From Umbilicaria muhlenbergii (lineage: Eukaryota; Ascomycota; Lecanoromycetes; Umbilicariales; Umbilicariaceae): DNA of 64,000 nt. Below the pieces are notes generated by a model. That model was not told the origin of the DNA and searched no databases. It saw only the letters and a list, made by a program, of their open reading frames with translations. This document shows, piece after piece, positions 1 through 64,000 of this stretch (the first letter of the stretch is position 1; each line of letters begins with the position of its first letter). A program made the translations under genes and the position numbers. The stretch covers positions 3,810,858 through 3,874,857 of the forward strand of contig KK106982.1 of assembly GCA_000611775.1 (NCBI GenBank), read 5' to 3'.

Positions 1-509
1 GCCTCGCGAGAAGCCCTCACGCCCCTATTCAGGACTAGTGGATCCCTAGTCAGCCTTTCTCGCCATTCGTCCCGCCGCCCTCGGCCAGGGATCAATCGTT
101 CTCGATCACAGTCATGATCATGACCATCGAACTGGTGCCTTCTGTATCCCATGAAGGAAGATCAACTGGACCCTCAATCTAAAATCTGCCGCAGGTCGAA
201 GATAGAATAAGGCGTCAACATGCTGCGGAAAAGGCTCAAAGTCGATGTGTCACTTCAGTTGGTTGGGTTTCGCGGCAACCCACCTCGAAGTCTTCCTCAA
301 ACAGGGGCCTCCCTTTACTGAAATACAAAATGACGGCTCCCATCTAGGCCAGTATACACACACGGCAGGGAGTCACTCAAGTCACTTGCAAGACCCGTCA
401 CTACCGAGTCAATGTGAAGGCTGTGTTCGAGGTGCAACCTCTCATATTGAGCGCGGCACAACCTCAACAGAGGTGACATAGAACGACCTGATCTTCCATT
501 TCCGAGACC
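1..509. other. No supported gene at left edge
   Basis: Short open frames occur on both strands (for example 245-481 plus) but none resembles a known protein or has convincing codon structure. The last part is probably the promoter and leader of the gene starting at 510. Confidence 0.4.
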
Positions 510-1717
510 ATGACGGCTACTGCCATCGACAGTGCGGAGAGCTCGAGAGTCACCTCTCTCCATCTATCCCCAGATTCTGGAGCCGGAGACTTTATGCTCG
601 ACATAGAAGGTCAAAAATCATTAACTTACGCCATGGTGTGCATCCGCGAGGGTAACTACAACGTGGGGATTGAGGTTAGCACGGAAATAGATGACGACAT
701 GGAGTTTATACTGTTCCAAAAGATGCGACAAGAGTACTACCTGCAAAAGGGTTTCTGGCGACGATACTCGATTGTGGGACTGAAAGGAGCACAGGCCGTA
801 GAGGCAAGTGTTCTTGACATCCTTCATCGACGGCAGCTTACAGTTGTCGCAGGTCTGTGTCCGGGGATCCGCGGGGAACCACACAAAACTTGACACTTTG
901 AAACGCTGTAGCCAAGGCAGATATTGGGTCGACTGTCGGTCATGGCATCATACCTTGTACCGAGAACGAAAGGAGATGATAGATGGATTGAGAAACCGGA
1001 ATGGAACTCTGCACGGATGTTTCGACAAAGACACTCCGGAGCACTGGGCCTACGCTCACGAACGGACACAATTTGTCGAGGAGCAGTTCGAGCGCATGAT
1101 AGAGGTCAACTTCGATATGCCATACTGCGCCCTAACAAATTCAACATTGCGCAACAGTGGGTTCTTAAGAAATAAGAGGTGAGCTTTTAACGTTCACCAT
1201 TTGTATCCATGCTACATACAGCCCATGCTAGCTGGGATCTTGACTGATAGTAACTCTGGATTAGCGTTTGCAATGACATAATCTGTAGCTGGAACACCTC
1301 GTCGATCAAAAACAGATGTCGAGGGCTCTTCAAGTTTGACGAAGCTGAACACCTACGTTGGTTCAAAGGGGTCCTGCTGCACGAAGCCGTACTTGTCTCA
1401 CGTGTCAAGATCATCATCTTCTTCATCACCTTGACAGGCGTCGCTGTATTGATACTAGGACGACTAGCTGCTGGTAGTTGGGACATCGCTCTCAATGCCG
1501 GTAGCTTTGCTGTTGCTGCTGCAACCCACATCGTGGCGGTTTTGAATATGGGAGAACTCCCTTCCTTGTGGCAATGACGAACCTGGAGCATCCGGCGAAC
1601 CATCAAAATAATTGGCAGTCTTTCGGCGAGGAGGTCGGGCTCGATACTCTGCTAATGAAGAAAACTTTGAAGATAGCTAACGCGCAGATGCTGAAAATTG
1701 AAGTTATTGAGCTTTAG
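510..1717 (+). CDS. Uncharacterised fungal membrane protein, uncertain or broken gene model
   Basis: The frame from ATG 510 gives an acidic N-terminus followed by a Phe/Trp/Arg-rich stretch (MRQEYYLQKGFWRRYS). This is typical of a multi-copy fungal family of membrane-anchored proteins without known function. Coding then changes frame near 855-912; a possible intron is 857-911. It continues as a Glu/Arg-rich segment to 1178, where GTGAGC opens a clear intron (1179-1264, TAG acceptor). The next exon encodes a charged stretch and two hydrophobic segments near 1405-1545 (around IIIFFITLTGVAVLIL). That frame stops at 1577. A different frame, 1554-1717, is conserved in a decayed copy at 16669-16830, so the true C-terminus may lie there, implying a missed intron or a frameshift. 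No function can be assigned. Confidence 0.4.
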
Positions 1718-2237
1718 CACTACACTCTTGCCTTTACTGAATAAAAGTTTGCTGTTCATTATCGTTCCGCCGCTGAGGGTCCCCTTGATTTCTCTGCTCT
1801 AAATATGGTACCTACTTGGATGATTCGCCTGACAATCCTCGTTCAACGAAGCGCCAGCATCAGAGCTTGTGAGCTTTGTCTCCATCTTTTTCGGACGTGA
1901 GAGGGAGTTAAAGGTCTTTAACATCAATCGCGATGAGTTTCATCCATGTTGATTAATGTTATGACTAGGAAGGGCAAGGGAGAAGGTGCTCACCATTATG
2001 TCTTCCAAATCTCACACCGAGATGTCTTGCTTAATATGCTCCGGGGCTGGCCCGGCTGGGATACTAGGCTATCTCATGAGGAGCTTAACACCAGGCTGAA
2101 GAATTTCAGCCCGCAATGGAACATCTGATGGAAGAAAAGATAGCGCATCAGTCTGCAGTCTTGCTTATACCCACCAGCGATGCCATTAGGTTAGGACTAC
2201 GGCGTTCGGGAGTGCTATTGCTAGTTAAACCACGCAT
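1718..2237. other. Intergenic stretch without recognisable gene
   Basis: Only short unsupported frames are present (1946-2128 and 2116-2397 plus). The second overlaps the last exon of ureG antisense and is a shadow. This stretch should hold the 3' ends of the flanking genes. Confidence 0.4.
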
Positions 2238-3445
2238 TCAATCTACACTGTTCTTCTTCCCATCTCGCTTCCACCTCTCCAAACTGGCTTCGTATGCTCC
2301 GCTGCTCTTCCACGCGCTTAATATTAAGCCCACAATATTATCCACCCCCTTTCCGTTTTTGACTTCTGCGAATATCGTCGGCCCGCCATCTCTATGAGAC
2401 CCGTATCAGCAATGCCACTTCAGAAGAGTGGAAACCTTACCTCATGCGTCCAGCATCCCTCTCCATGACCTTCAAATCCGCCCCCACCGCCTCCGCAAGA
2501 TCGATCTAAAACAATCTCCATCAGCACCCAATTCCCTCATCTCCCCCATCTGCTTCCTCTACCCTTCTTCCCACCTCGTCTCCCCTCCGCTTTCCCCACG
2601 CCCCAACCCAAACCACCACACCCAACCCACATACCTTATTCACGACCAACAAATCCCCCCCCGTAATGCCCGGCCCCCCCTTCCTCGGCACCTTATCCCC
2701 GCCCGCCACATCAATCACATACACGATAAAATCCGCCAACTCCCTCGAGTAATTCGCCGCCAGATTATCCCCGCCGCTCTCAATCAACAAAAGGTCGGTG
2801 CCGAATTGCGCGTGCAGGGTCTGCAGCGCGAGCAGGTTGGCGCTGATGTCTTCGCGCACGGCGGCGTGCGGGCAGCCGCCTGTTTCGATGGCTTGGATGC
2901 GCGCGGGCGGGAGCGCCGCGTGCCGGGTGAGGAACTCGGCGTCTTCGCGCGTGAAGATGTCGTTGGTGACGGCGGCGATGGAGTAGTCGTGGCGGAGTTT
3001 GAGGCAGAGGGCTAGCATTAGGGCTGTTTTGCCGGAGCCGACGGGTCTGTGTGCGTGCCGCAAACGAGGTTTCAGTTTAAGATGGTCTGATGATAGGGCA
3101 CGACAAACAAACAGACGGACGGACGGATCCATAGCTTTTTTGTTCGCAGACGGCTTCTTTGGTTTCTTGTCCCGGCGTGCGGGCTCGGCGCGCCCCTTTC
3201 TTCCCCCGTTGGAGTGTGTGAGAATGAAGAGGGGAGAGAGCCTACCCACCGATCCCGACTGTGAATGCCCGCTCGCTCCAATCTCGGCCTTGGATAATCG
3301 GCATCTCACGCCCCATGTAGGAGCCTGGGCCGTCGAGGATCTCGTGCGAGTGGCCGTGTTCGGCGGCGTTGAAGTTGGAGTCGTGGGAGTGGGAGTGCGG
3401 AGTGAGGCCATCATGAGCGTGCGTGGGGAGGGTGGATGTGGCCAT
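2238..3445 (-). CDS. ureG: Urease accessory GTPase UreG
   Basis: UreG is the SIMIBI-class GTPase that works with UreD and UreF to deliver nickel to apo-urease in the cytoplasm. Four exons can be joined in frame: 3445-3246, 3046-2635, 2505-2441 and 2391-2238, giving 276 residues, a normal fungal length. The N-terminus (residues 1-40) is His-rich, as expected for a nickel-binding extension. The P-loop GPVGSGKT lies near residues 67-74 and is split by intron 1. The CPH metal-binding motif is at about 125-127, ESGGDN follows, and the NKID guanine-specificity motif is rebuilt exactly across intron 2. The C-terminal exon encodes [10 protein letters not shown], which is characteristic of the family. 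The third intron is only 49 nt. ATG 3445 was chosen because it opens the His-rich leader. No other urease gene is in the window. Confidence 0.95.
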
Positions 3446-3769
3446 TGTGGGTGTTGTGTGAGGTGTGAAGGACGGAAGATGGTAGAGGGCACTGTGGTGA
3501 GAGGGGTGGGCGTGGAGGGGGTTTGTAGCTGTGATGGGTCTGTGTCGTGGTGGGGTGGGGGTGGAAGGTGGTGGAGCGCGATGTAGTTAGTCAAAGATAT
3601 CTGGTACCGATTGCCGCTGTTATCTACAGATAAGATCCATCTCGGCGCTCCAAGCTACAATCCAACAAAGGACTGCAATATCTGGACATTATATCACTGC
3701 GAATTACATCACTCAATGGCATCTAAAAATATGAAAAAAATGTGCTCAGGGGATGTTTCACCGCAAAAC

Positions 3770-3945
3770 AAGTGGTACTCTCCAGCTGGGAATCCTATTG
3801 ATAACATGATAGTGGAAGAGATGTTTCTATATCCTTGAAGTGCATGCTGTAGAGGTTCATGACTTTTACCATCTCCGCATTAACCAGTCCTCCAAATCTG
3901 TCTTGATTCAGTGCTTAAAGGGACCCTCAGCTGAGGACTGTAATT
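3770..3945. repeat. Dispersed repeat, copy A
   Basis: The start (CTCCAGCTGGGAATCCTATTGATAACA) and end (AAGGGACCCTCAGCTGAGG) of this stretch align by eye with the matching parts of 46385-46560 in the same order and spacing. The start also matches 48855-48915. Divergence is substantial, with no obvious terminal repeats or coding capacity. It is probably an old non-autonomous element. Confidence 0.45.
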
Positions 3946-4283
3946 CAATTTGTGCAGACGCCTAGGGTTGTTCAGATGGCCATGGCGGATCTAGTAGTTC
4001 ACCCACCCGCCAGGTGAACCATCAATATAAGTGACATTTAAGGAAAAGAGAAATATGGGGGATCCTCAGCAGCTAAACAGATAATTAACAGCACATTGTC
4101 ATTCAGTACATGTAAGGGTGGAGTGCTGGAAGCTAAAGCTCAACGACTCTCCATAATCATCTCCACAGCAGAATATCGGGGGAAGCCTCGTCACCGGAAA
4201 ACTGCCACCGCCCCACTCTCCTCCCACAACCAAAAAATCACCGTCCCACGCAGCCGAATTCAAGGATTCGAAAAGGAAAAGAG

Positions 4284-4288
4284 AAAAA
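4284..4288 (-). terminator. RNA polymerase III oligo-T terminator
   Basis: Five consecutive T on the minus strand lie 12 nt after the discriminator base of the tRNA-Asp gene, within a T-rich stretch. This is a normal Pol III stop signal. Confidence 0.7.
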
Positions 4289-4334
4289 GAAATTGAGATG
4301 CTCTCCATCTGGGAATCGAACCCAGGTCTCCCGC

Positions 4335-4344
4335 GCTTGGCTTG
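4335..4344 (-). other. Canonical-position tRNA intron (37/38), about 10 nt
   Basis: Eleven nucleotides (TCAAGCCAAGC) separate A37 from the 3' anticodon-stem strand GCGGG where one is needed, so about 10 nt are extra. The exact boundary is ambiguous by one base (4335-4344 or 4336-4345). Intron CAAG pairs with CTTG around the anticodon, as expected for a substrate of the tRNA splicing endonuclease. Confidence 0.75.
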
Positions 4345-4356
4345 ATGACAAGCGGA

Positions 4357-4408
4357 CTAGGTATTTGTTAGTGGTGATCACAGACAAGCGCAGGCGAAGG
4401 AGGCTCAC
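4357..4408 (-). other. Spliceosomal-type intron inside the tRNA gene
   Basis: This 52-nt insertion lies between tRNA positions 26 and 27, not at the usual intron site. On the transcribed strand it begins GTGAGC, has CACTAAC 12 nt before its end, and ends CCTAG. These are the donor, branch site and acceptor of Pezizomycotina mRNA introns. Its length matches protein-gene introns in this window (49, 50, 51 and 52 nt), and the donor GTGAGC recurs at the first intron of the glycosyltransferase at 48407. Excision restores a normal anticodon stem. That it is removed by the spliceosome is inference. Confidence 0.7.
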
Positions 4409-4434
4409 AATCATGACCACTAGACCAATGAAGA

Positions 4435-4974
4435 TAGGGCTGAACTCGTGGTTCGTTGAAGGAATTTGGCGTATTAAAATCTATAACGCTTTTTGATAAC
4501 TGGAGCCGACGGGTATTTGTGCCTGTGAGATCACGATTGAGAGGATTTCAACCGACCTTTCGTGGCCAAAATCCGCTCTATAATATTTCTAGTCTTGTAT
4601 TCTAGCATTCACAATATTTGGTCCCAGAATTGTAGCACTAACTTACTCGTACATTCAGTTATTGCGTGCTGGGGCGCGCCATGATATGTACCGCGCACTG
4701 ACGCGTACATTTCATACCGGACGCCGCGACTGCCCGCGGGCCTCGCCGCTTTTCAATTCCCACGACTCCTCCAACCAATGTCATCCCACAACACAACACA
4801 CCTCAACACCTTCTCTATCACAACGCGTCTTTTTTCGCATTCGTTTGTGTTCTAGCGCTTCATCATCTTTGGTGAGATGCTAGTGTTAGCTCTGCTTGTT
4901 GCAGTGTTGACTTGAGATTTTGCTCTGTATTCACAGAGAGTGTATAACTGTTTCTACAGTTTCAACTACACTCC
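4435..4974. other. Gene-free stretch upstream of tRNA-Asp
   Basis: No supported gene. It is AT-rich near 4560-4640 and pyrimidine-rich before the tandem repeats that start near 4975. Confidence 0.45.
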
Positions 4975-5530
4975 TGACATCTCTTCTAGAGATACTTGTG
5001 TTACCCCTGCTTCTTGCAGCGTTGCCTATGAGCCTGAAAGACCACTTCAGGTTTCTGTTCTGCAGAGGCGACATCCAAACCTATGACATCTCTTCTTGAG
5101 ATACTCTTGTTACCTCTGCTTCTTGCAGCGTCGCCTATGAGCCTGAAAGACCACTTCAGGTTCCTGTTCTGCAGGGGCGACATCAAACCTATGACATCTC
5201 TTCTTGAGATACCCACGTAGCTCTGCTTCTCGCAGGGTTGCCTTAATATTCCTCTCCGTTTCTACGGCGAGGAACAATTACTTCTGTTTCTACAGAACCA
5301 CTGGTGCCTTGAGCTTGAAGGTCAACTCCAGCTTCTTCCTGTTCTGCAGGGGCGACCCATCGGCGGCGGCAAACTTCCAAGACCACTGGTAGCCAGCAGC
5401 CAACGAGATTCATGTCAGGTTCCTCTGTTTCTTACCGATGGGACCCTCGGCGGCGGCAGCTCTCAAGACCACTGGGAGTCAGCCGCCCTGAGAATTATTT
5501 CAGGTTGCCTTGTCTCGACAGGGTCGACCG
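4975..5530. repeat. Degenerate tandem repeat, period about 108-110 bp
   Basis: The phrase GACATCTCTTCT recurs at 4975, 5085 and 5193. Between these, units share CTGCTTCTTGCAGCG, GAGCCTGAAAGACCACTTCAGG and CTGTTCTGCAGGGGCGAC. More diverged units continue to about 5530, with GACCACTGG, CAGGTTCCT and a GGCGGCGGC variant. The first two full units are near identical, while flanking units have drifted. Reading frames do not stay open across units, so a repeat protein is unlikely. Confidence 0.75.
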
Positions 5531-7116
5531 TTAGTGGAGATGGAAAAAAGTGCAGAAAAAAAGGAAAAAAGGGAATAAAATCATCTCGAGTAGTCTTGCC
5601 GCTAACTCTTCACATAGGAATCACTAACATTCCCAGCAACCCCAGCACCCCCAGCACCCCCTCCTCACCTCCCATCTCTCCTCACAATAAGCTCCCCCTT
5701 TATCCCTTCAACTAACCACGAGACCAGGCCCGCTCCCACAAACTGAAGAACCCCGACCTCACCGCGCAGCAACACAAAACCCACCTAACCAACAAAAGGT
5801 GGACGCAAGGTACACACCCCCATCCCACCCCACCACCTCCAACCAACACCACCACAAGCTCAACGGAAGCAGAAGCAGAAGCATCAGCATTGGCAGGAGT
5901 CAGATGCCACAAAGGCACGCAAGAGGGGGCATCTCCCCTTCCCAGCTTGTCTGCGAGGGAGAAGCCCCTACCTAGCAACAAAACCCCCCACACTCCCCCC
6001 TGCTCTCTCCGGTGTGCCTAGGTACCCACCACTCGGTCTCGGAAAGCGCCCATCTCACATTACCGACCCCGCACGCACGTATGCATGCTTGCATGCACGA
6101 GCGGCCCCACCTCCCTCCCTCCCCAGTCCCCACCGCACGTCCCTTGCACACCTATGGCGAGGGTCCCATCGAGGTAAGATACCAAACACCACCACCTACC
6201 TGCTCACCCCCCCCGCCCCCTGCCGCGATCCAATCCACGCCACAAACAAACAAGCCGGGGTCTTCCTTCCCCATTTCATCCCCAACTCATCTGCCTTTCC
6301 CCCCCGGGGTCTCGAGGGGTCATCCGCTCACGTCCGCTCTGCATCCAGAGTTGCGTGGCAGTAGCGTAGCGTACATCGCCAATTTCCCCATGTCATCATG
6401 TTCGCTCTGGTGCGTGCCAGCTCCATGCACAAGCCATAAGCCACAATCAATGCCCCCGGTAGGAGGAGTTGGCCCAATTCTCTCTCTCTCTTGGCACTGA
6501 GGAGCGGAGTAGAGCAGAGCGGAGCAGAGAGAGAGTGAGCCGGGGAGGAGGAAGAAGGAAGAAGGAAGAAGGTAGCGGGTGCGGATCTGAGGAGGCGCCG
6601 TCGAAGCGGATGAACAAAAAAAGAAAAAGAAAAAAAAAATCAACGAAAAAAAAGACATTTGGGCGGGCGATGGTGGAGATGTGGTGGGTGCTGCAGGTGG
6701 ATGCTCGAGTTCTGTGACTTCTCTTGAGGTTTGGTGCCATTCGTTTATTTTTAGGGCTTGAGGTCGGTTCGGTGCTTCGTTCGTATGGGGGGCCCCCTCA
6801 TGTCGGTTGGAAGTAGACCCTTCGGACATGGGTAGACATGGAAGTGGAATTGTATGAGCACATGCCATTTTCGTCTTTGAGACCTTGGGCCAGACGAACG
6901 TTCGGTTCTATTCCAAACATGATGCATCTAATAACAGAGTTCTGTCGCGCCTCTAATAGTACATGGACATCAATCACACTCGACTCGACACAACTTTTTC
7001 CCACCACCATGCGAACCCCACCGCTCTATGCAACCCCCTCACTCTATGCAAGCCGACCCAACTCACCAGCCACGCCCTCAAGATCCCCAAAAGCCCCCCG
7101 TCTCCTCGAACCCCCA
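5531..7116. other. Gene-free, low-complexity region
   Basis: C-rich and Pro-rich pseudo-frames (5712-5993, 6012-6500, 6320-6868) come from simple sequence: C-rich runs, purine-rich GGAAGAA repeats near 6545-6570 and an A-rich tract near 6615-6655. None resembles a protein. The right end contains the 3' flank of the desaturase gene. Confidence 0.5.
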
Positions 7117-9124
7117 TCAATGCAACCCACTCTCCCCCGTCTCCGCCATATACTTCTGACAAGCCACCAACATCTCCACCTGCCCCGCCACCTCCCCCAG
7201 CCTCCCCAGCACCTCCTGATTCCCCCGCACAAACCCCAAACACCGATACTCGATCCCCGTATCCGCACAAAACTCCCGGACCAGCACCTGCAAGCGCCTC
7301 AGATTATGCCTCGGCACGCGCGGAAACAAATGATGCACGGCCTGGAACTGCAGGCCGCCGTGGAGGAAATCCAGCCAGGCGGGACAGTCCACGTCCATGG
7401 TGGTGCGCAGTTGGCGCTGCGGGAAGCTTTCCGCCTCGCCTAGGTCCGCGGTCGGCATCGCCCAGTGCGAGAGGGTGATTTGCACGTGCAGCGGCATGGT
7501 GATGATGTGCGAGACGAGCACGAAGGCGACGCGCAGCGGCCAGGTAGGGAGGGAACGCCAGAGCAGGCAGTAGCCGAAGAGGACCCAGTAGCCGAGCATG
7601 AAGGCGATCTCGGCCGGGCGGGTCCAGGCGGCCGAGCCGAGGTTGGTGGAGCGCGGGGAGAGCAGGTGCAGCCAGGAGAGGAGGTAGAGGTTGAAGCGGG
7701 CGATGCCCATGATGGGGTAGTAAGTGTAGGCTTGGTAGCGGACGGCGACGTTGGCGAAGGAGTCCCAGATGTAGGTGAAGTTGTAGTAGCTGGAGTGGAT
7801 GGATTTGAAGAAGGACGGGGAGGTGGCGAAGAGGGGGACGTTTTGGATGTCGGGGTCGTGTTCCGGGTGGTTCGTTACCAGGTGGTGCACGTTGTGGCTG
7901 GACTTCCACCAGCCGATGCTGAGGCCGCAGCAGAAGTCGGCGATGAACATGCCGATTAGGGTGTCGGCGATGAAATTGTGGGTGATACCTCGGTGGCCGG
8001 CGTCGTGGGCGGTGAACATGATTTGGTGCTGGTGGTCTGTTAGTTGATCTGGTCTGAGATTGGACTTGTAGAGGGAGCATTACCCAGAATAACCCCAGGA
8101 AGGCGGCAGAGGTCAGGTACCATTCTGCGCGAAGGCATACAATGAACAGCGCAAACAGTAAAGAGTAGCGGATGAGTTCCTTGCCATATTCTGTATATCG
8201 ACAATCGTAGAAACCTTCATCTTTGATCCTCTGATGTAGTGCTTGATACTTCTTCGTTATCCTCTGCTGTGTTTCTGCATCCAGCGAGGGGTAATTTCGG
8301 ATATCGGAATCAATTTCATTTTGTACAGCGAATGAAGTGTAGTCTTCGGGCGATTTATGTTCAGGTTTTAGAGTGGATGTCCGCCGTTTGGAGATACTGG
8401 CAGACACCCTCGTGGGGACATCTTTGTATGTGGCAGCAGATTGCGAAGTTCCATCTACTGGAGAGGGGTGTGCAACACGGCTACATCTGTTGATGAGATG
8501 GCTATCTACTAGATATGGCTGATCTAGTTTTACATCGTTGATGACGTCGATGCTTGTCGTACTGGAATTAAAAGACGCGAGGTTGGAGTCGGACTCGTCG
8601 TCATCAGAACTGGAGGTCGAGTCATCCTCCGCCGCGCTGCGATAGATGCCGCCTCTGATGGGCGGCGTAAAGTTGAGCCAGGGCCCAGCTATCCGGCCGA
8701 TCCGGTATTTGCCCATGAGGCGCAAGGTTTTGGCTGTGTGGTACCTGCATAGTCCGTGCCGGGAGCCGATGTCAGCCAATGATCTCGCAACAGCAACGAT
8801 TCCATCCATTCAGACGAACACGACAGCGATGACGTTCAAATAAGCTATGTTAAGGGCTGGCTTGGCACCTGTATCACTTACCCTTCGCAGTAAGGAGAAG
8901 ATGAAGGTTGGAGATGCTTTGACCAAAGTGGAAAGGAGTGTTTACACGTTGATCTCGTCCGTGGCATCTCTTCCTACCATGTGGAGCACTGCCAAACGGC
9001 CTCCAGGATGTTTATCCAGCCATCCATCCAGCTGTAAAACTCTTCCTTCGGTGATGATAATCGTGTGACCGGCGGCGATCAAGCCTTCGATCGTGCGCCG
9101 AGAGAAGATCTGGTTGCGGTCCAT
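7117..9124 (-). CDS. Sphingolipid delta-8 desaturase (cytochrome b5 fusion)
   Basis: This ER membrane enzyme inserts the delta-8 double bond into the sphingoid base of ceramides on the way to fungal glucosylceramide. Three exons join in frame (9124-8946, 8744-8084, 8028-7117) to 583 residues, which fits the family. Residues about 5-85 are the cytochrome b5 domain with the haem motif HPGG followed by HMVGRDATDEI. The invariant join NVYHTAKTL is rebuilt across intron 1 (8745-8945). A Ser/Asp-rich linker follows. The di-iron histidine boxes are HDAGH (288-292), HNVHH (325-329) and QAVHH (509-513). The Gln in place of the first His of the third box is diagnostic for front-end b5-fused desaturases. 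ATG 9124 is preferred over the in-frame 9175 because DRNQIFSRRTIEGLIAAG matches the usual family start. A CTCTCC-rich pyrimidine tract precedes it. Confidence 0.93.
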
Positions 9125-9443
9125 GGTGGTTCTAACGCAGCGAAGCGTTGATGTAGATGTGGCAAGGGAGGGCAACTGTGTTGCATGTCGTGAGGAAGAA
9201 GAGGAAGGGGGAGAGGGAGAGGGAGAGGGAGAGCTGATGGAGGGATGATAAAGGTTGGGGTGTTACCGTAGTGAGTAAGTAAAAGAATCTTCACTCTAAG
9301 GTAGCACGGGTAGGTAGGCTATGCTCAGGAGAGGGGAGAGCGGACGCGCAATGTGAAGTGCAAAATGCGGCATGGTGCTCTCATTCACGGCGAGACAGCG
9401 GGTGACAGGAGCCTGAAAGGGGAAGTTTCTGCATTGAGCGGAT

Positions 9444-9474
9444 GGTCCCAGGGTCCCAGGGTCCCAGGGTCCCA
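9444..9474. repeat. Short tandem repeat, 8-bp unit GGGTCCCA
   Basis: About four head-to-tail copies of GGGTCCCA, the first truncated. It is a simple minisatellite in the upstream region of the desaturase gene. Confidence 0.85.
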
Positions 9475-9790
9475 TGGCCGCCTTCAGGCCCTACCACAGC
9501 TGACATTCTCGCGCTCATTCATTCGATCCGACCTTCTAGCGTGCACTGGGACAATGCCATCGATGAGCGTGGTGGCGGCGGATGGCCTGCTTGATCAACT
9601 CCTGGAGGGGCCGCCACAACCCGCTAGGCAAGAGTCGGTGCCAACGATCGATCGTCCCACGCTGCACATCTGCATTCTAGATTGTGCACCGCCAAAAGGA
9701 CAACGAGGCGATGGAGCAGGCGCAAGTGGATCGACAGGGAACATTTCCCATTCTGCCATTGCCCATCTCGTTACCCGAATCTTGAGCCGG

Positions 9791-9850
9791 ACCCTGAAAA
9801 ACCCTAGGAAAACCCTGAAAAACCCTGCTAGGACCCTGCATGGACCCTGC
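9791..9850. repeat. Degenerate ACCCTG-type simple repeat
   Basis: Seven loosely spaced ACCCT/CCCTG units separated by GAAAA, AGGAAA or CATGG. It resembles a decayed telomere-like (CCCTAA-related) tract, but is too irregular to call one. Confidence 0.5.
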
Positions 9851-10753
9851 ATGCCAGCCCCTTGCACTTTCTTGCTGCTAGCGTCGTGTTTGAGGTTAGC
9901 GCCATACGACGACTTTTGCCCCACGCAAGTCACTGGCTGGCTTGCACCACTGCAAACTGCAAGGAGCCCGCTGTCGCCACGTGAGATTCATCGCTCGCTC
10001 TTCACCTTTTTCATCTTGTCACTGAAGCGATTGCATTGGCTGATTGCTTCCCACTCATAATGTACGGTAAGGTAGGCATCCATCCCACTTCGAGGGGACG
10101 GGAGTAGCGTCACCCGAACAACTCGAGCGACTGTTTCGGTGAGATGGACTGGTTCTTGGAAGATAGTGGTATATTGACTTTCCATTTTCCATCCCAAATT
10201 CACTCCAGACGACCTTGGATCTCGATCAGACCACTGAGGGGACGATCCCTCTTCGAGCAGCCCATCTTGGTAGTCTGAGAATTGCGGAGAGGGATGGGGT
10301 GCCAAGCGAACTCGGTGCAGAATGCCGCCACACGAACTCCAGGACGGCAAAGGCAAAAGCAAAGGCAATCAACCGTCATTTCTCCCACGCTTACTCCGTA
10401 GCTACTGGAACAACCAAGTCAGCGAGCTAGATCCAGGCAGGCAGCTGTTCTCGAGCAAGCGCACATCAAGCAGAACCAGATCGTGTGCCTGCCCAGGACG
10501 TTTCAACACCAACGAGATCGGCACGCTTGCCAGTTCCGTCGCAAGCATCGCCGCTCTTCATGCACACGACTACCTCATGCAACTTGACGCAAGATCGACG
10601 ATGCAACGGAGAATCACAATATGCACGTACCCTCTGAGGCTAAAGTACCGTACACATGCAGCCATTGCCTCTCTTCCCACCGGCCAGCCAGAGCGCCAAC
10701 ATGAAAAGAACACAGTGCGGCCTCCATGCGCGCGGGGGTATCGAAAAACAAAA

Positions 10754-12501
10754 TCACGCCCTCTTCCGACCAAATCTGGCCAACGCCGGGCCCAGCTCCT
10801 CTTCGGCCTTTTTGACGTGGCTCCTCGCCTTCATGTTCTGTTCTTTGCGAAGAGCCTCGATCCTTAATCTCTTCTCATCGATGATGTTTCTGCTACCTTT
10901 CTTCCTCAAGTACTTCCGTAGGCTGCTGTTCTTTCCCCGGCCCCGGTTCTTCAGCGCAGCAATAGGATCTTCGGGCTTTCTGTCCAAGTCGGCCTCTTTC
11001 TTTCGCGTCTCCGCCGATGCGAGATCGAGATTGCCAACGTAGTCAGGGTTGAGAGTTATCATCTCCGGTTGCAGTTTGTTCAGCAGTGCCTTCACCTCTC
11101 CTTCTTGCCGCTGTTTCGTGTTCTCGTACGGGTTGACCTCCAGCGCATCAAAGTTGGGTTCACCAGCACCAGGTACGATGATGCTAGAGAACCCTTGGTC
11201 GTGCGAGATGCCCAAGATATCTTCGAACGGACACCATTTCACGCGTTCGATCCGCTTCCCTTCGCCGCCCCATGACATGTAGGGACTTTGCACCTTCTCC
11301 TGATCCGTAGAAGCTCGATCGAATAGTCCTTTCCAAATTGAAGTCTGTGTGCCCCATCCGACAGCTGTTAGGCCTCGATCGCTGACCGCCACGGAAGAGC
11401 CCGGCTGGCGGAGGAAGTAGTTGTTGACCTCTCGGAACATTCGAACATCCCATACCCCCATCTTAAGGTCCTGGCCTGTAGAAACCATATACCGGCCTTC
11501 TCGATCCATGGCCAAAGAACGTACTGGGCCTCGATGAGCCAGGAGCTTCACGAGAGGTGTACTTGAGTTTGGCGACCAAAGCGTCACGGTTCCGTTCTGA
11601 TGTCCAACGTGAAGAATAGCATTATGTGGATTCTGAGCGAGTGATGTTGGCGATCCTTGTCTAGTAGGTAGTTCAATAACCATCTGACCGGTTGATGTAT
11701 CGGTGTACTTGAGATAACCCGCGTTGCCCTGAAAAGAGTCAATTCGCAACCCTAGAGGATTGAAGATGGGTGTAAACTCACGACTGTAGCAAGTAAGAAG
11801 TGGTATGGCAGAAACTCCATGTTCGTAACCTCAATATGCTTCTTCAGGCAGTGCAGCTCCACACCGGCATGGTCATAAATATACACATATTTCTTTTGTG
11901 CAACGGCAAAGTACTGATCATTGTGTAGCCATTTGGCGTCTCTGACTGTCTCTTGTAGTTGTAATTCGCATCCTAACTGACCACCTCGCCAATCCATTGT
12001 TGCAACATGACCCTTTCGGCCAGCGAGTAAGAGACCACGTCCATTCCTTGTGTAATCTGTGGTGTATGGTCCTAGGCCCTCAAGCTTGAGCTCGAAGCCT
12101 TTCTTTGCCGTCTCGATAGCAATGTCCTGCCGTAACTCATCCTGCCTGACTTTATAGGTCTTCTCAAGCTCTCCTTCGGGCTCCAGGTATCCAGACTCAT
12201 TTTCCAGTAAGATTTCGGCGTCCTTGGCCTTGAGAGTTGCATCCTTGTATTTATTTTCCAGTGTCTTCAGGTTGCTTCGTAGCTTCTTGTCCTTTACCCC
12301 TCGTGTAGAAATCTTACGACCTCGTCCATAGACCTGCTGAGCTTCTGTAGCGCGGCGCTGAATTTCTGCGGCTTCAGGATCCAGTGGAGCTTTGACGGGA
12401 GCTGTAAGCCGCTTCTGCCGTTGCAATCCGTCCGTAACAATCTCGACCTCTTCGTCCATGTTGTGCTCAGTTATTGTCATTGTTCCATTGCCGGCATCCA
12501 T
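10754..12501 (-). CDS. UTP7: U3 snoRNP-associated protein Utp7 (WD-repeat)
   Basis: Utp7 (BING4 in animals) is a nucleolar beta-propeller subunit of the SSU processome needed for 18S rRNA maturation. Exon 1 is 12501-11782 and exon 2 is 11728-10754, giving 564 residues, close to the yeast length. The N-terminal third is basic and helical, followed by WD repeats that include GHVATMDW, GHQNGTVTLW and STGQDLKMGVWDVR. After the propeller comes the typical SSU-processome tail with VNPYENTKQRQEGEVKALL and a Lys/Arg-rich end. The intron (GTGAGT donor, TTTTCAG acceptor) restores LLATVGNAGYLKY. ATG 12501 gives MDAGNG; an in-frame ATG at 12531 would add 10 residues. It is head-to-head with TSR1, 195 bp apart. 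Confidence 0.93.
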
Positions 12502-12696
12502 GATGAAGACTTTAGTAATCGTACATTTCAAGTGACAAAAAATAATCCCTGCGTCGCCAAGAGTTCGCGATTCGCTACGTAATCGCCCACCACAAAAATT
12601 TATCGATAAGACCGCAGCATACGGCAGGGCACTGTATGAGAAGCCAGGGACGTCAAAGTGGCTTCAATACCTTTCCGATTCAAGGCTGGCGGAGCC
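12502..12696. promoter_or_regulatory. Bidirectional promoter of UTP7 and TSR1 with RRPE-like site
   Basis: This 195-bp gap separates the start codons of two divergently transcribed ribosome-assembly genes. It holds AAAAATTT at 12594-12601, the core of the yeast ribosomal-RNA-processing element, next to a GATAAG at 12604-12610. That the site acts on both genes is inference. Confidence 0.5.
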
Positions 12697-15242
12697 ATGG
12701 CGCCTATTGCGGAAGCTCACCATCACCGGAGCACTACGAAGGCCTCCCATAAGCCTTTCAAGTCAAAGCACTCTACGAAGGGCTTCTTGAAAGAATTGTC
12801 CAAAGGTTCTAGAACACGTATAATATGTATCAACGGCATGCTAATCTATGAACAGGCAAAGTTGAGGACGGCGAGAAGAAACATCGAAAGACCCCACATC
12901 AACAAGTCATGTCGAAAATAAATCGCCGACATCAAGCAAGACAAAAGCAGCAAAGCAAGCATCAGGAACATACCAAAGCTACCAGTGTATTCTCGGGTCA
13001 GCACGGTGCACCACGAATTGTCGCCGTTGTTCCACTCTGTGAGGACGGTGATGCGCGTGCTGCTATACACAAGTTGAATCAAGGACTCGATCTGAGCGTG
13101 GAGGTCCCTTCGGAAGGTCTTGTCAGGGTAAGGGTGGACAGATTCAAACAGAATATAATATACATACCTGTGGCCCGCAACTTGCTGGATGCGTTGGACT
13201 CGTGCAGAACGGCGGATTTCGTGGTTTTCTTACTCTCGCCACACCAAGAAGTTGATGATCTAGGAGAGCTAATGATACGATCCATCGAGGGGCAAGGAGT
13301 TTCAAACGTTCTGACGGCGGTACAAGGCCTTGACGGTATTCAGCCGGCCAAGAAGCAACCTCAAGTACTCTTCTCTCTCAAGTCATACATAATCCACTTC
13401 TTCCCGACTCAAGAGAAAGTTCATTCAGTGGACTCGCACCAGGACTGCGCGAACGTTATTCGTTCTTTGTGTACTATTACTCCCAAGGGCGTAAGGTGGC
13501 GAGAAGACAGAAGCTGGATGCTTGTGGAAGACGTCCAGTGGCCGAGCCAGAGTGACCCTTCACCAAATGCCTTAGGAGCTGTTGTTGTTACGGGGGTGGT
13601 AAGAGGCAAGAGCCTAAAGTCAAATCGACTTGTACATTTGGGAGATTGGGGTGAATTCCAGATCGAGAAGATCACCGCGCCTCCATTGCCGGTATCGAGA
13701 AAGCGCAAAGCCGATGAGATGGCTGTAGAGGAACAGCCGAACGCGGAGGTAACATTGGAAACCCCGGACGAAGACGAAGATGACCTTGCAGATCTTGCTC
13801 CGCATGATGTGTCAATGGACGACATTGACGATATGCCCATTTCCGAAGCACCCACTGAAAAACGAGGTGTTCTTCTAGATGATCACCACTACTTTACAGA
13901 CGACGAGACACATCTACCGGAAGCACCGAAACGTTTGCCTAAAGGAACCTCATCTTACCAAGCCGCCTGGTTCTTAGGTGACATGTCAGACTCTGGGTCT
14001 GAGGATGGGGATGCAATGGATGAGGACGGTGACTTGAACATGGGAGTACCAGCACTGCCTCAGGACGGAGTTGAAGGTCTCGATACAGCACCTGGCCGGG
14101 ACCCTACGGAAGCCGCGCCCTCGGAATATCCTCAATCTGAGATGTTCCTAGACCCTTCTCCCGATGACGAAGCTGAACAACTGGCGGCGTATCGGTCACA
14201 GCGGAAGAATGAGGCAGAGGAAGATCTCGAATTTCCAGACGAAATCGAACTTCATCCCAATGTTCTCGCTCGCGAGCGTCTAGCCCGATACCGAGGACTC
14301 AAAAGCTTGAGAACAAGCCATTGGGACACGGACGAAGACAGAGCTCATGAACCAGAAGATTGGAATAGGCTACTCCAGATAGCCGACTATAAAGGAGCGA
14401 AGAGCCAGGCGCTTCGAGAAGCTCTAGTCGGCGGTGTACAGCCCGGCACACGCGTCCGTGTACACCTACGCAATATGCCACTCTCTCTACAGGCATCCTA
14501 TTCGCCCTCTAAACCTCTAGCTCTCGTCTCACTCCTCCGCCACGAGCACAAGCGGACAGTCGTCAACTATAGCATAACCCTAAGCTCCGACCACCCGAAC
14601 CCCATCCGCTCCAAAGAAGAACTCATCATGCAATGCGGCCCCCGGCGTTTCGTGATTAGACCTCTCTTCTCCCAAGCGGGCAACACCCCCAACAACGTCC
14701 ACAAATTCGACCGCTACCTCCACCCCGGCCGCACCGCTATCGCAACCTTCATCGCCCCCCTAACATGGGGTTCAGTGCCCACCCTCTTCTTCAAACCCCC
14801 CTCACCCGCATCAACAGACCCCACATCATCATCATCAATAGCCATGACCGACACCCCCACCGCCCCACCGCTCCCCCTCCAGCTCATCGCAACCGGCACC
14901 TCCCTCCCCCCCAACCGCTCCCGCATCATCGCCAAACGCGTCATCCTCACCGGCCACCCGTACAAGATCCACAAGAAACTCGTCACGGTGCGGTACATGT
15001 TTTTCAACGCCGAAGACGTCAACTGGTTCAAAGCGCTGCAGCTGTGGACGAAGAGAGGGAGGAGCGGGTTTGTCAAGGAGAGTTTGGGGACGCATGGGTA
15101 TTTCAAGGCGACGTTTGATGGGAGGATTAATCCGCAGGATGCGGTGGGCGTGAGTTTGTACAAGAGGGTTTTTCCGAGGGGGGCGGTCGCTTGGAGGTTG
15201 AGGGAGGGGGAGGAAGGTCTGGAGGGCGGGGTGGTGGAGTAG
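12697..15242 (+). CDS. TSR1: 40S ribosome assembly factor Tsr1
   Basis: Tsr1 is a GTPase-like but catalytically inactive relative of Bms1 that occupies late pre-40S particles and blocks premature joining of translation factors. Exon 1 is 12697-12805. A 50-nt intron follows, then one long exon from 12856, giving 831 residues in all. The N-terminus (AHHHRSTTKASHKPFKSKH) is the family signature, followed by QQVMSKINRRHQARQ. The middle holds the AARP2CN region and an Asp/Glu-rich disordered segment (about 290-420). The C-terminal domain ends GAVAWRLREGEE. The intron donor is GTTCTA, which is unusual. An alternative GTATAA donor at 12818 would keep the frame but leave only a 38-nt intron. The start is fixed by homology, since the frame is open upstream without a better ATG. 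Confidence 0.93.
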
Positions 15243-15462
15243 ATCTAGGGGAGGAGTTTGGGGGTGGAAGGGGGGAAAGGATGGAGGCCTGAATTCTGTC
15301 GCTTTGGTCTGAATTTGTACATTGTTTTTCTGAAGACTCCAATAGTGTCCTGGCTATGTGACAGATATAGACCCAATTCAGAACTCCAACCTATCCCACC
15401 CAAGCCATGACCCATCCTCCCATAGCCAAAAACTCTAGACCCGGTTTCCTTTTCATCAAATC

Positions 15463-16162
15463 TTACGGCCGTTGATCCATCCCCCACCCCATATCCTCTT
15501 CATACAGACGTGTTGATAGAGATTGATACTCCCCCCTCCCTACACCCTTGCTCCCATATATCTCGATCATTCGTTCCATATCCACCACCGCATTCCCCAT
15601 ACCAGTACGCCTCACAAACCAGCCGCGTCTCCGACGCAGTATAAACGCCATCGTGGAAAGCAACAGGAGTCCAACAGCCGCGGCTGCTATCGCTGCGCCG
15701 AGAATGGCGGGAGAAAGCGGGGTGTCTGCGGGTTTGGAGTTAGCAAAACCGATCTTTTGCGGAAGAGACGGCGGATAGATCGTTTGAGAGGGGGAGCGTA
15801 CCGGGTAGGAGATTTTTGGGTATAGCGAGGTTGTTCATTGCGTCCTTCGGTAGAGAGGCGGCGACGGAATAGCTGGTTGTATTCATCCCCGCAACAATGA
15901 AGGCGCCGGTATTCCTGCTCGCATCACCGAAGACGGGCTCAACAACGTCCAAATCTCCACCCTTGCTGCCATCCAACCCCGCCATCGACACCAGCACCGC
16001 GCAAGCGACCGACATCCCCAACGGCGCCCACCCCGGCACTCGACCCGCCCATTTCGCACTCATCGGCAGCAGCAGTGCCAGCCCCGCCAGCAGATAGAGA
16101 AGATAGTAGACCGCCCCCTCCACTGTGACCGAGACGTCAAGGAGACCGCCGAGAAGAGCCAT
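15463..16162 (-). CDS. Uncharacterised small membrane protein
   Basis: Two exons (16162-15802 and 15725-15463) join to a 207-residue protein. Hydrophobic stretches near residues 17-34 and 45-60, and a strongly hydrophobic segment around residues 125-145 (AILGAAIAAAAVGLLLL), predict about three membrane passes. The last segment is followed directly by RRRR, which would place the tail in the cytosol. The tail is about 65 residues and contains YQSL, a YxxPhi-type sorting motif, and the acidic end YEEDMGWGM. No known family is recognised. The ATG at 16162 is chosen because it begins a hydrophobic leader; an upstream in-frame ATG at 16249 would add 29 hydrophilic residues. The intron is canonical (GTACGC donor, GCAG acceptor) and joins LLPDTPLSP. 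Confidence 0.65.
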
Positions 16163-17306
16163 GGTGTTCCAGCGCAACTGCTCGACACAAGTGATGGCTT
16201 GACGCACAAGCACCGTCCGACTCCCTCGCGACGAGTCCTCGCTCCGCACAAGACTTCTTGGACGCCATGGCTCGTGCGGAGGTGATCAAAGGGTCGCTCG
16301 GTCGGTCGAGAACTCGAAGCCAAGGGGTGGGATTCAGCTTGAAGCTTAAATATGGCGGAGCTGGAATCGACGGTTGGGGTTTAGATGCCGAGGAGCTAGA
16401 GCCGGTGGAAGAAGCAAGAGTCGATGTTTTGGTAATGGGTCCTTGTACGCTTTTGGTGTTAGTTTGGTTTTGTTTGGGGCTAGTTTATTAAGCCGTGGCT
16501 GTGGGAAGGGGTTAGTGTGTTGGTTAGGGGTTCTGGGCTTGAGGTGCTGGGGACGGTGGGGTTGTGGGGATCGCCATGTGTGATTTATTAGACGCTACTT
16601 TGGGTGGTGCATGAAGCTTGCAATTTGGAATGTGGATATGCTAAATGCGCAGACGAAGCACCCAATTGCTAGAGCTCAAGAGGTTCAACTTTCAGCATCT
16701 GCGCGTCTGTCTTTTGTATTCTCATCGCTAACAGAGCATCGAGGGGGGGGGCTCATCAGACGCCTGCCACTTGTATTGATGCTTCGCCTGGAGGGTATCC
16801 TGAATCAAGATTACGCTGAAGGAATCCCGTCAGCGCTGGAATTTAGGGTCGATTGTTCATTGACGAGACGTCGGGTTGTCGCTTGGTGCGGATATGTCAT
16901 CTAGTATCCGAATTGATATGTTGGCAGTCACTTTTGCCTGTCCGTTTGCAACTTCTGCCCGTACAGCTTCATGACCATTTTACAACCAGTCTACAGATCC
17001 AATTCCAGTTAGGAAGTTGGAGCAGCTGACTAGCTCGAGTCGAGGGAGAACAAGATCCTAACATGATCGATAAGATAATGCAAGGGGCACCTGGTGAAGG
17101 AAACAAGAAAGTGAGGCTCTCAAGAAGCCGGCACGGGACCAATGATTGTCGGGCTGGGAACAGTTTTCCTTTGACGACTCACAAAGCGAGGCTACTCGGC
17201 AAGCTTGGTGGGAAGATAGATCTATTCTCGGAAATGTAGTTTCTTGCCTTGAACATTTCATTATCTCGGAGAGCCCTATTCTTTTATCAGAATGTTTCCA
17301 CTCCAA
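16163..17306. other. Intergenic stretch with a decayed gene copy
   Basis: Apart from the fragment at 16669-16830, listed separately, no coding signal was found. Frames at 16258-16583 and 17146-17901 are shadows or random. Confidence 0.45.
16669..16830 (-). pseudogene. Decayed copy of the 3' end of the gene at 510-1717
   Basis: Read on the minus strand, this stretch aligns with 1560-1717. Shared landmarks are GGCGAA.CATCAA, TGGCAG, CTCGAT.CTCTG and CGCGCAGATGCTGAAA, in the same order. The encoded ends correspond (LDALLAMRIQK...DAQMLKVEPLEL-stop against LDTLLMKKTLK...NAQMLKIEVIEL-stop). Frame changes around the poly-G run at 16744-16751 indicate decay. Confidence 0.55.
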
Positions 17307-20234
17307 TTATTTCCGTCTTCGTTTTCCCAGTATACTGGCACCCTCCTCGGTCCTCTTCTCATCATCCGCCTCCTCTTCACCAGCCAATTCATCTGCCTCA
17401 TCGTCCTCTTTATCTTCGGTTGCGCGAGGCTTGTTCACATTGCCCTTGGATCCCGTTTTCTCAACCGCCCGTTCCGCTGCCCTCCAATTGGTCACGCTCT
17501 TCTCTACCGCCTCAAACATCTCTCTCGTATCTGCTACTATACCACCCTCTTCCTCTCCACCAAGCTCTAGCCCTTGCTGCTCACCATCTTCTCCATCATC
17601 TCTCTGGCGGTACCTGAAAGCTGGCCCAAACCCGCGTTTCGGATCGGGATTGAACATGACGGCATTCGCGAACATTCGCATCAACTCTTTCTCTAGCTGC
17701 GCAGAATTGACTATACCCTTGGGTGGCACGACATCGGCATTCATTGAGACCCATAGACTCGACCCAGTGCTCTTGCTTGGCGTATTGACTCCTTCGATGG
17801 GACTGCCCGCCTCATTTGCAGGCGTACCACTCGTCTCCGAAGCGGCAGCTACCGCGCGACTACCAGCAGAAATGGCAGACTTGATGGACTTGAGATCCTG
17901 AGGTCTGTAGATTAGGTTCTTATAGCCCGGAGCTTCACGCTCCGTCAAGGGCTTAGCAAACAAGGAAGCCAACTTGTGCGCGGTGATGTCATTCATTATA
18001 GTTGCGCTGGTCCGTGGGAAGTTGCGGCTACTTTGAACGTGATTTGGCCTGCTGAATGCAATCGTAGGAGAAGCAGGTGGCCGAACATCAGGCGTCCCGC
18101 TGGTGCCATCGGGCGTCTCTTGTTGAACGCTCCGCCTGCGCTTGCCGCTGGTGTGACTTTGTCCGGGCACCTCGACACCGCGTAAAGTACTTCGGCGAGG
18201 ACGGTTAGATTTTCGAGACCGTTCATCTGGGGTTTTATCGGCCATTTCGATGTTATCATCGCCTGGAACACTGGCGGGTGTCTCAGGTTTGATTTTGCTA
18301 CTCGAGCCTTGGTTTGCATCCATCGAGAGTTCGTCAGCATGGGAAACAAGAGACTGGCTCCTAGTTCTGCCTGGAGCTGATCCGGCCACGACAGATGATG
18401 TAGTACTCCCTGCACGACCGCCTCGACCTCGGGATGCGGCGCCTCGTGATCGACCACCTCGAGCGGTCCTAGACGGCGTTTTAGTACTCTCACTATCATC
18501 CAGCCCAATGTTCGGCGCATCTTTCGTCGGCTTTTGTTCTTGCTTCTGGCTCGGTGAAGGTCTTTCTGGCAGCTTGGAAGGCTCTGATATTGGAGAAGAA
18601 GCCTTCTCGCTGACCGGACTCACGTCTCCCGAAGCAGGGGACACTGGCGATCCAGGTGACCTGATGTGTGCGGGATGATCCGTATTCTTCCACTTGGTAG
18701 AGGACACAGAAGTATTAATAGGAGATGGCTGAGGTAATTGCCGTCTTGCAGAACTCGTCGGCATTGGCGTTCGTTGTTCCACGAATCGAGACGCGAGGGC
18801 TGGATTAAAAGCTGCAGCTTGAGGAGTTTGTGGGTACGGATTTGAATTATATCCATGATAGTGTCCATAAGGAGGTAGCGGAGACTGATATTGTGGTGGG
18901 TGGCCTGCTCTCGGCCCTTGACTGTGGACCGAGCCGGGACTAGGATGCGGTGGTATTCCACTATGGGTAGGTGGATAATATTGTGGCAGTGGAGGCTGAC
19001 CATACGGCGGGTAAGATGAAGCGTAGGGTGATTGGCTGTCGTAGTAAGGGTATGCATTTCGCATATAGTTCCGAGGTTGTGGTAGCTGTACCGGATGCTG
19101 CTGTCCGCCCGGATGTTGCGATTGTCGTGGAGGAGGCAAAGGAGGATTCGTCCGGTATTGCTGTCCAGCCATGTCTGCCAAGGCATCTAATGGCCCTGAC
19201 GGCGATCCGGACGTTCGAAGCATGCCGGGAGGTGGCGGTAATATGATGGGTGAAGCTGATGAGCGCTCCGGCGGGACCAAAGGCAACTGACTCGGCCTTG
19301 GGCTCGGAGATGGACCGACAGCCGACTGTGGTTGAGGTGCTGCTTGGGGCAACCGACGGTGCCCGTCGTTAAGTGGCGAACCCATACTGAATCCTTGGTT
19401 GGGAAGCTGTGGAGGTGGTAGGAGAGGAACCACATTTTCCCGACTGCGAGATTGAGAAGATGGCCTTGGTATATCTTGAGTAACATCGTATGGCGCAGCT
19501 TGGCCACCGGCAGAGGAAGGCGGGTGAGGTGAATGTGTGTTGTTCTCTGCGTTGCTGGGAGTATCGAGGGGTTTGGCCTCTTGGTGTGGCAAGGGTTTGT
19601 ATGGCGAGGCCGCAGAAGGACTGGCGTTCTGCAATTGTGGACTATCTGCCTGTCTGTGGCCATCCCGTAACGTCGGCACATTACCAGAGTCGTGACGTAG
19701 TAGCGTTTGTATTGATGCAGCATTTTTAGAGTCTTTCTTTGACACTATCTCCTCGTGCTGCAGTCTGGCATCCCATTCCCCACGTTCAATCTCTTGAATA
19801 TCCCTAGTCAGCATACGATATCGTCGTTCCTCATCCTCGATTGCCTTTACTGCGTTTTCCTTGTACCGTGCATAAAGGCGGTTTACCAGTTGCGGTAAAA
19901 GATGTTCGTGTTTGGAGGCTTCGCTGATGGTCTCGACAGGAGGAGTCGATAACTTTCGCTTGCGGGGATTATGTTGCCCATCAATGATGCCAGCGCTGTT
20001 CTCGCTTTTCGCTGTTTCGTTGCGGATCTCGTCCTTTATTAGAGTCAGGTACAGGCTTTTGAGCGCGTCAGGGCTAAGGCGGTCCGCGTTAAATGTTCCA
20101 CTCTCTCGTATGAACTCGTTGGCGTTGAGAGACTCCGCAATCTGCGTGAAGGCTGATGAATCCGCTCCGATTGAACGGAGGGACTGGAAGAAGAGTAGGA
20201 TCTCCAAAGGAGTATGTAGCGTGACTGTAGCCAT
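17307..20234 (-). CDS. Bromodomain-type chromatin protein, BRD8/Bdc1-like
   Basis: This is a single-exon protein of 975 residues. The N-terminus (HTPLEILLFFQSLRSIG) and the following helical region up to about residue 160 match the conserved start of fungal Bdc1/BRD8-type proteins, subunits of the NuA4 histone acetyltransferase. Residues about 170-720 are Pro/Gln/Ser-rich and disordered, with an RGGRSRGAASRGRGGR basic patch. The C-terminal part (about 760-920) reads as a divergent bromodomain: TIMNDITAHKLASLFAKPL, then YRPQDLKSIKSAI, a long loop, and LEKELMRMFANAVMFNP. The tail is acidic with a terminal GKRRRK. ATG 20234 is preferred over 20348 because MATVTLHTPLEILLFF is the conserved start. 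The family is recognised from memory; NuA4 membership is inferred. Confidence 0.8.
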   Translation of the reverse strand: MATVTLHTPLEILLFFQSLRSIGADSSAFTQIAESLNANEFIRESGTFNADRLSPDALKSLYLTLIKDEIRNETAKSENSAGIIDGQHNPRKRKLSTPPVETISEASKHEHLLPQLVNRLYARYKENAVKAIEDEERRYRMLTRDIQEIERGEWDARLQHEEIVSKKDSKNAASIQTLLRHDSGNVPTLRDGHRQADSPQLQNASPSAASPYKPLPHQEAKPLDTPSNAENNTHSPHPPSSAGGQAAPYDVTQDIPRPSSQSRSRENVVPLLPPPQLPNQGFSMGSPLNDGHRRLPQAAPQPQSAVGPSPSPRPSQLPLVPPERSSASPIILPPPPGMLRTSGSPSGPLDALADMAGQQYRTNPPLPPPRQSQHPGGQQHPVQLPQPRNYMRNAYPYYDSQSPYASSYPPYGQPPLPQYYPPTHSGIPPHPSPGSVHSQGPRAGHPPQYQSPLPPYGHYHGYNSNPYPQTPQAAAFNPALASRFVEQRTPMPTSSARRQLPQPSPINTSVSSTKWKNTDHPAHIRSPGSPVSPASGDVSPVSEKASSPISEPSKLPERPSPSQKQEQKPTKDAPNIGLDDSESTKTPSRTARGGRSRGAASRGRGGRAGSTTSSVVAGSAPGRTRSQSLVSHADELSMDANQGSSSKIKPETPASVPGDDNIEMADKTPDERSRKSNRPRRSTLRGVEVPGQSHTSGKRRRSVQQETPDGTSGTPDVRPPASPTIAFSRPNHVQSSRNFPRTSATIMNDITAHKLASLFAKPLTEREAPGYKNLIYRPQDLKSIKSAISAGSRAVAAASETSGTPANEAGSPIEGVNTPSKSTGSSLWVSMNADVVPPKGIVNSAQLEKELMRMFANAVMFNPDPKRGFGPAFRYRQRDDGEDGEQQGLELGGEEEGGIVADTREMFEAVEKSVTNWRAAERAVEKTGSKGNVNKPRATEDKEDDEADELAGEEEADDEKRTEEGASILGKRRRK

Positions 20235-20784
20235 TCTCCATGATTTGTCGGCCCATGCGCCGCGAGAACGAGGGGTGCCTGCTCTGGATTCCTGGATGGG
20301 AGCCAGGTTGAAGATGACTCGGAAGAGGAAGGGCAGTAAAGGAGTCAAGGTCGAGCTGGTTAGTACTAGCGACTATTCGACACAGCCTCTACTCAAACGA
20401 TAATGTTGAGGTGTGTGAGCTCCACGACCTTGCTCCAGTCCTTATGCTCCGGTCCCGGTCGCGGTGTCATTCGTCCCGATTGAGAAGTGCCAGAGGGTTG
20501 CCAGCAGAGCCTCAAGTGTTCGCTTATTTAGACTTCTCGGCTCCCCAGTTCCTTGGCAAGCTAGGCCTCCACCTCTAGAGCAAGCACGACAAGGTACTTG
20601 ACCTATCCGGACGTGCGTGGTCTTACGGACAGAGCTGGCCCCCTGGTCAGACAGATCTACTCGGAGTAATATCTCCAAGTTCTAGTCTTGAGCTGTTGCG
20701 GATTGTGACCCTCGAGTACTCGCAGCGCACCACGTTTACCTCTGACCCGTTCGTTGAGCTTTGCAATAGGTCCTACCGCCAGCA
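20235..20784. other. Intergenic region, divergent promoters
   Basis: No gene seen. The region separates the bromodomain gene (-) from the coiled-coil gene (+) and should contain both promoters. Confidence 0.4.
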
Positions 20785-21445
20785 ATGGCTGAAAGCGAAA
20801 GCGGCTCGAAATCAAATGGACGGCCGCAGTCGTACGTTCGCGCCTGTTCAGATTTGAAAATTCGGCTGATCTCCTATCTGTCAGTACGATTGCGCGGACT
20901 TTCTCCGCTGATCTCAACGATGCTTTCATGATTGACAGCAAACTAGCCGGGCTGGCCCAATCTGTCGAGCAGAAGTACGCATAATCGGCTCTCGAGACTT
21001 CGAATAATATGCAAGGCATTCGACGCTGACTTTCCTTAGGAAACAAGCAGTTTCGTCACAGAGTCAAGAACTCGAAGCTTTGGAAGCACGGCTACGCGAG
21101 ACCGAAGAACGCTTGAGACAAAAGCAATCAAAGATCTCATCCCAACCAGGTCTGGATGGCAGACAAAGCAGCTCTCATAGACGACAACCGATAGGGACAA
21201 CCTTCGGTACGTACCTGGATGATAAGCCCCAGGCGGCCGTTCCAAGTCCACGAGGTCCACTGCCATCGTCGTCTCAGGCCCAGCCGCCGTTTGTTCAAGG
21301 TCTGTCAGCTGGTAACCGCAGCACCGAATACGGAACGGAGGACCAAACTCAGGGTGCGCGGGATGGTCGATATTCACTTGGAGCAGGGCATGAGGTGGCT
21401 TCCCAATCCAGGCAATGGCCTCCTCCAGGGACACGCTTCGAATAA
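20785..21445 (+). CDS. Small coiled-coil protein of unknown function
   Basis: Three exons, 20785-20831, 20939-20974 and 21040-21445, join in phase to 162 residues. The two introns have canonical ends (GTACGT...TTGACAG and GTACGC...CCTTAG). The middle exon is only 36 nt and encodes KLAGLAQSVEQK, which continues a predicted coiled coil over about residues 16-60 (ELEALEARLRETEERLRQKQ). The rest is Ser/Pro/Gln-rich and disordered. No family is recognised. The exon model is supported by frame closure at both junctions and by the heptad pattern running through all three exons. Confidence 0.65.
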
Positions 21446-22574
21446 GATTCGGGTCGCCCCTTCCTTTCAGTATGGCTTTACGACGGGGCGTCCGGTTCCC
21501 CACGTCTTCACCGCGGGACACGGCAGAAGTAATGTCGAGGTCTTCGTGGTAAAGCGTCGACTGTGGTTTCTTTTGATATCTCGTACCTGCGCTCGCATGT
21601 ATTAAGGTCTGAACGGTGGTTCACTGTGAAGCCAAAGCTATCTTTTCTTGGCCAAAAGCAGATCGTATCTTTAAATTCCATTACTACTTGTGCTTCAGGA
21701 ACCGGAAGTCGTTGCGTTGTTCCTTTTTGAGGTGACGTCTATTGTTTTGTACGGTGTGGGCATGGATGTCCCCATATATAACAGGAGTGCAGTCACGGTT
21801 AAGCGGTATAGAAAGATGTTAGGGAGACCGCATCCGTCGAACTTCAGTCTGTCATACGAGACCGTCAGTATAAGGCTTGTCATTGCATCCTTACCCGCGT
21901 GATGACTTAGATCATACGCCATTTCCGCAACGTCCATGGAACATCTGCAAAGTATACAAGTCATAGTGGGTTGTACCAATAAGGTTGTTCCGTTTCCGGC
22001 TCATACTTATCATACGTCATCGGCATCCTTCTGCGTTCTCCTATAACTCAGTCTTGTTTTGGTTTCTCCCAACCCTGCCAGCGTCAATTCCGCCGGCGGG
22101 CTGGTTTGGAGTGAGGTGGAGCAGGATATCGGCGGCTTAGGGCACGCTAACGTTCACCTACCCCGCTTTCGGCTTACTAGCCCCCATCTCTGGTTCTTCT
22201 CCTTCTTCTACTCTCACTACACCCTCCTTCCATCTTCAACATCGTTATTCCTACCCAACACACATTGCTGACAGCTTTTCTTTGCTTGCTTCTATCATTC
22301 GGACCCCATCTCTTCAACTGGTTTGAAGCTGCAGACCTTTCGGACGATTGTTGTCATCTATCGCCTCTTTGCGAGTACCTGTCGTGAAGTCGCATACGTC
22401 AATTGGTCAAGATCCGGTCAAACACTTCAGGTATGCAAGTATATCTGTCGTCGAAAGACATTCCGAAGCCTACGGTACCATGTACTGCGTAGCACTGACA
22501 TGATTGCTATGCACAGCATCTTCTTCAAGAGCATCATTGTTATTCTTTACGTACAAAATCAGAAAAACAGCAAA
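21446..22574. other. Intergenic region, pyrimidine-rich at right
   Basis: No supported gene. From about 22180 the sequence is rich in CTTC/TCTC tracts, as in long fungal 5' leaders, and leads into the gene at 22575. The frame is open upstream to 22323 but its translation looks non-coding. Confidence 0.45.
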
Positions 22575-23075
22575 ATGCCGTCTTCTACGACTCACTCGAC
22601 CATGTCCTCCTCCGGCACCAGCTCTGGTAACTCCACCAGCTCCAATGGTTCCTATGTCAGTCTCGACAAGCCTCTCCTTGCCCACGCCCAGAAGAAAGCA
22701 CACAAGACTTCCGGCACTGGCCATCGTCACGTTCATTGCGCCGCGGCAGCTGAAGGCGGTCGCTCTGGTACTGGTGCGACGACCTATGGATCCACGGGCG
22801 CAATCGGCCTCACTTCTGGTTCTGTCTCTTCCGGTTCTTCGAACAACCTTTCCGGGAAAGATTGCGTGATCTCCAACCACGGGGGCTTGCCGACCGACGC
22901 CTCCAAGGAAGGGAAGAAGCACGACATCAAGACTACCAAAGCGAAAAAGCGAGGCGCCAAGAAGCACAGTCTCTCCTACGAGAACGTTTATACCATGGGT
23001 GGCGACAAGGACAGCTTTGGTAGAGCTCACGTTGGTAACGGCAGTGGAGCACCGACCGGGTGTTCGCTCATGTGA
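22575..23075 (+). CDS. Ser/Gly/Thr-rich protein ending in a CaaX box
   Basis: This 166-residue protein starts at AAAATGCCG, a good fungal start context. About the first 100 residues are Ser/Thr/Gly-rich and disordered, with a short basic His-containing patch (HAQKKAHKTSGTGHRH). A Lys-rich stretch follows (residues about 115-135, KTTKAKKRGAKKH), then NVYTMGGDKDSFGRAHVG. The last four residues are Cys-Ser-Leu-Met, a CaaX prenylation signal; Met in the last position usually directs farnesylation. With the upstream basic patch, this suggests a lipid-anchored membrane-associated protein. No homologous family is recognised. The frame extends upstream to 22323 but gives unlikely sequence, so ATG 22575 is chosen. 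Confidence 0.65.
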   Translation: MPSSTTHSTMSSSGTSSGNSTSSNGSYVSLDKPLLAHAQKKAHKTSGTGHRHVHCAAAAEGGRSGTGATTYGSTGAIGLTSGSVSSGSSNNLSGKDCVISNHGGLPTDASKEGKKHDIKTTKAKKRGAKKHSLSYENVYTMGGDKDSFGRAHVGNGSGAPTGCSLM

Positions 23076-23922
23076 AGCGGCGTGACCGGGCAGTCCATCC
23101 GCCAGAGCACCCCGCGGTGTTGGCTATTATGCCTAGGACTGCATTCGGTTGTCTAAGTTGCCCATTCACTGCGAATCTCACGGTTTTGCATATCTTGTTT
23201 TGTACGGTCTCCACTCTTTATCTTTCTATCATTGTTTCGTCAGCGGTCACCTGTTGGATCTAGCACTTGTGAGTTTACGACTATCGGACTTCCCTCGCGA
23301 TCTTGAGATCAGATGCGGGCATCGATCAGAGAGTACCTCAGGGACATGTCTTGAGAGGAGTCTAGCACATTTCATCGGGGATACCGCATTTCTCAGACAT
23401 TGATGGGATAGTTTTCTGACGTCGGCGTGTTTTGGATTCTCATCGAGAAGCGGTCATCCCCAACTCTTACTTTCTTTTGATCGATAGCGCTTTCAGCGAC
23501 GAGTTTCCGGGCAGAGTCTCTCCTTTATCATCACGCGTCTGTTTTTGTCCTGCGCACATTGTGAGTAGTACTACAGCGTCTGATTAGCACTGCCCAAATC
23601 ACGTATCCGACATAGCAAGCTCAACTCTGTGCATCTAACTGATGCAGTCTTGACGTGGTCAATTCTTGAGGGTGACATGAAAATCAAACATAGCTGCTCC
23701 AAGGATCCAGTCCCAGAACCTTTGTAGCCTAACATTAAACAACAACATATCCAACGCTATCCCCATTCACATTAGCGAACCATCGGCACAATCATTCGCC
23801 GGGCCCCGCCAAAAAGTTGACTCTTCGCCCTACCCCACAGAACCCTTCTCACTCCAAACCCTCCTACCTCCTACCAGGTACACCCAGATACACTTCCTTC
23901 AAAACCCAAAAACCCGCCCACA
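23076..23922. other. Intergenic region
   Basis: No supported gene. It should hold the 3' flank of the CaaX-protein gene and the promoter and leader of DPH3. Confidence 0.4.
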
Positions 23923-24238
23923 ATGTCCATCTACGACGAGATCGAAATCGAAGACATGACCTACGACCCCACCCTCCAAATCTACCACTACCCCTGCCCC
24001 TGCGGCGACCGCTTCGAAATCGGCATCGCGGATCTGAGAGACGGCGAGGATGTGGCGGTTTGTCCGAGTTGCAGTTTGATGATTAGAGTTGTTTTTGATG
24101 TGGTGAGTTATGCCTTTGCTGTTTGACCCCGCGGGGGAAGGAGGGGGGAAGGAAGGGCGCTGACGGAAGTGGTAGGATGATCTGCCGAAGATGGAGGAGG
24201 AGGGGAGTGCGGGACGGGAGGTTGCTGTTGGGGCTTGA
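23923..24238 (+). CDS. DPH3: Diphthamide biosynthesis protein Dph3 (CSL zinc finger)
   Basis: Dph3/Kti11 donates electrons to the Dph1-Dph2 radical enzyme in the first step of diphthamide synthesis on elongation factor 2, and also serves Elongator. Exon 1 (23923-24102) plus exon 2 (24176-24238) give 80 residues, the normal size. The protein opens [11 protein letters not shown] and has the zinc-binding cysteines in YPCPCGDRF and VCPSCSLMI, the CSL-type pattern. The intron has GTGAGT at its start and GGTAG at its end. Exon 2 supplies the conserved DDLPKME. Codon use and motif order are exactly as in the family. Confidence 0.95.
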
Positions 24239-24817
24239 GGATCGAGATGGGGAAGGGGTCTTTTTAATGGGGAAAGGGGAGGGGACAGAGTGGGTGGGAG
24301 AAGGGGTAAGAGGGGGCCGGCATCACATACGGTGATACAGCGATACATCGATGCGCCGACCCGTTGGGCATTCGGTCAATACCTCATCAGCGTGTATGAC
24401 ACGCGCATGGATGCTCTGCTCTGGAGGACGAATAGCGCGGTCGTTATAGACTTCACCGAACTCTGCGGCACTCGGCGTGACACTAGCAGGAGGAGAGTGG
24501 CCGAAAGCAAGCAGCGAAGGCACAGGCTGAGCCGGCGTGTGCGATCCGTCGAGTGTTAGACGGCTGAGCTAGGGTACAAGGACGATTAGAGAAATTTGTT
24601 ACGACGGGCGAGGATGTCAACACGGGAAAAGTAGATAGCAAAGGGCGGAGTGCCTTCTTCTGGTTGCATATAGATACACGGGAGCTTGTTCATACTTGCT
24701 CTACTTTGAACAATCGATCAAAAACAACAGTCATGTCATCAAAGCTGTGGTGTCTTACCGCTTGTAACTTTGTGACCTCGTGTTGTGCATATCCATTCTA
24801 ATTTTATATCCGTTTCC
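24239..24817. other. Convergent intergenic region
   Basis: It lies between the 3' ends of DPH3 and the AP-3 sigma gene. Short frames (24290-24559 plus, 24323-24523 minus) have no recognisable content. Confidence 0.4.
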
Positions 24818-25522
24818 TCATCTCCCACTCCACACCCCATCCCCCACAGCCCGAAACCCGGCAAACCCCGCCCCCAACCCCCCACCCCTCCCATCCCCCA
24901 CCGGTCTCTTCTGCACCCTCCCCTGCCCCCTCACGCCCTCGACCACCTTATCCAGCCCCGTCTCCACCACCACACCCCCTACAATCATCTCTCCCAATAC
25001 CGCATGCAGCGTCTCGAAATTAAAGATCAGATCCAACTCGCACACGTTTTCGAATAGTCGGTCGAGCGCTTCGACGAATACTTGGATCAGGTCGAGCAGG
25101 GCGAGGGGGGATTCGGTGGACGTGGAGATTAGGATGAAGTAGAGGGTGGCGTAGTGGCGGTAGGTTATTAGGCTGGGGGTGTCGTTGTGGGGTTGGGACG
25201 GGGTGGGGGATTTGGAGGAGGAGGCGAGGAGGGGGGGGAGACTGTATCTTGTTATCGGTACGAGCAGTTTGAGGAGATAGGATATAGATGACCATGCAGA
25301 CTGGGAAGAACGTACGGGAGGAAGTTGCAGGCGGAGTTGGGTCGGTGAGAGACAAGGGTGAAGATTTCGGATATCAGACGCTGTTGGACGCTTGTGTCCT
25401 GCGACTGCTTAGCTGGTGCGTTGCGAGAACTCTGCATGTGCTTCCAGACGTACGAGTTGGGTGTAGAATTTCGTTAGGCGTGGCTGGCCTGAATTGTTGA
25501 AGACGAGAACGGCGTTGATCAT
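24818..25522 (-). CDS. APS3: AP-3 adaptor complex sigma subunit
   Basis: This is the small chain of AP-3, which carries cargo such as alkaline phosphatase from the Golgi to the vacuole. Three exons, 25522-25454, 25398-25316 and 25241-24818, join in phase to 191 residues (yeast Aps3 is 194). The start MINAVLVFNNSGQPRLTKFY is the sigma3 signature. Exon 2 gives SVQQRLISEIFTLVSHRP, and exon 3 gives YRHYATLYFILI and CELDLIFNFETLHAVLGEMI, all part of the longin-like sigma fold. A Ser/Pro-rich insert (residues about 54-72) precedes YRHYATLYF, as is common in filamentous fungi. The C-terminal tail is Gly/Arg-rich. It is head-to-head with frataxin, with 318 bp between starts. Confidence 0.93.
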
Positions 25523-25840
25523 CTTGCCCAGAACCTGTAGTAACGGCTATACACACAAGTAGGTCGGAGTAGATCACCTCATGATTTGCTTCATCACGGC
25601 GTATATCTGATCCTGCATCGATGATCCGATGCGTTGATTGTGCTTTTTGCTGATAGGTTCAGATGATGCAAGAGCTCAGAATGTGGGGTAGCTCCTAACC
25701 CCTGCAGGCAAGCTCCAGGATAACGATCCTACCGCCAGCTCGACTCTCATACCGCTCGATAACACCAATTGACGATCTGATACTCAGTCCAGGGCATCAA
25801 CGTTTCCCTTGCCTTCATAACACCCACATCCACAACCACA

Positions 25841-26562
25841 ATGCTCTCACGAACGCTCACCCGGCAATCGAGCCGCCTCCTCCGCCTCCACCAGCTCTCC
25901 GCTCCCGCATTGCAGGCCAGAGCTCCCAAAGTCCTCATTGCCTACTCCCTCACTTATTCCACCGCTCCCACCACCACCCCCACTCCATCCTCCCGAAGCT
26001 TCCACACCACCCCCACCCCCCTCAAAGGCATCACCCCCGACTCCTCGGACCCGCAACCCAACCTCGTCGGCTCCGCCACCTCCGTCGGCGAACCCGCCGA
26101 AATCTCGGACCAAGCCTACCACGAGCGCGCCGACGCCTACATTGACGAACTCGTGAGCAAACTGGAGCAACTGCAGGAGGAGAAGGATGATGTTGATTGC
26201 GAGTATAGCGTTAGTCCTTCCCTCCCCTCTCCCCCTTCACCTCCACTCTTCTTCTTCTCTGGCCAAAGCGAATTGGATTGCTGATATATACACTATCTCC
26301 ACAGGCCGGTGTTTTGAACCTTGTCTTCCCGCCCAACGGCACCTATGTGCTTAACAAGCAGCCGCCGAACAAGCAGATCTGGCTCAGCTCGCCCATCTCG
26401 GGGCCGAAGCGGTATGATTATGTCATTCAGGGTGAGGGCCAGCATGAGAAGGAGGGGAGCGGGCAGGGGAAATGGGTGTATTTGCGGGATGGGACGACGT
26501 TGACGGGGTTGTTGAGAAGGGAGTTGGGCGTCGTGGTTGGGAGTGATGGACAACTAGACTGA
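25841..26562 (+). CDS. YFH1: Mitochondrial frataxin
   Basis: Frataxin is the matrix iron-binding protein that stimulates iron-sulphur cluster assembly on Isu1/Nfs1. Exon 1 (25841-26209) and exon 2 (26305-26562) give 208 residues. The first 60 or so residues are Arg/Ser-rich without acids, as in a mitochondrial presequence ([18 protein letters not shown]). The acidic first helix follows ([24 protein letters not shown]), then [38 protein letters not shown], with the invariant NKQ..NKQIW.SSP..GP.RYD pattern. The intron begins GTTAGT and ends CCACAG. ATG 25841 is the first in frame and starts the presequence. Confidence 0.94.
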
Positions 26563-26787
26563 CAAACAAGAGAGCCAGAGAGATGTGTATGTTTGACGAG
26601 CTAGGAGCTTTGGGCGAATAATTGCTAAGTAGCGTTGTACTGACGATTGCATACCGCAGAAAGAGCTAGGAATGAATGATTCGAGCACAAGAGGACACAG
26701 ACCATTCGCTCCAGCATCTAAGTAGCTATCCTGCTTTTGCAATAACAATGCAATTGAAACTCTTTTCCCTTCTAACCAAACCCCCCC

Positions 26788-29700
26788 TCACGCCTCTACA
26801 TTCTCAAAATGAAAGCTTGGATTCCCCGGCACCGCCGCCTCCGCCACTGGCGGCAACCCCTCCCTCCTCTTCCCCTCCCCTTCCCCCAACACCACCCTCC
26901 CCACCTTCCCTCCCTCCTCCACCGCCACCACATCCACACTCCTACACCCCGTCGTGCGCCTCAACCCCGCCGCCATCTTGCGCAGAGTATCCAGCTCATC
27001 AAACAACAACTTCCGCTCAAACACACTCTCAGCACTCTCGCCATTAACCAGCCTCTTCTTCAAACTCTGCACGAAGGGCATAGCTTTCTTGCCCTCGCCC
27101 ATCTTCGTGACTTGCGGGATGAGGTCTTTGTCGTTGAGGGAGGTGCCGTCGAAGGCGGCGCGCACGAGGTCGATGTATTTTTCCTGCCAGGCGGGGTATT
27201 TGGCCGCGGCGAAGATGGTAAGTTTTTTGGGCCTTCTCGGGTCGAAGGCGATGGTTTTGCCTTTGTCTTTTTTCTTCTGCTGCGCTGCTTCCGCCGAGGT
27301 GATGTTCGAGGATGTGGTGCGGACGTAGTCGCGGGCGGCGGTGTGGGCGGGGTGGGCGGCGGGCACGGTGGGCCAGAGTTCGTTTTGGATGGTGGAGGGC
27401 TGGTTGGAAGGTTTAGTATCTGAGGTGTTGGGTTGGGGTGATGCACTTACTTTGCCGAGGACTTCTTGCCAAATATAGTCGGACCAATGGGGGGCGATTG
27501 GTGCCAGGATGAGGGCTTGATACTCAATGTAGCGGAGGACGAGATCGCGGTGCATGCCTATGCCTGCAGCACTGGTGGCCTCACGGTAGAAGTCTCGTGA
27601 GCTGGTGAAGTCGTACAGGGCGGATTTGAGGGCGAGTTTATAGTCCGTGCTATGAAATGTCAGTACGATAAGAGACGGAAACGATGGCGCTTACGCTTCA
27701 TAGTGGGAGTGGGCTGCAGCAATAAGCACCCTCATGTCGTTGTCGAAAAGGTCATCCCAGAAACCGTCTGTATCTCCTTTTCGTAGAGACTCATCGTTCA
27801 CTATCTCCTCGCACCACTCTTTTAGCGTGAACAGCCGCAAGATGCTGCTGTTGGCAACCGTCTCCTCGAAGTTGGCATCCTCCACACCATCTCCTGCGTC
27901 AGCAAGGGCTATTCGACTCGCATCGGCGCCGTATTTCTTTACTGCATCACTCAGGGTAAGGAAGTTCCCGGTGCTCTTGCTCATCTTCTCTCCGTTCAGA
28001 AGCAGATGTCCGTTTGCTCGCACACCTCGTGGCCAGTACTCCCTTGGGAAAAGAGCAACGTGTATGTAAAGGAAGAAGGTAAGATGGTTAGGAATAAGGT
28101 CTTTTCCTGAGACACGCACGTCGAGTGGGTACCAATACTCAAATTCTCGCCTCATCTTCTCTAGATCATCCTTTTGAATACCGCAAGCCCGGATGAAGTC
28201 ATCACTGAGCTCCCGTCTGCAGAAGATGTAATCCCAAACCTCGTCAATCATCTGTTTTGCTTTTACGTCAAGCAGACCCGGTTGAGCACCGAAGTTGTCG
28301 CTGTGCAAGAAATGGGCTATAGTGTAGTACGCCATGTAAATAGTACTGTCGCTCAGACTTTCGACCAAGAAATTCTTGTCCCAAGGCAGTTTTGATCCTA
28401 AACCGTAGGTTCTCGCACAGGCCCATCTGTTGAGCCATTCGAGATTCTTCTCAAACTGATTTCGCGTTTCCGAAGTGTATGACTCCATGTCACCTGCAAC
28501 ATGATCCAAGACAGTTTGCCTCCATTCAGGGTCATTCTCTCCGTAGTTGAGAAACCATTGTCCCAAATATGCTACGACGCAGTCGTCCCCACTGCGACTC
28601 ACAACATGACCATTAGGCTCAGCGTACTCGAACGCTTGACCGCTCTTGATAAGAGCTTCCTTGACTTTGGGCTTGGCCACTTCAACAGGCTCGCCTTTGA
28701 AGTCACCGATCAACATCGTACCCTTATAATAGCCTTCTTTGTATGCGAGATCTTTTGCCTCTGCGAGCTGTTTGGCGTCCTTTGGTGAATTGATCTTCAT
28801 CTTTTTCACTAGGAAGGGGGCGGTCAGGTTGCCATACGATGGAGTCTCGATTATTGGTGGGATCTCAAGCTCTGCCCACTCCTTCTTTATACCGTAGTAT
28901 TCCGCTTTCTTTGCAAGATCTGTGACCGTGGCATAATCATCAGGACTGTCGGAGGGAACCGATGTGACAACGCCAGTGCCCTTGGTTGGCAGGACCGAAT
29001 CCATAGGTAAGATACGCACACCTTGGGTGTGGATCGACAAAGGAGCAGTGACCAATGTGCCAACCACGGAAGCCCCCGTTAGTTCTACCACAGCTGAAAG
29101 CTCGCTGGCGTCCCGTGGAAAGTGGTCACTTTTAAAAAAGGTACCTTGGAACGCCATGTTCCATGCAGCACGCTTCGTCACTACATAATACTCATTTTCT
29201 GAAACTTTGAAAACTCCGTAGTTGATCTTGGGCCCCACAAAACAGCAGGTTTGCCCATACATGGTTTCCGGTCGAAGGGTTGCGGGCACAAAGTATACAT
29301 TAGCATCTTTTGGAAGCTTTCCTTCAACTATCTTTGCGGCTTCAGGAGACCATTCTTTCACCTTGAGCTTTAGAGCCGTATAGTCTTGGGGCGCAACTCC
29401 TTCTCCTTCGGTTCGATCATGGTCCATACACGGTTGTCCGTCCTTCGGCGAGTAAACGGTATATCGCACGCCGTACTGGATTTTATCTAACTCTTTTAAT
29501 CGATTCATCTGCCATCGTACGAATGCATCATAGTATGGATTTGCGTCCGTCGTGACAAATGACCGCCGCCAGTCTATTCGTGCTCCGAAATTGTTCATGT
29601 CCTGCTTGCAAAGCGGAGGGAAGTACTTGAGCCAGTAGGTAGCGTCCGCAAACTTATGTATCTCCTCCCGCGGGATACCAAGGGCAAGCATTATTTGGAA

Positions 29701-30332
29701 CTGGTACTTCAGCTTCACAGCCTTTGCCGAGGCCTTCCCTTTCTTCGAGGTAAACTTGGTGATGTCTTCCTTGGTCTCTGCTTGCGTAGGTGCCGGGGCA
29801 GTTTCGTTTTGTGTAGCCTCTTCTTCCTCAAACCGTTCAAAGTTCTTTCCAAACCTCCGTACATCCTCCACCAATTTATCCGCGCATGCTTTGATCGGCA
29901 TTCCGGTGCAATGGAAGCCTAGAGGGAATAAGGTACGCTTTCCCTGCATCCTAGAAAAGCCCGCTGTAAACTCCACCTTGCTGGCCGTGAAACTATGCCC
30001 AGCGTGTAGTGTGCCATTCATGTACGGGTATGCAAAGGTTCCGAAGTATTTGGGATGTCTCTTGCGCAGCTCTGCTGGAGGAACAGACCCGAAAGGTACC
30101 TCGGACGTTGAAGGGGCGTTGGCATGAAAAATCTCAGAGTTCTGCCATTTTGCCTGATACTTCTTCTCAATCGCGATCAAGGTGTCTCGTTTCTCGGTCT
30201 AGATTGAGCTTGTTAGCTATACGCTACTATGTTCATATAAGAGTTGGGTTGCTCCACATTCTCAAGCTTCAAAGTATTCTTGGAGCTGTTACTCGGGTCC
30301 AAGGCATCGTTGGTACCATTCACCGCTGCCAT
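26788..30332 (-). CDS. CDC60: Cytosolic leucyl-tRNA synthetase
   Basis: This class I synthetase charges tRNA-Leu and signals leucine to TORC1. Four exons, 30332-30258, 30198-27695, 27649-27451 and 27399-26788, give 1129 residues, normal for the eukaryotic type. Intron 1 joins KLEN to TEKRDTLIAIEKKYQAKW, the standard start; its donor GTGGAG is atypical. The catalytic HIGH-type motif is NGTLHAGHSF, the KMSKS loop is GEKMSKSTGNF, and the CP1 editing domain lies between. Exon 3 has the tRNA-binding helices (HRDLVLRYIEYQALILAPIAPHWSDY). Intron 3 (27400-27450) is 51 nt, begins GTAAGT, has ATACTAA and ends CCAG. It is divisible by three and contains no stop, so an unspliced reading would add 17 residues after VLGK. 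Family alignment (VLGK-PSTIQN) favours splicing. Confidence 0.95.
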
Positions 30333-30576
30333 GATTGCAGCACCAGGTACGTGTCCGTTGGATGTGTGTATGAGATGTCGGGCAATGCAGTTATTGCGCC
30401 AGCTGCCCTATGCCAAGTGCTCTTGAGTTGAGGCTCTTCAGGCAAGGTCTGTCTCGTCAAATTATCAAACCCTAGCTAGTGCGTTCGGGAGCTGCCGACA
30501 ACGCTTCTATCTTCAGCTCTATTTCAACTTCACCTCATCCTCCTACAAAACTCCAATCACTCCGAGCAAAAATACT

Positions 30577-31102
30577 ATGTCACTACCACGTACTTCTCAG
30601 GGCTCCACACAGTCTTTCAATATCAATACCAATCCATATAAAGCACAGCGGCTATGGCCACCCGACTTCGAAAAGCTCCACCCAAAACACCAATTTAGAT
30701 TGGAGCGCAGGTACCGGCGTAGAGCCAAGCTGAAGTGGGCGCGGCCGCGGTGGACCAAGGCTGTAAAGCTGACGCAGTGGGGTGCCGGGCTTTGTGAGTA
30801 AAATACGAGAATTTCCAAGTTCGGGTTCTACGGGCGCTGACCTCGTGCTGCAGTTGTCTTGGGCTACGGGGTACTCTACATGGACGAGGGCAAAGAAGAC
30901 ACTCCATTCCAAGGAGTAGGTGCTGCAACCTTACGTTCCAGGATACATCGTCCTAACTAGATCGTAGATCCGCAATTGGTTCCACAAATCTGCGAATTCC
31001 ATTTGGACAGCCACTACAACTCAACCGCAGAGGCCGAACCTCGGTAGGATTCCAACGGAATCTCCGCAAAATCCTGGACCTTCGCCCAAAGTGAACTCAT
31101 GA
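30577..31102 (+). CDS. Small single-pass membrane protein, probably mitochondrial
   Basis: Three exons, 30577-30793, 30854-30915 and 30968-31102, join in phase to 137 residues. Intron 1 begins GTGAGT and ends CTGCAG; intron 2 is 52 nt (GTAGGT...CGTAG). The first half is strongly basic (PKHQFRLERRYRRRAKLKW), followed by WTKAVKLTQWGAGLFVLGYGVLYMDE, a single amphipathic or transmembrane segment around residues 66-82. The C-terminal tail is Pro/Thr-rich. The basic N-terminus followed by one helix resembles small inner-membrane respiratory subunits or assembly factors, but no family is recognised. It is divergent from the leucyl-tRNA synthetase gene, with 244 bp between starts. Confidence 0.65.
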
Positions 31103-32514
31103 ATATCCTTGAGGAAAGGTTTACGGACATGTCAAGGGTGCAGTTAATGGCGTCCCTATGAATTGTTGAACAATCGAGGAAGTTCAAGGCCCACAGGGCC
31201 TTGTATTAGATTGGAGCAAAGAGGGTACGTCGAAGGAACTACAGTGGTCTAAAGAAGACCATTTGAAGACCTACTCTCGATCGACGAAATGGCTTCCACA
31301 TTTCCGACCGGTTCATCATTCTCCAATTGGCTGAAAAAGCCTGTTGCCGCCCGCTCTACCCCTAGCAGGGTCGCCACATATCTATTCACATGTCTTATCG
31401 TGTTGGCACCCCAGAATTTGGGTGCCTTTGTGATCTGTGGCTTGCAGTCCCACAAACTCAGGCCTCACGTGCCATTTTCGGGACATGAAGCTCAGCTAAC
31501 GATGATTGACTGGGGCCTCGTTCTTTGTCGAACGTTTCAATGCCATGGGTATGGATGATGGGTTAGAAAAGGTCCCGCGAGGCCAATGGTATGAGGCTAG
31601 ATTTATACAAGATCACCGCTTCTGACGGGCGCCACCGTGCGGTACCTCTGGTTAAATCTACGGAGCTAGCTAGTCGAGAGTTCCGAGTAACTTTTCTCTG
31701 ACGAGATGGTGAGACGGCACCATATTAAGAGCATGCTTGCGAGAACATTGTTTCAGATGTAAAGCGCGTAAGCAGCACATAAGGCTGATGCTCGCCGGGT
31801 GTTAGCTGACCCACCGGATGTACCCTGGTACTTCTGCATCTGCGCCTGTCGAGATTGCCGACACGTGAGATCGCTGTGACTTACCGACTACTCCTCCTTA
31901 AGGCTTCTTGAAACCACGGCAGATTCTCCTTTCTCCTTTCTCGTATCCTCGTGTACTCGTATAGTGTGGAAGATAAATTAGAGATTTGCGCTACCAATTC
32001 AAATCAGCCGCTTTGGACCGTTTGGGCCGCTTGCGACGACTCGTACAAGGGTCGGAGAGATCTACAGCAAGGTACCCTGACGTGCCTGACCCTGAATTCA
32101 TTTGGTACCAGTTACTCGTACCCGTCCACGCCGTCCTCGTACTCGGACTCGTAGAACTGCCGTCTGTTCTTGGGGCCATAACGAGTCATCAACCTCTCTT
32201 GCTCTCCCTGTACGACTCGTACTCGCCTTCAACATCGAGCTCATTGCATCTCACGCTCTGGCGCCAATCCAACTCCATGAATTACATCTGCTCCGCCATA
32301 GCTCGTTGCATAGGGGCCCAAGCGGTAACGGTTGCAACGCTACGCGTTTCTTAGACACCAACGGAACAAGTGTTCTGGAAAAAAGAAGCGAAGCTGGCGA
32401 GAAAAGTGTGGCACATGTCCTGATCTACGGCCCACGTCGCACAGGCGCATTCATTGCTGTCCTACACACCTTTTGAATCTCTCGGCGCACCCCGCATACT
32501 CTTTCGAATTCGAC
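31103..32514. other. Long leader or intergenic region before the DOCK gene
   Basis: Short frames at 31289-31558 (+) and 31249-31455 (-) overlap each other and cannot be assigned. From about 31920 the sequence is TC-rich with repeated ACTCGTA words (31950-32225) and probably represents promoter and 5' leader of the downstream gene. Confidence 0.4.
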
Positions 32515-35500
32515 ATGCCCTGGAGGCCACTGTCACGGATAGCATTCGCCGTTGCCATCTACCCTTTTCAGCCATCTTCTCCAGCCGACCTCCCTCTCGA
32601 GCTTGGCGATGAGCTCTACATCATCGAGCAAGGCGGCATTGACGGATCATGGTACAGGGGTTATTTAGTTGCGCCGCCTTCGCTGCTGGCAGGGTTGACG
32701 AGTGTCAAGGGGCAAACTCTCGAGGCAAGGGTGTTCTCAGGCATTTTCCCAAGGAGCTGCGTGGAGGTTCGAGAAGTACTTGGGGATACAAGAGTGGCTG
32801 GACCGGAAGAGGGTATTGAGCAGGATGATATCGTACCAAGTTACCTACATATCAATGGTGGTATAAACGCGCATCTCAGCGTGGACAGGGGCTCTGACGG
32901 TCCTAGCCGTACCGGAAGCAAGAATGGCTCTGCGAAGGCTAGAGGATCTTTGACGAATGGCAAGAAAAAGACAACATCAGGCGTCGAAGGTACACGCAGC
33001 CGACCATCTTCACGACTGAAGTCCGAGAATGCAAGCTCCCTGGATAGCAAGGCGGTTTCCCGAAGCATCTCGGAACCGTCAGTCAAGTCTCGCGAGTCAC
33101 AGCGGTCGATTATTCCCATCGTAGTCACAACCGGTCAGCGAGAACCTGGCGCGCCAAGGCCCCCGGCGCCTGTGCCGATGCTCAAAATTGGGGACGAGAC
33201 TCCCACTTCAGCGTCGGAACCTTTAGTGGATGAAATCGCGTCATGTCTGAGAGAGTGGCATTCGACCAATTTGCACGAATTACTTCTATCTCGACGCTAC
33301 TCTGTACTTGAAAAGGTCTCGGCTCTGGTCCATCAACTTGATCTTTCTCGTCGGCAACTTCTGCATGGTGTACTCACAGCCCAAGAGCTCAGAATTCTAC
33401 GGGAGAAAACTATCTGGAGTCTGATCGGTGGTAACAAGATGCTGAGCGTGGAAGTCATAGTCAGAGACCCAAGGCAGCGAGGTCGTCTTCTAACTGGTGA
33501 TGATTCCGTTGTTGAGATGACCAAGCTCCAATCAACGATGAGTCTGCTCGAGAAGCCTTTAGACACCCAGGTCGATCTTGTCAATTTACATCATCTCTTG
33601 GTAGATGTTAAGACTGTCGCAAGTGATGGCATGGAATCTCCAACGCTGGTTCTCTATCTTTGTTCAAAGAGCCCAATGGAGCCACTTCGCCCATTGACCG
33701 ACTGCTTTGTGCTGAACATTCCGTCGGAAGATCAGTCGAGCAGGAGTTTGTCTTCGGAGAAAATGAAGACGTTGTTCACTGATCTTACATCATTCGACAT
33801 AGGAGAGAGTTCAGGGGCAAATTCTCAATTATATCTGGTTGTCAATGTCCAGGCATCTCAGCAGCCAAAAATAGCTTCTTCAACACCTGTGCGAGCGGAA
33901 ACCCCTGTTTACGAAAAGCAACCAACCACGCCAATGTCAAGCAACTCTATCCGCTCGTCCACGGCCAAGGGCGGTAGGCAAAGCCTTATGTGGGCACAAA
34001 AGCAGCTTGGGTCTTCCTACCGGAATAGAGGTCGGCATGGGTCGAAATTAACTCATCCTCCAGCTACTGCAGACTCCTCGACTTCCGCCACACCTTCTAC
34101 TCGGCCTTCAACCCCAATGGTTCAGCATACTACTACACAGCAAGATCCGCAGTCTTTCAAGCGGAGCGTGGGAGTGGGCGTGTTGAATATTACGCAATTC
34201 ATGAGTCAAACGAAAGATGTCGAGCAGACGGTACAAATATGGTCTCCTGCTGGACTAGGTACGGGAGGTCAAGATTCGGACAGCCATTGTGATGACTTGG
34301 TTCGCGATCTGATCACGAGTCATTCGGGCAAGTACGCAAAGTCAAATACCCTCGACCATGTCCGAGTCCATATCCATCCATTCTCAGATCCGGATTCAAA
34401 TGCACTTATCAGTAGCACTCCAACGCTGCTGCAGAACGTTGTCCGGACACCGAAGATTGGATTCTCCGGAGCACCTACTAGAGCTCGATCGGACATATAT
34501 CTCACCATTAGGGAGGCGTTCCTCCCGCGTCAAGCTTTACTCTCTCACCCTGAACGCGGGACTGTACCGCTCTCTCTTAATCATGATTTGCGGAATCTCC
34601 AGCTAACCATTGAAGTGCGGAAAGCGTCTGGGGAACGGATAGAGCATTGCATATTCCCGAGTTCCAACAGTGGCGGACAAACGGCGTGGCGTACCACCGT
34701 GGTTGAGAGGGGCGAAGCTTGGAACCAGACCATCAGGTTGGCAATTGCGAGTAAAGATGTCCCTGCCGCACATCTTATCATGAGCGTAGCCGATGCTCCT
34801 GGCTTTCCGTTCGCACTGTGCTGGATGCCGCTTTGGGACCAGCAGGCATTCATGAAAGACGGAACACATTCGCCGTTACTCTACCTGTACGATAAGATGA
34901 CTTCTAGTACCGAATCCGGTAAAGGAGCTTACTTGAATCTTCCTTGGAGCTCAAGAGGGAAAGGTGATATTTCCAAGGACGAAACGTTAACTGGTCCAGT
35001 CGCAGCATTACGCTTGGATACATACCTGTGCAGCACGAAATTCTCCCAAGACAAAGTACTTCTGGGAATACTGAAATGGCGGGAGCAATCTAGGGCCCAA
35101 CTTCTGGAGCTGCTACAACGCTTAGTTTTTGTTTCTGAGATCGAGGTTGTGAAACTGCTAAGCGATGTCTTTGACGCCTTGTTTGGAATTTTAGTCGATC
35201 ATGCCGGCCAGGATGAATTCGGAGATTCCGTTCTCAAGGCTCTTGTTACAGTGTTAGGGATTGTTCATGATCGACGGTTTAATTTAGGTCCGCTTGTGGA
35301 TCAGTATGCGGAGAATGGGTTCGACTACCCCTTCGTCACACCGTGTTTAATCAGAAGCTACCTTAGGCTGCTGTCGAATCCTACAGACCCTCAAAGCTCT
35401 CGCGAACTTCGCGCTACGATCAAAGTGGGACGCCATATTCTCAAGTTCATTGTGAGCGCTCGAGAGAAGCAGAAGATCAAGGAGGCTGGAATTGGCACTA

Positions 35501-38500
35501 GCACTCAGGCGACTTTCAGCCGCGATATCAATAGGATATTCAGGGCGCTGGAGGCTCTGATGAAAGATCCATCCCCCATTTTAATAGGCAGCAAGACCTT
35601 GGTAGTGCAGCACATGCATACATGGCTGCCGGAGCTCGCCAAGTCCTTCACGGAAGAGGAGATCCTCCAGATGGCTATCAGCTTCGTGGATGCATGCGAC
35701 CAGGCTCGGAGTAAACTTATCCTTTACAAGCTGGTGCTGATACTAAATCTTTCAAAGCTCAAGCTTTTCACGCGAAAGAGCACACGGCAGCTCCTTGCCT
35801 CCAATACCACGGGATGGTTAGAGTCATACTGGGGCTTCACCGACCAGGTAACAGATCAATGGAGAGAACAAGTGCGACTGTGTTGTTCCATCGTCTCCAC
35901 TCAAGTGAGTGGGCTCGGTTCAGAAATGGCTAAACATTTCGTCAAGGCTGTCCAGTCGTACCGCACTATACAGAGCGTCGGGTCTGCACCGAAGCAAATT
36001 TTGTCAATGTTGTTCCCGGCGACATACCCTTTTCCGACCAAAACTATCGCCGGTAGGCCAGTATTTGACGAAGCACTCATCGAACTAGCGGCGCTGCTTT
36101 CCCAACTTTCAAACCAATCCTTTCATAAGTACCTTGCCGCTGATGACCCGGGTACGATAGACGTTCTAATAGCTGCACTCGGAGTCAACATCTCAATTCT
36201 GGGTGGTGACGCATTCCCAAGCTCATGGCTAAGTCTTCATGTTTATCACCATAAATCTATATTGCAGATGCTGGAGCATATGTTTGAAGTCATCTCTAAC
36301 AACTTCCTCCCCTCTCCAGACGATGCAGACCAATTCAACACGGATATATGGAAGGCTTTTCTCGTCACATTGTTGAAACTCGTCAGGAGCGACGCTCTTG
36401 CACTGGAGACGTTTCCTGAGCAGAAGCGTAGGGCTGTCTGGAAGATCGCTGGTGACGTGCGAGAACAAGGTGCAGATCTCCTACGACGAAGCTGGGCAGC
36501 TATCGGATGGGAGACGAATCAGGAGGACCAAAGGCGGTATGGATTAGAACGCATGGGCGGCTTTCAAGTACAATATGTCCCGGGACTCGTGGCGCCGATC
36601 GTGGAATTATGTTTAAGTGTCCACGAAGGTTTGCGGAGCGTTGCCGTCAAGATCATGCAGGCCATGATTGTCAGCGAATGGACTTTGAGCGACGACCTCT
36701 CCATAATAGAGGCTGAGATAATCGACGCTCTTGATCACATCTTCAAATCAAAGAACGTTGGGGAAAGCCTGGAACAGAGACTCTTCGTGAGCGAACTGAT
36801 GGATCTCTTCGAACCATTGGCTCGAACCCAGGGCGATGGCCTTTGGCAGGCTCTTAAAGCAATGGTTGCTACCGTGGATGAATTGTTGGATCTTCTAATG
36901 GCTGTACACAGCACGGACAACACAGAGGCTTTCCGTATCATGCACACTCTTCGGCTTATGGACTTCCTCCGGGATATGCAGAAAGAGGATATCTTCATTC
37001 GTTATGTCCATCAATTAGCACGAGTTCAGGCAAACTCTGGCAACACTACCGCGGCTGGGTTGGCGCTGCGTCTACACACTGATCTGTACACTTGGGATAC
37101 GACATGGCGCGTTAAAGCTGTTGCGAATCCCGAGTTCCCAGATCAGAGCTCATTTGAGCGAAGAGAGCAGCTGTTCTTTGAAATGATCGGGTTCTTCGAA
37201 GAGGGTCAGGCTTGGAACAGTGCTTTGGCATGTTACCAAGAGCTCGCCGACCAATATGAGAATTATCTATTCGATTTCGCCAAACTTGCCAGGACGCAGC
37301 GCGCCATGGCAAAGATTCATGAGACAATTGCAAAAGGAGAAATACAAACACCAAGGTACTTTCGTGTTGTATATCGCGGTTTAGGCTTTCCAGTGGGTCT
37401 CAGAGACAAGCAATTCATTTTCGAAGGTGCTACTGCCGAGAGAATATCTGCTTTTACGGATCGCATGCAGCAACAGCATCCATCTGCACAGGTTGTACCT
37501 TCCGGCGATATCGAGGATGTGGAAGGGCAGTTCTTGCAGATCTCCGCCGTAAGTCCACACCGTGACCTTGAGCATCCTCTCTATCAGCGATGGAAAATAC
37601 CACAATCTACAAGGGACTATGTATTGTACTCGCAAGCAAACCAATTTACCATCACATCACGTCGCCACTCCCCTTCCTCTGATGTCAAGACCCAGTGGAT
37701 CGAGAAGACCGTCTACACCACGGCGGAGTCTTTCCCCACGATCCTGCGGAGGAGCGAGATTGTGGATGTGGATACCGTGGCGTTGTCGCCTTTGCAGACA
37801 GCAATAGAGAGAACGTTGCGCAAGACCTCGGAATTAGCGGCATTGCAGCAACGTATGATGAATGGAGAGGAAGCTGCGTTCACGAATCTCACAGAAGCCA
37901 TCAGCAATTCCGTCGATCCGTCCTCTGTATCGAGCGTAGCTCAGTACCGCCAGCTCCTGCCGTCCAAAGAGCCGGCTGATGCTGACTATGAAGAGTCAAC
38001 CCAGGAAGTCGAGCTTCAGCCTCTAGAGAATGCTCTGAAGATGACGCTGTATGACCATGCACTGAAAATCAAACAATGCTTGAATATGTACTCCCGACCT
38101 GCCTATCAAGCCACGCAGGCCGATCTATCACGTACATTTCACTCGACTTTTGCCCCCGAACTTGCAGTTCTGGCGCCAAATCAAGAACACCACTACGTCT
38201 CAACGCCCTCCACCGCTTCACCACCCAACTCCGTCCTGCCATCGACCACGGTCTCATCATCCAAGCTTTCGTGGCTTCCGCCGGGGCAGCCAGCGCCACC
38301 ACTGACCTTCGATACACCATCGTCGCCAACTTTGAAGTCTCCATCCCATTCAAATGGAGACCATCCCCGTACCGACTCCATTTCATCTCAGTCCCCTCAC
38401 CGCCCTGATATCAACCAATCTCAGTCTGAAAAGGGTCAAACGACCCGCAACAGACTCAGTCTCTCCTTCCTCACGCGAGGCTCGACTGATAATAGCGCAA

Positions 38501-38868
38501 CACCGGAGCCTAAAACGAACGGTGTCAATCATCACGGCGACGACCATACCTCCAGTCGAGCCACGAGCCGCTCGAGGGAGATTAGAAATCACGACACTCG
38601 GCCGCCTCCGGTAACGCATCAATCGACTGGACGTTCGGCACCTCCCTCATCACCCGTAGAACGGCGGGATGGAGGCCGGAACTTGGACGCAATCAGTCGT
38701 TCTGGCGGCGGAGACCTTAGCCCGAGACCAACTACATCGGAGTCTACGACCGCGTCTTCGAACGCATCGGAGGCTGAGACGGGTATGAGGAAGAGACTGA
38801 GCATGCTGGGCATTGGCCGGAAGGGGAACAAGGCTAGCGTGAATGTCGCGAGCGTGCTACAGCAGTAG
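32515..38868 (+). CDS. DCK1: DOCK-family guanine nucleotide exchange factor
   Basis: This is a dedicator-of-cytokinesis protein that with Elmo/Lmo1 activates Rac or Ras-type GTPases at membranes. It is 2117 residues in a single uninterrupted frame. An SH3 domain occupies residues about 10-85 (FAVAIYPFQPSSPADLPLELGDELYIIEQGG...WYRGYLV). After a Ser-rich stretch and helical region, the DHR-1/C2 domain lies around 655-800 (YLTIREAF, then CIFPSSNSGGQTAWRTTVV). Armadillo-like helices follow. The DHR-2 catalytic region runs from about 1500 to 1890 (YTWDTTWRVKAV, FFEMIGFFEEGQAWNSALACYQELA, TPRYFRVVYRGLGFP). The C-terminal 200 residues are Ser/Pro-rich. The frame is open upstream to 32332, but MPWRPLSRIAFAVAIYPFQ at 32515 is the conserved start. 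Confidence 0.92.
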   Translation: MPWRPLSRIAFAVAIYPFQPSSPADLPLELGDELYIIEQGGIDGSWYRGYLVAPPSLLAGLTSVKGQTLEARVFSGIFPRSCVEVREVLGDTRVAGPEEGIEQDDIVPSYLHINGGINAHLSVDRGSDGPSRTGSKNGSAKARGSLTNGKKKTTSGVEGTRSRPSSRLKSENASSLDSKAVSRSISEPSVKSRESQRSIIPIVVTTGQREPGAPRPPAPVPMLKIGDETPTSASEPLVDEIASCLREWHSTNLHELLLSRRYSVLEKVSALVHQLDLSRRQLLHGVLTAQELRILREKTIWSLIGGNKMLSVEVIVRDPRQRGRLLTGDDSVVEMTKLQSTMSLLEKPLDTQVDLVNLHHLLVDVKTVASDGMESPTLVLYLCSKSPMEPLRPLTDCFVLNIPSEDQSSRSLSSEKMKTLFTDLTSFDIGESSGANSQLYLVVNVQASQQPKIASSTPVRAETPVYEKQPTTPMSSNSIRSSTAKGGRQSLMWAQKQLGSSYRNRGRHGSKLTHPPATADSSTSATPSTRPSTPMVQHTTTQQDPQSFKRSVGVGVLNITQFMSQTKDVEQTVQIWSPAGLGTGGQDSDSHCDDLVRDLITSHSGKYAKSNTLDHVRVHIHPFSDPDSNALISSTPTLLQNVVRTPKIGFSGAPTRARSDIYLTIREAFLPRQALLSHPERGTVPLSLNHDLRNLQLTIEVRKASGERIEHCIFPSSNSGGQTAWRTTVVERGEAWNQTIRLAIASKDVPAAHLIMSVADAPGFPFALCWMPLWDQQAFMKDGTHSPLLYLYDKMTSSTESGKGAYLNLPWSSRGKGDISKDETLTGPVAALRLDTYLCSTKFSQDKVLLGILKWREQSRAQLLELLQRLVFVSEIEVVKLLSDVFDALFGILVDHAGQDEFGDSVLKALVTVLGIVHDRRFNLGPLVDQYAENGFDYPFVTPCLIRSYLRLLSNPTDPQSSRELRATIKVGRHILKFIVSAREKQKIKEAGIGTSTQATFSRDINRIFRALEALMKDPSPILIGSKTLVVQHMHTWLPELAKSFTEEEILQMAISFVDACDQARSKLILYKLVLILNLSKLKLFTRKSTRQLLASNTTGWLESYWGFTDQVTDQWREQVRLCCSIVSTQVSGLGSEMAKHFVKAVQSYRTIQSVGSAPKQILSMLFPATYPFPTKTIAGRPVFDEALIELAALLSQLSNQSFHKYLAADDPGTIDVLIAALGVNISILGGDAFPSSWLSLHVYHHKSILQMLEHMFEVISNNFLPSPDDADQFNTDIWKAFLVTLLKLVRSDALALETFPEQKRRAVWKIAGDVREQGADLLRRSWAAIGWETNQEDQRRYGLERMGGFQVQYVPGLVAPIVELCLSVHEGLRSVAVKIMQAMIVSEWTLSDDLSIIEAEIIDALDHIFKSKNVGESLEQRLFVSELMDLFEPLARTQGDGLWQALKAMVATVDELLDLLMAVHSTDNTEAFRIMHTLRLMDFLRDMQKEDIFIRYVHQLARVQANSGNTTAAGLALRLHTDLYTWDTTWRVKAVANPEFPDQSSFERREQLFFEMIGFFEEGQAWNSALACYQELADQYENYLFDFAKLARTQRAMAKIHETIAKGEIQTPRYFRVVYRGLGFPVGLRDKQFIFEGATAERISAFTDRMQQQHPSAQVVPSGDIEDVEGQFLQISAVSPHRDLEHPLYQRWKIPQSTRDYVLYSQANQFTITSRRHSPSSDVKTQWIEKTVYTTAESFPTILRRSEIVDVDTVALSPLQTAIERTLRKTSELAALQQRMMNGEEAAFTNLTEAISNSVDPSSVSSVAQYRQLLPSKEPADADYEESTQEVELQPLENALKMTLYDHALKIKQCLNMYSRPAYQATQADLSRTFHSTFAPELAVLAPNQEHHYVSTPSTASPPNSVLPSTTVSSSKLSWLPPGQPAPPLTFDTPSSPTLKSPSHSNGDHPRTDSISSQSPHRPDINQSQSEKGQTTRNRLSLSFLTRGSTDNSATPEPKTNGVNHHGDDHTSSRATSRSREIRNHDTRPPPVTHQSTGRSAPPSSPVERRDGGRNLDAISRSGGGDLSPRPTTSESTTASSNASEAETGMRKRLSMLGIGRKGNKASVNVASVLQQ

Positions 38869-40945
38869 CGGCAGAGTAGGATTCGGATACCGGAGTGCCC
38901 GGGAGTCCGGGGAACGGAAGCAATGTCATTTTTTCTTTCTGGATATAATCGTGGCAACTGGGTATACCCTTGTGCATATGTCACCGGGCACGGCCGTCTC
39001 CTGCATCGTGGTATTTTGCATATGGTATTTTGCGGAGCGATTCAGCGAGGGAGGAAACATCGGCATCGCTGTTTGGATCGGCTAATTATTTGTTTTCATG
39101 TACGAAGGCTATGTAGCATATATCATGAATGGAGACAAGTATTGTGCAAAGCAAACTGAAGCAGGTCCAAAGCTTAGAAGAAGAGTAGAAGGAGGGTAGA
39201 ATAGGAGTAGAAGAAGGATAGAAGGAGGATAGGAGGAGGATAGGAGGATAGAAGGAGAATAGAACGATAGAAGAAAGGATGGAGAAGGATACAGGAAGAT
39301 CCGACAGAGTACGATTTACCGGTTTTCCTCTATATTCTTCGCTTACACTATTCCATCCATACCTTTCCAATAGCCATAACTTGAAGGGGGACATCGTCAT
39401 TCTCCAATGGCTGCCATTGAGCTCAAGTGACACGGGGAGAGGTTCCAAGGGACGCGCAAGCGTTGAATGACTCGTGCGCTTCGAAGCGCCGCTTACCGGC
39501 ATGCGGGTTGATGGATTGCGTGCATGATAGTTCCGAGTTTATTGCAACTTCCGCCTCAGTCTTCAGATATGAGCAGATGCTGCTGCGACGAGGCACGGAG
39601 GACTCGTACATCTCTCCGTCTGCGTCGTTGGCAACTGGCGATGCCGTGTGCATCCTGTAGCCAAGAGGCCGGCCATCCTCGCACGCGGATCAGCCATTAG
39701 CCATCCCTCCTTGCGCGTGCCCGACTTTTGTTGAATGTGTCCCAACAATCATACAGCCGCGCGAAAATGCATGATTGGCCCGTCCAGGAGAGCCCCATGG
39801 TACGCCCCAGTATGCCCCAGCATGCCGCAGTATGCCTCCGTCAGGATGTCGAGCGCGCCGGGTCGCCGCATGCAAGGGAGGTCTGCAGCCTTACATGAGG
39901 CGGTGTAGCTTATTGCATGGTGTCCCTTTGCATATCGACATCGACTTTTGGAAACGTTGGAGTGGTCACACAATTCGACGCTCTTACTGCCGGCACCAGC
40001 TGGACCCCACTTGCATACATACAAGCACATTCGTCGAAGCATCCTTCTCGCGATTTGCGCCTGCCTCGCGCAACCTTGATCGGTCTGCGCGTAGACGCAG
40101 CATTTGTTAAGCAACGCACGCAGGACAGGAACATGACACAGCAATGACCAAGGTGCCCTTTTCGTCCGGCAGGCGGGCGTCGATTGGATTGCCGACGAAC
40201 TGGCTTTGAGGCAAGCTGCATTGCCGGCCCCGATCCGGCACCTATGGCCCTGTTATCTCCATCCTGAGCATCCTGCCATCCTTCCACGAAGCCGCTGGAC
40301 CTTGGACGCCCTGCTTTGGTCGGGGAAGACCGCGGCCCCCGCATCGCTGATGGGTGCACGTGTGAGATCACGCCATCTTCTATTTGCTCGTTCCGCCCTG
40401 CTTGGTATAAAGATGCGCGGCCTCGTCCAGTCCGCTCCGGATGTGGGCATGGCTGGGATCGTGACACTGCATGTGCCGCTGCTCCTCGGCATGCCTTTCA
40501 AAAGGGGAAATGATAAGGACGCAGCAACAGGTGCACGCTGCTGCTGCTGCTGCCCTGGCTAAGGAAGCTCTCGGACGTCTCCTCCTATCCACACCCTTAC
40601 TTTTGGTCTTGTAGGAAAGTGGTCTCTCTAGATGCGATGAAGCCGATGCGGCTGGCGCTTGTGTATTTAATGACACCTGTCGTTCACCTCCGTCTGCTCG
40701 TCCGCGTCGGAGGCAGTTGAGACATTCCAGTACTTGAAACATCTGTTTCTTTGTTTATCTCAGACATTCCCAGACACCCGGACAAATACCTCGGTCCTGT
40801 CTCGACCCTTATCACGAGCAATTACTATCCTCACTACCTGCCAAGGACGCGTTCTCTCCCTCGGTCGAGCTGTGAAACCGTCGAGCGTTCACCAGGAAAG
40901 AGTCATCAATCAAATTCAACCGCTTCCCCCTCCAACACCACCAAA
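38869..40945. other. Two-kb region without a supported gene
   Basis: It holds the 3' flank of the DOCK gene, a purine-rich microsatellite, short CCCCAGTATG-type repeats at 39798-39835, and the promoter and leader of the IMPase gene. A 185-codon frame at 39910-40467 (-) lacks any recognisable domain and lies opposite equally long frames. Confidence 0.45.
39176..39290. repeat. Purine-rich microsatellite (AGAAGGAGGATAG-like)
   Basis: About 115 bp of imperfect units such as AGAAGGA, GGATAGGA and AATAGA, nearly all purine on the plus strand. It is an irregular simple repeat just past the DOCK gene. Confidence 0.8.
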
Positions 40946-41941
40946 ATGCGCGACCGCCACAACTCCGACCTCGACCTCGACCTCCCCGACAGCACCTACG
41001 CCTCCCTGACCCCCTCCCCCCCCACAATGCTCGACCCCGACCTCGACCACATCCACGAGCTCTTCATCACCCTCGCCAAATCCGCCGGCGCCATGCTCCT
41101 CTCCGCCTCGACCCTAACCCGCACCTTCACGCCCAAAGCCAACACAGCCGACCTCGTGACGGAAACCGACCACGCCATCGAACACATGCTCTCCACCGCC
41201 CTGCACGCCTCCTACCCAGACTACCGCTTCCTCGGCGAAGAAACCCACATCCCCGGCACCCCCGCCGGCCTGACCGCAGACCCCACCTTCGTCGTCGACC
41301 CCATCGACGGCACCCTCAACTTCATCCACGCCTTCCCCTACACCTCCATCTCCCTCGCCTTCGTCTCCAAACGCCTCCCCCTCGTCGGCGTCGTCTACAA
41401 CCCCTTCACCCGCACCCTGTACTCCGCCATCGCCGGCTGCGGCGCCCACCTGCACTCCCTCGACCCCCTCGGCGGCGTCGAGCGCAAAGTGCGCCTCCCG
41501 CTGCGGCAGCCGAGCCCGGCGCTCCGCGGGCTGCAGAACGCGCTCGTGGCGGTGGAGTGGGGCAACGAGCGCTCGGGGAACAACTGGCGGGTGAAGTCGC
41601 AGCTGTTTGCCGCTTTGGCGGCGGGCAAGGAAGAGGGGGGCGCGATGGTGCGGAGTTTGCGGTCGTTGGGGTCGGCGGCGCTGAATGTGTGCGCGGTGGC
41701 GGACGGGAGTATCGATGTGTATTGGCAGGCGGGGTGCTGGGTGTGGGATGTTGCGGCGGGGTGGGTCATCCTCAAGGAGGCTGGGGGGTTGGTGGCGGGG
41801 GCGAATCCGGGGGATTGGGAACCAAGGGTTGATGGGAGGGTTTATTGCTTTGTTAGGGGGGCGGAGGGGAGGGCGGGGCAGGAGGGGATTGTGGAGGAGG
41901 TTTGGAGTCATGTGAGGGGGCGGGTGGAGTATCCCGTTTGA
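40946..41941 (+). CDS. Inositol-monophosphatase family protein
   Basis: This Mg2+-dependent, Li+-sensitive phosphatase family hydrolyses inositol phosphates; fungal relatives also include quinate-cluster QutG-type proteins. The protein is 331 residues from ATG 40946 in a CACCAAAATG context. Metal-ligand motifs are in order: GEETH (first Glu ligand), VVDPIDGTLNFIH (the DPIDGT signature) and, near the C-terminus, CWVWDVAAGWVILKEAGG (the WDxAAG signature). A longer frame opens at 40751 but its extra 65 residues look like leader sequence. A further in-frame ATG at 41028 (MLDPDLDHIHELF) would give the core enzyme. Codon use is markedly GC-rich at third positions in the first half. Substrate cannot be told from sequence. 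Confidence 0.9.
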   Translation: MRDRHNSDLDLDLPDSTYASLTPSPPTMLDPDLDHIHELFITLAKSAGAMLLSASTLTRTFTPKANTADLVTETDHAIEHMLSTALHASYPDYRFLGEETHIPGTPAGLTADPTFVVDPIDGTLNFIHAFPYTSISLAFVSKRLPLVGVVYNPFTRTLYSAIAGCGAHLHSLDPLGGVERKVRLPLRQPSPALRGLQNALVAVEWGNERSGNNWRVKSQLFAALAAGKEEGGAMVRSLRSLGSAALNVCAVADGSIDVYWQAGCWVWDVAAGWVILKEAGGLVAGANPGDWEPRVDGRVYCFVRGAEGRAGQEGIVEEVWSHVRGRVEYPV

Positions 41942-43720
41942 TGGGGGGGGAAGGGGGGTGGTAGGCGGAGAGTGGTGTGGCTGGAAGTACGAGGCCGGAG
42001 GAGGTTGTGTTTTGATATTGGAGGGCGGGATGGCGCTGTGGAGGACCTGCGGTGGAGGGAGGGAGAGGGTTATGGCACGATTGCGCTGTCATTGTATTGT
42101 TTGTTGTGTGAAGGCCGAGGGTTACGATAGGAGCAGAGGATGATGGAGGAGTATTGGCGTTTCAGAGGGTTCTGCACCTTAGCGACGGAATAGAAGGACT
42201 GGGTGTACGATGGCGTTTCTAGAGTAGAACGTCCAAGATACCATATAGATCTCCGGTGGACACTTTCCGGTGTTTTTCTTTCGGTCGTTGATACCAGATA
42301 GAATAGATCGCGGATAGACTTGGATCGCTTGATTGAATCTTACGTTTGGTGAGCCGAACTTGGTTGCGTTGTTGTTTATGGAAAGCGCGTGATTCGTGTT
42401 GCTTGCCTGTGATGAGATGTTGTGACTGCCAGTCATGAGTAAATTCGTTTTGTGAGACGGCCAATGGCGTGTAAGCTATTCACTAGTCGCCAACAAGTTA
42501 TGAGCGCTAGAAGAGACCACGTACGTACCAGTTGCAGCTGAGCCACATGATCGGATTAACCAGTAGCTCTCAGACATGGACCGAGGGTCCTCATGTAAGT
42601 GTTTATGTATCTGTAAATTATTAATCCAGAGAAACACTACGCAAGCGCACACTGCCATAGGTACACAAGGCGCCCCTGAAGCAGTGCTCAGCACGAGTTG
42701 TGGCAAGACCATAACTACAAGGTGTACGACGCTTGCTGCTAGGCTGTTGGCTGACTGATAGAAGAGACCTGGAGAATATAGAGATCCTTATTCTTAAGAT
42801 GCTACTCCACAAGGGAGATTGCCCCCCCTGCGGACCTACTCAATTCCAGGCCAATATTCAACAAACGCCCCGCCTCCACGCATCTGCACTTCTGTCAAAG
42901 CAGACCGTGAGATCTCAACAGAGCGCTTACATGTCCTCAATCATTTTTTGGAACCGCAATTGAGTTCGCCTTAAGACGCCATGACCGAGCGGCGCTACAG
43001 GGTGAATTGGACCTCACACCTGGAGATTCCTGACACCAGTCATTTGACTCCTTCATATTTCCTCCTAAGAGCTCTCCTTGTCCTCTGCCTCATCCGAGAT
43101 GCTGCTTGGATCGTCATAAATCAGAAATAAAAATCAGTATTGTGTGAAGAAAAGTAAATGACGTAGTGTTACATCAAGTAGAAAAGAAGAGATTAAATCA
43201 GAGTAGAGCAGAATAGAACGAATTAAAATCAAGTAAGATGTTTGCAAAATTGATTTTCCTGTTCACGGCTTGCATCTGCCAACCTTGCTGAGATAAACAC
43301 GAGTCATCAGAGGTGATGAGAAAGCGTCAAGGAAGCGGGACCAGCGAATGGACTGATGGAAAATAGCAGATAGGGCAGAAGTAGAGGTTGAATGATCGGG
43401 AATGCAGTTATTTTCTTTCCCGGGTTAAGCTGTTAAAGACGCGTCGATCTTGTTGACCATTTCGGCTTCCTAACTCCTTGTGAAAAGTTGATGGAAAACC
43501 CTTGGACCTCGAGGTCTTCGAAGTCTGCTTTGGAAGACTTCCCGAGGTATATGCCGCGGCTTTGAGGTCTTTTTTGCGATGACATCCTCTATGTCATGCC
43601 TCGGCCACACTATGTGCTCCAAACAGAAGTGGTATGGGTCGGTCAAGGGGGCCTCCGAGTCGTCATTCTGCAGGGCCTAAAAGCCGGGAGTAGCTGAAAC
43701 GACACGTGCCTCCCTGAACC
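41942..43720. other. Intergenic region without a supported gene
   Basis: Nothing recognisable was found. A short frame near 42980-43130 (53 codons) contains a hydrophobic FLLRALLVLCLIRDAAWIV stretch and could be a gene remnant. An imperfect inverted repeat (ACCTCGAGGTCTTC / GAAGACTTCCCGAGGT) lies at 43506-43549. Confidence 0.4.
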
Positions 43721-44824
43721 CTACACACCCCCAGATCCCGAGATCTCAGCAAGCGGCAGATCCAGATCCACAAGCCAAGGGGCATTGCCAGGGTTGTAAG
43801 ACACATTCATAATAGCCGCATTCACGAAGACAGTCTCCTGCCCAAACTCCAAAGGGTTTCCTCCATCTGTGCTCAAGTCAAGAAACACCGAGCGATCTGC
43901 CAGCATCTTCTGCTCATCAATCTGCGCAGACTGCTTCTTCCACTCCTCGGGACTCCAGGTAATTCTTTCAGCACCCCACCCTTCGTGAATATGACCAAAG
44001 CAGTGCAATCTTGGCCGAACGCGCGATACGGCTTTGAGCAGGTTGGCGCAGCCTACATCCTCGCCGTGATGCGTACGGTCGAGGATTTGGTATGGTGGGC
44101 CGTGGGTGAGCAGAAGGTCGACTCGGGGCCATGAGGGGATGGGGTTGGGGGTTTGGAATTGGGCAGATGCTGGCGCTGGGTTGTATCGATCCTGGTCACG
44201 TTCGTAGGGAAAAGCCCACCTGCAGAACTCGGGGGTGTATGGGGATGTATAGATCTGCCTTCTGTTAGACTCTGTATCTTGATGTTGCCGAGCAATGTAT
44301 ATTGGACTGGGCATCTTCAGATAGATCTGGTTGGCCTGTGTATATAGAATAGAGGTGACGATTACCGTAAACTTGGCACCATTCTTCAACGTAAACGTAC
44401 TCACCCCCTCCTCCAAGTACACTACACCCGCCTTGCGAGCTTCCTCTCCGGTCCACATCTCCCTCACTTTTCCCAGATCTTCCCGCCAATGTCTGTGCTT
44501 CCGCCACCCGAAAGTATTGTAATAGTTTTCGTCGAGCGTAATGTCGTGATTGCCAGCAATGACTATCTTCAACTCCGCATCAGCTTGCTTGAGCACCTCC
44601 AGCATGCCCTCATATTCTGTGACGCGACCTGTCATTGTAATATCGCCGGCGTGAAGTAGGACATCCGCCGAGGGAAGAGGAGCACGATAGGCATATTGAG
44701 TGGCTGTGGTAGGCCATGGGCCTCGATTATGCGTGTCTGAAATGATGCAGAAGCGGGTTTTGACAGTTTTGAAGGCGGTCATGATGGTCCGCTTAAAGAT
44801 GTTTCGGAATGATGTTTTTCCCAT
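43721..44824 (-). CDS. Calcineurin-like metallophosphoesterase
   Basis: A cytosolic binuclear-metal phosphoesterase. Motifs in order are ISDTHN (D-x-H), HAGDIT (GD), IAGNHDIT (GNHD), LLTHGPP (H) and CFGHIHEGWG (GHxH), a complete metallophosphoesterase set. The frame is open throughout, but 44255-44365 (111 nt) starts GTAATC, ends GGCAG and interrupts the conserved KFT-IYTSPYTPEF run. It is most likely an intron, even though it is divisible by three and stop-free. Spliced, the protein is 330 residues from ATG 44824, or 316 from ATG 44782 (MTAFKTVKTRFCIISD), which is the more usual start. Fungal relatives belong to the MPPED/UPF0046-like group. The substrate is unknown. Confidence 0.9.
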   Translation of the reverse strand: MGKTSFRNIFKRTIMTAFKTVKTRFCIISDTHNRGPWPTTATQYAYRAPLPSADVLLHAGDITMTGRVTEYEGMLEVLKQADAELKIVIAGNHDITLDENYYNTFGWRKHRHWREDLGKVREMWTGEEARKAGVVYLEEGVSTFTLKNGAKFTVIVTSILYTQANQIYLKMPSPIYIARQHQDTESNRRQIYTSPYTPEFCRWAFPYERDQDRYNPAPASAQFQTPNPIPSWPRVDLLLTHGPPYQILDRTHHGEDVGCANLLKAVSRVRPRLHCFGHIHEGWGAERITWSPEEWKKQSAQIDEQKMLADRSVFLDLSTDGGNPLEFGQETVFVNAAIMNVSYNPGNAPWLVDLDLPLAEISGSGGV

Positions 44825-45307
44825 GTCACTTTCGTAGATATCGTGAGGCTGAGCTACGGAATAGGATACAAGAATCGGTCATAAGTCATGGAAAGGGAAA
44901 GGTTTCTTCATCTTCATCACATATCTTAGCAGCGAGCTGTTGCGGATTCCCAAGTCCAGCTATAAGAAATTCGAAGTTTTTGCGCCGGCCTTTGATGAAA
45001 ATGACTGACAGCTCCTCTTATTTCTTTGATTATGTTGCTTCAAGTACATTATCCCTTGATAAGTGGAAAGTAGCCTGACTACACGCGGGCAAAGCAGGCA
45101 GGGCCGCGCCTCAACGAAGGAGCCTCAGAGTCATAACACGTGTGCAACCATAGACAAGTACCACGATTCGACCCTGCTCAATCAATTGGAAATGCGTAGG
45201 ATTCGGATATTCTACATTGCTATTACGACCATCTGAAGTAAGAAGCAAATAGCATTGTCGAGTCCTCGCCCTTGCCGCAAAGCATCATACCCCGGTTCTT
45301 CCAATGT
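44825..45307. other. Intergenic region
   Basis: No gene seen. It lies between the promoter of the metallophosphoesterase gene and the 3' end of RPS8. Confidence 0.4.
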
Positions 45308-45967
45308 CTACTTCCTGATAGCACGCTGGTAGAAAGCCAGCTCCTCACCCTCCAGCACGTAGCCGTCCACACGTCCACTCTGTCCCGGCCTTGAAGCAAC
45401 CACAGCGTACAAACGACCAGCCTCGAACTGTCTCTCCAAAGACGGCTCGACCTTGCCTTGTGCCGCATGTCTCGTAGCCTGCTTCTTTTCCACGCTCTTG
45501 CTCTTCTTCTCCTCAGCAGTCTCAGTAGCAGCCTTCTGCTGACGTCTCCGGCCCAAATTCTGACCGTAATGTGCTTCGTACCATTGTCTAAACGGCGCAG
45601 CGTCGATCTGGACGACGGCGGCCTTGGTCAGGGTGTTCGTGCGGACGAGTTCGTTGTTGGAAGGGTGGAAAGACACGCCAATGACGCGAACTTTGCGGGC
45701 GATTCCCTCAGAGCCCCATGAGAAGTTGCCGGAGTCGAGACGTAGAGCACGGTATTTTTGGTTTCCTCCACGAGTGCGGACGAGATGGATACGCTTTGCG
45801 CCAATACGGGTATTGGCTGGCTGACGACCCTTCTCGAACGCTCTGAACGGCGTTAGACCGGATCAATCCAGGGACTAGCATAGCAGATCCTACCTCTTCT
45901 TTCGGTAATATGCCCGCTTCGCACCGGTTGCTGAACGCTTGTGACGCGAGTCTCGTGAGATACCCAT
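45308..45967 (-). CDS. RPS8: 40S ribosomal protein eS8
   Basis: A structural component of the small ribosomal subunit. Exon 1 (45967-45894) encodes MGISRDSRHKRSATGAKRAY, the universal eS8 start. A 51-nt intron with GTAGGA donor and TTCAG acceptor follows, then exon 2 (45842-45308) opens AFEKGRQPANTRIG and gives 202 residues in total, the standard length. Downstream landmarks are VRTRGGNQKYRALRLDSGNFSWGSE, SNNELVRTNTLTKAAVVQIDAAPFRQWYE and the C-terminal VDGYVLEGEELAFYQRAI. Position of the intron close to the start codon is typical for fungal ribosomal protein genes. Confidence 0.96.
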
Positions 45968-47053
45968 GATTGCGGCGGTTTAGAGACGACTGCAGATCGC
46001 GAAGTGTTAGCGAAGACACGAAGAGCTCATCATAGCTGTGTATTTGACGTCAAGAGAATTTCGCAATAATTGTGCGTATCTCTGGAACAAGTGTAATGGA
46101 CGAGGCCATTTGGAGGTTTCAAAGGGCCAGTCGTCGCACCGAGCAGCTCAAGGGCATCTGAAAGCACACGCAATCCGGTGTCTGAGTATCCTATATAATT
46201 GAGGTATAGACTTGCCTTCTCGCTATCGGTCGTCCTCCAACGCAGTCAGTGTCGGGTTGTGGTGATGGCGTTCGATGTCGTCGTTGTCGTTGGGCGGATG
46301 TTGGATTTCAAGGTGTGTGCCCTAGAGGTTCTCGCTAACTAGCGCCAAAAAGTGCTAACCTTAAAAATATCACGACCATGTACAAAGTAAATGTGGTCTC
46401 CAGCTGGGGACCCTCTCGATCATACAACAATGAAAGGAGAAAATGTGGATTCTTGTATGGAATGCTGGAGACGTCAACGATTTCTATCACCTCTGCCTTA
46501 GATCAATTCACAAAATCCGCCTCGGTTCTCAAGTAATTGAGGGGACCCCCTGCTGAGTGCTACCACCTGTCTTCTTCATACGCTTTGCTACTCTTCAAAC
46601 TAGGAAATTGCAAGGCTAACAGTATGGAGCACAAGTCTCGAATATGAAGACAACTGTGGAAGTCCTTCTTATTCTATTATTCTATTCTTCTTCTTTACAA
46701 CATTCTCCTTTACACAACTCTTGTCTCTCTATCCATGACTTCTGATACATGTTCTTACTATAAATACATTGAGATCTACTGACTGGCTATTTGAGCTATT
46801 TTTGATTCAAGCATCGCTCTTTCCCATATTTATTATTAAACAGCTACAGTCTTCAATCAAGGTATCCAATCTAGATGTGGCAGAATAGACACCCCTTTTG
46901 CCCACCAAGCTGCTATAATGCGAAGGAATCAAAACGCCCTAGCTGCCTACTTAGCTTGTCTTGAAATGAACCCCCAGCAATGAGGTCTAGTATTCACCTG
47001 CCTAAAGCATGTTCAAGCGACCGCTGCGACCCAAGTAGTCGGTTTCTGCATCT
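45968..47053. other. AT-rich intergenic region with a dispersed repeat
   Basis: It carries the RPS8 promoter at the left, then AT-rich sequence with repeat copy B, and no coding signal. The TTCTATTATTCTATTCTTCTTC tract near 46668-46690 is simple sequence. Confidence 0.45.
46385..46560. repeat. Dispersed repeat, copy B
   Basis: Starts with GTCTCCAGCTGGGGACCCTCTCGAT and ends with TTGAGGGGACCCCCTGCTGAG, collinear with copy A at 3770-3945. There are no open frames or clear terminal inverted repeats. It is likely a diverged mobile-element remnant. Confidence 0.45.
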
Positions 47054-48439
47054 TCAAGTAGTGACTTGCTCTCTTGGCCAAGCGCTGCTGTGCGGCCCCC
47101 CCATGTTGTCTAGTTGGTGGTCGTCATTAGTTGAATCATTCAGGAGACCCAGCAGGCTTACACGGTGCACGGTCATCAATGAATAGACCTTGATGAGACC
47201 GTGGAAGTAGCCAAAAGCTATCACAAGTGGAATGAACTTGATATCCCCAGGATAACGATAGAAATGTGGCAGGAGCTTGACAGTCTTGGTGAAGACGAGC
47301 CAAAATACGAAGACGGTCATTGCTAGTCGTGTAATCTCCGGCCTTATGGACTGTGCAGTATGGTAAAGCAGATATGCCAGTAGACCATCCATCACTGCCG
47401 CCGGAGGTGAAAAGGTTGCTAGATGCAGAGCATAACAGCACCAGGGTTGATCGCTAGCAAGCAGGTCAGCTACTGGATTCCAAGATTAATTGGGTCATTA
47501 CCGCCAGATTCGGCGCTCTATAAACATGCTGGTGATGTTGCTGCGCCAGTTTGTGCGACACCAGCGGGCACATTGGTCGAGAAACCGAGCATCGCTTGTA
47601 AAAGTCGTTTGGAGTTCGGCTTCCTCGCAGTATTGGATCTTTATCTTCCATCCATGGTTAACCATCCAACGTGTCAGGAAATTATCATCATCGGCGGTTC
47701 CCAGAGGTATACACCCGAGCCAAACCTCGTTTGCAAAACCTTCGATAAATGCACGGTTGAGGAGGATATGGGTTCGGTGGGCAGAAGTCCGTCCCGACAA
47801 ACATGAGGTGCCGCCGTCAATATGGGTAGTTGCCGAAATCTCGAAATTTCGACGTTCAAGGTAGAAAGCTCCAAGGATATTCCAGCATCCCGGGTTCGGG
47901 ACACGTCGAAGTCGTTGGGAGGTCCCAGCGGCACCCACTGATGGATCTTCAAATGCTGCAAGTAGATATATGAGAAATGTGGGTGGCCAGACAACATCAT
48001 CGTCGGCGAATATCGTGATGGCGGTTTCCGAATGGATCAGGCCTTGAATCATCTGGAGCCTTTTATTCGCAAATTTCACTCCGATAACTCTAATCGATGA
48101 TGTGGAGAGGGCATGAAATGATCTCTTTAGGCGTGCGACATTCTTGTTCGGCGTGACAACATAGACACGTTTTGGGCAACAAGCCAGGATTGACTGTATG
48201 CCGATTAGAAAGTCGTTGCCCTCGCCAGTCAAGGTGGGTACAACAACTGTAACATCACTAGGAGACATCGATGGGTTGAAGGAAATAGGTATAGTCTTGA
48301 AGGTCCAAGAGGATATGCTATTGACTATTAGGCGTATATATCGATATAGCCTTACTTGGCTCGATCAGTCAAATCCATTTTGGGGAGAAGTCATACGTAA
48401 AGCTCACCAGAGTAGAAGGAAGGCTAGGGTATAGGACAT
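47054..48439 (-). CDS. Type 2 glycosyltransferase, CPS1-like polysaccharide synthase
   Basis: A membrane-bound processive GT2 enzyme of the group containing Cryptococcus Cps1 (hyaluronan/polysaccharide synthase-like) and filamentous-fungal GT2 proteins needed for hyphal growth. Three exons, 48439-48408, 48350-47502 and 47453-47054, join to 426 residues. The tiny 32-nt first exon encodes MSYTLAFLLLW and splices to LYRYIRLIVNSISSWTF, making one N-terminal membrane anchor. The catalytic motifs are VTVVVPTLTGEG, FADDDVVWPP (DxD), GTADDDNFLTRW and CARWCRTNWRSN, the (Q/R)xxRW-type acceptor motif. Exon 3 adds two or three membrane segments (ITRLAMTVFVFWLVFTKTV, IKFIPLVIAFGYFHGLIKVY). Both introns are phase-consistent, with donors GTGAGC and GTAATG. 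The product polymer is unknown. Confidence 0.88.
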
Positions 48440-49130
48440 TTGTAAGAGCCTCAGAGTAGCACGTAAACTACAGTGTGGTTGTCCAGGCGCCTGGTAGAGA
48501 GCTGATAGAGAGAGAAGGAGAGTGTTGTATGCTTGAAGAGAAGTCTTGCGTTGGCAACAGGCAAGGAAGACATTGTGTGACTCAAGGAAGTGAATTCAAT
48601 CCCAACGGGTGCAATGAAGCCCAACGAGAGCCAATAGGATCCGGTGAGACCTTGCATGTTGTACAAGATGACGTTACGGCTTCTCTGGGGTTTGAACTAG
48701 TGACAGTGGTGGTTTCAGCCGTCGAGAAACAGGAGAAACGGGAACAGAATCGAAATAGATGGCTGTCCTCAGCCCTAAAATCCTCCTCAACCACTGGGCA
48801 TCTAGAAGAGATATCACAGAATGCCGATTATAGACGCTCGATATTAGGGCGACAGAATTAGTGGCAGTGTCCAGCTGGGGGCCCTCTCGATAACACCATA
48901 GTGAAAGCGGGATATCTAAACTGTTGAAGTAAATGTGGTAGAGATTTAAAAGGTCTTAGGCCTCTGTCGAATGGAGGATATGTATACTGGAGGCGCTATA
49001 GAAGTGTTCGGCGTGGTGTTGTTGAGAGCGCTCCTGGGCTGAAGCCTGCCACTTTGTTGGGCCCAGCGCTGCGAGTATGCTATTCTCAAGTGGTCAAGCA
49101 ATAAGCACCCGCAATATTTGACGGCACGGA
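48440..49130. other. Intergenic region between GT2 and DUF2470 genes
   Basis: No supported gene. It contains repeat copy C near 48855-48915. The frame at 48946-49359 (-) overlaps the next gene out of phase and is a shadow. Confidence 0.4.
48855..48915. repeat. Dispersed repeat, partial copy C
   Basis: GTGTCCAGCTGGGGGCCCTCTCGATAACACCATAGTGAAAG matches the start of copies A and B. The remainder of the element is not recognisable here. Confidence 0.45.
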
Positions 49131-49805
49131 TCAATGCTTGGCTTTCTCCTTCTTTTCTTTCTCTTCCTCCACAATTCTGTCGAATCTCATGAAAGCCCCC
49201 ACCCCCTCTATAAAGGTGCTTAAGACCCACTTCCACCATAACTTGCTCATGAACGGAACGTTGTGCTTCTCTAACCGACCCTTCTGCATGTGATATGCTT
49301 CCCACCCATGGAGAGTAATCATAGGATATATAACCAGTGGTTGTATCTTGTAACACCATTGCGCAAAACCTGGGGTGTGCTTCAGGACGTTGTCATAGAG
49401 GAATGATCCAGGTTCGAAGTTCGATCGCTTTGAGAAGACCACAAAGGTACAGGCCGCAGCGACGAACACCACTGCCATGAAGCCTTTTGGCTTCTTATAT
49501 TTCTTCACTGTGATATTAGAGCGTCGCAGCCCTGCTGTGGCTTCTGCATCCATAGCCACGACGCGCTCCCGAGCCTGGGCCCAGCTAGTCAGTGGAGGGT
49601 CGATTGGGACGGTGCAGTAGCCACCGGAGCTCAGAATGACCATGGAGCTGAAGGAAATATCTGTAAGCTTCGCGTCGCGCGCAGAGAAGGAGGAGACTTG
49701 GCTATAGTGCTCAAGGTAGCGTCGCAGGGAATCCTGGTGATCTGAGTTCATGTGATTGATGATCCGTTGCTTCGCAGCCGCGTCTTTTGCTGATTGGTCG
49801 GCCAT
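49131..49805 (-). CDS. DUF2470-domain membrane protein
   Basis: A 224-residue protein with an N-terminal DUF2470 (haem-utilisation/pyridoxamine-oxidase-like) domain: QRIINHMNSDHQDSLRRYLEHY near residues 11-33, then ITFSS-like DISFSSMVILSSGGYCTVPIDPPL. Two hydrophobic segments follow (FMAVVFVAAACTFVVF about 112-127; IQPLVIYPMITLHGWEAY about 157-174). The C-terminus is Lys/Glu-rich (EEEKEKKEKAKH), which could act as an ER-retention-type tail. The frame opens at 49910, but MADQSAKDAAAKQRI at 49805 is the usual start in fungi. Related fungal proteins are annotated only as integral membrane proteins. A role in haem or redox metabolism is a guess from the fold. Confidence 0.8.
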   Translation of the reverse strand: MADQSAKDAAAKQRIINHMNSDHQDSLRRYLEHYSQVSSFSARDAKLTDISFSSMVILSSGGYCTVPIDPPLTSWAQARERVVAMDAEATAGLRRSNITVKKYKKPKGFMAVVFVAAACTFVVFSKRSNFEPGSFLYDNVLKHTPGFAQWCYKIQPLVIYPMITLHGWEAYHMQKGRLEKHNVPFMSKLWWKWVLSTFIEGVGAFMRFDRIVEEEKEKKEKAKH

Positions 49806-50901
49806 GCTCTCATGGACGGTTCGTGAATGCTGTATATCTTTTAAACCCGGAATTGATGAGCTGCTGGAGCGAGATAAACAAATTGGACGATGTTTCAAAT
49901 CGTCATCCATGCAGCGGATAAGGTAGGTTACCCTTAACTACTTCTGGTTATCTACTCACGCCGCTTTACTGGAGTACCACGACCCATGCTATATGACTTA
50001 CTCTGATCCGCGACCACATCCGGAGTGACAACATGAAAGAAGCAAGAAGGAGACTGTCGCTCCCATAGCTGAAGTAATATCCTGGATCTCTTTCTCTTGC
50101 TGTTCCTGTCGTACTGCGAATTCCTGATTATCTCAAAGGGTTTGGGTTCATGATCTCGTCTCAGCTTTGCGTGCCTATGCCCACTGTTATATTGAGGACT
50201 TGTTGACAAGCTGTACATAGAACAGGACTTGATTACTATGAGAACATGGGTGAGAGACGGGATGGTTTATAGCATGTCTGGAGGCAGAAAGGATAACGTG
50301 GCTGTGTTTGACCAAAGAAATAGAACACTGCTTTACGCAGGAATTGACGATAGTGATGTATCAAACATGGCCGCCTGATGTGCTGGCTGCACGTCATTCG
50401 ATGCCGAAAAGCTGAGGCGCTCATCGTGTTAGGTGAAAAGATGGAAAGATCGTGCAGAAAGCTTTCGTCGGGCCTTCCACATATCGTCTTGCTGACGGGT
50501 TTGCCAGGCTACGACAAGGGACTACTACAGAATATGTTTCCCAATCACGTATTTCAAATACACATCTACCTTACAGCGAGGGGTCATTGTTTTGAGCCTT
50601 GAGATAGGCCTTTCAAATATGAAACACTCTGTTGCTCCCTTGAAGTATTTCGTTATACTACATTGTTCGATCATGGTCGCGTGATGGATCGTTGCGTTTC
50701 ACCTACTTTCCAGCGCCTTCGCGGCTCCGGAAGCAGTTGTAGAGGCTTCGAGTGCATTTCTGATGCCGCTGTGTACTGCTAGTGCTTTTCTAAGCAATTC
50801 GAACAAATACATAAAGCGCAAGCTATCCACAAAGCTCTTACAGTCCAAGCGACATCATACCGCAACAGTCTCCAAGGCACGCCACCCAGACCAACACTGC
50901 T
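49806..50901. other. Intergenic region, divergent promoters
   Basis: Nothing recognisable. Short frames (49952-50218 minus, 50378-50602 plus) look random. It should carry the promoters of the flanking divergent genes. Confidence 0.4.
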
Positions 50902-52287
50902 ATGTCGCCCAGGCCCGTTCATAGGGAAAAGATGGTCACCCCATCAGGGACCGAAGCAGAAGTGCTGAGCGGTGGTGGTGATGCTCGAATTACCTTCCAT
51001 GGACCTGGCCAATGTACTGTTGAACCCCTCGTGCCTGGAACAAGTCGTGATGACACTTGGTCCTCTTTGGATGGAGAACCTGTTTGTCCATCCACAAAGT
51101 CAGAGAAAGGAAAGACGCAGAAAGACCATAAGCAAGAACCATCGGCTTCAGATGTCGCAATTCTTCCTCCTATGGCGCCGGGAGAGGTTGGCTCTCAAGC
51201 AATGCGGAGAGGGAGCGCCATCCGATCCTCTAGTGTTGCGGCTCGAAGAGCTCGACGTGCTGCTCCATACGATGTCGAGGACCTGCGGCTACGCCTCACA
51301 GATACATCTATTGGCACAAGCACAATAAGTCCTCCATCGACCATGACCCATCTGCGGTCTTCTGGAACATCAAGCCCGGAGTCCGCCCAAGTCGGTCAAG
51401 AACCAAGAACGGTGACTTTGTCTCCTCAATCCCGTTCGACAGATGATAAATCGGTGAAGGCGTCGTCAGATACAACCCCACACCTAACTCCACAAGCAAC
51501 TGAGCAGAAAAAGACGAATCTGGAGGAAGCCCTGCGGCGACGATGGGGAGATGATTATCCCAGAGCGGTCCAAGTCTTTTCTTCGGAGGGAAAGCTACTC
51601 GACATGCTGCGTTATAGACGAACGCGAGAAACGAAGCAGGAATCTCCAGACCCAACACCGAAGTTCGAGCTCTCCTTCTCCGGCCAACCAGCTTTTGCAG
51701 CCGACCCCTTCGAGACACATGTTACCCCTAACTCTCCCAATAACCCAGCGGCTGACCAAGCCCATGGAACTAAGGGTGGAGATCAGCGAGAGACGTACGA
51801 GGGAACTTTGCCTCAATCCATGTCTCTATCCATGTCTCTAACCCCTGATCGTCCCCTTGCACGATACAGGTACGGCAACCCACCGCCGCAAGCGGCAGGG
51901 CACACTCAGGCGAGGCCTTCCGATACCGAGGCCGCTACGTTTCGCGCATGCCCAGACAGCAGTCGTATCGGGAGACTGGTAGTTCACGAACCTGTTGGTT
52001 CGAACGCTTTCTTTCGCCGACCGCTTAGAACTCGTCCCGTCACGTTCGGTTCTTTTCCCGAGCCTAATGCATATGGGCGTACTGAAGCTGAAGAAACCAA
52101 TCCTACTATGGACGAGGAGGACCTTAGCCGCGATACCAGTACTCGGGCAGAGGGCTCTTTCGATGGGAAGATTGAGAGGATCATCGGGAAGATTGAGATG
52201 TTGGAGATCATGATTGCGTTCTTGGGGAAGCAGATGGATACCATGGGGCTCTCGTTGAAGGAGCTGGAAAGGAAGTGTGGGCAGTAG
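50902..52287 (+). CDS. Disordered protein with C-terminal coiled coil, unknown function
   Basis: A single-exon frame of 461 residues starting at GCTATGTCG. Most of the protein is Ser/Pro/Thr-rich and disordered. Two short parts look ordered: a helical basic segment around residues 208-245 (NLEEALRRRWGDDYPRAVQVFSSEGKLLDMLRYRR), and the C-terminal helix about 427-460 (KIERIIGKIEMLEIMIAFLGKQMDTMGLSLKELERK) with heptad hydrophobics, a likely dimerisation coiled coil. No family is recognised. Intact length, sensible composition and a good start context support a real gene. Confidence 0.65.
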   Translation: MSPRPVHREKMVTPSGTEAEVLSGGGDARITFHGPGQCTVEPLVPGTSRDDTWSSLDGEPVCPSTKSEKGKTQKDHKQEPSASDVAILPPMAPGEVGSQAMRRGSAIRSSSVAARRARRAAPYDVEDLRLRLTDTSIGTSTISPPSTMTHLRSSGTSSPESAQVGQEPRTVTLSPQSRSTDDKSVKASSDTTPHLTPQATEQKKTNLEEALRRRWGDDYPRAVQVFSSEGKLLDMLRYRRTRETKQESPDPTPKFELSFSGQPAFAADPFETHVTPNSPNNPAADQAHGTKGGDQRETYEGTLPQSMSLSMSLTPDRPLARYRYGNPPPQAAGHTQARPSDTEAATFRACPDSSRIGRLVVHEPVGSNAFFRRPLRTRPVTFGSFPEPNAYGRTEAEETNPTMDEEDLSRDTSTRAEGSFDGKIERIIGKIEMLEIMIAFLGKQMDTMGLSLKELERKCGQ

Positions 52288-52704
52288 TTGTGATCTTGTT
52301 TCTAGGGAAGACGGAGTGGGTGCGAGACATGGCATAGAGTTTACCAAAAGTCCGGTTCAGAGCGATGATATTACCGTAGCACTGATTATTATTACACAAT
52401 AAGATCTCTTCTCATCAATCTAATATTCAAATATCATGCTGTTGTAAATGGTACTTGTCTTTGTCGATGACTTATACTACTTATTTTCACCGCTTCTGAG
52501 CGCCTAACTTATAACAAATGATGATAACTCCCTCATATCGGAGGCGCTCACATATCAGCAATCATCCATGCCAGGCCCTCCACCAAAACGATGCCCGCCT
52601 TGATATCACACATGCCCACCCATCTTACGCACTACGCCCTATCACGATCTTAGAAATCAATTCCCACCCACAAAACACAAAAGCAAGGGGGTCAGAGGGC
52701 AAAC
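52288..52704. other. Convergent intergenic region
   Basis: It lies between the 3' ends of two convergent genes. AT-rich words near 52380-52510 are probable poly-A sites. No gene. Confidence 0.45.
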
Positions 52705-53223
52705 TTACAACAGCGCCAACGTAATATCGCCATGAATACTCGCCTTCAACTCAATCTCGATATCCAAATTCAACTCGATCCTCAACTTCAACCCATCCTG
52801 ATCCATCATGCCACTGCTATCCCCCCCACTATCCCCCTTCGGCCCCGTCGCCAACTGCTGCTCCGGGTTGCCCGGCCGCTTCGCAATCTCCCCCCGCTGC
52901 GCCTTGGCATATGTGACGGGCCCGTTCATGGAGGTCTCGTCCGACCCGATCATCTCGAAGGGCTGCATCGTCGAGCCGGGGTCTTCGGGTTCTTGGTTTT
53001 CTTCGACGGCGGGCATGGGGTTTTCTTTGGGGTTCTTTTGCTGGCTGCCTTTTTGCTGTTTGCGGCGGCGGGCGCGGCGGGATTGCGAGCGCGAGCGGTA
53101 GCCGGGGTCGGTTTCGGAGTCGGAGCGGGAGAGCTGTTGCGTGGGGCGTTGTTTGGTGCCGTTGCGTTGGGGGGTTTGGGGTTCTTCGGGTTCGGAGGAG
53201 GCGGGTTGGTCGGTGTCGGACAT
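52705..53223 (-). CDS. Fungal-specific protein with LNLDIEIELKA C-terminal motif, paralogue 1
   Basis: This 172-residue protein has a disordered N-terminal two-thirds: Ser/Gln/Pro-rich, with a basic SRSQSRRARRRKQQKGSQQK patch at about 46-65 and an acidic Pro-rich region. The last 28 residues (from LKLRIELN to GDITLALL) form an alternating hydrophobic/charged pattern predicted to be beta-strand or amphipathic. The same motif ends the divergently transcribed gene at 54230-54883, so the two are paralogues. ATG 53223 (MSDTDQPASSEPEEP) is the first in frame. Function unknown; the conserved end suggests a binding or assembly tail. Confidence 0.75.
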   Translation of the reverse strand: MSDTDQPASSEPEEPQTPQRNGTKQRPTQQLSRSDSETDPGYRSRSQSRRARRRKQQKGSQQKNPKENPMPAVEENQEPEDPGSTMQPFEMIGSDETSMNGPVTYAKAQRGEIAKRPGNPEQQLATGPKGDSGGDSSGMMDQDGLKLRIELNLDIEIELKASIHGDITLALL

Positions 53224-54229
53224 GGCGGCGGTGGTGGTTTAGATGTGGAGGGATGGAGAGTGGTGTGGGTTATGAAGATGGGACGGGTAGGCGACACAGA
53301 AGATCACTGAACGGAGATAAAACAATGTAGGATGAAGCAGGAGTCGGAGCAATAGCAATACAGTATGAGCGTAACACCAGCGTAAAAGCCAAGCACCATG
53401 TAGCAGCAGGAGAAGCATGAGAACCGGCTTGAGACTGCAAGACTACAGCCACAGCTACATCATCGCACGCTGGGGATCGCCATGTCTTGCCAGGTCAGCC
53501 TGGGCAGGGTGTCGTACCCCCTGCTCGAGCAAGGAATCGCCGTTTCTGAATCCTGCACCGTCAGCCACACTCGTCCTATTCGAGCGAGACACCGACGCAT
53601 TGTGCAACGACAGCTTCTGTTCCTCGGACAGAACACACCGAGCATACAACCAGGCAATCGCTTTCAAAAACATGGAAGAAGAGATTCTACACAAATAGTC
53701 AGACGACACGTTCGCACGCTTTTCTTTTTCCTCAGAATGATCATGCTGAGAGGCGAGTAAGCAAGATTGACTTCCAGAATGGCTATCCGGCGAACCATCC
53801 GATTTGGAAACTTGGCAGCATCCCTGCCCGCCTTTCGCCCCAACGACCCTATCAAGGACCATGAAACACCACCCTAACCACTCCAGCCCAAAGGTGTGGC
53901 TGGAGAGACCAGATAACCAGGTTCTTGTCGGGGCTATCGCACGCGAAGGGTCTTCGCAAGCAGGATGGTAGAATGGCAGGATTGCAGCACTCGAGGCTGG
54001 CAGCACGAGGGAGAATACTGGCGTCATCGCGTGGCTTGCCTTGATTAATCGCCTTCGCACGCTACTCACGCTACTTCTTCTCATGTGCTTTTGACTCTTC
54101 CTGCGCTCGACTATCTTCACTATAATATACCGCATACCGTTGCTTTATTCTCCGTACACGCAATCTATTGATTTAATGATCCCAGCCTCGCATACATAGA
54201 TCACCCAGAAACCCACCAACCCACCCACC
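53224..54229. other. Shared upstream region of the divergent paralogue pair
   Basis: This 1-kb stretch lies between the start codons of the two motif-sharing genes. A 226-codon frame at 53455-54135 (-) overlaps long frames on the other strand and shows no domain; it is judged non-coding. Promoters for both genes are expected here. Confidence 0.45.
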
Positions 54230-54883
54230 ATGGCCGAAGAGGAGCAATCCCAATCCTCCGAACAACAAGCCTCAGCCGGCGCCTCCGGCTCCGCCGCCGC
54301 CAGCGGCGGCGTCAACGCCCAAGGCTCCAAGAAAGAATCCCAAAGCACGAAGCGCACCCCCCCCAAACTCGGCAAAAAGCAGCAAAAGGAACAACAACAG
54401 CAATCGGAAGAGAAGCCCCAGGCCAACGGCGAAGCCAACGGTGGTGCCGAAAAGGCGAATGGAGACACCCAACAAAAAGAACAATCCCGCGCCGCCTCCA
54501 AACGCCGCCAATCCCGCGGCCGCGGCCGCAGCCAAGCCCCCTCCGACACCGAATCCATCGCCCGCAGCGACCAATCCTCCGCCGGCGGCCGCCGCAATCG
54601 CAACCGCAAAAAGAACCAAAAGCCCACCCAAGAGCAGGACCAGAACGGCGGCGGCGGGCCACTCGACTCGCTGGACGAAGTGGGCGAGACGGTCGACGGC
54701 GCGGGCGAAATGGTCAAGGGGACTGCGGACCAGGTGACTGATACGGCGGGGAAGGCGGGGGGGGACGACGAGGAGGATGAGGGGAAGGGGGAACAGTTGA
54801 GGTTGAGGCTGGATATCAATCTTGATGTGGAGATTCAGTTGAAGGCGAAGATTCATGGGGATTTGACGTTGGGGTTGCTGTAA
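54230..54883 (+). CDS. Fungal-specific protein with LNLDVEIQLKA C-terminal motif, paralogue 2
   Basis: A 217-residue protein in ACCATGGCC context. It is low-complexity for most of its length: Ala/Gly/Ser/Gln-rich, with Lys/Arg patches (RAASKRRQSRGRGRSQ, about 88-103, and GRRNRNRKKNQK, about 119-130). A stretch around 145-175 (DSLDEVGETVDGAGEMVKGTADQV) resembles short amphipathic helical repeats. The final 28 residues (from LRLRLDIN to GDLTLGLL) match the end of the protein encoded at 52705-53223 at most positions. As in its paralogue, the basic patches could bind nucleic acid; this is a guess. No known function. Confidence 0.75.
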   Translation: MAEEEQSQSSEQQASAGASGSAAASGGVNAQGSKKESQSTKRTPPKLGKKQQKEQQQQSEEKPQANGEANGGAEKANGDTQQKEQSRAASKRRQSRGRGRSQAPSDTESIARSDQSSAGGRRNRNRKKNQKPTQEQDQNGGGGPLDSLDEVGETVDGAGEMVKGTADQVTDTAGKAGGDDEEDEGKGEQLRLRLDINLDVEIQLKAKIHGDLTLGLL

Positions 54884-55439
54884 GTTTGACTTCCTTTCTT
54901 TGTCTTTTGGGGTGTGGGATGGGGTGAAGAGGGGAGGGAGGTGAGGGGTGGGGAGACGAGACGAGAGAAGACGAGAGGAGAGATCAGGGTTGGTAAGGGC
55001 TCATTTGGTGACATTGAAGTATGTAGGAACTGAACGGACGAATCATCGCGAGCGAAACCACGGACGATACTACGGACGACACTATGGACGAGCGAGTGGA
55101 GACGGCAATGCATGATATCTCGGGTGGGTGACAGTGGGAACCCCTCAACGTGTCAGTCGGATCAACGTTGTATAGCTGGGGAGGCTGTGATGTAGGATCC
55201 ATGTAAGTATCGGTTGGGCGTATCGACAAATGTTTTGGGTATATCGCCCGCCATAATATCATACGGTTGAATCAACGTTATCGAACTCGAATTGAACTCA
55301 TGTGCAACTTGCAAGTAGATTCATCTGCATTTACTTCATGGTATTATGGTTTGGAGCTCTGGAGTCCTCCAACAGGCAACGAACGAAACGCAGGCAAAGA
55401 AATCATAACCTGGAGTTGGACCAGAAGCCTAGTAATCTT
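54884..55439. other. Intergenic region before the tandem array
   Basis: G-rich sequence near 54905-54985 follows the gene end, and no coding signal is seen. Diverged pieces of the 65-bp repeat may begin near 55400. Confidence 0.4.
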
Positions 55440-56730
55440 TACCGTAATAGCTCTTCGGGGATCCCCTCGTACTCACGGCAGCAAGTAAATAGCCCGGAAA
55501 CTAAATACCGTGAAGCTCTTAGGGGATCCTCTCCTACCCACCACCAGCGCACAAATGCTTTGGGAAATAAATACGGTGAAGCCTTTGGAGGATCCCCTGG
55601 TGCTCACTACAGCAAACAAAGGAGTTGAGATATAGATGTAGTGAAGTTCCTTGGGGATCGATCCCCTTTCACTCACCCAAACAATTAAACGCCATGGCAA
55701 AGAGAAGTGATGCAGCTCTCAGGGATCCCCTTGTCTTCACGATAGCAAATGCATGGCATGAAAACAGATACAGTGAAGCTCTCAGAGGATCCCCTTGTAC
55801 TCACCACAACAGTTAAATGGCATGGGAAAGAAAACAATAAAGATCTTAGGGGATCTTATATAGGAGCCAAGGGGGAGTGGCACAACCTACTGAGTTGGAG
55901 GACAACGCCGTCCATATAAGATACGCTCTAAGGGAGAGCAACTGTTTGGGGACGGAGGACAACGCCGTCCATAGAAGATACGCTCTGAGGAAGAGCAACT
56001 GTTTGGGGACGGGGACAACGCCGTCCACATAAGATACGCTCTAAGGAAGAGCAACTGTTTGGGGACGGAGGGCGCCCTGGACTACGAGATAGTCCGAATA
56101 AACAAGGACGGCACCCCTTGCGCTCACTACGGCAGACAAATGGCTTGGGGAATAAATGTGATAAAGCTTTCGGGGGCTCCCCTTGTACCCACCACTGCGA
56201 AAGGACAGCTTGGGAAATAAATAATACAATGGATTTCGGGGGGTCCCCTTGTATTCACCACAGCAAAGAAATATCTTAAAACAAAATAGATACAGTGAAG
56301 TTCTTCGGAGATCCCCTGGTACTCATTCAAGTCGACAAATGCCATGGGAAACAGAAACGGCGAAGCTCTCAAGGGTCCCCCTGTACTCATTCCCGCAGTC
56401 AAATGGCTCAGGAAACAATGAGATGAAGATCTCAGGGGATCCCCTTGCACCCATCACGCCGAACAATTGGGTTGGGAAACACGTGGCGTGAATCTTGGGG
56501 GATCGGCTTGTTTTTCACTACAGCACAGGAAATTATATGAAAAGCAGAAACGCTCCAGATCTCGTGGGATCCCCTTGTACTTACCAAAAGCAAAGAAATG
56601 GTACGGAAACAGGGAAACGGTGCTGCTCTCGGAGAATCTCCTTGTACTCACCACAGCAAATAAATGCCGTGAAAACAGATACAATGATGCTCTGAGTGGC
56701 ATTGTCATAAGTAAGCATAATGCCTAGGTC
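55440..56730. repeat. Degenerate tandem array, about 65-bp unit, about 17 copies
   Basis: The core GATCCCC recurs at 55460, 55525, 55591, 55659, 55724, 55788, 55852 and, after an insertion, near 56113, 56175, 56242, 56309, 56374, 56437, 56501, 56567, 56634 and 56699. Spacing is 64-67 bp. The consensus unit reads roughly ACAGTGAAGCTCTCAGGGG-ATCCCCTTGTACTCACCACAG-CAAACAAATGGCATGGGAAA. Because 65 is not a multiple of three and stops occur in every frame, the array is non-coding. Units are 70-85% alike by eye, so the array is old. Confidence 0.85.
55880..56070. repeat. Nested repeat, about 57-bp unit, three copies
   Basis: GACAACGCCGTCCA recurs at 55901, 55958 and 56014, each followed by ATAAGATACGCTCTAAGG-AGAGCAACTGTTTGGGGACGG. 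The three units are nearly identical, far more alike than the 65-bp units that flank them, so this block arose or was homogenised later. GGACGG and CCGTCC within each unit can pair as a small hairpin. Confidence 0.85.
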
Positions 56731-56739
56731 CGCAACTTA

Positions 56740-57420
56740 GCACCCACGAGTGTATCCGCATAGCGAAATTCCGGTGCTTGAACGCTCGTGGTGGTAATTG
56801 TGGTCGGGAGGCTCCCCTGCATGTTGACGGCCAGGTGGAGGATATTGTTCTTATCATTAAGAGTCGAGTCATTAGTACCGGTCACAAGATCGTGGCTGGT
56901 ACCTAGGCCTTCAACGACAAGGTGGAAGATAGAATTGTGCGAAGATAGGCGACGAATGTGCCGTCCACGACCGCCATGGAGAGTAGTGGTATCGCTTCAG
57001 AGGGCCTCGAACTCGGATGGTATATAAGCAGAGGGCTTGGAGATTCGCGGATAGTGGTAACGCAGATGGGTGCAGTGAAAATTTATTTGTAGTTGCATTG
57101 ACGGCGTAGTGGAGGTGTTTCCGGCGGCTGGAGCTCTTGAAACTGAGGAGGTGCTCGTTGGTTGAGGAGAGGCTTTCAGTAGAGACAGGATGGTGGTACG
57201 TATCCTGCTCTTGTAAGAGCTTGCCCAATGTATTGTAGTTGTCGGTGCGGAGATCGCGGCTGAATTATATGAGCAACCGCAACCGTGACGGTAGAATTGC
57301 ACCCCGGGGATGCAGATTTCAGCCTGGAACTTCTGGGTCGTCTGGTAGTAGGCGCAGAGGCTGACTAGACTGCCGGGTTTATCATGTGCAGAATACTTAC
57401 ACATGTGGACTCTGTCAGAT
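56740..57420 (-). pseudogene. Possible decayed gene, coding-like fragments
   Basis: Minus-strand reading gives coding-like pieces in several frames. One is CKYSAHDKPGSLVSLCAYY with a Cys-rich GVQFYRHGCGCSYNSA (57404-57260). Another is NTLGKLLQEQDTYHHPVSTESL (57240-57170). A third, further down, is NSIFHLVVEGLGTSHDLVTG followed by NDKNNILHLAVNMQGSLPTT (56950-56760, ending at a TAG near 56730). No single splice model joins them cleanly and no family is recognised. They could be an unannotated multi-exon secreted-protein gene or its remnant. Confidence 0.3.
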
Positions 57421-58239
57421 GTGGCGTCGATTCGTTGGAAAAGCTGAAAATATGACTTTACGACGACTGATGTAGCATATTTAATATAGGTATACTTCGT
57501 GCTTCGCTCTATAGTAGACAGAAGTTGGGCAAGTAGGCTCCTGGGGCGTACACTCGCAGCATTTTATGGTGGTTTCCCGCTGTGATTGAATTGGAAAGCT
57601 GCTGTATCTTCGCCTGCTCCACACCGCATCAAAGAAATCTGCGAGTTCAGAACGAGAGGCTCTGGCGGTTCGTGACTAAGATCTTGGTGTGTCAATGCAT
57701 GCCGGTGATGAATAGATCTCTAGGAACACACTGTTGAAAAGCGATAAACCGGCGTATCGCGGAAGAGAGACCGGAGGGCTGCATTGCTTTGAATACTGAC
57801 GAGTCTAAAATTTAATATGGGGTAGAGAAATAGATTCAAGCTTAAATATCAACAGACAAGGTAAGAAGAAACGACCAAGCAAGAAAAAGAAGTACAATGG
57901 GAAAACCGGCCAGTGAAAATGTGACTATGCTCGTATACCCTCTTTAAGATATGTGGCAATGTTTTCGTAGAGCCTATGGCGTTTCTCTCTAATCGCAGAC
58001 TGTGCTGAGGGCAATGGTCAAGTATCATGCTTAAACCCTACCACCCAATGACTGATAGCTCCCGGAAGGTAGCCAGCAGGCCGACGAATTTTCCTGCAGC
58101 AACTGCCGTAACCGGGCCGATACGACTCGCACAACGGCACCTGTTAGAACATGCTTAGGTCCAGCAGGATGTAGTTGAATGTTTCATGGCGCATCTGTCT
58201 TTTCGCATAAGAGATGACAATTTTCTACTGTAGAGGTAC
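57421..58239. other. Gene-free stretch
   Basis: No coding signal or repeat was recognised left of the MITE target site. Confidence 0.4.
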
Positions 58240-58248
58240 GACTAGGTA

Positions 58249-58704
58249 CGGCTTGTCTCGGGACACCTTTCGCCACCTACCGAGACTAACCAAATTTGTG
58301 ATCGGTGAGGGCCTTGCAAGGACCTCACGCCCACTAAATTTTGGTGTACGGGGGTCCTTGCAAGGCCCTCACTTATACCCGATTTAGTCAAGCTGCGGAA
58401 AAGTGGAATTTTCGGGCGGTTTCAGGGGTAGAAAAGCAGGCATATGAGTATTGCGGGGAAATTGGGATTTTTCGTATAGAAGTCAGGGGCCTCCATTGGA
58501 CTCTTCTACTATTACTTAGATAGAAATTACACTTGTTTTACATACAAACATCATCGCCGCCATGTCTGCTCCTGCCTAGCGAAGTCTAAGTTTTCGCTAG
58601 TAATTTAGAATGTAAGCGGGCTGGCTCACCCTGGCATGGAGGCGCCAGCTAACCGAAACCACTTTAGTTTCGGTAGGTGGCGAAAGGTGTCCCGAGACAA
58701 GCCG
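58249..58704. mobile_element. Mutator-like MITE, 456 bp, with 41-bp TIRs and 9-bp TSD
   Basis: The left end (from CGGCTTGTCTCGGGACACC, 58249-58289) and the reverse complement of the right end (58664-58704) match over 41 bp with one mismatch. The element is flanked by a perfect 9-bp direct repeat GACTAGGTA (58240-58248 and 58705-58713). A 9-bp duplication with long TIRs is diagnostic of Mutator-like elements. There is no transposase frame. A perfect 20-bp inverted repeat (58305-58324 against 58353-58372) gives a strong internal hairpin near the left end. Near-perfect TIRs and target site suggest recent insertion. Confidence 0.85.
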
Positions 58705-58713
58705 GACTAGGTA

Positions 58714-59263
58714 CTCGTTGATTCATGCCGCGCCGGCTATGGGACGGAATTAGCCGGGCAAGCCGGGCACGCCGGGCACATGCCGGGGCAGAAGCAACAG
58801 TGGGAGATTTTCATCCGTTCTCCGTCGCCGCTGATGAGTAAGAGCTTTATGCCAAGACAACCCATTCCGCGGACCGAATTTGCTCAACTGGGTCAACAAC
58901 GAATGTCGTTGACGCTGCAACATGCTCGCCACGACGAAGCTGCACACACGCCTCGCCTCTGCATGGCTTGGAGGCTCCCCTCCTGGCCACACCAGGGTCT
59001 GGACTCTGGAACCTCACGGCAGGCCCTGAAAGTCCTTCCTCACGCGCGATGAGACCTTTTGGCCCTTTCGGAAGAAGCTCCCCGCTGTTCATCCTTTTAT
59101 GACCTCTGGGCAATCGGCACCCCCCCACAGTCGCCCACCCCACCATTGCCAAGCTCTAGAACACACACTTCCTTCATATTCCATGTTTTTATAATCATTG
59201 TTCTGTCCTCAGACTGCTCTTTCCACACTCTGCTTTACTGCTACACAGGAAATACTCACAACA
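58714..59263. other. Upstream region of the AnmK gene
   Basis: No separate gene is supported. It contains short GCCGGGCA repeats near 58753-58782 and the promoter and leader of the next gene. Confidence 0.45.
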
Positions 59264-60735
59264 ATGGCTACCAATGGCGTCAAGAAGGGGGAGCCCCTCT
59301 CCCTCAAGGTCATGGGATTAAACTCCGGTACCTCGATGGACGGTGTTGACTGTGTCCTCTGCCACTTTACACAAGAATCACCAGAAGCTCCTCTCCACCT
59401 GAAGATCCTCAAGTACGACGACGTCGAGCTGCCCCAAAGTATCAAGAAGCCCGTCTTCAAGATCATCCGTGACAACAAGACTACTCCGGAAGAGCTCTCC
59501 CAGATCAACGTAAAACTCGGTGATGTCTTTGCCGACTCCGTCCTCGAATTCAACCGCCGCCACGGTTTCACAATGGACGACATCGATGTTGTGGGCAGTC
59601 ACGGACAGACGATCTGGCTACTCAGTATGCCTCAGGAGGGCCAGACAAGGAGTGCACTGACAATGGCCGAGGGTTCCATCCTGGCCGCCAGACTGGGCAA
59701 GACTGCTGTGACGGATTTTAGAATCTCGGAGCAGGCGGTAGGTAGACAAGGAGCGCCGATGATTGCTTTCTTTGACGGCTTGACCCTACAACACCCAACT
59801 ATTCCGAGAGCGTGTCAGAACATCGGAGGCATTGCCAATGTTTGCTTCATTCCCCCTACCTCCCAAAAAAACGGAGGAATGGACGGTATCTATGACTTCG
59901 ATACTGGCCCAGGTAACGTAAGTTCTGGCAGAGCCCACTAGTTTTCAACGCTTTCCTTGGCTTCGTTGACTGATTCCATTGTTCGGTAGATGTTCATTGA
60001 CTTTACCATGCGCCACTACACGAACGGCGAGATGGAGTACGACCGAGACGGTCTCTGGGGCAAGAAAGGCAAAGTCAATCAGAAAATCGTTGATCACTAC
60101 CTATCCTCCCACCCCTACTTCAAGACACCACCTCCAAAAACCACTGGTCGCGAGCTGTTCGGTGATGAGCAAGCTTACGAACTCATCCAGAAATGCGAGG
60201 CTGCTGGTCTTTCAAAAGAGGACACTGTTGCCACAATCACGAGAATTACGGCCAAGGCGGCAGTTGATGCGTATAAGACGTGGGGCCCTAAGGACAAGGA
60301 TGGTAACTTGGATGTTCAAGAGGTCTACATGTGCGGTGGAGGCGCTTACAACCCTAACATCTGGGACTACATGCAACAAGAGCTTGGTTCGAAAGTGAGG
60401 CTCACCATGTTGGACGAAGCCGGTGTAGGTGGAGGCGCAAAGGAGGCAGTAACCTTTGCATTCCAAGCGTAAGCTCACCATTAGACTGTCCTCTCTGTCA
60501 TTGCCAGAGCTAACTTTTATGCAGTCTTGAGTCTGTCGTCGGACGTCCGCTTGTTGTGCCACAGCAAGTGGAGACACGGACGCCCACGATAGTGGGCAAA
60601 GTCAGCCCCGGAAAGAACTACCGTGAGCTTCTGAAGAAAAGTGTCGCATTTGGTGGGCACGTGCCAGGTGAATACCTGCCTCCGGTCAAGGAGATGGTGC
60701 TTGAGCCCGTGAGTAATTCGGGGGCCACCAGCTGA
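59264..60735 (+). CDS. anmK: Anhydro-N-acetylmuramic acid kinase (AnmK) homologue
   Basis: In bacteria AnmK phosphorylates and opens 1,6-anhydro-MurNAc during cell-wall recycling. Many fungi carry this family (UPF0075) despite lacking peptidoglycan, and the role there is unclear. Exons 59264-59917, 59990-60468 and 60525-60735 join to 447 residues. ASKHA-fold motifs are [14 protein letters not shown] (phosphate 1 loop, residues about 16-29), [11 protein letters not shown] (catalytic-region motif), [11 protein letters not shown] (phosphate 2) and [14 protein letters not shown] rebuilt across intron 1, then [11 protein letters not shown] (adenosine region). Introns have GTAAGT/GGTAG and GTAAGC/GCAG ends. 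The start ATG 59264 ([14 protein letters not shown]) is preferred over 59198. No neighbouring MurNAc-pathway gene is present. Confidence 0.92.
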
Positions 60736-60867
60736 TCTTTCTGATGTCTTTAATCGTCACGTTTTCAATGCAATGTATTAGAAAATGTATAACATACTAC
60801 ATCATCTCACAACTGGATACTCATTCGCAACGATCATGCTAAATCCATAGCAATGGTAGCCTCGAGC

Positions 60868-61451
60868 TCAGCTACCAATAACCCCCTGTCCGACTTGATT
60901 CTGACCATCATAGATGTCGAAACTTGCCCCTGAGTATCCATGGCCCTCCATATAATCCAACAATGCGTCCATCGCCGAGCAAGCCACGCCATAGGTCACT
61001 TGGTGATTATTGGTATTCCAAGCCCGGAAGATAACACCAGTGTTGTCTCGTCGGCCCCAGATATAATACCCCTCGTTCACTGGCCCGTCACCTCTGGTTT
61101 GAACGTGTCTTCTGAGAGAGTTGCGCCCGGAAATGAGGATGAGGCGGACATCATTAGGAGGAGAACCCTCGGTTGGTGTCAAAACCACGTACGTTTCGCT
61201 GCCTGGAGCGCACCAAAGTATTGGTCGGGTGAAACGGCTGTCTAACATGCTAAAGAAGACGAGTGTTGTCAGGTGTTTGTCCGTTCTCCTCGATATGGAA
61301 AGGACGGTTTCACTTACGTGCCGGCAACCGTTTTGGGGGCATTCTGGCAGAACTGGCTTCGTACTGCTAACGAAGTGCTAATTGGGATCGACAAGCCGGT
61401 GACAGCAAAGTGTGCTAGGGTCACAATCACTGATGCACTGAAAGCTCGCAT
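60868..61451 (-). CDS. Small secreted protein, paralogue A
   Basis: Exon 1 (61451-61318, 134 nt) and exon 2 (61249-60868) give 171 residues. The N-terminus is a signal peptide (MRAFSASVIVTLAHFAVTG, cleavage about residue 19-22). The mature part has FCQNAPKTVAGT at the splice junction, ILWCAPGSETYVVLTP, AWNTNNHQVTYGV and ASFDIYDGQNQVGQGVIG. The last segments are shared with the divergent gene at 62029-62651. Two or three Cys suggest a disulphide. No enzyme motif is seen. The family looks like fungal small secreted proteins of effector or surface type; this is inferred from size and signal peptide only. Confidence 0.8.
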
Positions 61452-61916
61452 GGTGCCTGAAGTCTCTGAACCAACGAGCGTGATAGTTAACATATCAACG
61501 GGACGAGACAACCATAAAAGTGGTCAGAATGCCCCCAATTTCAGCAAAGCGCAAGTCCTTCTCTCACCGCTTGACACACACACAAGCCGTTACGGGCGAT
61601 ATCCGTCAACCTTTCCACTCCGAAAGCGTAATGGAACATACGACATACGAGCGCTAATGAACCTTTGTCGCCAAACCCGCATATCGAATCGCAGGTGTTT
61701 CAAGTGTTTCACAATCCGACCGGCACCACCAAATCACGAACCTCAATATTTTCGCGGCCACAATCATCGTGCATCGGCAATATTCCGCCTATCCCCACAC
61801 TGCGACGATGTTCCTGCACCGCCATGCAACACGGCATACGGGTCTTAGACCCTGCGTGACGTTCTGTAGCCCTGCCTAATAGACCATCTCGTATTTCTGC
61901 TCAGCTACACAGCCCA

Positions 61917-61923
61917 TATATAA
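61917..61923 (+). promoter_or_regulatory. TATA-box-like element of secreted paralogue B
   Basis: TATATAA about 105 bp upstream of ATG 62029, followed by a C/T-rich leader, a common arrangement in fungal promoters of strongly expressed genes. Confidence 0.5.
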
Positions 61924-62028
61924 CAAACGCAGGGCCCGACCCAGCATATTCCCAACCCTTTTCCATCCCCGCGCCGGCAGCCCCTCCTCTCATTTCTCAC
62001 TCCCTTTTTTCAACCATACCCGCCAACC

Positions 62029-62651
62029 ATGCAACCCCTAACCACCACCATCCTCCTCACTCTCCTCGCCTCCCTCCCCCTCATCTCCGCCCTCCCATCC
62101 CCCTCCTCCCTCCTCCCCCGCAAAACTTACTGCCACAACGCCCCCAGCACCGTCGCCGGAACGTGCGTCCCCCCTCCCCCCAATTTCCCCTCAGTCCCAC
62201 CCCGCCAATACTAACCCGCCACAGCAAACTCCCCCGCACCCCCGGCGTAACCTACAGCACCGACCTCGGCACCAACACCATAATCTGGTGCTCCCCGCAC
62301 AGCGCCACCTACATCGTCGTCTCCCTCGCGTACCAGCTCCCCGGCGCCGGTCTCCCCGCCCTCCTCGAAGAAGTCTCGCACGCCGTCGTCGCGCACCTGC
62401 AACATGCCACCGACGGGCCCATCCCCACGGGCGAATTCTCCTATCTGATACCTCAGTGGGGCGGGGCGACTGTCGCTATGCATGTTTGGAATATTAATAA
62501 TCATCAGCTTACCTGGGGGGTGCTCGGGGCGGCGATCGAGGCGTTGGCGGAGTATTTTCGGAGCACCGCGTGGGGGGCGGCTACGTTTCAGATTTGGGAT
62601 GGGGTTAATGAGGTCGGGATGGGGGTGGTGGGGTTGCAGGCGAATACTTAG
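62029..62651 (+). CDS. Small secreted protein, paralogue B
   Basis: Exon 1 (62029-62162, again exactly 134 nt) and exon 2 (62225-62651) give 186 residues. The signal peptide is MQPLTTTILLTLLASLPLIS, followed by ALPSPSSLLPRKTYC with a possible Kex2-type site. Shared motifs with paralogue A are CHNAPSTVAGT at the junction, IIWCSPHSATYIVV, VWNINNHQLTWGV and ATFQIWDGVNEVGMGVVG. The intron position and phase are identical. Exon 2 is slightly longer because of a Leu/Ala-rich insert (SLAYQLPGAGLPALLEEVSHAV). GC content is high. Function unknown. Confidence 0.82.
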
Positions 62652-63728
62652 GGGGAGGGGGCCCGGGGGGGGGGCGGGGATGGGTGGTTTTGGTTGAGGG
62701 AGGTGGGGGCCGTATGTATAAAGGGCTGGATGATGAGAAACTCTTTTCGAAACAGGAAGTGGTGGCCTTGATCTATGTTGGGGGCCGCTCCGGCGCGTTT
62801 AACAGACCCGGGCAGGCTGGGAGTTGAGAGGTCTAGAGGGCATGTCAGAAGCAGGATAATGGTGTACTTTCTGAAATGTAGATGTAGAGGCGGGTTTGTA
62901 GAAATATCGGCCTCGAGCCCAAGCACGTAAATGCAATTTCACTTGGATCCATGAAACTTTTTTGTTTTGTAGGAATTATGTTTGTACTGTAATCTTACTA
63001 TGAGATAAAAAACGTGAATTTCTACTCCGGAAGCCCTGAGGGCCTCTAACCACATAAAAGTAGTCACACTTACATATACTCAAAACTAACTAGCTTCATA
63101 GGATTTACACTGACTTCAGTATTACCAAATTACTCAAGTAGCTCCAAGATATGATTTGATACTTTGAAGAAACCACTTTGTTCACTACTAAGGGCCTTCA
63201 CGAATATAAATGAATTTTCATAAAAACATTCTTTTCAGTGCTATTATTACAAATTGACAACCCCATTTACTTCCGAGGACCTCCTAAAACCCAAATGCAT
63301 TACACGTAGACATCTTTTTTCTGGTATAGCTATTACAATGTTACTATGAGGGGGGGATGACTTTGACAACTTTATTTGTACATTCAGCGCTTACAAATTT
63401 CACTGAGACACTTAAGTGTTTTTGAATGGTTTCTTTCTATAGAGTCACTATTAATATCTTGAGGCGTTCCAGGTCATGGTTTAGAAGATTTACCACCCGC
63501 AGCAGAATCTGTTCGTTGTACAGTCAAAGAGGTCCCATAATATCCTTACCACGGCATGAACATCATTATCTAAATTTCCATAGCCAACACTACAATCTTC
63601 AACTGGCAGCTATGTTACCGCTTAACAGTCTAGACAATTCCCATTAGGTGACAATTACTTATGCCGTTATAGAATAAATCGAGTCCAGAGAAAGCCCAGG
63701 ATATCTAGATCTTTAGAAAAAGAACCAA
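62652..63728. other. Intergenic region turning AT-rich
   Basis: G-rich sequence after the secreted-protein gene gives way at about 62940 to AT-rich DNA through 63650, with no coding frame. It may be an old transposon remnant or RIP-affected DNA; nothing specific is recognised. Confidence 0.45.
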
Positions 63729-64000
63729 CTACATCCCAATAACCTTCATCAACCCATACCCAACAGAGATAACAACGGCAAACGTCAGTACACTGCTCGG
63801 TATCCCCCTGGACAAGAAATGTTTCACTTGTAGATACCGTTGGCCCGTCGATGGATCTTCCATCATGATGGCAGCTATCACCACAGTCAGTACCTACACC
63901 CCAAACCACACAAATGGGACGGGTAGAACTTGCTCATATTGGGAAACCCACTGGTGGGTAGTCCCATGGCGGCCGAACACATCAAGGCACTACCCATGAC
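63729..64000 (-). CDS. C-terminus of a PHO91/SLC13-type anion (phosphate) transporter, cut by window edge
   Basis: The last exon (63874-63729) encodes IMMEDPSTGQRYLQVKHF, then SRGIPSSVLTFAVVISVGYGLMKVIGM and a TAG stop. The previous exon (64000-63934, incomplete) encodes MGSALMCSAAMGLPTSGFPNM. Together they match the C-terminal end of SPX-domain low-affinity vacuolar phosphate transporters of the Pho91 group (SLC13 superfamily), including the MGLPTSGFPN signature. The intron 63875-63933 (59 nt) has a GC donor (GCAAGT) and ATAG acceptor. This is the rare GC-AG class and the only reading that restores FPNMTAIMMED. The 5' part lies beyond position 64000. Confidence 0.82.

Follow-up and report, generated by a model that had tools for sequence, protein, structure and literature searches.

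Bhattacharya and co-workers reportedly described, in 2000, spliceosomal introns in the nuclear rDNA of lichen-forming ascomycetes. Earlier, in 1989, Tani and Ohshima are said to have found an mRNA-type intron in the U6 gene of fission yeast. From the lichen system an rDNA intron of 57 bp with the 5' site GUAAGU in RNA polymerase I transcripts is described; yeast which is given such a lichen intron, its 5' site adapted, removes it (PMC8527467). The fission-yeast U6 intron is located near the catalytic nucleotides and is thought to have arisen by reverse splicing (PMC10484740). Non-canonical tRNA introns are reported for archaea, Cyanidioschyzon merolae and nucleomorphs, and these endonuclease introns are set by a bulge-helix-bulge (PMC4090602). 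In a 2026 review tRNA splicing is classed as spliceosome-independent (PMC13149111). A search of the open-licence literature, with subscription papers mostly outside its scope, found no spliceosomal intron in a tRNA gene, and the excerpted text of PMC11782384 contains nothing on spliceosomal introns of tRNA genes.

The window analyzed here comprises 64,000 nucleotides from the lichen-forming fungus Umbilicaria muhlenbergii (G000:C2:3810858-3874857) and is part of a genome of 34.8 Mb in 7 contigs. On its minus strand, to which all features below belong, a tRNA-Asp(GUC) gene extends over 134 nt (4301..4434); once two inserts are removed 72 nt remain. Exon 1 (4409..4434, tRNA positions 1-26) provides the 5' acceptor strand and the D arm. 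It is followed at 26/27 by a spliceosomal-type intron of 52 nt, GTGAGC...CTAAC...CCTAG (4357..4408), with a predicted branch site CTAAC at 4367..4371, whose A at 4368 is 11 nt away from the intron 3' end. Exon 2, TCCGCTTGTCA (4346..4356, positions 27-37), carries the anticodon GTC at 4349-4347. A canonical 37/38 tRNA intron of 10 nt, TCAAGCCAAG (4336..4345), separates it from exon 3 (4301..4335, positions 38-73), which ends with the discriminator G73 at 4301. The A box TGGTCTAGTGG (4417..4427) is uninterrupted. The B box GGTTCGATTCC (4312..4322) was also returned by the B-box pattern scan of the genome (G000:C2:3815169-3815179), and a T5 run at 4284..4288 is a probable RNA polymerase III terminator. 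The 52-nt block resides in a tRNA gene, not in rDNA, and at 26/27, not at the Sen-type 37/38 site which is occupied by the separate 10-nt intron.

Most of this anatomy had been proposed in a first-pass annotation made from the letters alone, i.e., a complete tRNA-Asp(GUC) with A and B boxes, G73 and T5; an extra 52 nt between positions 26 and 27 with a GTGAGC start and a CCTAG end; about 10 further nt at 37/38; and a 72-nt cloverleaf after both removals. All of it is borne out from 4434 to 4301, with the block at 4408-4357 and the small intron at 4345-4336. The CTAAC near the 3' end of the block is likewise present; its distance, given as 12 nt, measures 11 nt for the branch A. After removal of both inserts the acceptor stem has 7 bp and 20 of 21 arm pairs are standard, the exception being a U-U at the D-stem pair 13-22. 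Measured against the criterion for tRNA pseudogenes, a loss of cloverleaf pairing or of promoter boxes, the gene has kept its pairing and has intact A and B boxes. Folding energies are unremarkable (z -1.80 for the intact precursor, -0.56 for the spliced precursor, -0.72 for the mature tRNA); in its minimum-energy fold the spliced tRNA lacks a D arm, and the energy does not surpass that of shuffles. An 8-mer, CGCTTGTC, is present twice, inside the 52-nt intron (4408-4357) and at the exon 2 anticodon (4356-4346), and in the predicted fold of the intact precursor the intron stretch with this 8-mer pairs with the 3' anticodon region.

Standard tools do not recognize the gene. Neither the tRNA finder as run nor Rfam with its gathering cut-offs placed a tRNA in the window. 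ARAGORN with introns allowed reads the intact gene as Thr; with the 52-nt block removed it reads Asp(gtc) with a 10-nt intron. A scan of viral contigs for exon 1 together with the intron start gave no match.

The window gene, which the first-pass annotation had treated as a lone oddity, is 1 of 13 such genes found. The census drew on Rfam tRNA matches (63 of 1258 candidates scored), on all 76 GGTTCGANTCC places, on 35 of 53 GGTTCGANCCC places (25 of these 35 as stretches of about 210 nt), on the first 30 GGTTCGANNCC places and on Asp patterns; a gene was counted only if script or eye found a T arm, an acceptor and an A box. This yielded 32 assembled tRNA genes, 31 of them with a readable isotype, the isotype names being the anticodon loop as we read it. 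In 13 of the 31 there are GT-AG blocks, 15 altogether, which measure 50-58 nt and occupy 13 different sites; the ends in L013, L109, L113, L139, L161 and L163 were set visually when the pattern was already known. Because the census is limited to the listed B-box patterns and places, 13/31 is not a genome-wide fraction. The interrupted genes are the window gene and L009 (both Asp), the Asp-like L013, Arg(ACG) L042, Gly(CCC) L045, Leu(AAG) L084, Ser(AGA) L109, Ala(AGC) L113, Leu(CAG) L133, Phe(GAA) L139, Thr(TGT) L141, Lys(CTT) L161 and Ile(AAT) L163.

The blocks are located at 11/12, 13/14, 14/15, 19/20, 20a/21, 24/25, 25/26, 26/27 (twice), 28/29 (twice), 30/31, 31/32, 47/48 and 48/49; the D-loop sites 19/20 and 20a/21 follow our own count, and 47/48 and 48/49 lie one and zero nt ahead of the T stem. 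After removal, non-standard pairs in the 13 genes amount to 8 of 273, i.e., one D-stem pair in each of six genes, an acceptor pair in L139 and an anticodon-stem pair in L161. ARAGORN then agrees with our isotype in 11 of 13 genes, calling L133 SeC and L141 Ala. From the intact DNA of the same 13 genes it makes no call for 4 and reports another isotype for 9. Thus tRNA tools miss or misname such genes, in the case of ARAGORN 13 out of 13.

Several observations were made alongside the census. By our parse 37/38 introns of 7 to 43 nt are present in 24 of the 31 readable genes (the window gene and 23 others), which is a high share. The locus L076 (B box G000:C1:5609920, minus strand) is tRNA-like: its acceptor, D and T arms are good and a T10 run is present, but in the anticodon-loop region no single cut of 30-89 nt restores a tRNA. 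L098 (G000:C2:6093636 region) and L086 (G000:C1:9143925 region) are tRNA-like repeats which end in TTCRATTCCTATTRGCGCTA, with two copies and one copy, respectively; perhaps they represent a tRNA-derived repeat element. L140 (G000:C1:10594996-10595067, minus strand) is an Rfam tRNA match of 40.5 bits; its anticodon is CAT, its T arm is poor, and it is perhaps organelle-derived or decayed.

Do the blocks carry the marks of mRNA introns when their ends are not presupposed? Cuts of 40-69 nt were ranked by a hand-made cloverleaf score alone, with the respective other block of L009 and L013 removed beforehand, and terminal dinucleotides were counted afterwards. For the window gene 1700 cuts were scored, and the joint best are the GT...AG cut and its 1-nt slide. 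Over all blocks GT-AG is within the exact best-score set for 8 of 15 (next end pair 2), so that in the other 7 the exact optimum of the cloverleaf score lies with other ends. Within 0.65 score units of the best it is found for 12 of 15 (next end pair 5), and within 2.05 units for 15 of 15, as the sole end pair to do so (next pair 8). A 5' site resembling GTRAGY, with a score of at least 3 of 4, is present in 14 of 15 blocks compared with 10.7% of all GT in the window. All 15 blocks show a CTNAY-like branch site at a distance of 10-12 nt to the 3' end; as the search picks whichever match is best in the vicinity of that end, it cannot come up empty, and with shuffled interiors the mean was 1.04 and the maximum 5 of 15 (2000 sets).

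The mRNA introns of the same window provide the yardstick. Six were delineated in the genes for UTP7, AP-3 sigma and LeuRS, with lengths of 45-74 nt, branch distances of 10-14 and similar signals; they were placed via homologous proteins, and as automatic placement was ambiguous for several, ends were chosen by eye assuming GT-AG. Three of the six branch matches are imperfect (CTAAG, ATAAC, CTAAA). The block length of 50-58 nt falls within the range of these six; the first-pass annotation had put mRNA introns nearby at 49-52 nt. For LeuRS the best named match is from Umbilicaria vellea (94% identity, with unnamed matches up to 95%). For UTP7 (94%) and AP-3 sigma (96%, with 71% of the query covered) the best named matches are from Lasallia pustulata; Lasallia belongs to the Umbilicariaceae within the Lecanoromycetes. 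The title of the first-pass annotation, an mRNA-type intron plus a canonical tRNA intron, thus has support: the 5' splice site, the branch site with its spacing, and the length speak for it, as do empty-site paralogues and the recurrence in 12 more tRNA genes. An introner-like origin of the blocks was considered and rejected: the 15 introns compared among each other gave one 11-nt match, and compared with the window gave only themselves and one 14-nt match.

For genes of the Asp type the genome was searched with patterns for the 5' half and for the 3' half of the gene, each with at most three mismatches, and 24 and 11 places were listed, respectively. Both scans arrive at the same trio of Asp-type genes: L023, which is the window gene, L009 (C3) and L013 (C1). 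The T-arm and acceptor script found two Val genes among the remaining 21 places of the first list and zero tRNA genes among the remaining 8 of the second. Suppressor-like anticodons were suspected in L021 and L028 but rejected: both are Val genes, with the anticodons CAC and UAC, and both have a 37/38 intron. In L009 the blocks lie at 31/32 (GTATGT...CTTAC...ACAG) and 47/48 (GTAAGC...CTAAC...ACAG), in L013 at 26/27 and 48/49, and both genes have a 37/38 intron in addition. All three genes are 72 nt long after removal; L013 differs from the window gene in 3 and L009 in 4 of the 72 exon positions, those that distinguish L009 being 6, 49, 63 and 66.

L009 is without the 26/27 block and reads GATT-TCCGC unbroken. 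This is the natural empty site for the window intron. Conversely, the exons of the window gene are uninterrupted where L013 has its 48/49 block and where L009 has its 31/32 and 47/48 blocks. Each Asp-type gene therefore is an empty site for blocks of another. The 26/27 introns of the window gene and L013 agree in 13 of 32 interior positions, and the splice signals are kept. Since this interior identity is not above that of shuffles (373 of 5000), the shared position is the basis on which common descent of the two introns may be considered. In the exons of the three genes all 60 cells of 20 named pairs are standard (the unpaired D-stem pair 13-22 excluded). Two pairs covary: 6-66 is A-U, C-G or G-U, and 49-63 is U-A or G-C. 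The pairing count was equalled by 67 of 500 shuffles, and with three sequences only the covariation is supportive, not proof. L013 (G000:C1:1191755-1191944, minus strand) also shows an anticodon GTT, due to a change at position 36, and a C at T-loop position 54; it may be decaying, or it may be an Asn-reading tRNA on an Asp body.

The gene anatomy, the mRNA-type signals at many sites, the empty-site paralogues and the preserved cloverleaf pairing are observations. They are best explained, in our view very probably correctly, if the 52-nt block represents a spliceosomal intron of the U2 type and the tRNA-Asp gene around it is a working nuclear gene whose maturation takes two machines, the spliceosome and Sen. 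RNA polymerase III is the most likely enzyme to transcribe the gene, using the A and B boxes within it and ending at the T5 run. The spliceosome would take the 26/27 intron out as a lariat while the precursor is still unfolded. The restored tRNA body would then be cut at 37/38 by the Sen endonuclease, and the fungal tRNA ligase would seal the two halves. We infer from the sequence which polymerase acts, in which order the steps follow and that splicing takes place. Such a maturation would extend to the 12 further block-bearing genes; for 4 of the 13, which lack a 37/38 intron, the spliceosome alone would suffice. As all three Asp-type genes found are interrupted, decoding of aspartate would depend on the spliceosome. 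A wider proposal we hold with less confidence, yet consider likely: in this lineage of lichen fungi the spliceosome may be an essential tRNA-processing machine which acts ahead of Sen on polymerase III precursors, for ten amino acids and for all three Asp-type genes, with intron gain and loss among paralogues and with insertions even into A boxes.

Which polymerase provides the precursor is the point at which the nearest competitor departs. The introns could be spliceosomal and the genes transcribed by RNA polymerase II, alone or within longer polymerase II transcripts. This is a variant of the preferred explanation, and the odds of the two overlap; as a distinct proposition we rate it as unlikely. 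Spliceosomal introns normally reside in polymerase II transcripts. Further, a block splits the A box in L109 (7 positions matched), L113 (5) and L161 (5), compared with 8 of 8 positions in the DNA of the remaining 29 of the 32 tRNA genes, and a block within the A box should weaken initiation by polymerase III. Against polymerase II stand the otherwise intact A boxes, the absence of an internal run of five or more T in any of the 32 genes (0/32), and a T4 or longer run 3' of all 32 (stretch read, up to 60 nt). Because of the A and B boxes, the missing internal T runs and the T run after each gene, transcription of the interrupted genes by polymerase III is favoured. The blocks of L141 and L161 do contain a T4. 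Nor is a spliceosomal intron in transcripts of other polymerases without precedent. Fission-yeast U6 is a polymerase III RNA with a spliced mRNA-type intron (PMC10484740), and lichen rRNA introns of the spliceosomal type leave polymerase I transcripts (PMC8527467). In the U. muhlenbergii genome one U6 gene was found, and it is without an intron.

Next, the interrupted genes could be dead, with tRNA-Asp supplied by intact genes that were missed or lie outside the assembly. The changes in L013 at anticodon position 36 and T-loop position 54 would fit such a decay; the scans tolerate at most three mismatches, and the tRNA census is incomplete. We nevertheless think this very improbable. The first-pass annotation had named many intact tRNA-Asp genes elsewhere, together with a mature tRNA never detected from this locus, as the mark of a pseudogene and had called for a genome count: the count is three Asp-type genes, each interrupted by GT-AG blocks, and the two half-gene scans gave no uninterrupted tRNA-Asp. 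The window gene and L009 retain a cloverleaf with the two compensated pairs, and splice signals are retained though the intron interiors differ. Finally, blocks of this kind also interrupt genes to which we assign the isotypes Ile, Phe, Lys, Thr, Leu, Ser, Ala, Arg and Gly.

Marginally less credible still is a third possibility, that the blocks are ectopic Sen introns of the bulge-helix-bulge type, as in archaea, red algae and nucleomorphs, and that GT...AG is coincidental. Sen endonuclease is known to measure the tRNA body, and blocks in the D arm would break the body which is measured. The signals GT, branch site and AG, common to 15 of 15 blocks, are not expected for Sen introns. Sen alone is thus disfavoured by the shared GT, CTNAY and AG together with the position of several blocks inside the D arm. 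A bulge-helix-bulge test is of limited help, as it separates the classes weakly: at least 3 of 4 central-helix pairs can be formed in 5 of 15 blocks, in a fraction of 0.416 of random segments and in 14 of 24 canonical introns. The Sen reading draws no support from this test, nor does the test speak decisively against it. Non-canonical bulge-helix-bulge tRNA introns are indeed known in eukaryotes; those named for the Guillardia theta nucleomorph measure 3-24 nt (PMC4090602). A reading of the blocks as degenerate group I introns of very small size we regard as the most improbable of all. In its favour, fungal rDNA introns measuring 56-81 nt have been put forward as tiny introns of group I (PMC3160393), and many degenerate group I introns are described in lichen rDNA (PMC8527467). 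Against it, the blocks have GT-AG ends and a branch site at constant spacing, as do the window's mRNA introns, and Rfam gave no match in the window at its gathering cut-offs. Of the three mechanisms which the first-pass annotation had offered for the window gene, spliceosomal removal therefore fits best, Sen alone recedes, and polymerase III is tentatively favoured over polymerase II.

If spliceosomal removal holds, the occurrence of mRNA-type introns in many tRNA genes, including all Asp-type genes found, would breach the rule that tRNA splicing is independent of the spliceosome. It would also provide a natural system in which to ask whether the spliceosome can serve uncapped polymerase III transcripts with a first exon of only 11 nt, as in L161, by what arrangement a single precursor is shared between two splicing machines, and how new genes acquire introns. 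Under the wider proposal the tRNA supply, and hence the growth rate, would be coupled to splicing capacity, much as has been proposed for lichen rDNA introns, which are suggested to slow growth (PMC8527467; PMC6652019); introns in tRNA genes could add to this slowing.

How, then, do the blocks compare with the systems described so far? Canonical Sen introns at 37/38 coexist with them, as the 10-nt intron of the window gene illustrates, yet these have a fixed position, are devoid of GT-AG ends and of a branch site, and are handled by other enzymes. The non-canonical introns described in PMC4090602 resemble the blocks in that they are inserted in the D arm, the anticodon stem or the T arm, sometimes several per gene. 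They differ in being endonuclease introns, whereas the blocks share mRNA splice signals. With the U6 intron of fission yeast the blocks have in common a spliceosomal-type intron in a small RNA, which is transcribed by polymerase III there and, as we favour, also here; the difference is that U6 is one gene, while here many tRNA genes are interrupted at many sites. The rDNA introns of lichen fungi are likewise short and of the spliceosomal type, occupy an ectopic place in the gene for a structural RNA, and are attributed to the spliceosome. They reside, however, in rRNA made by polymerase I, whereas the introns of U. muhlenbergii described here are located in tRNA genes.
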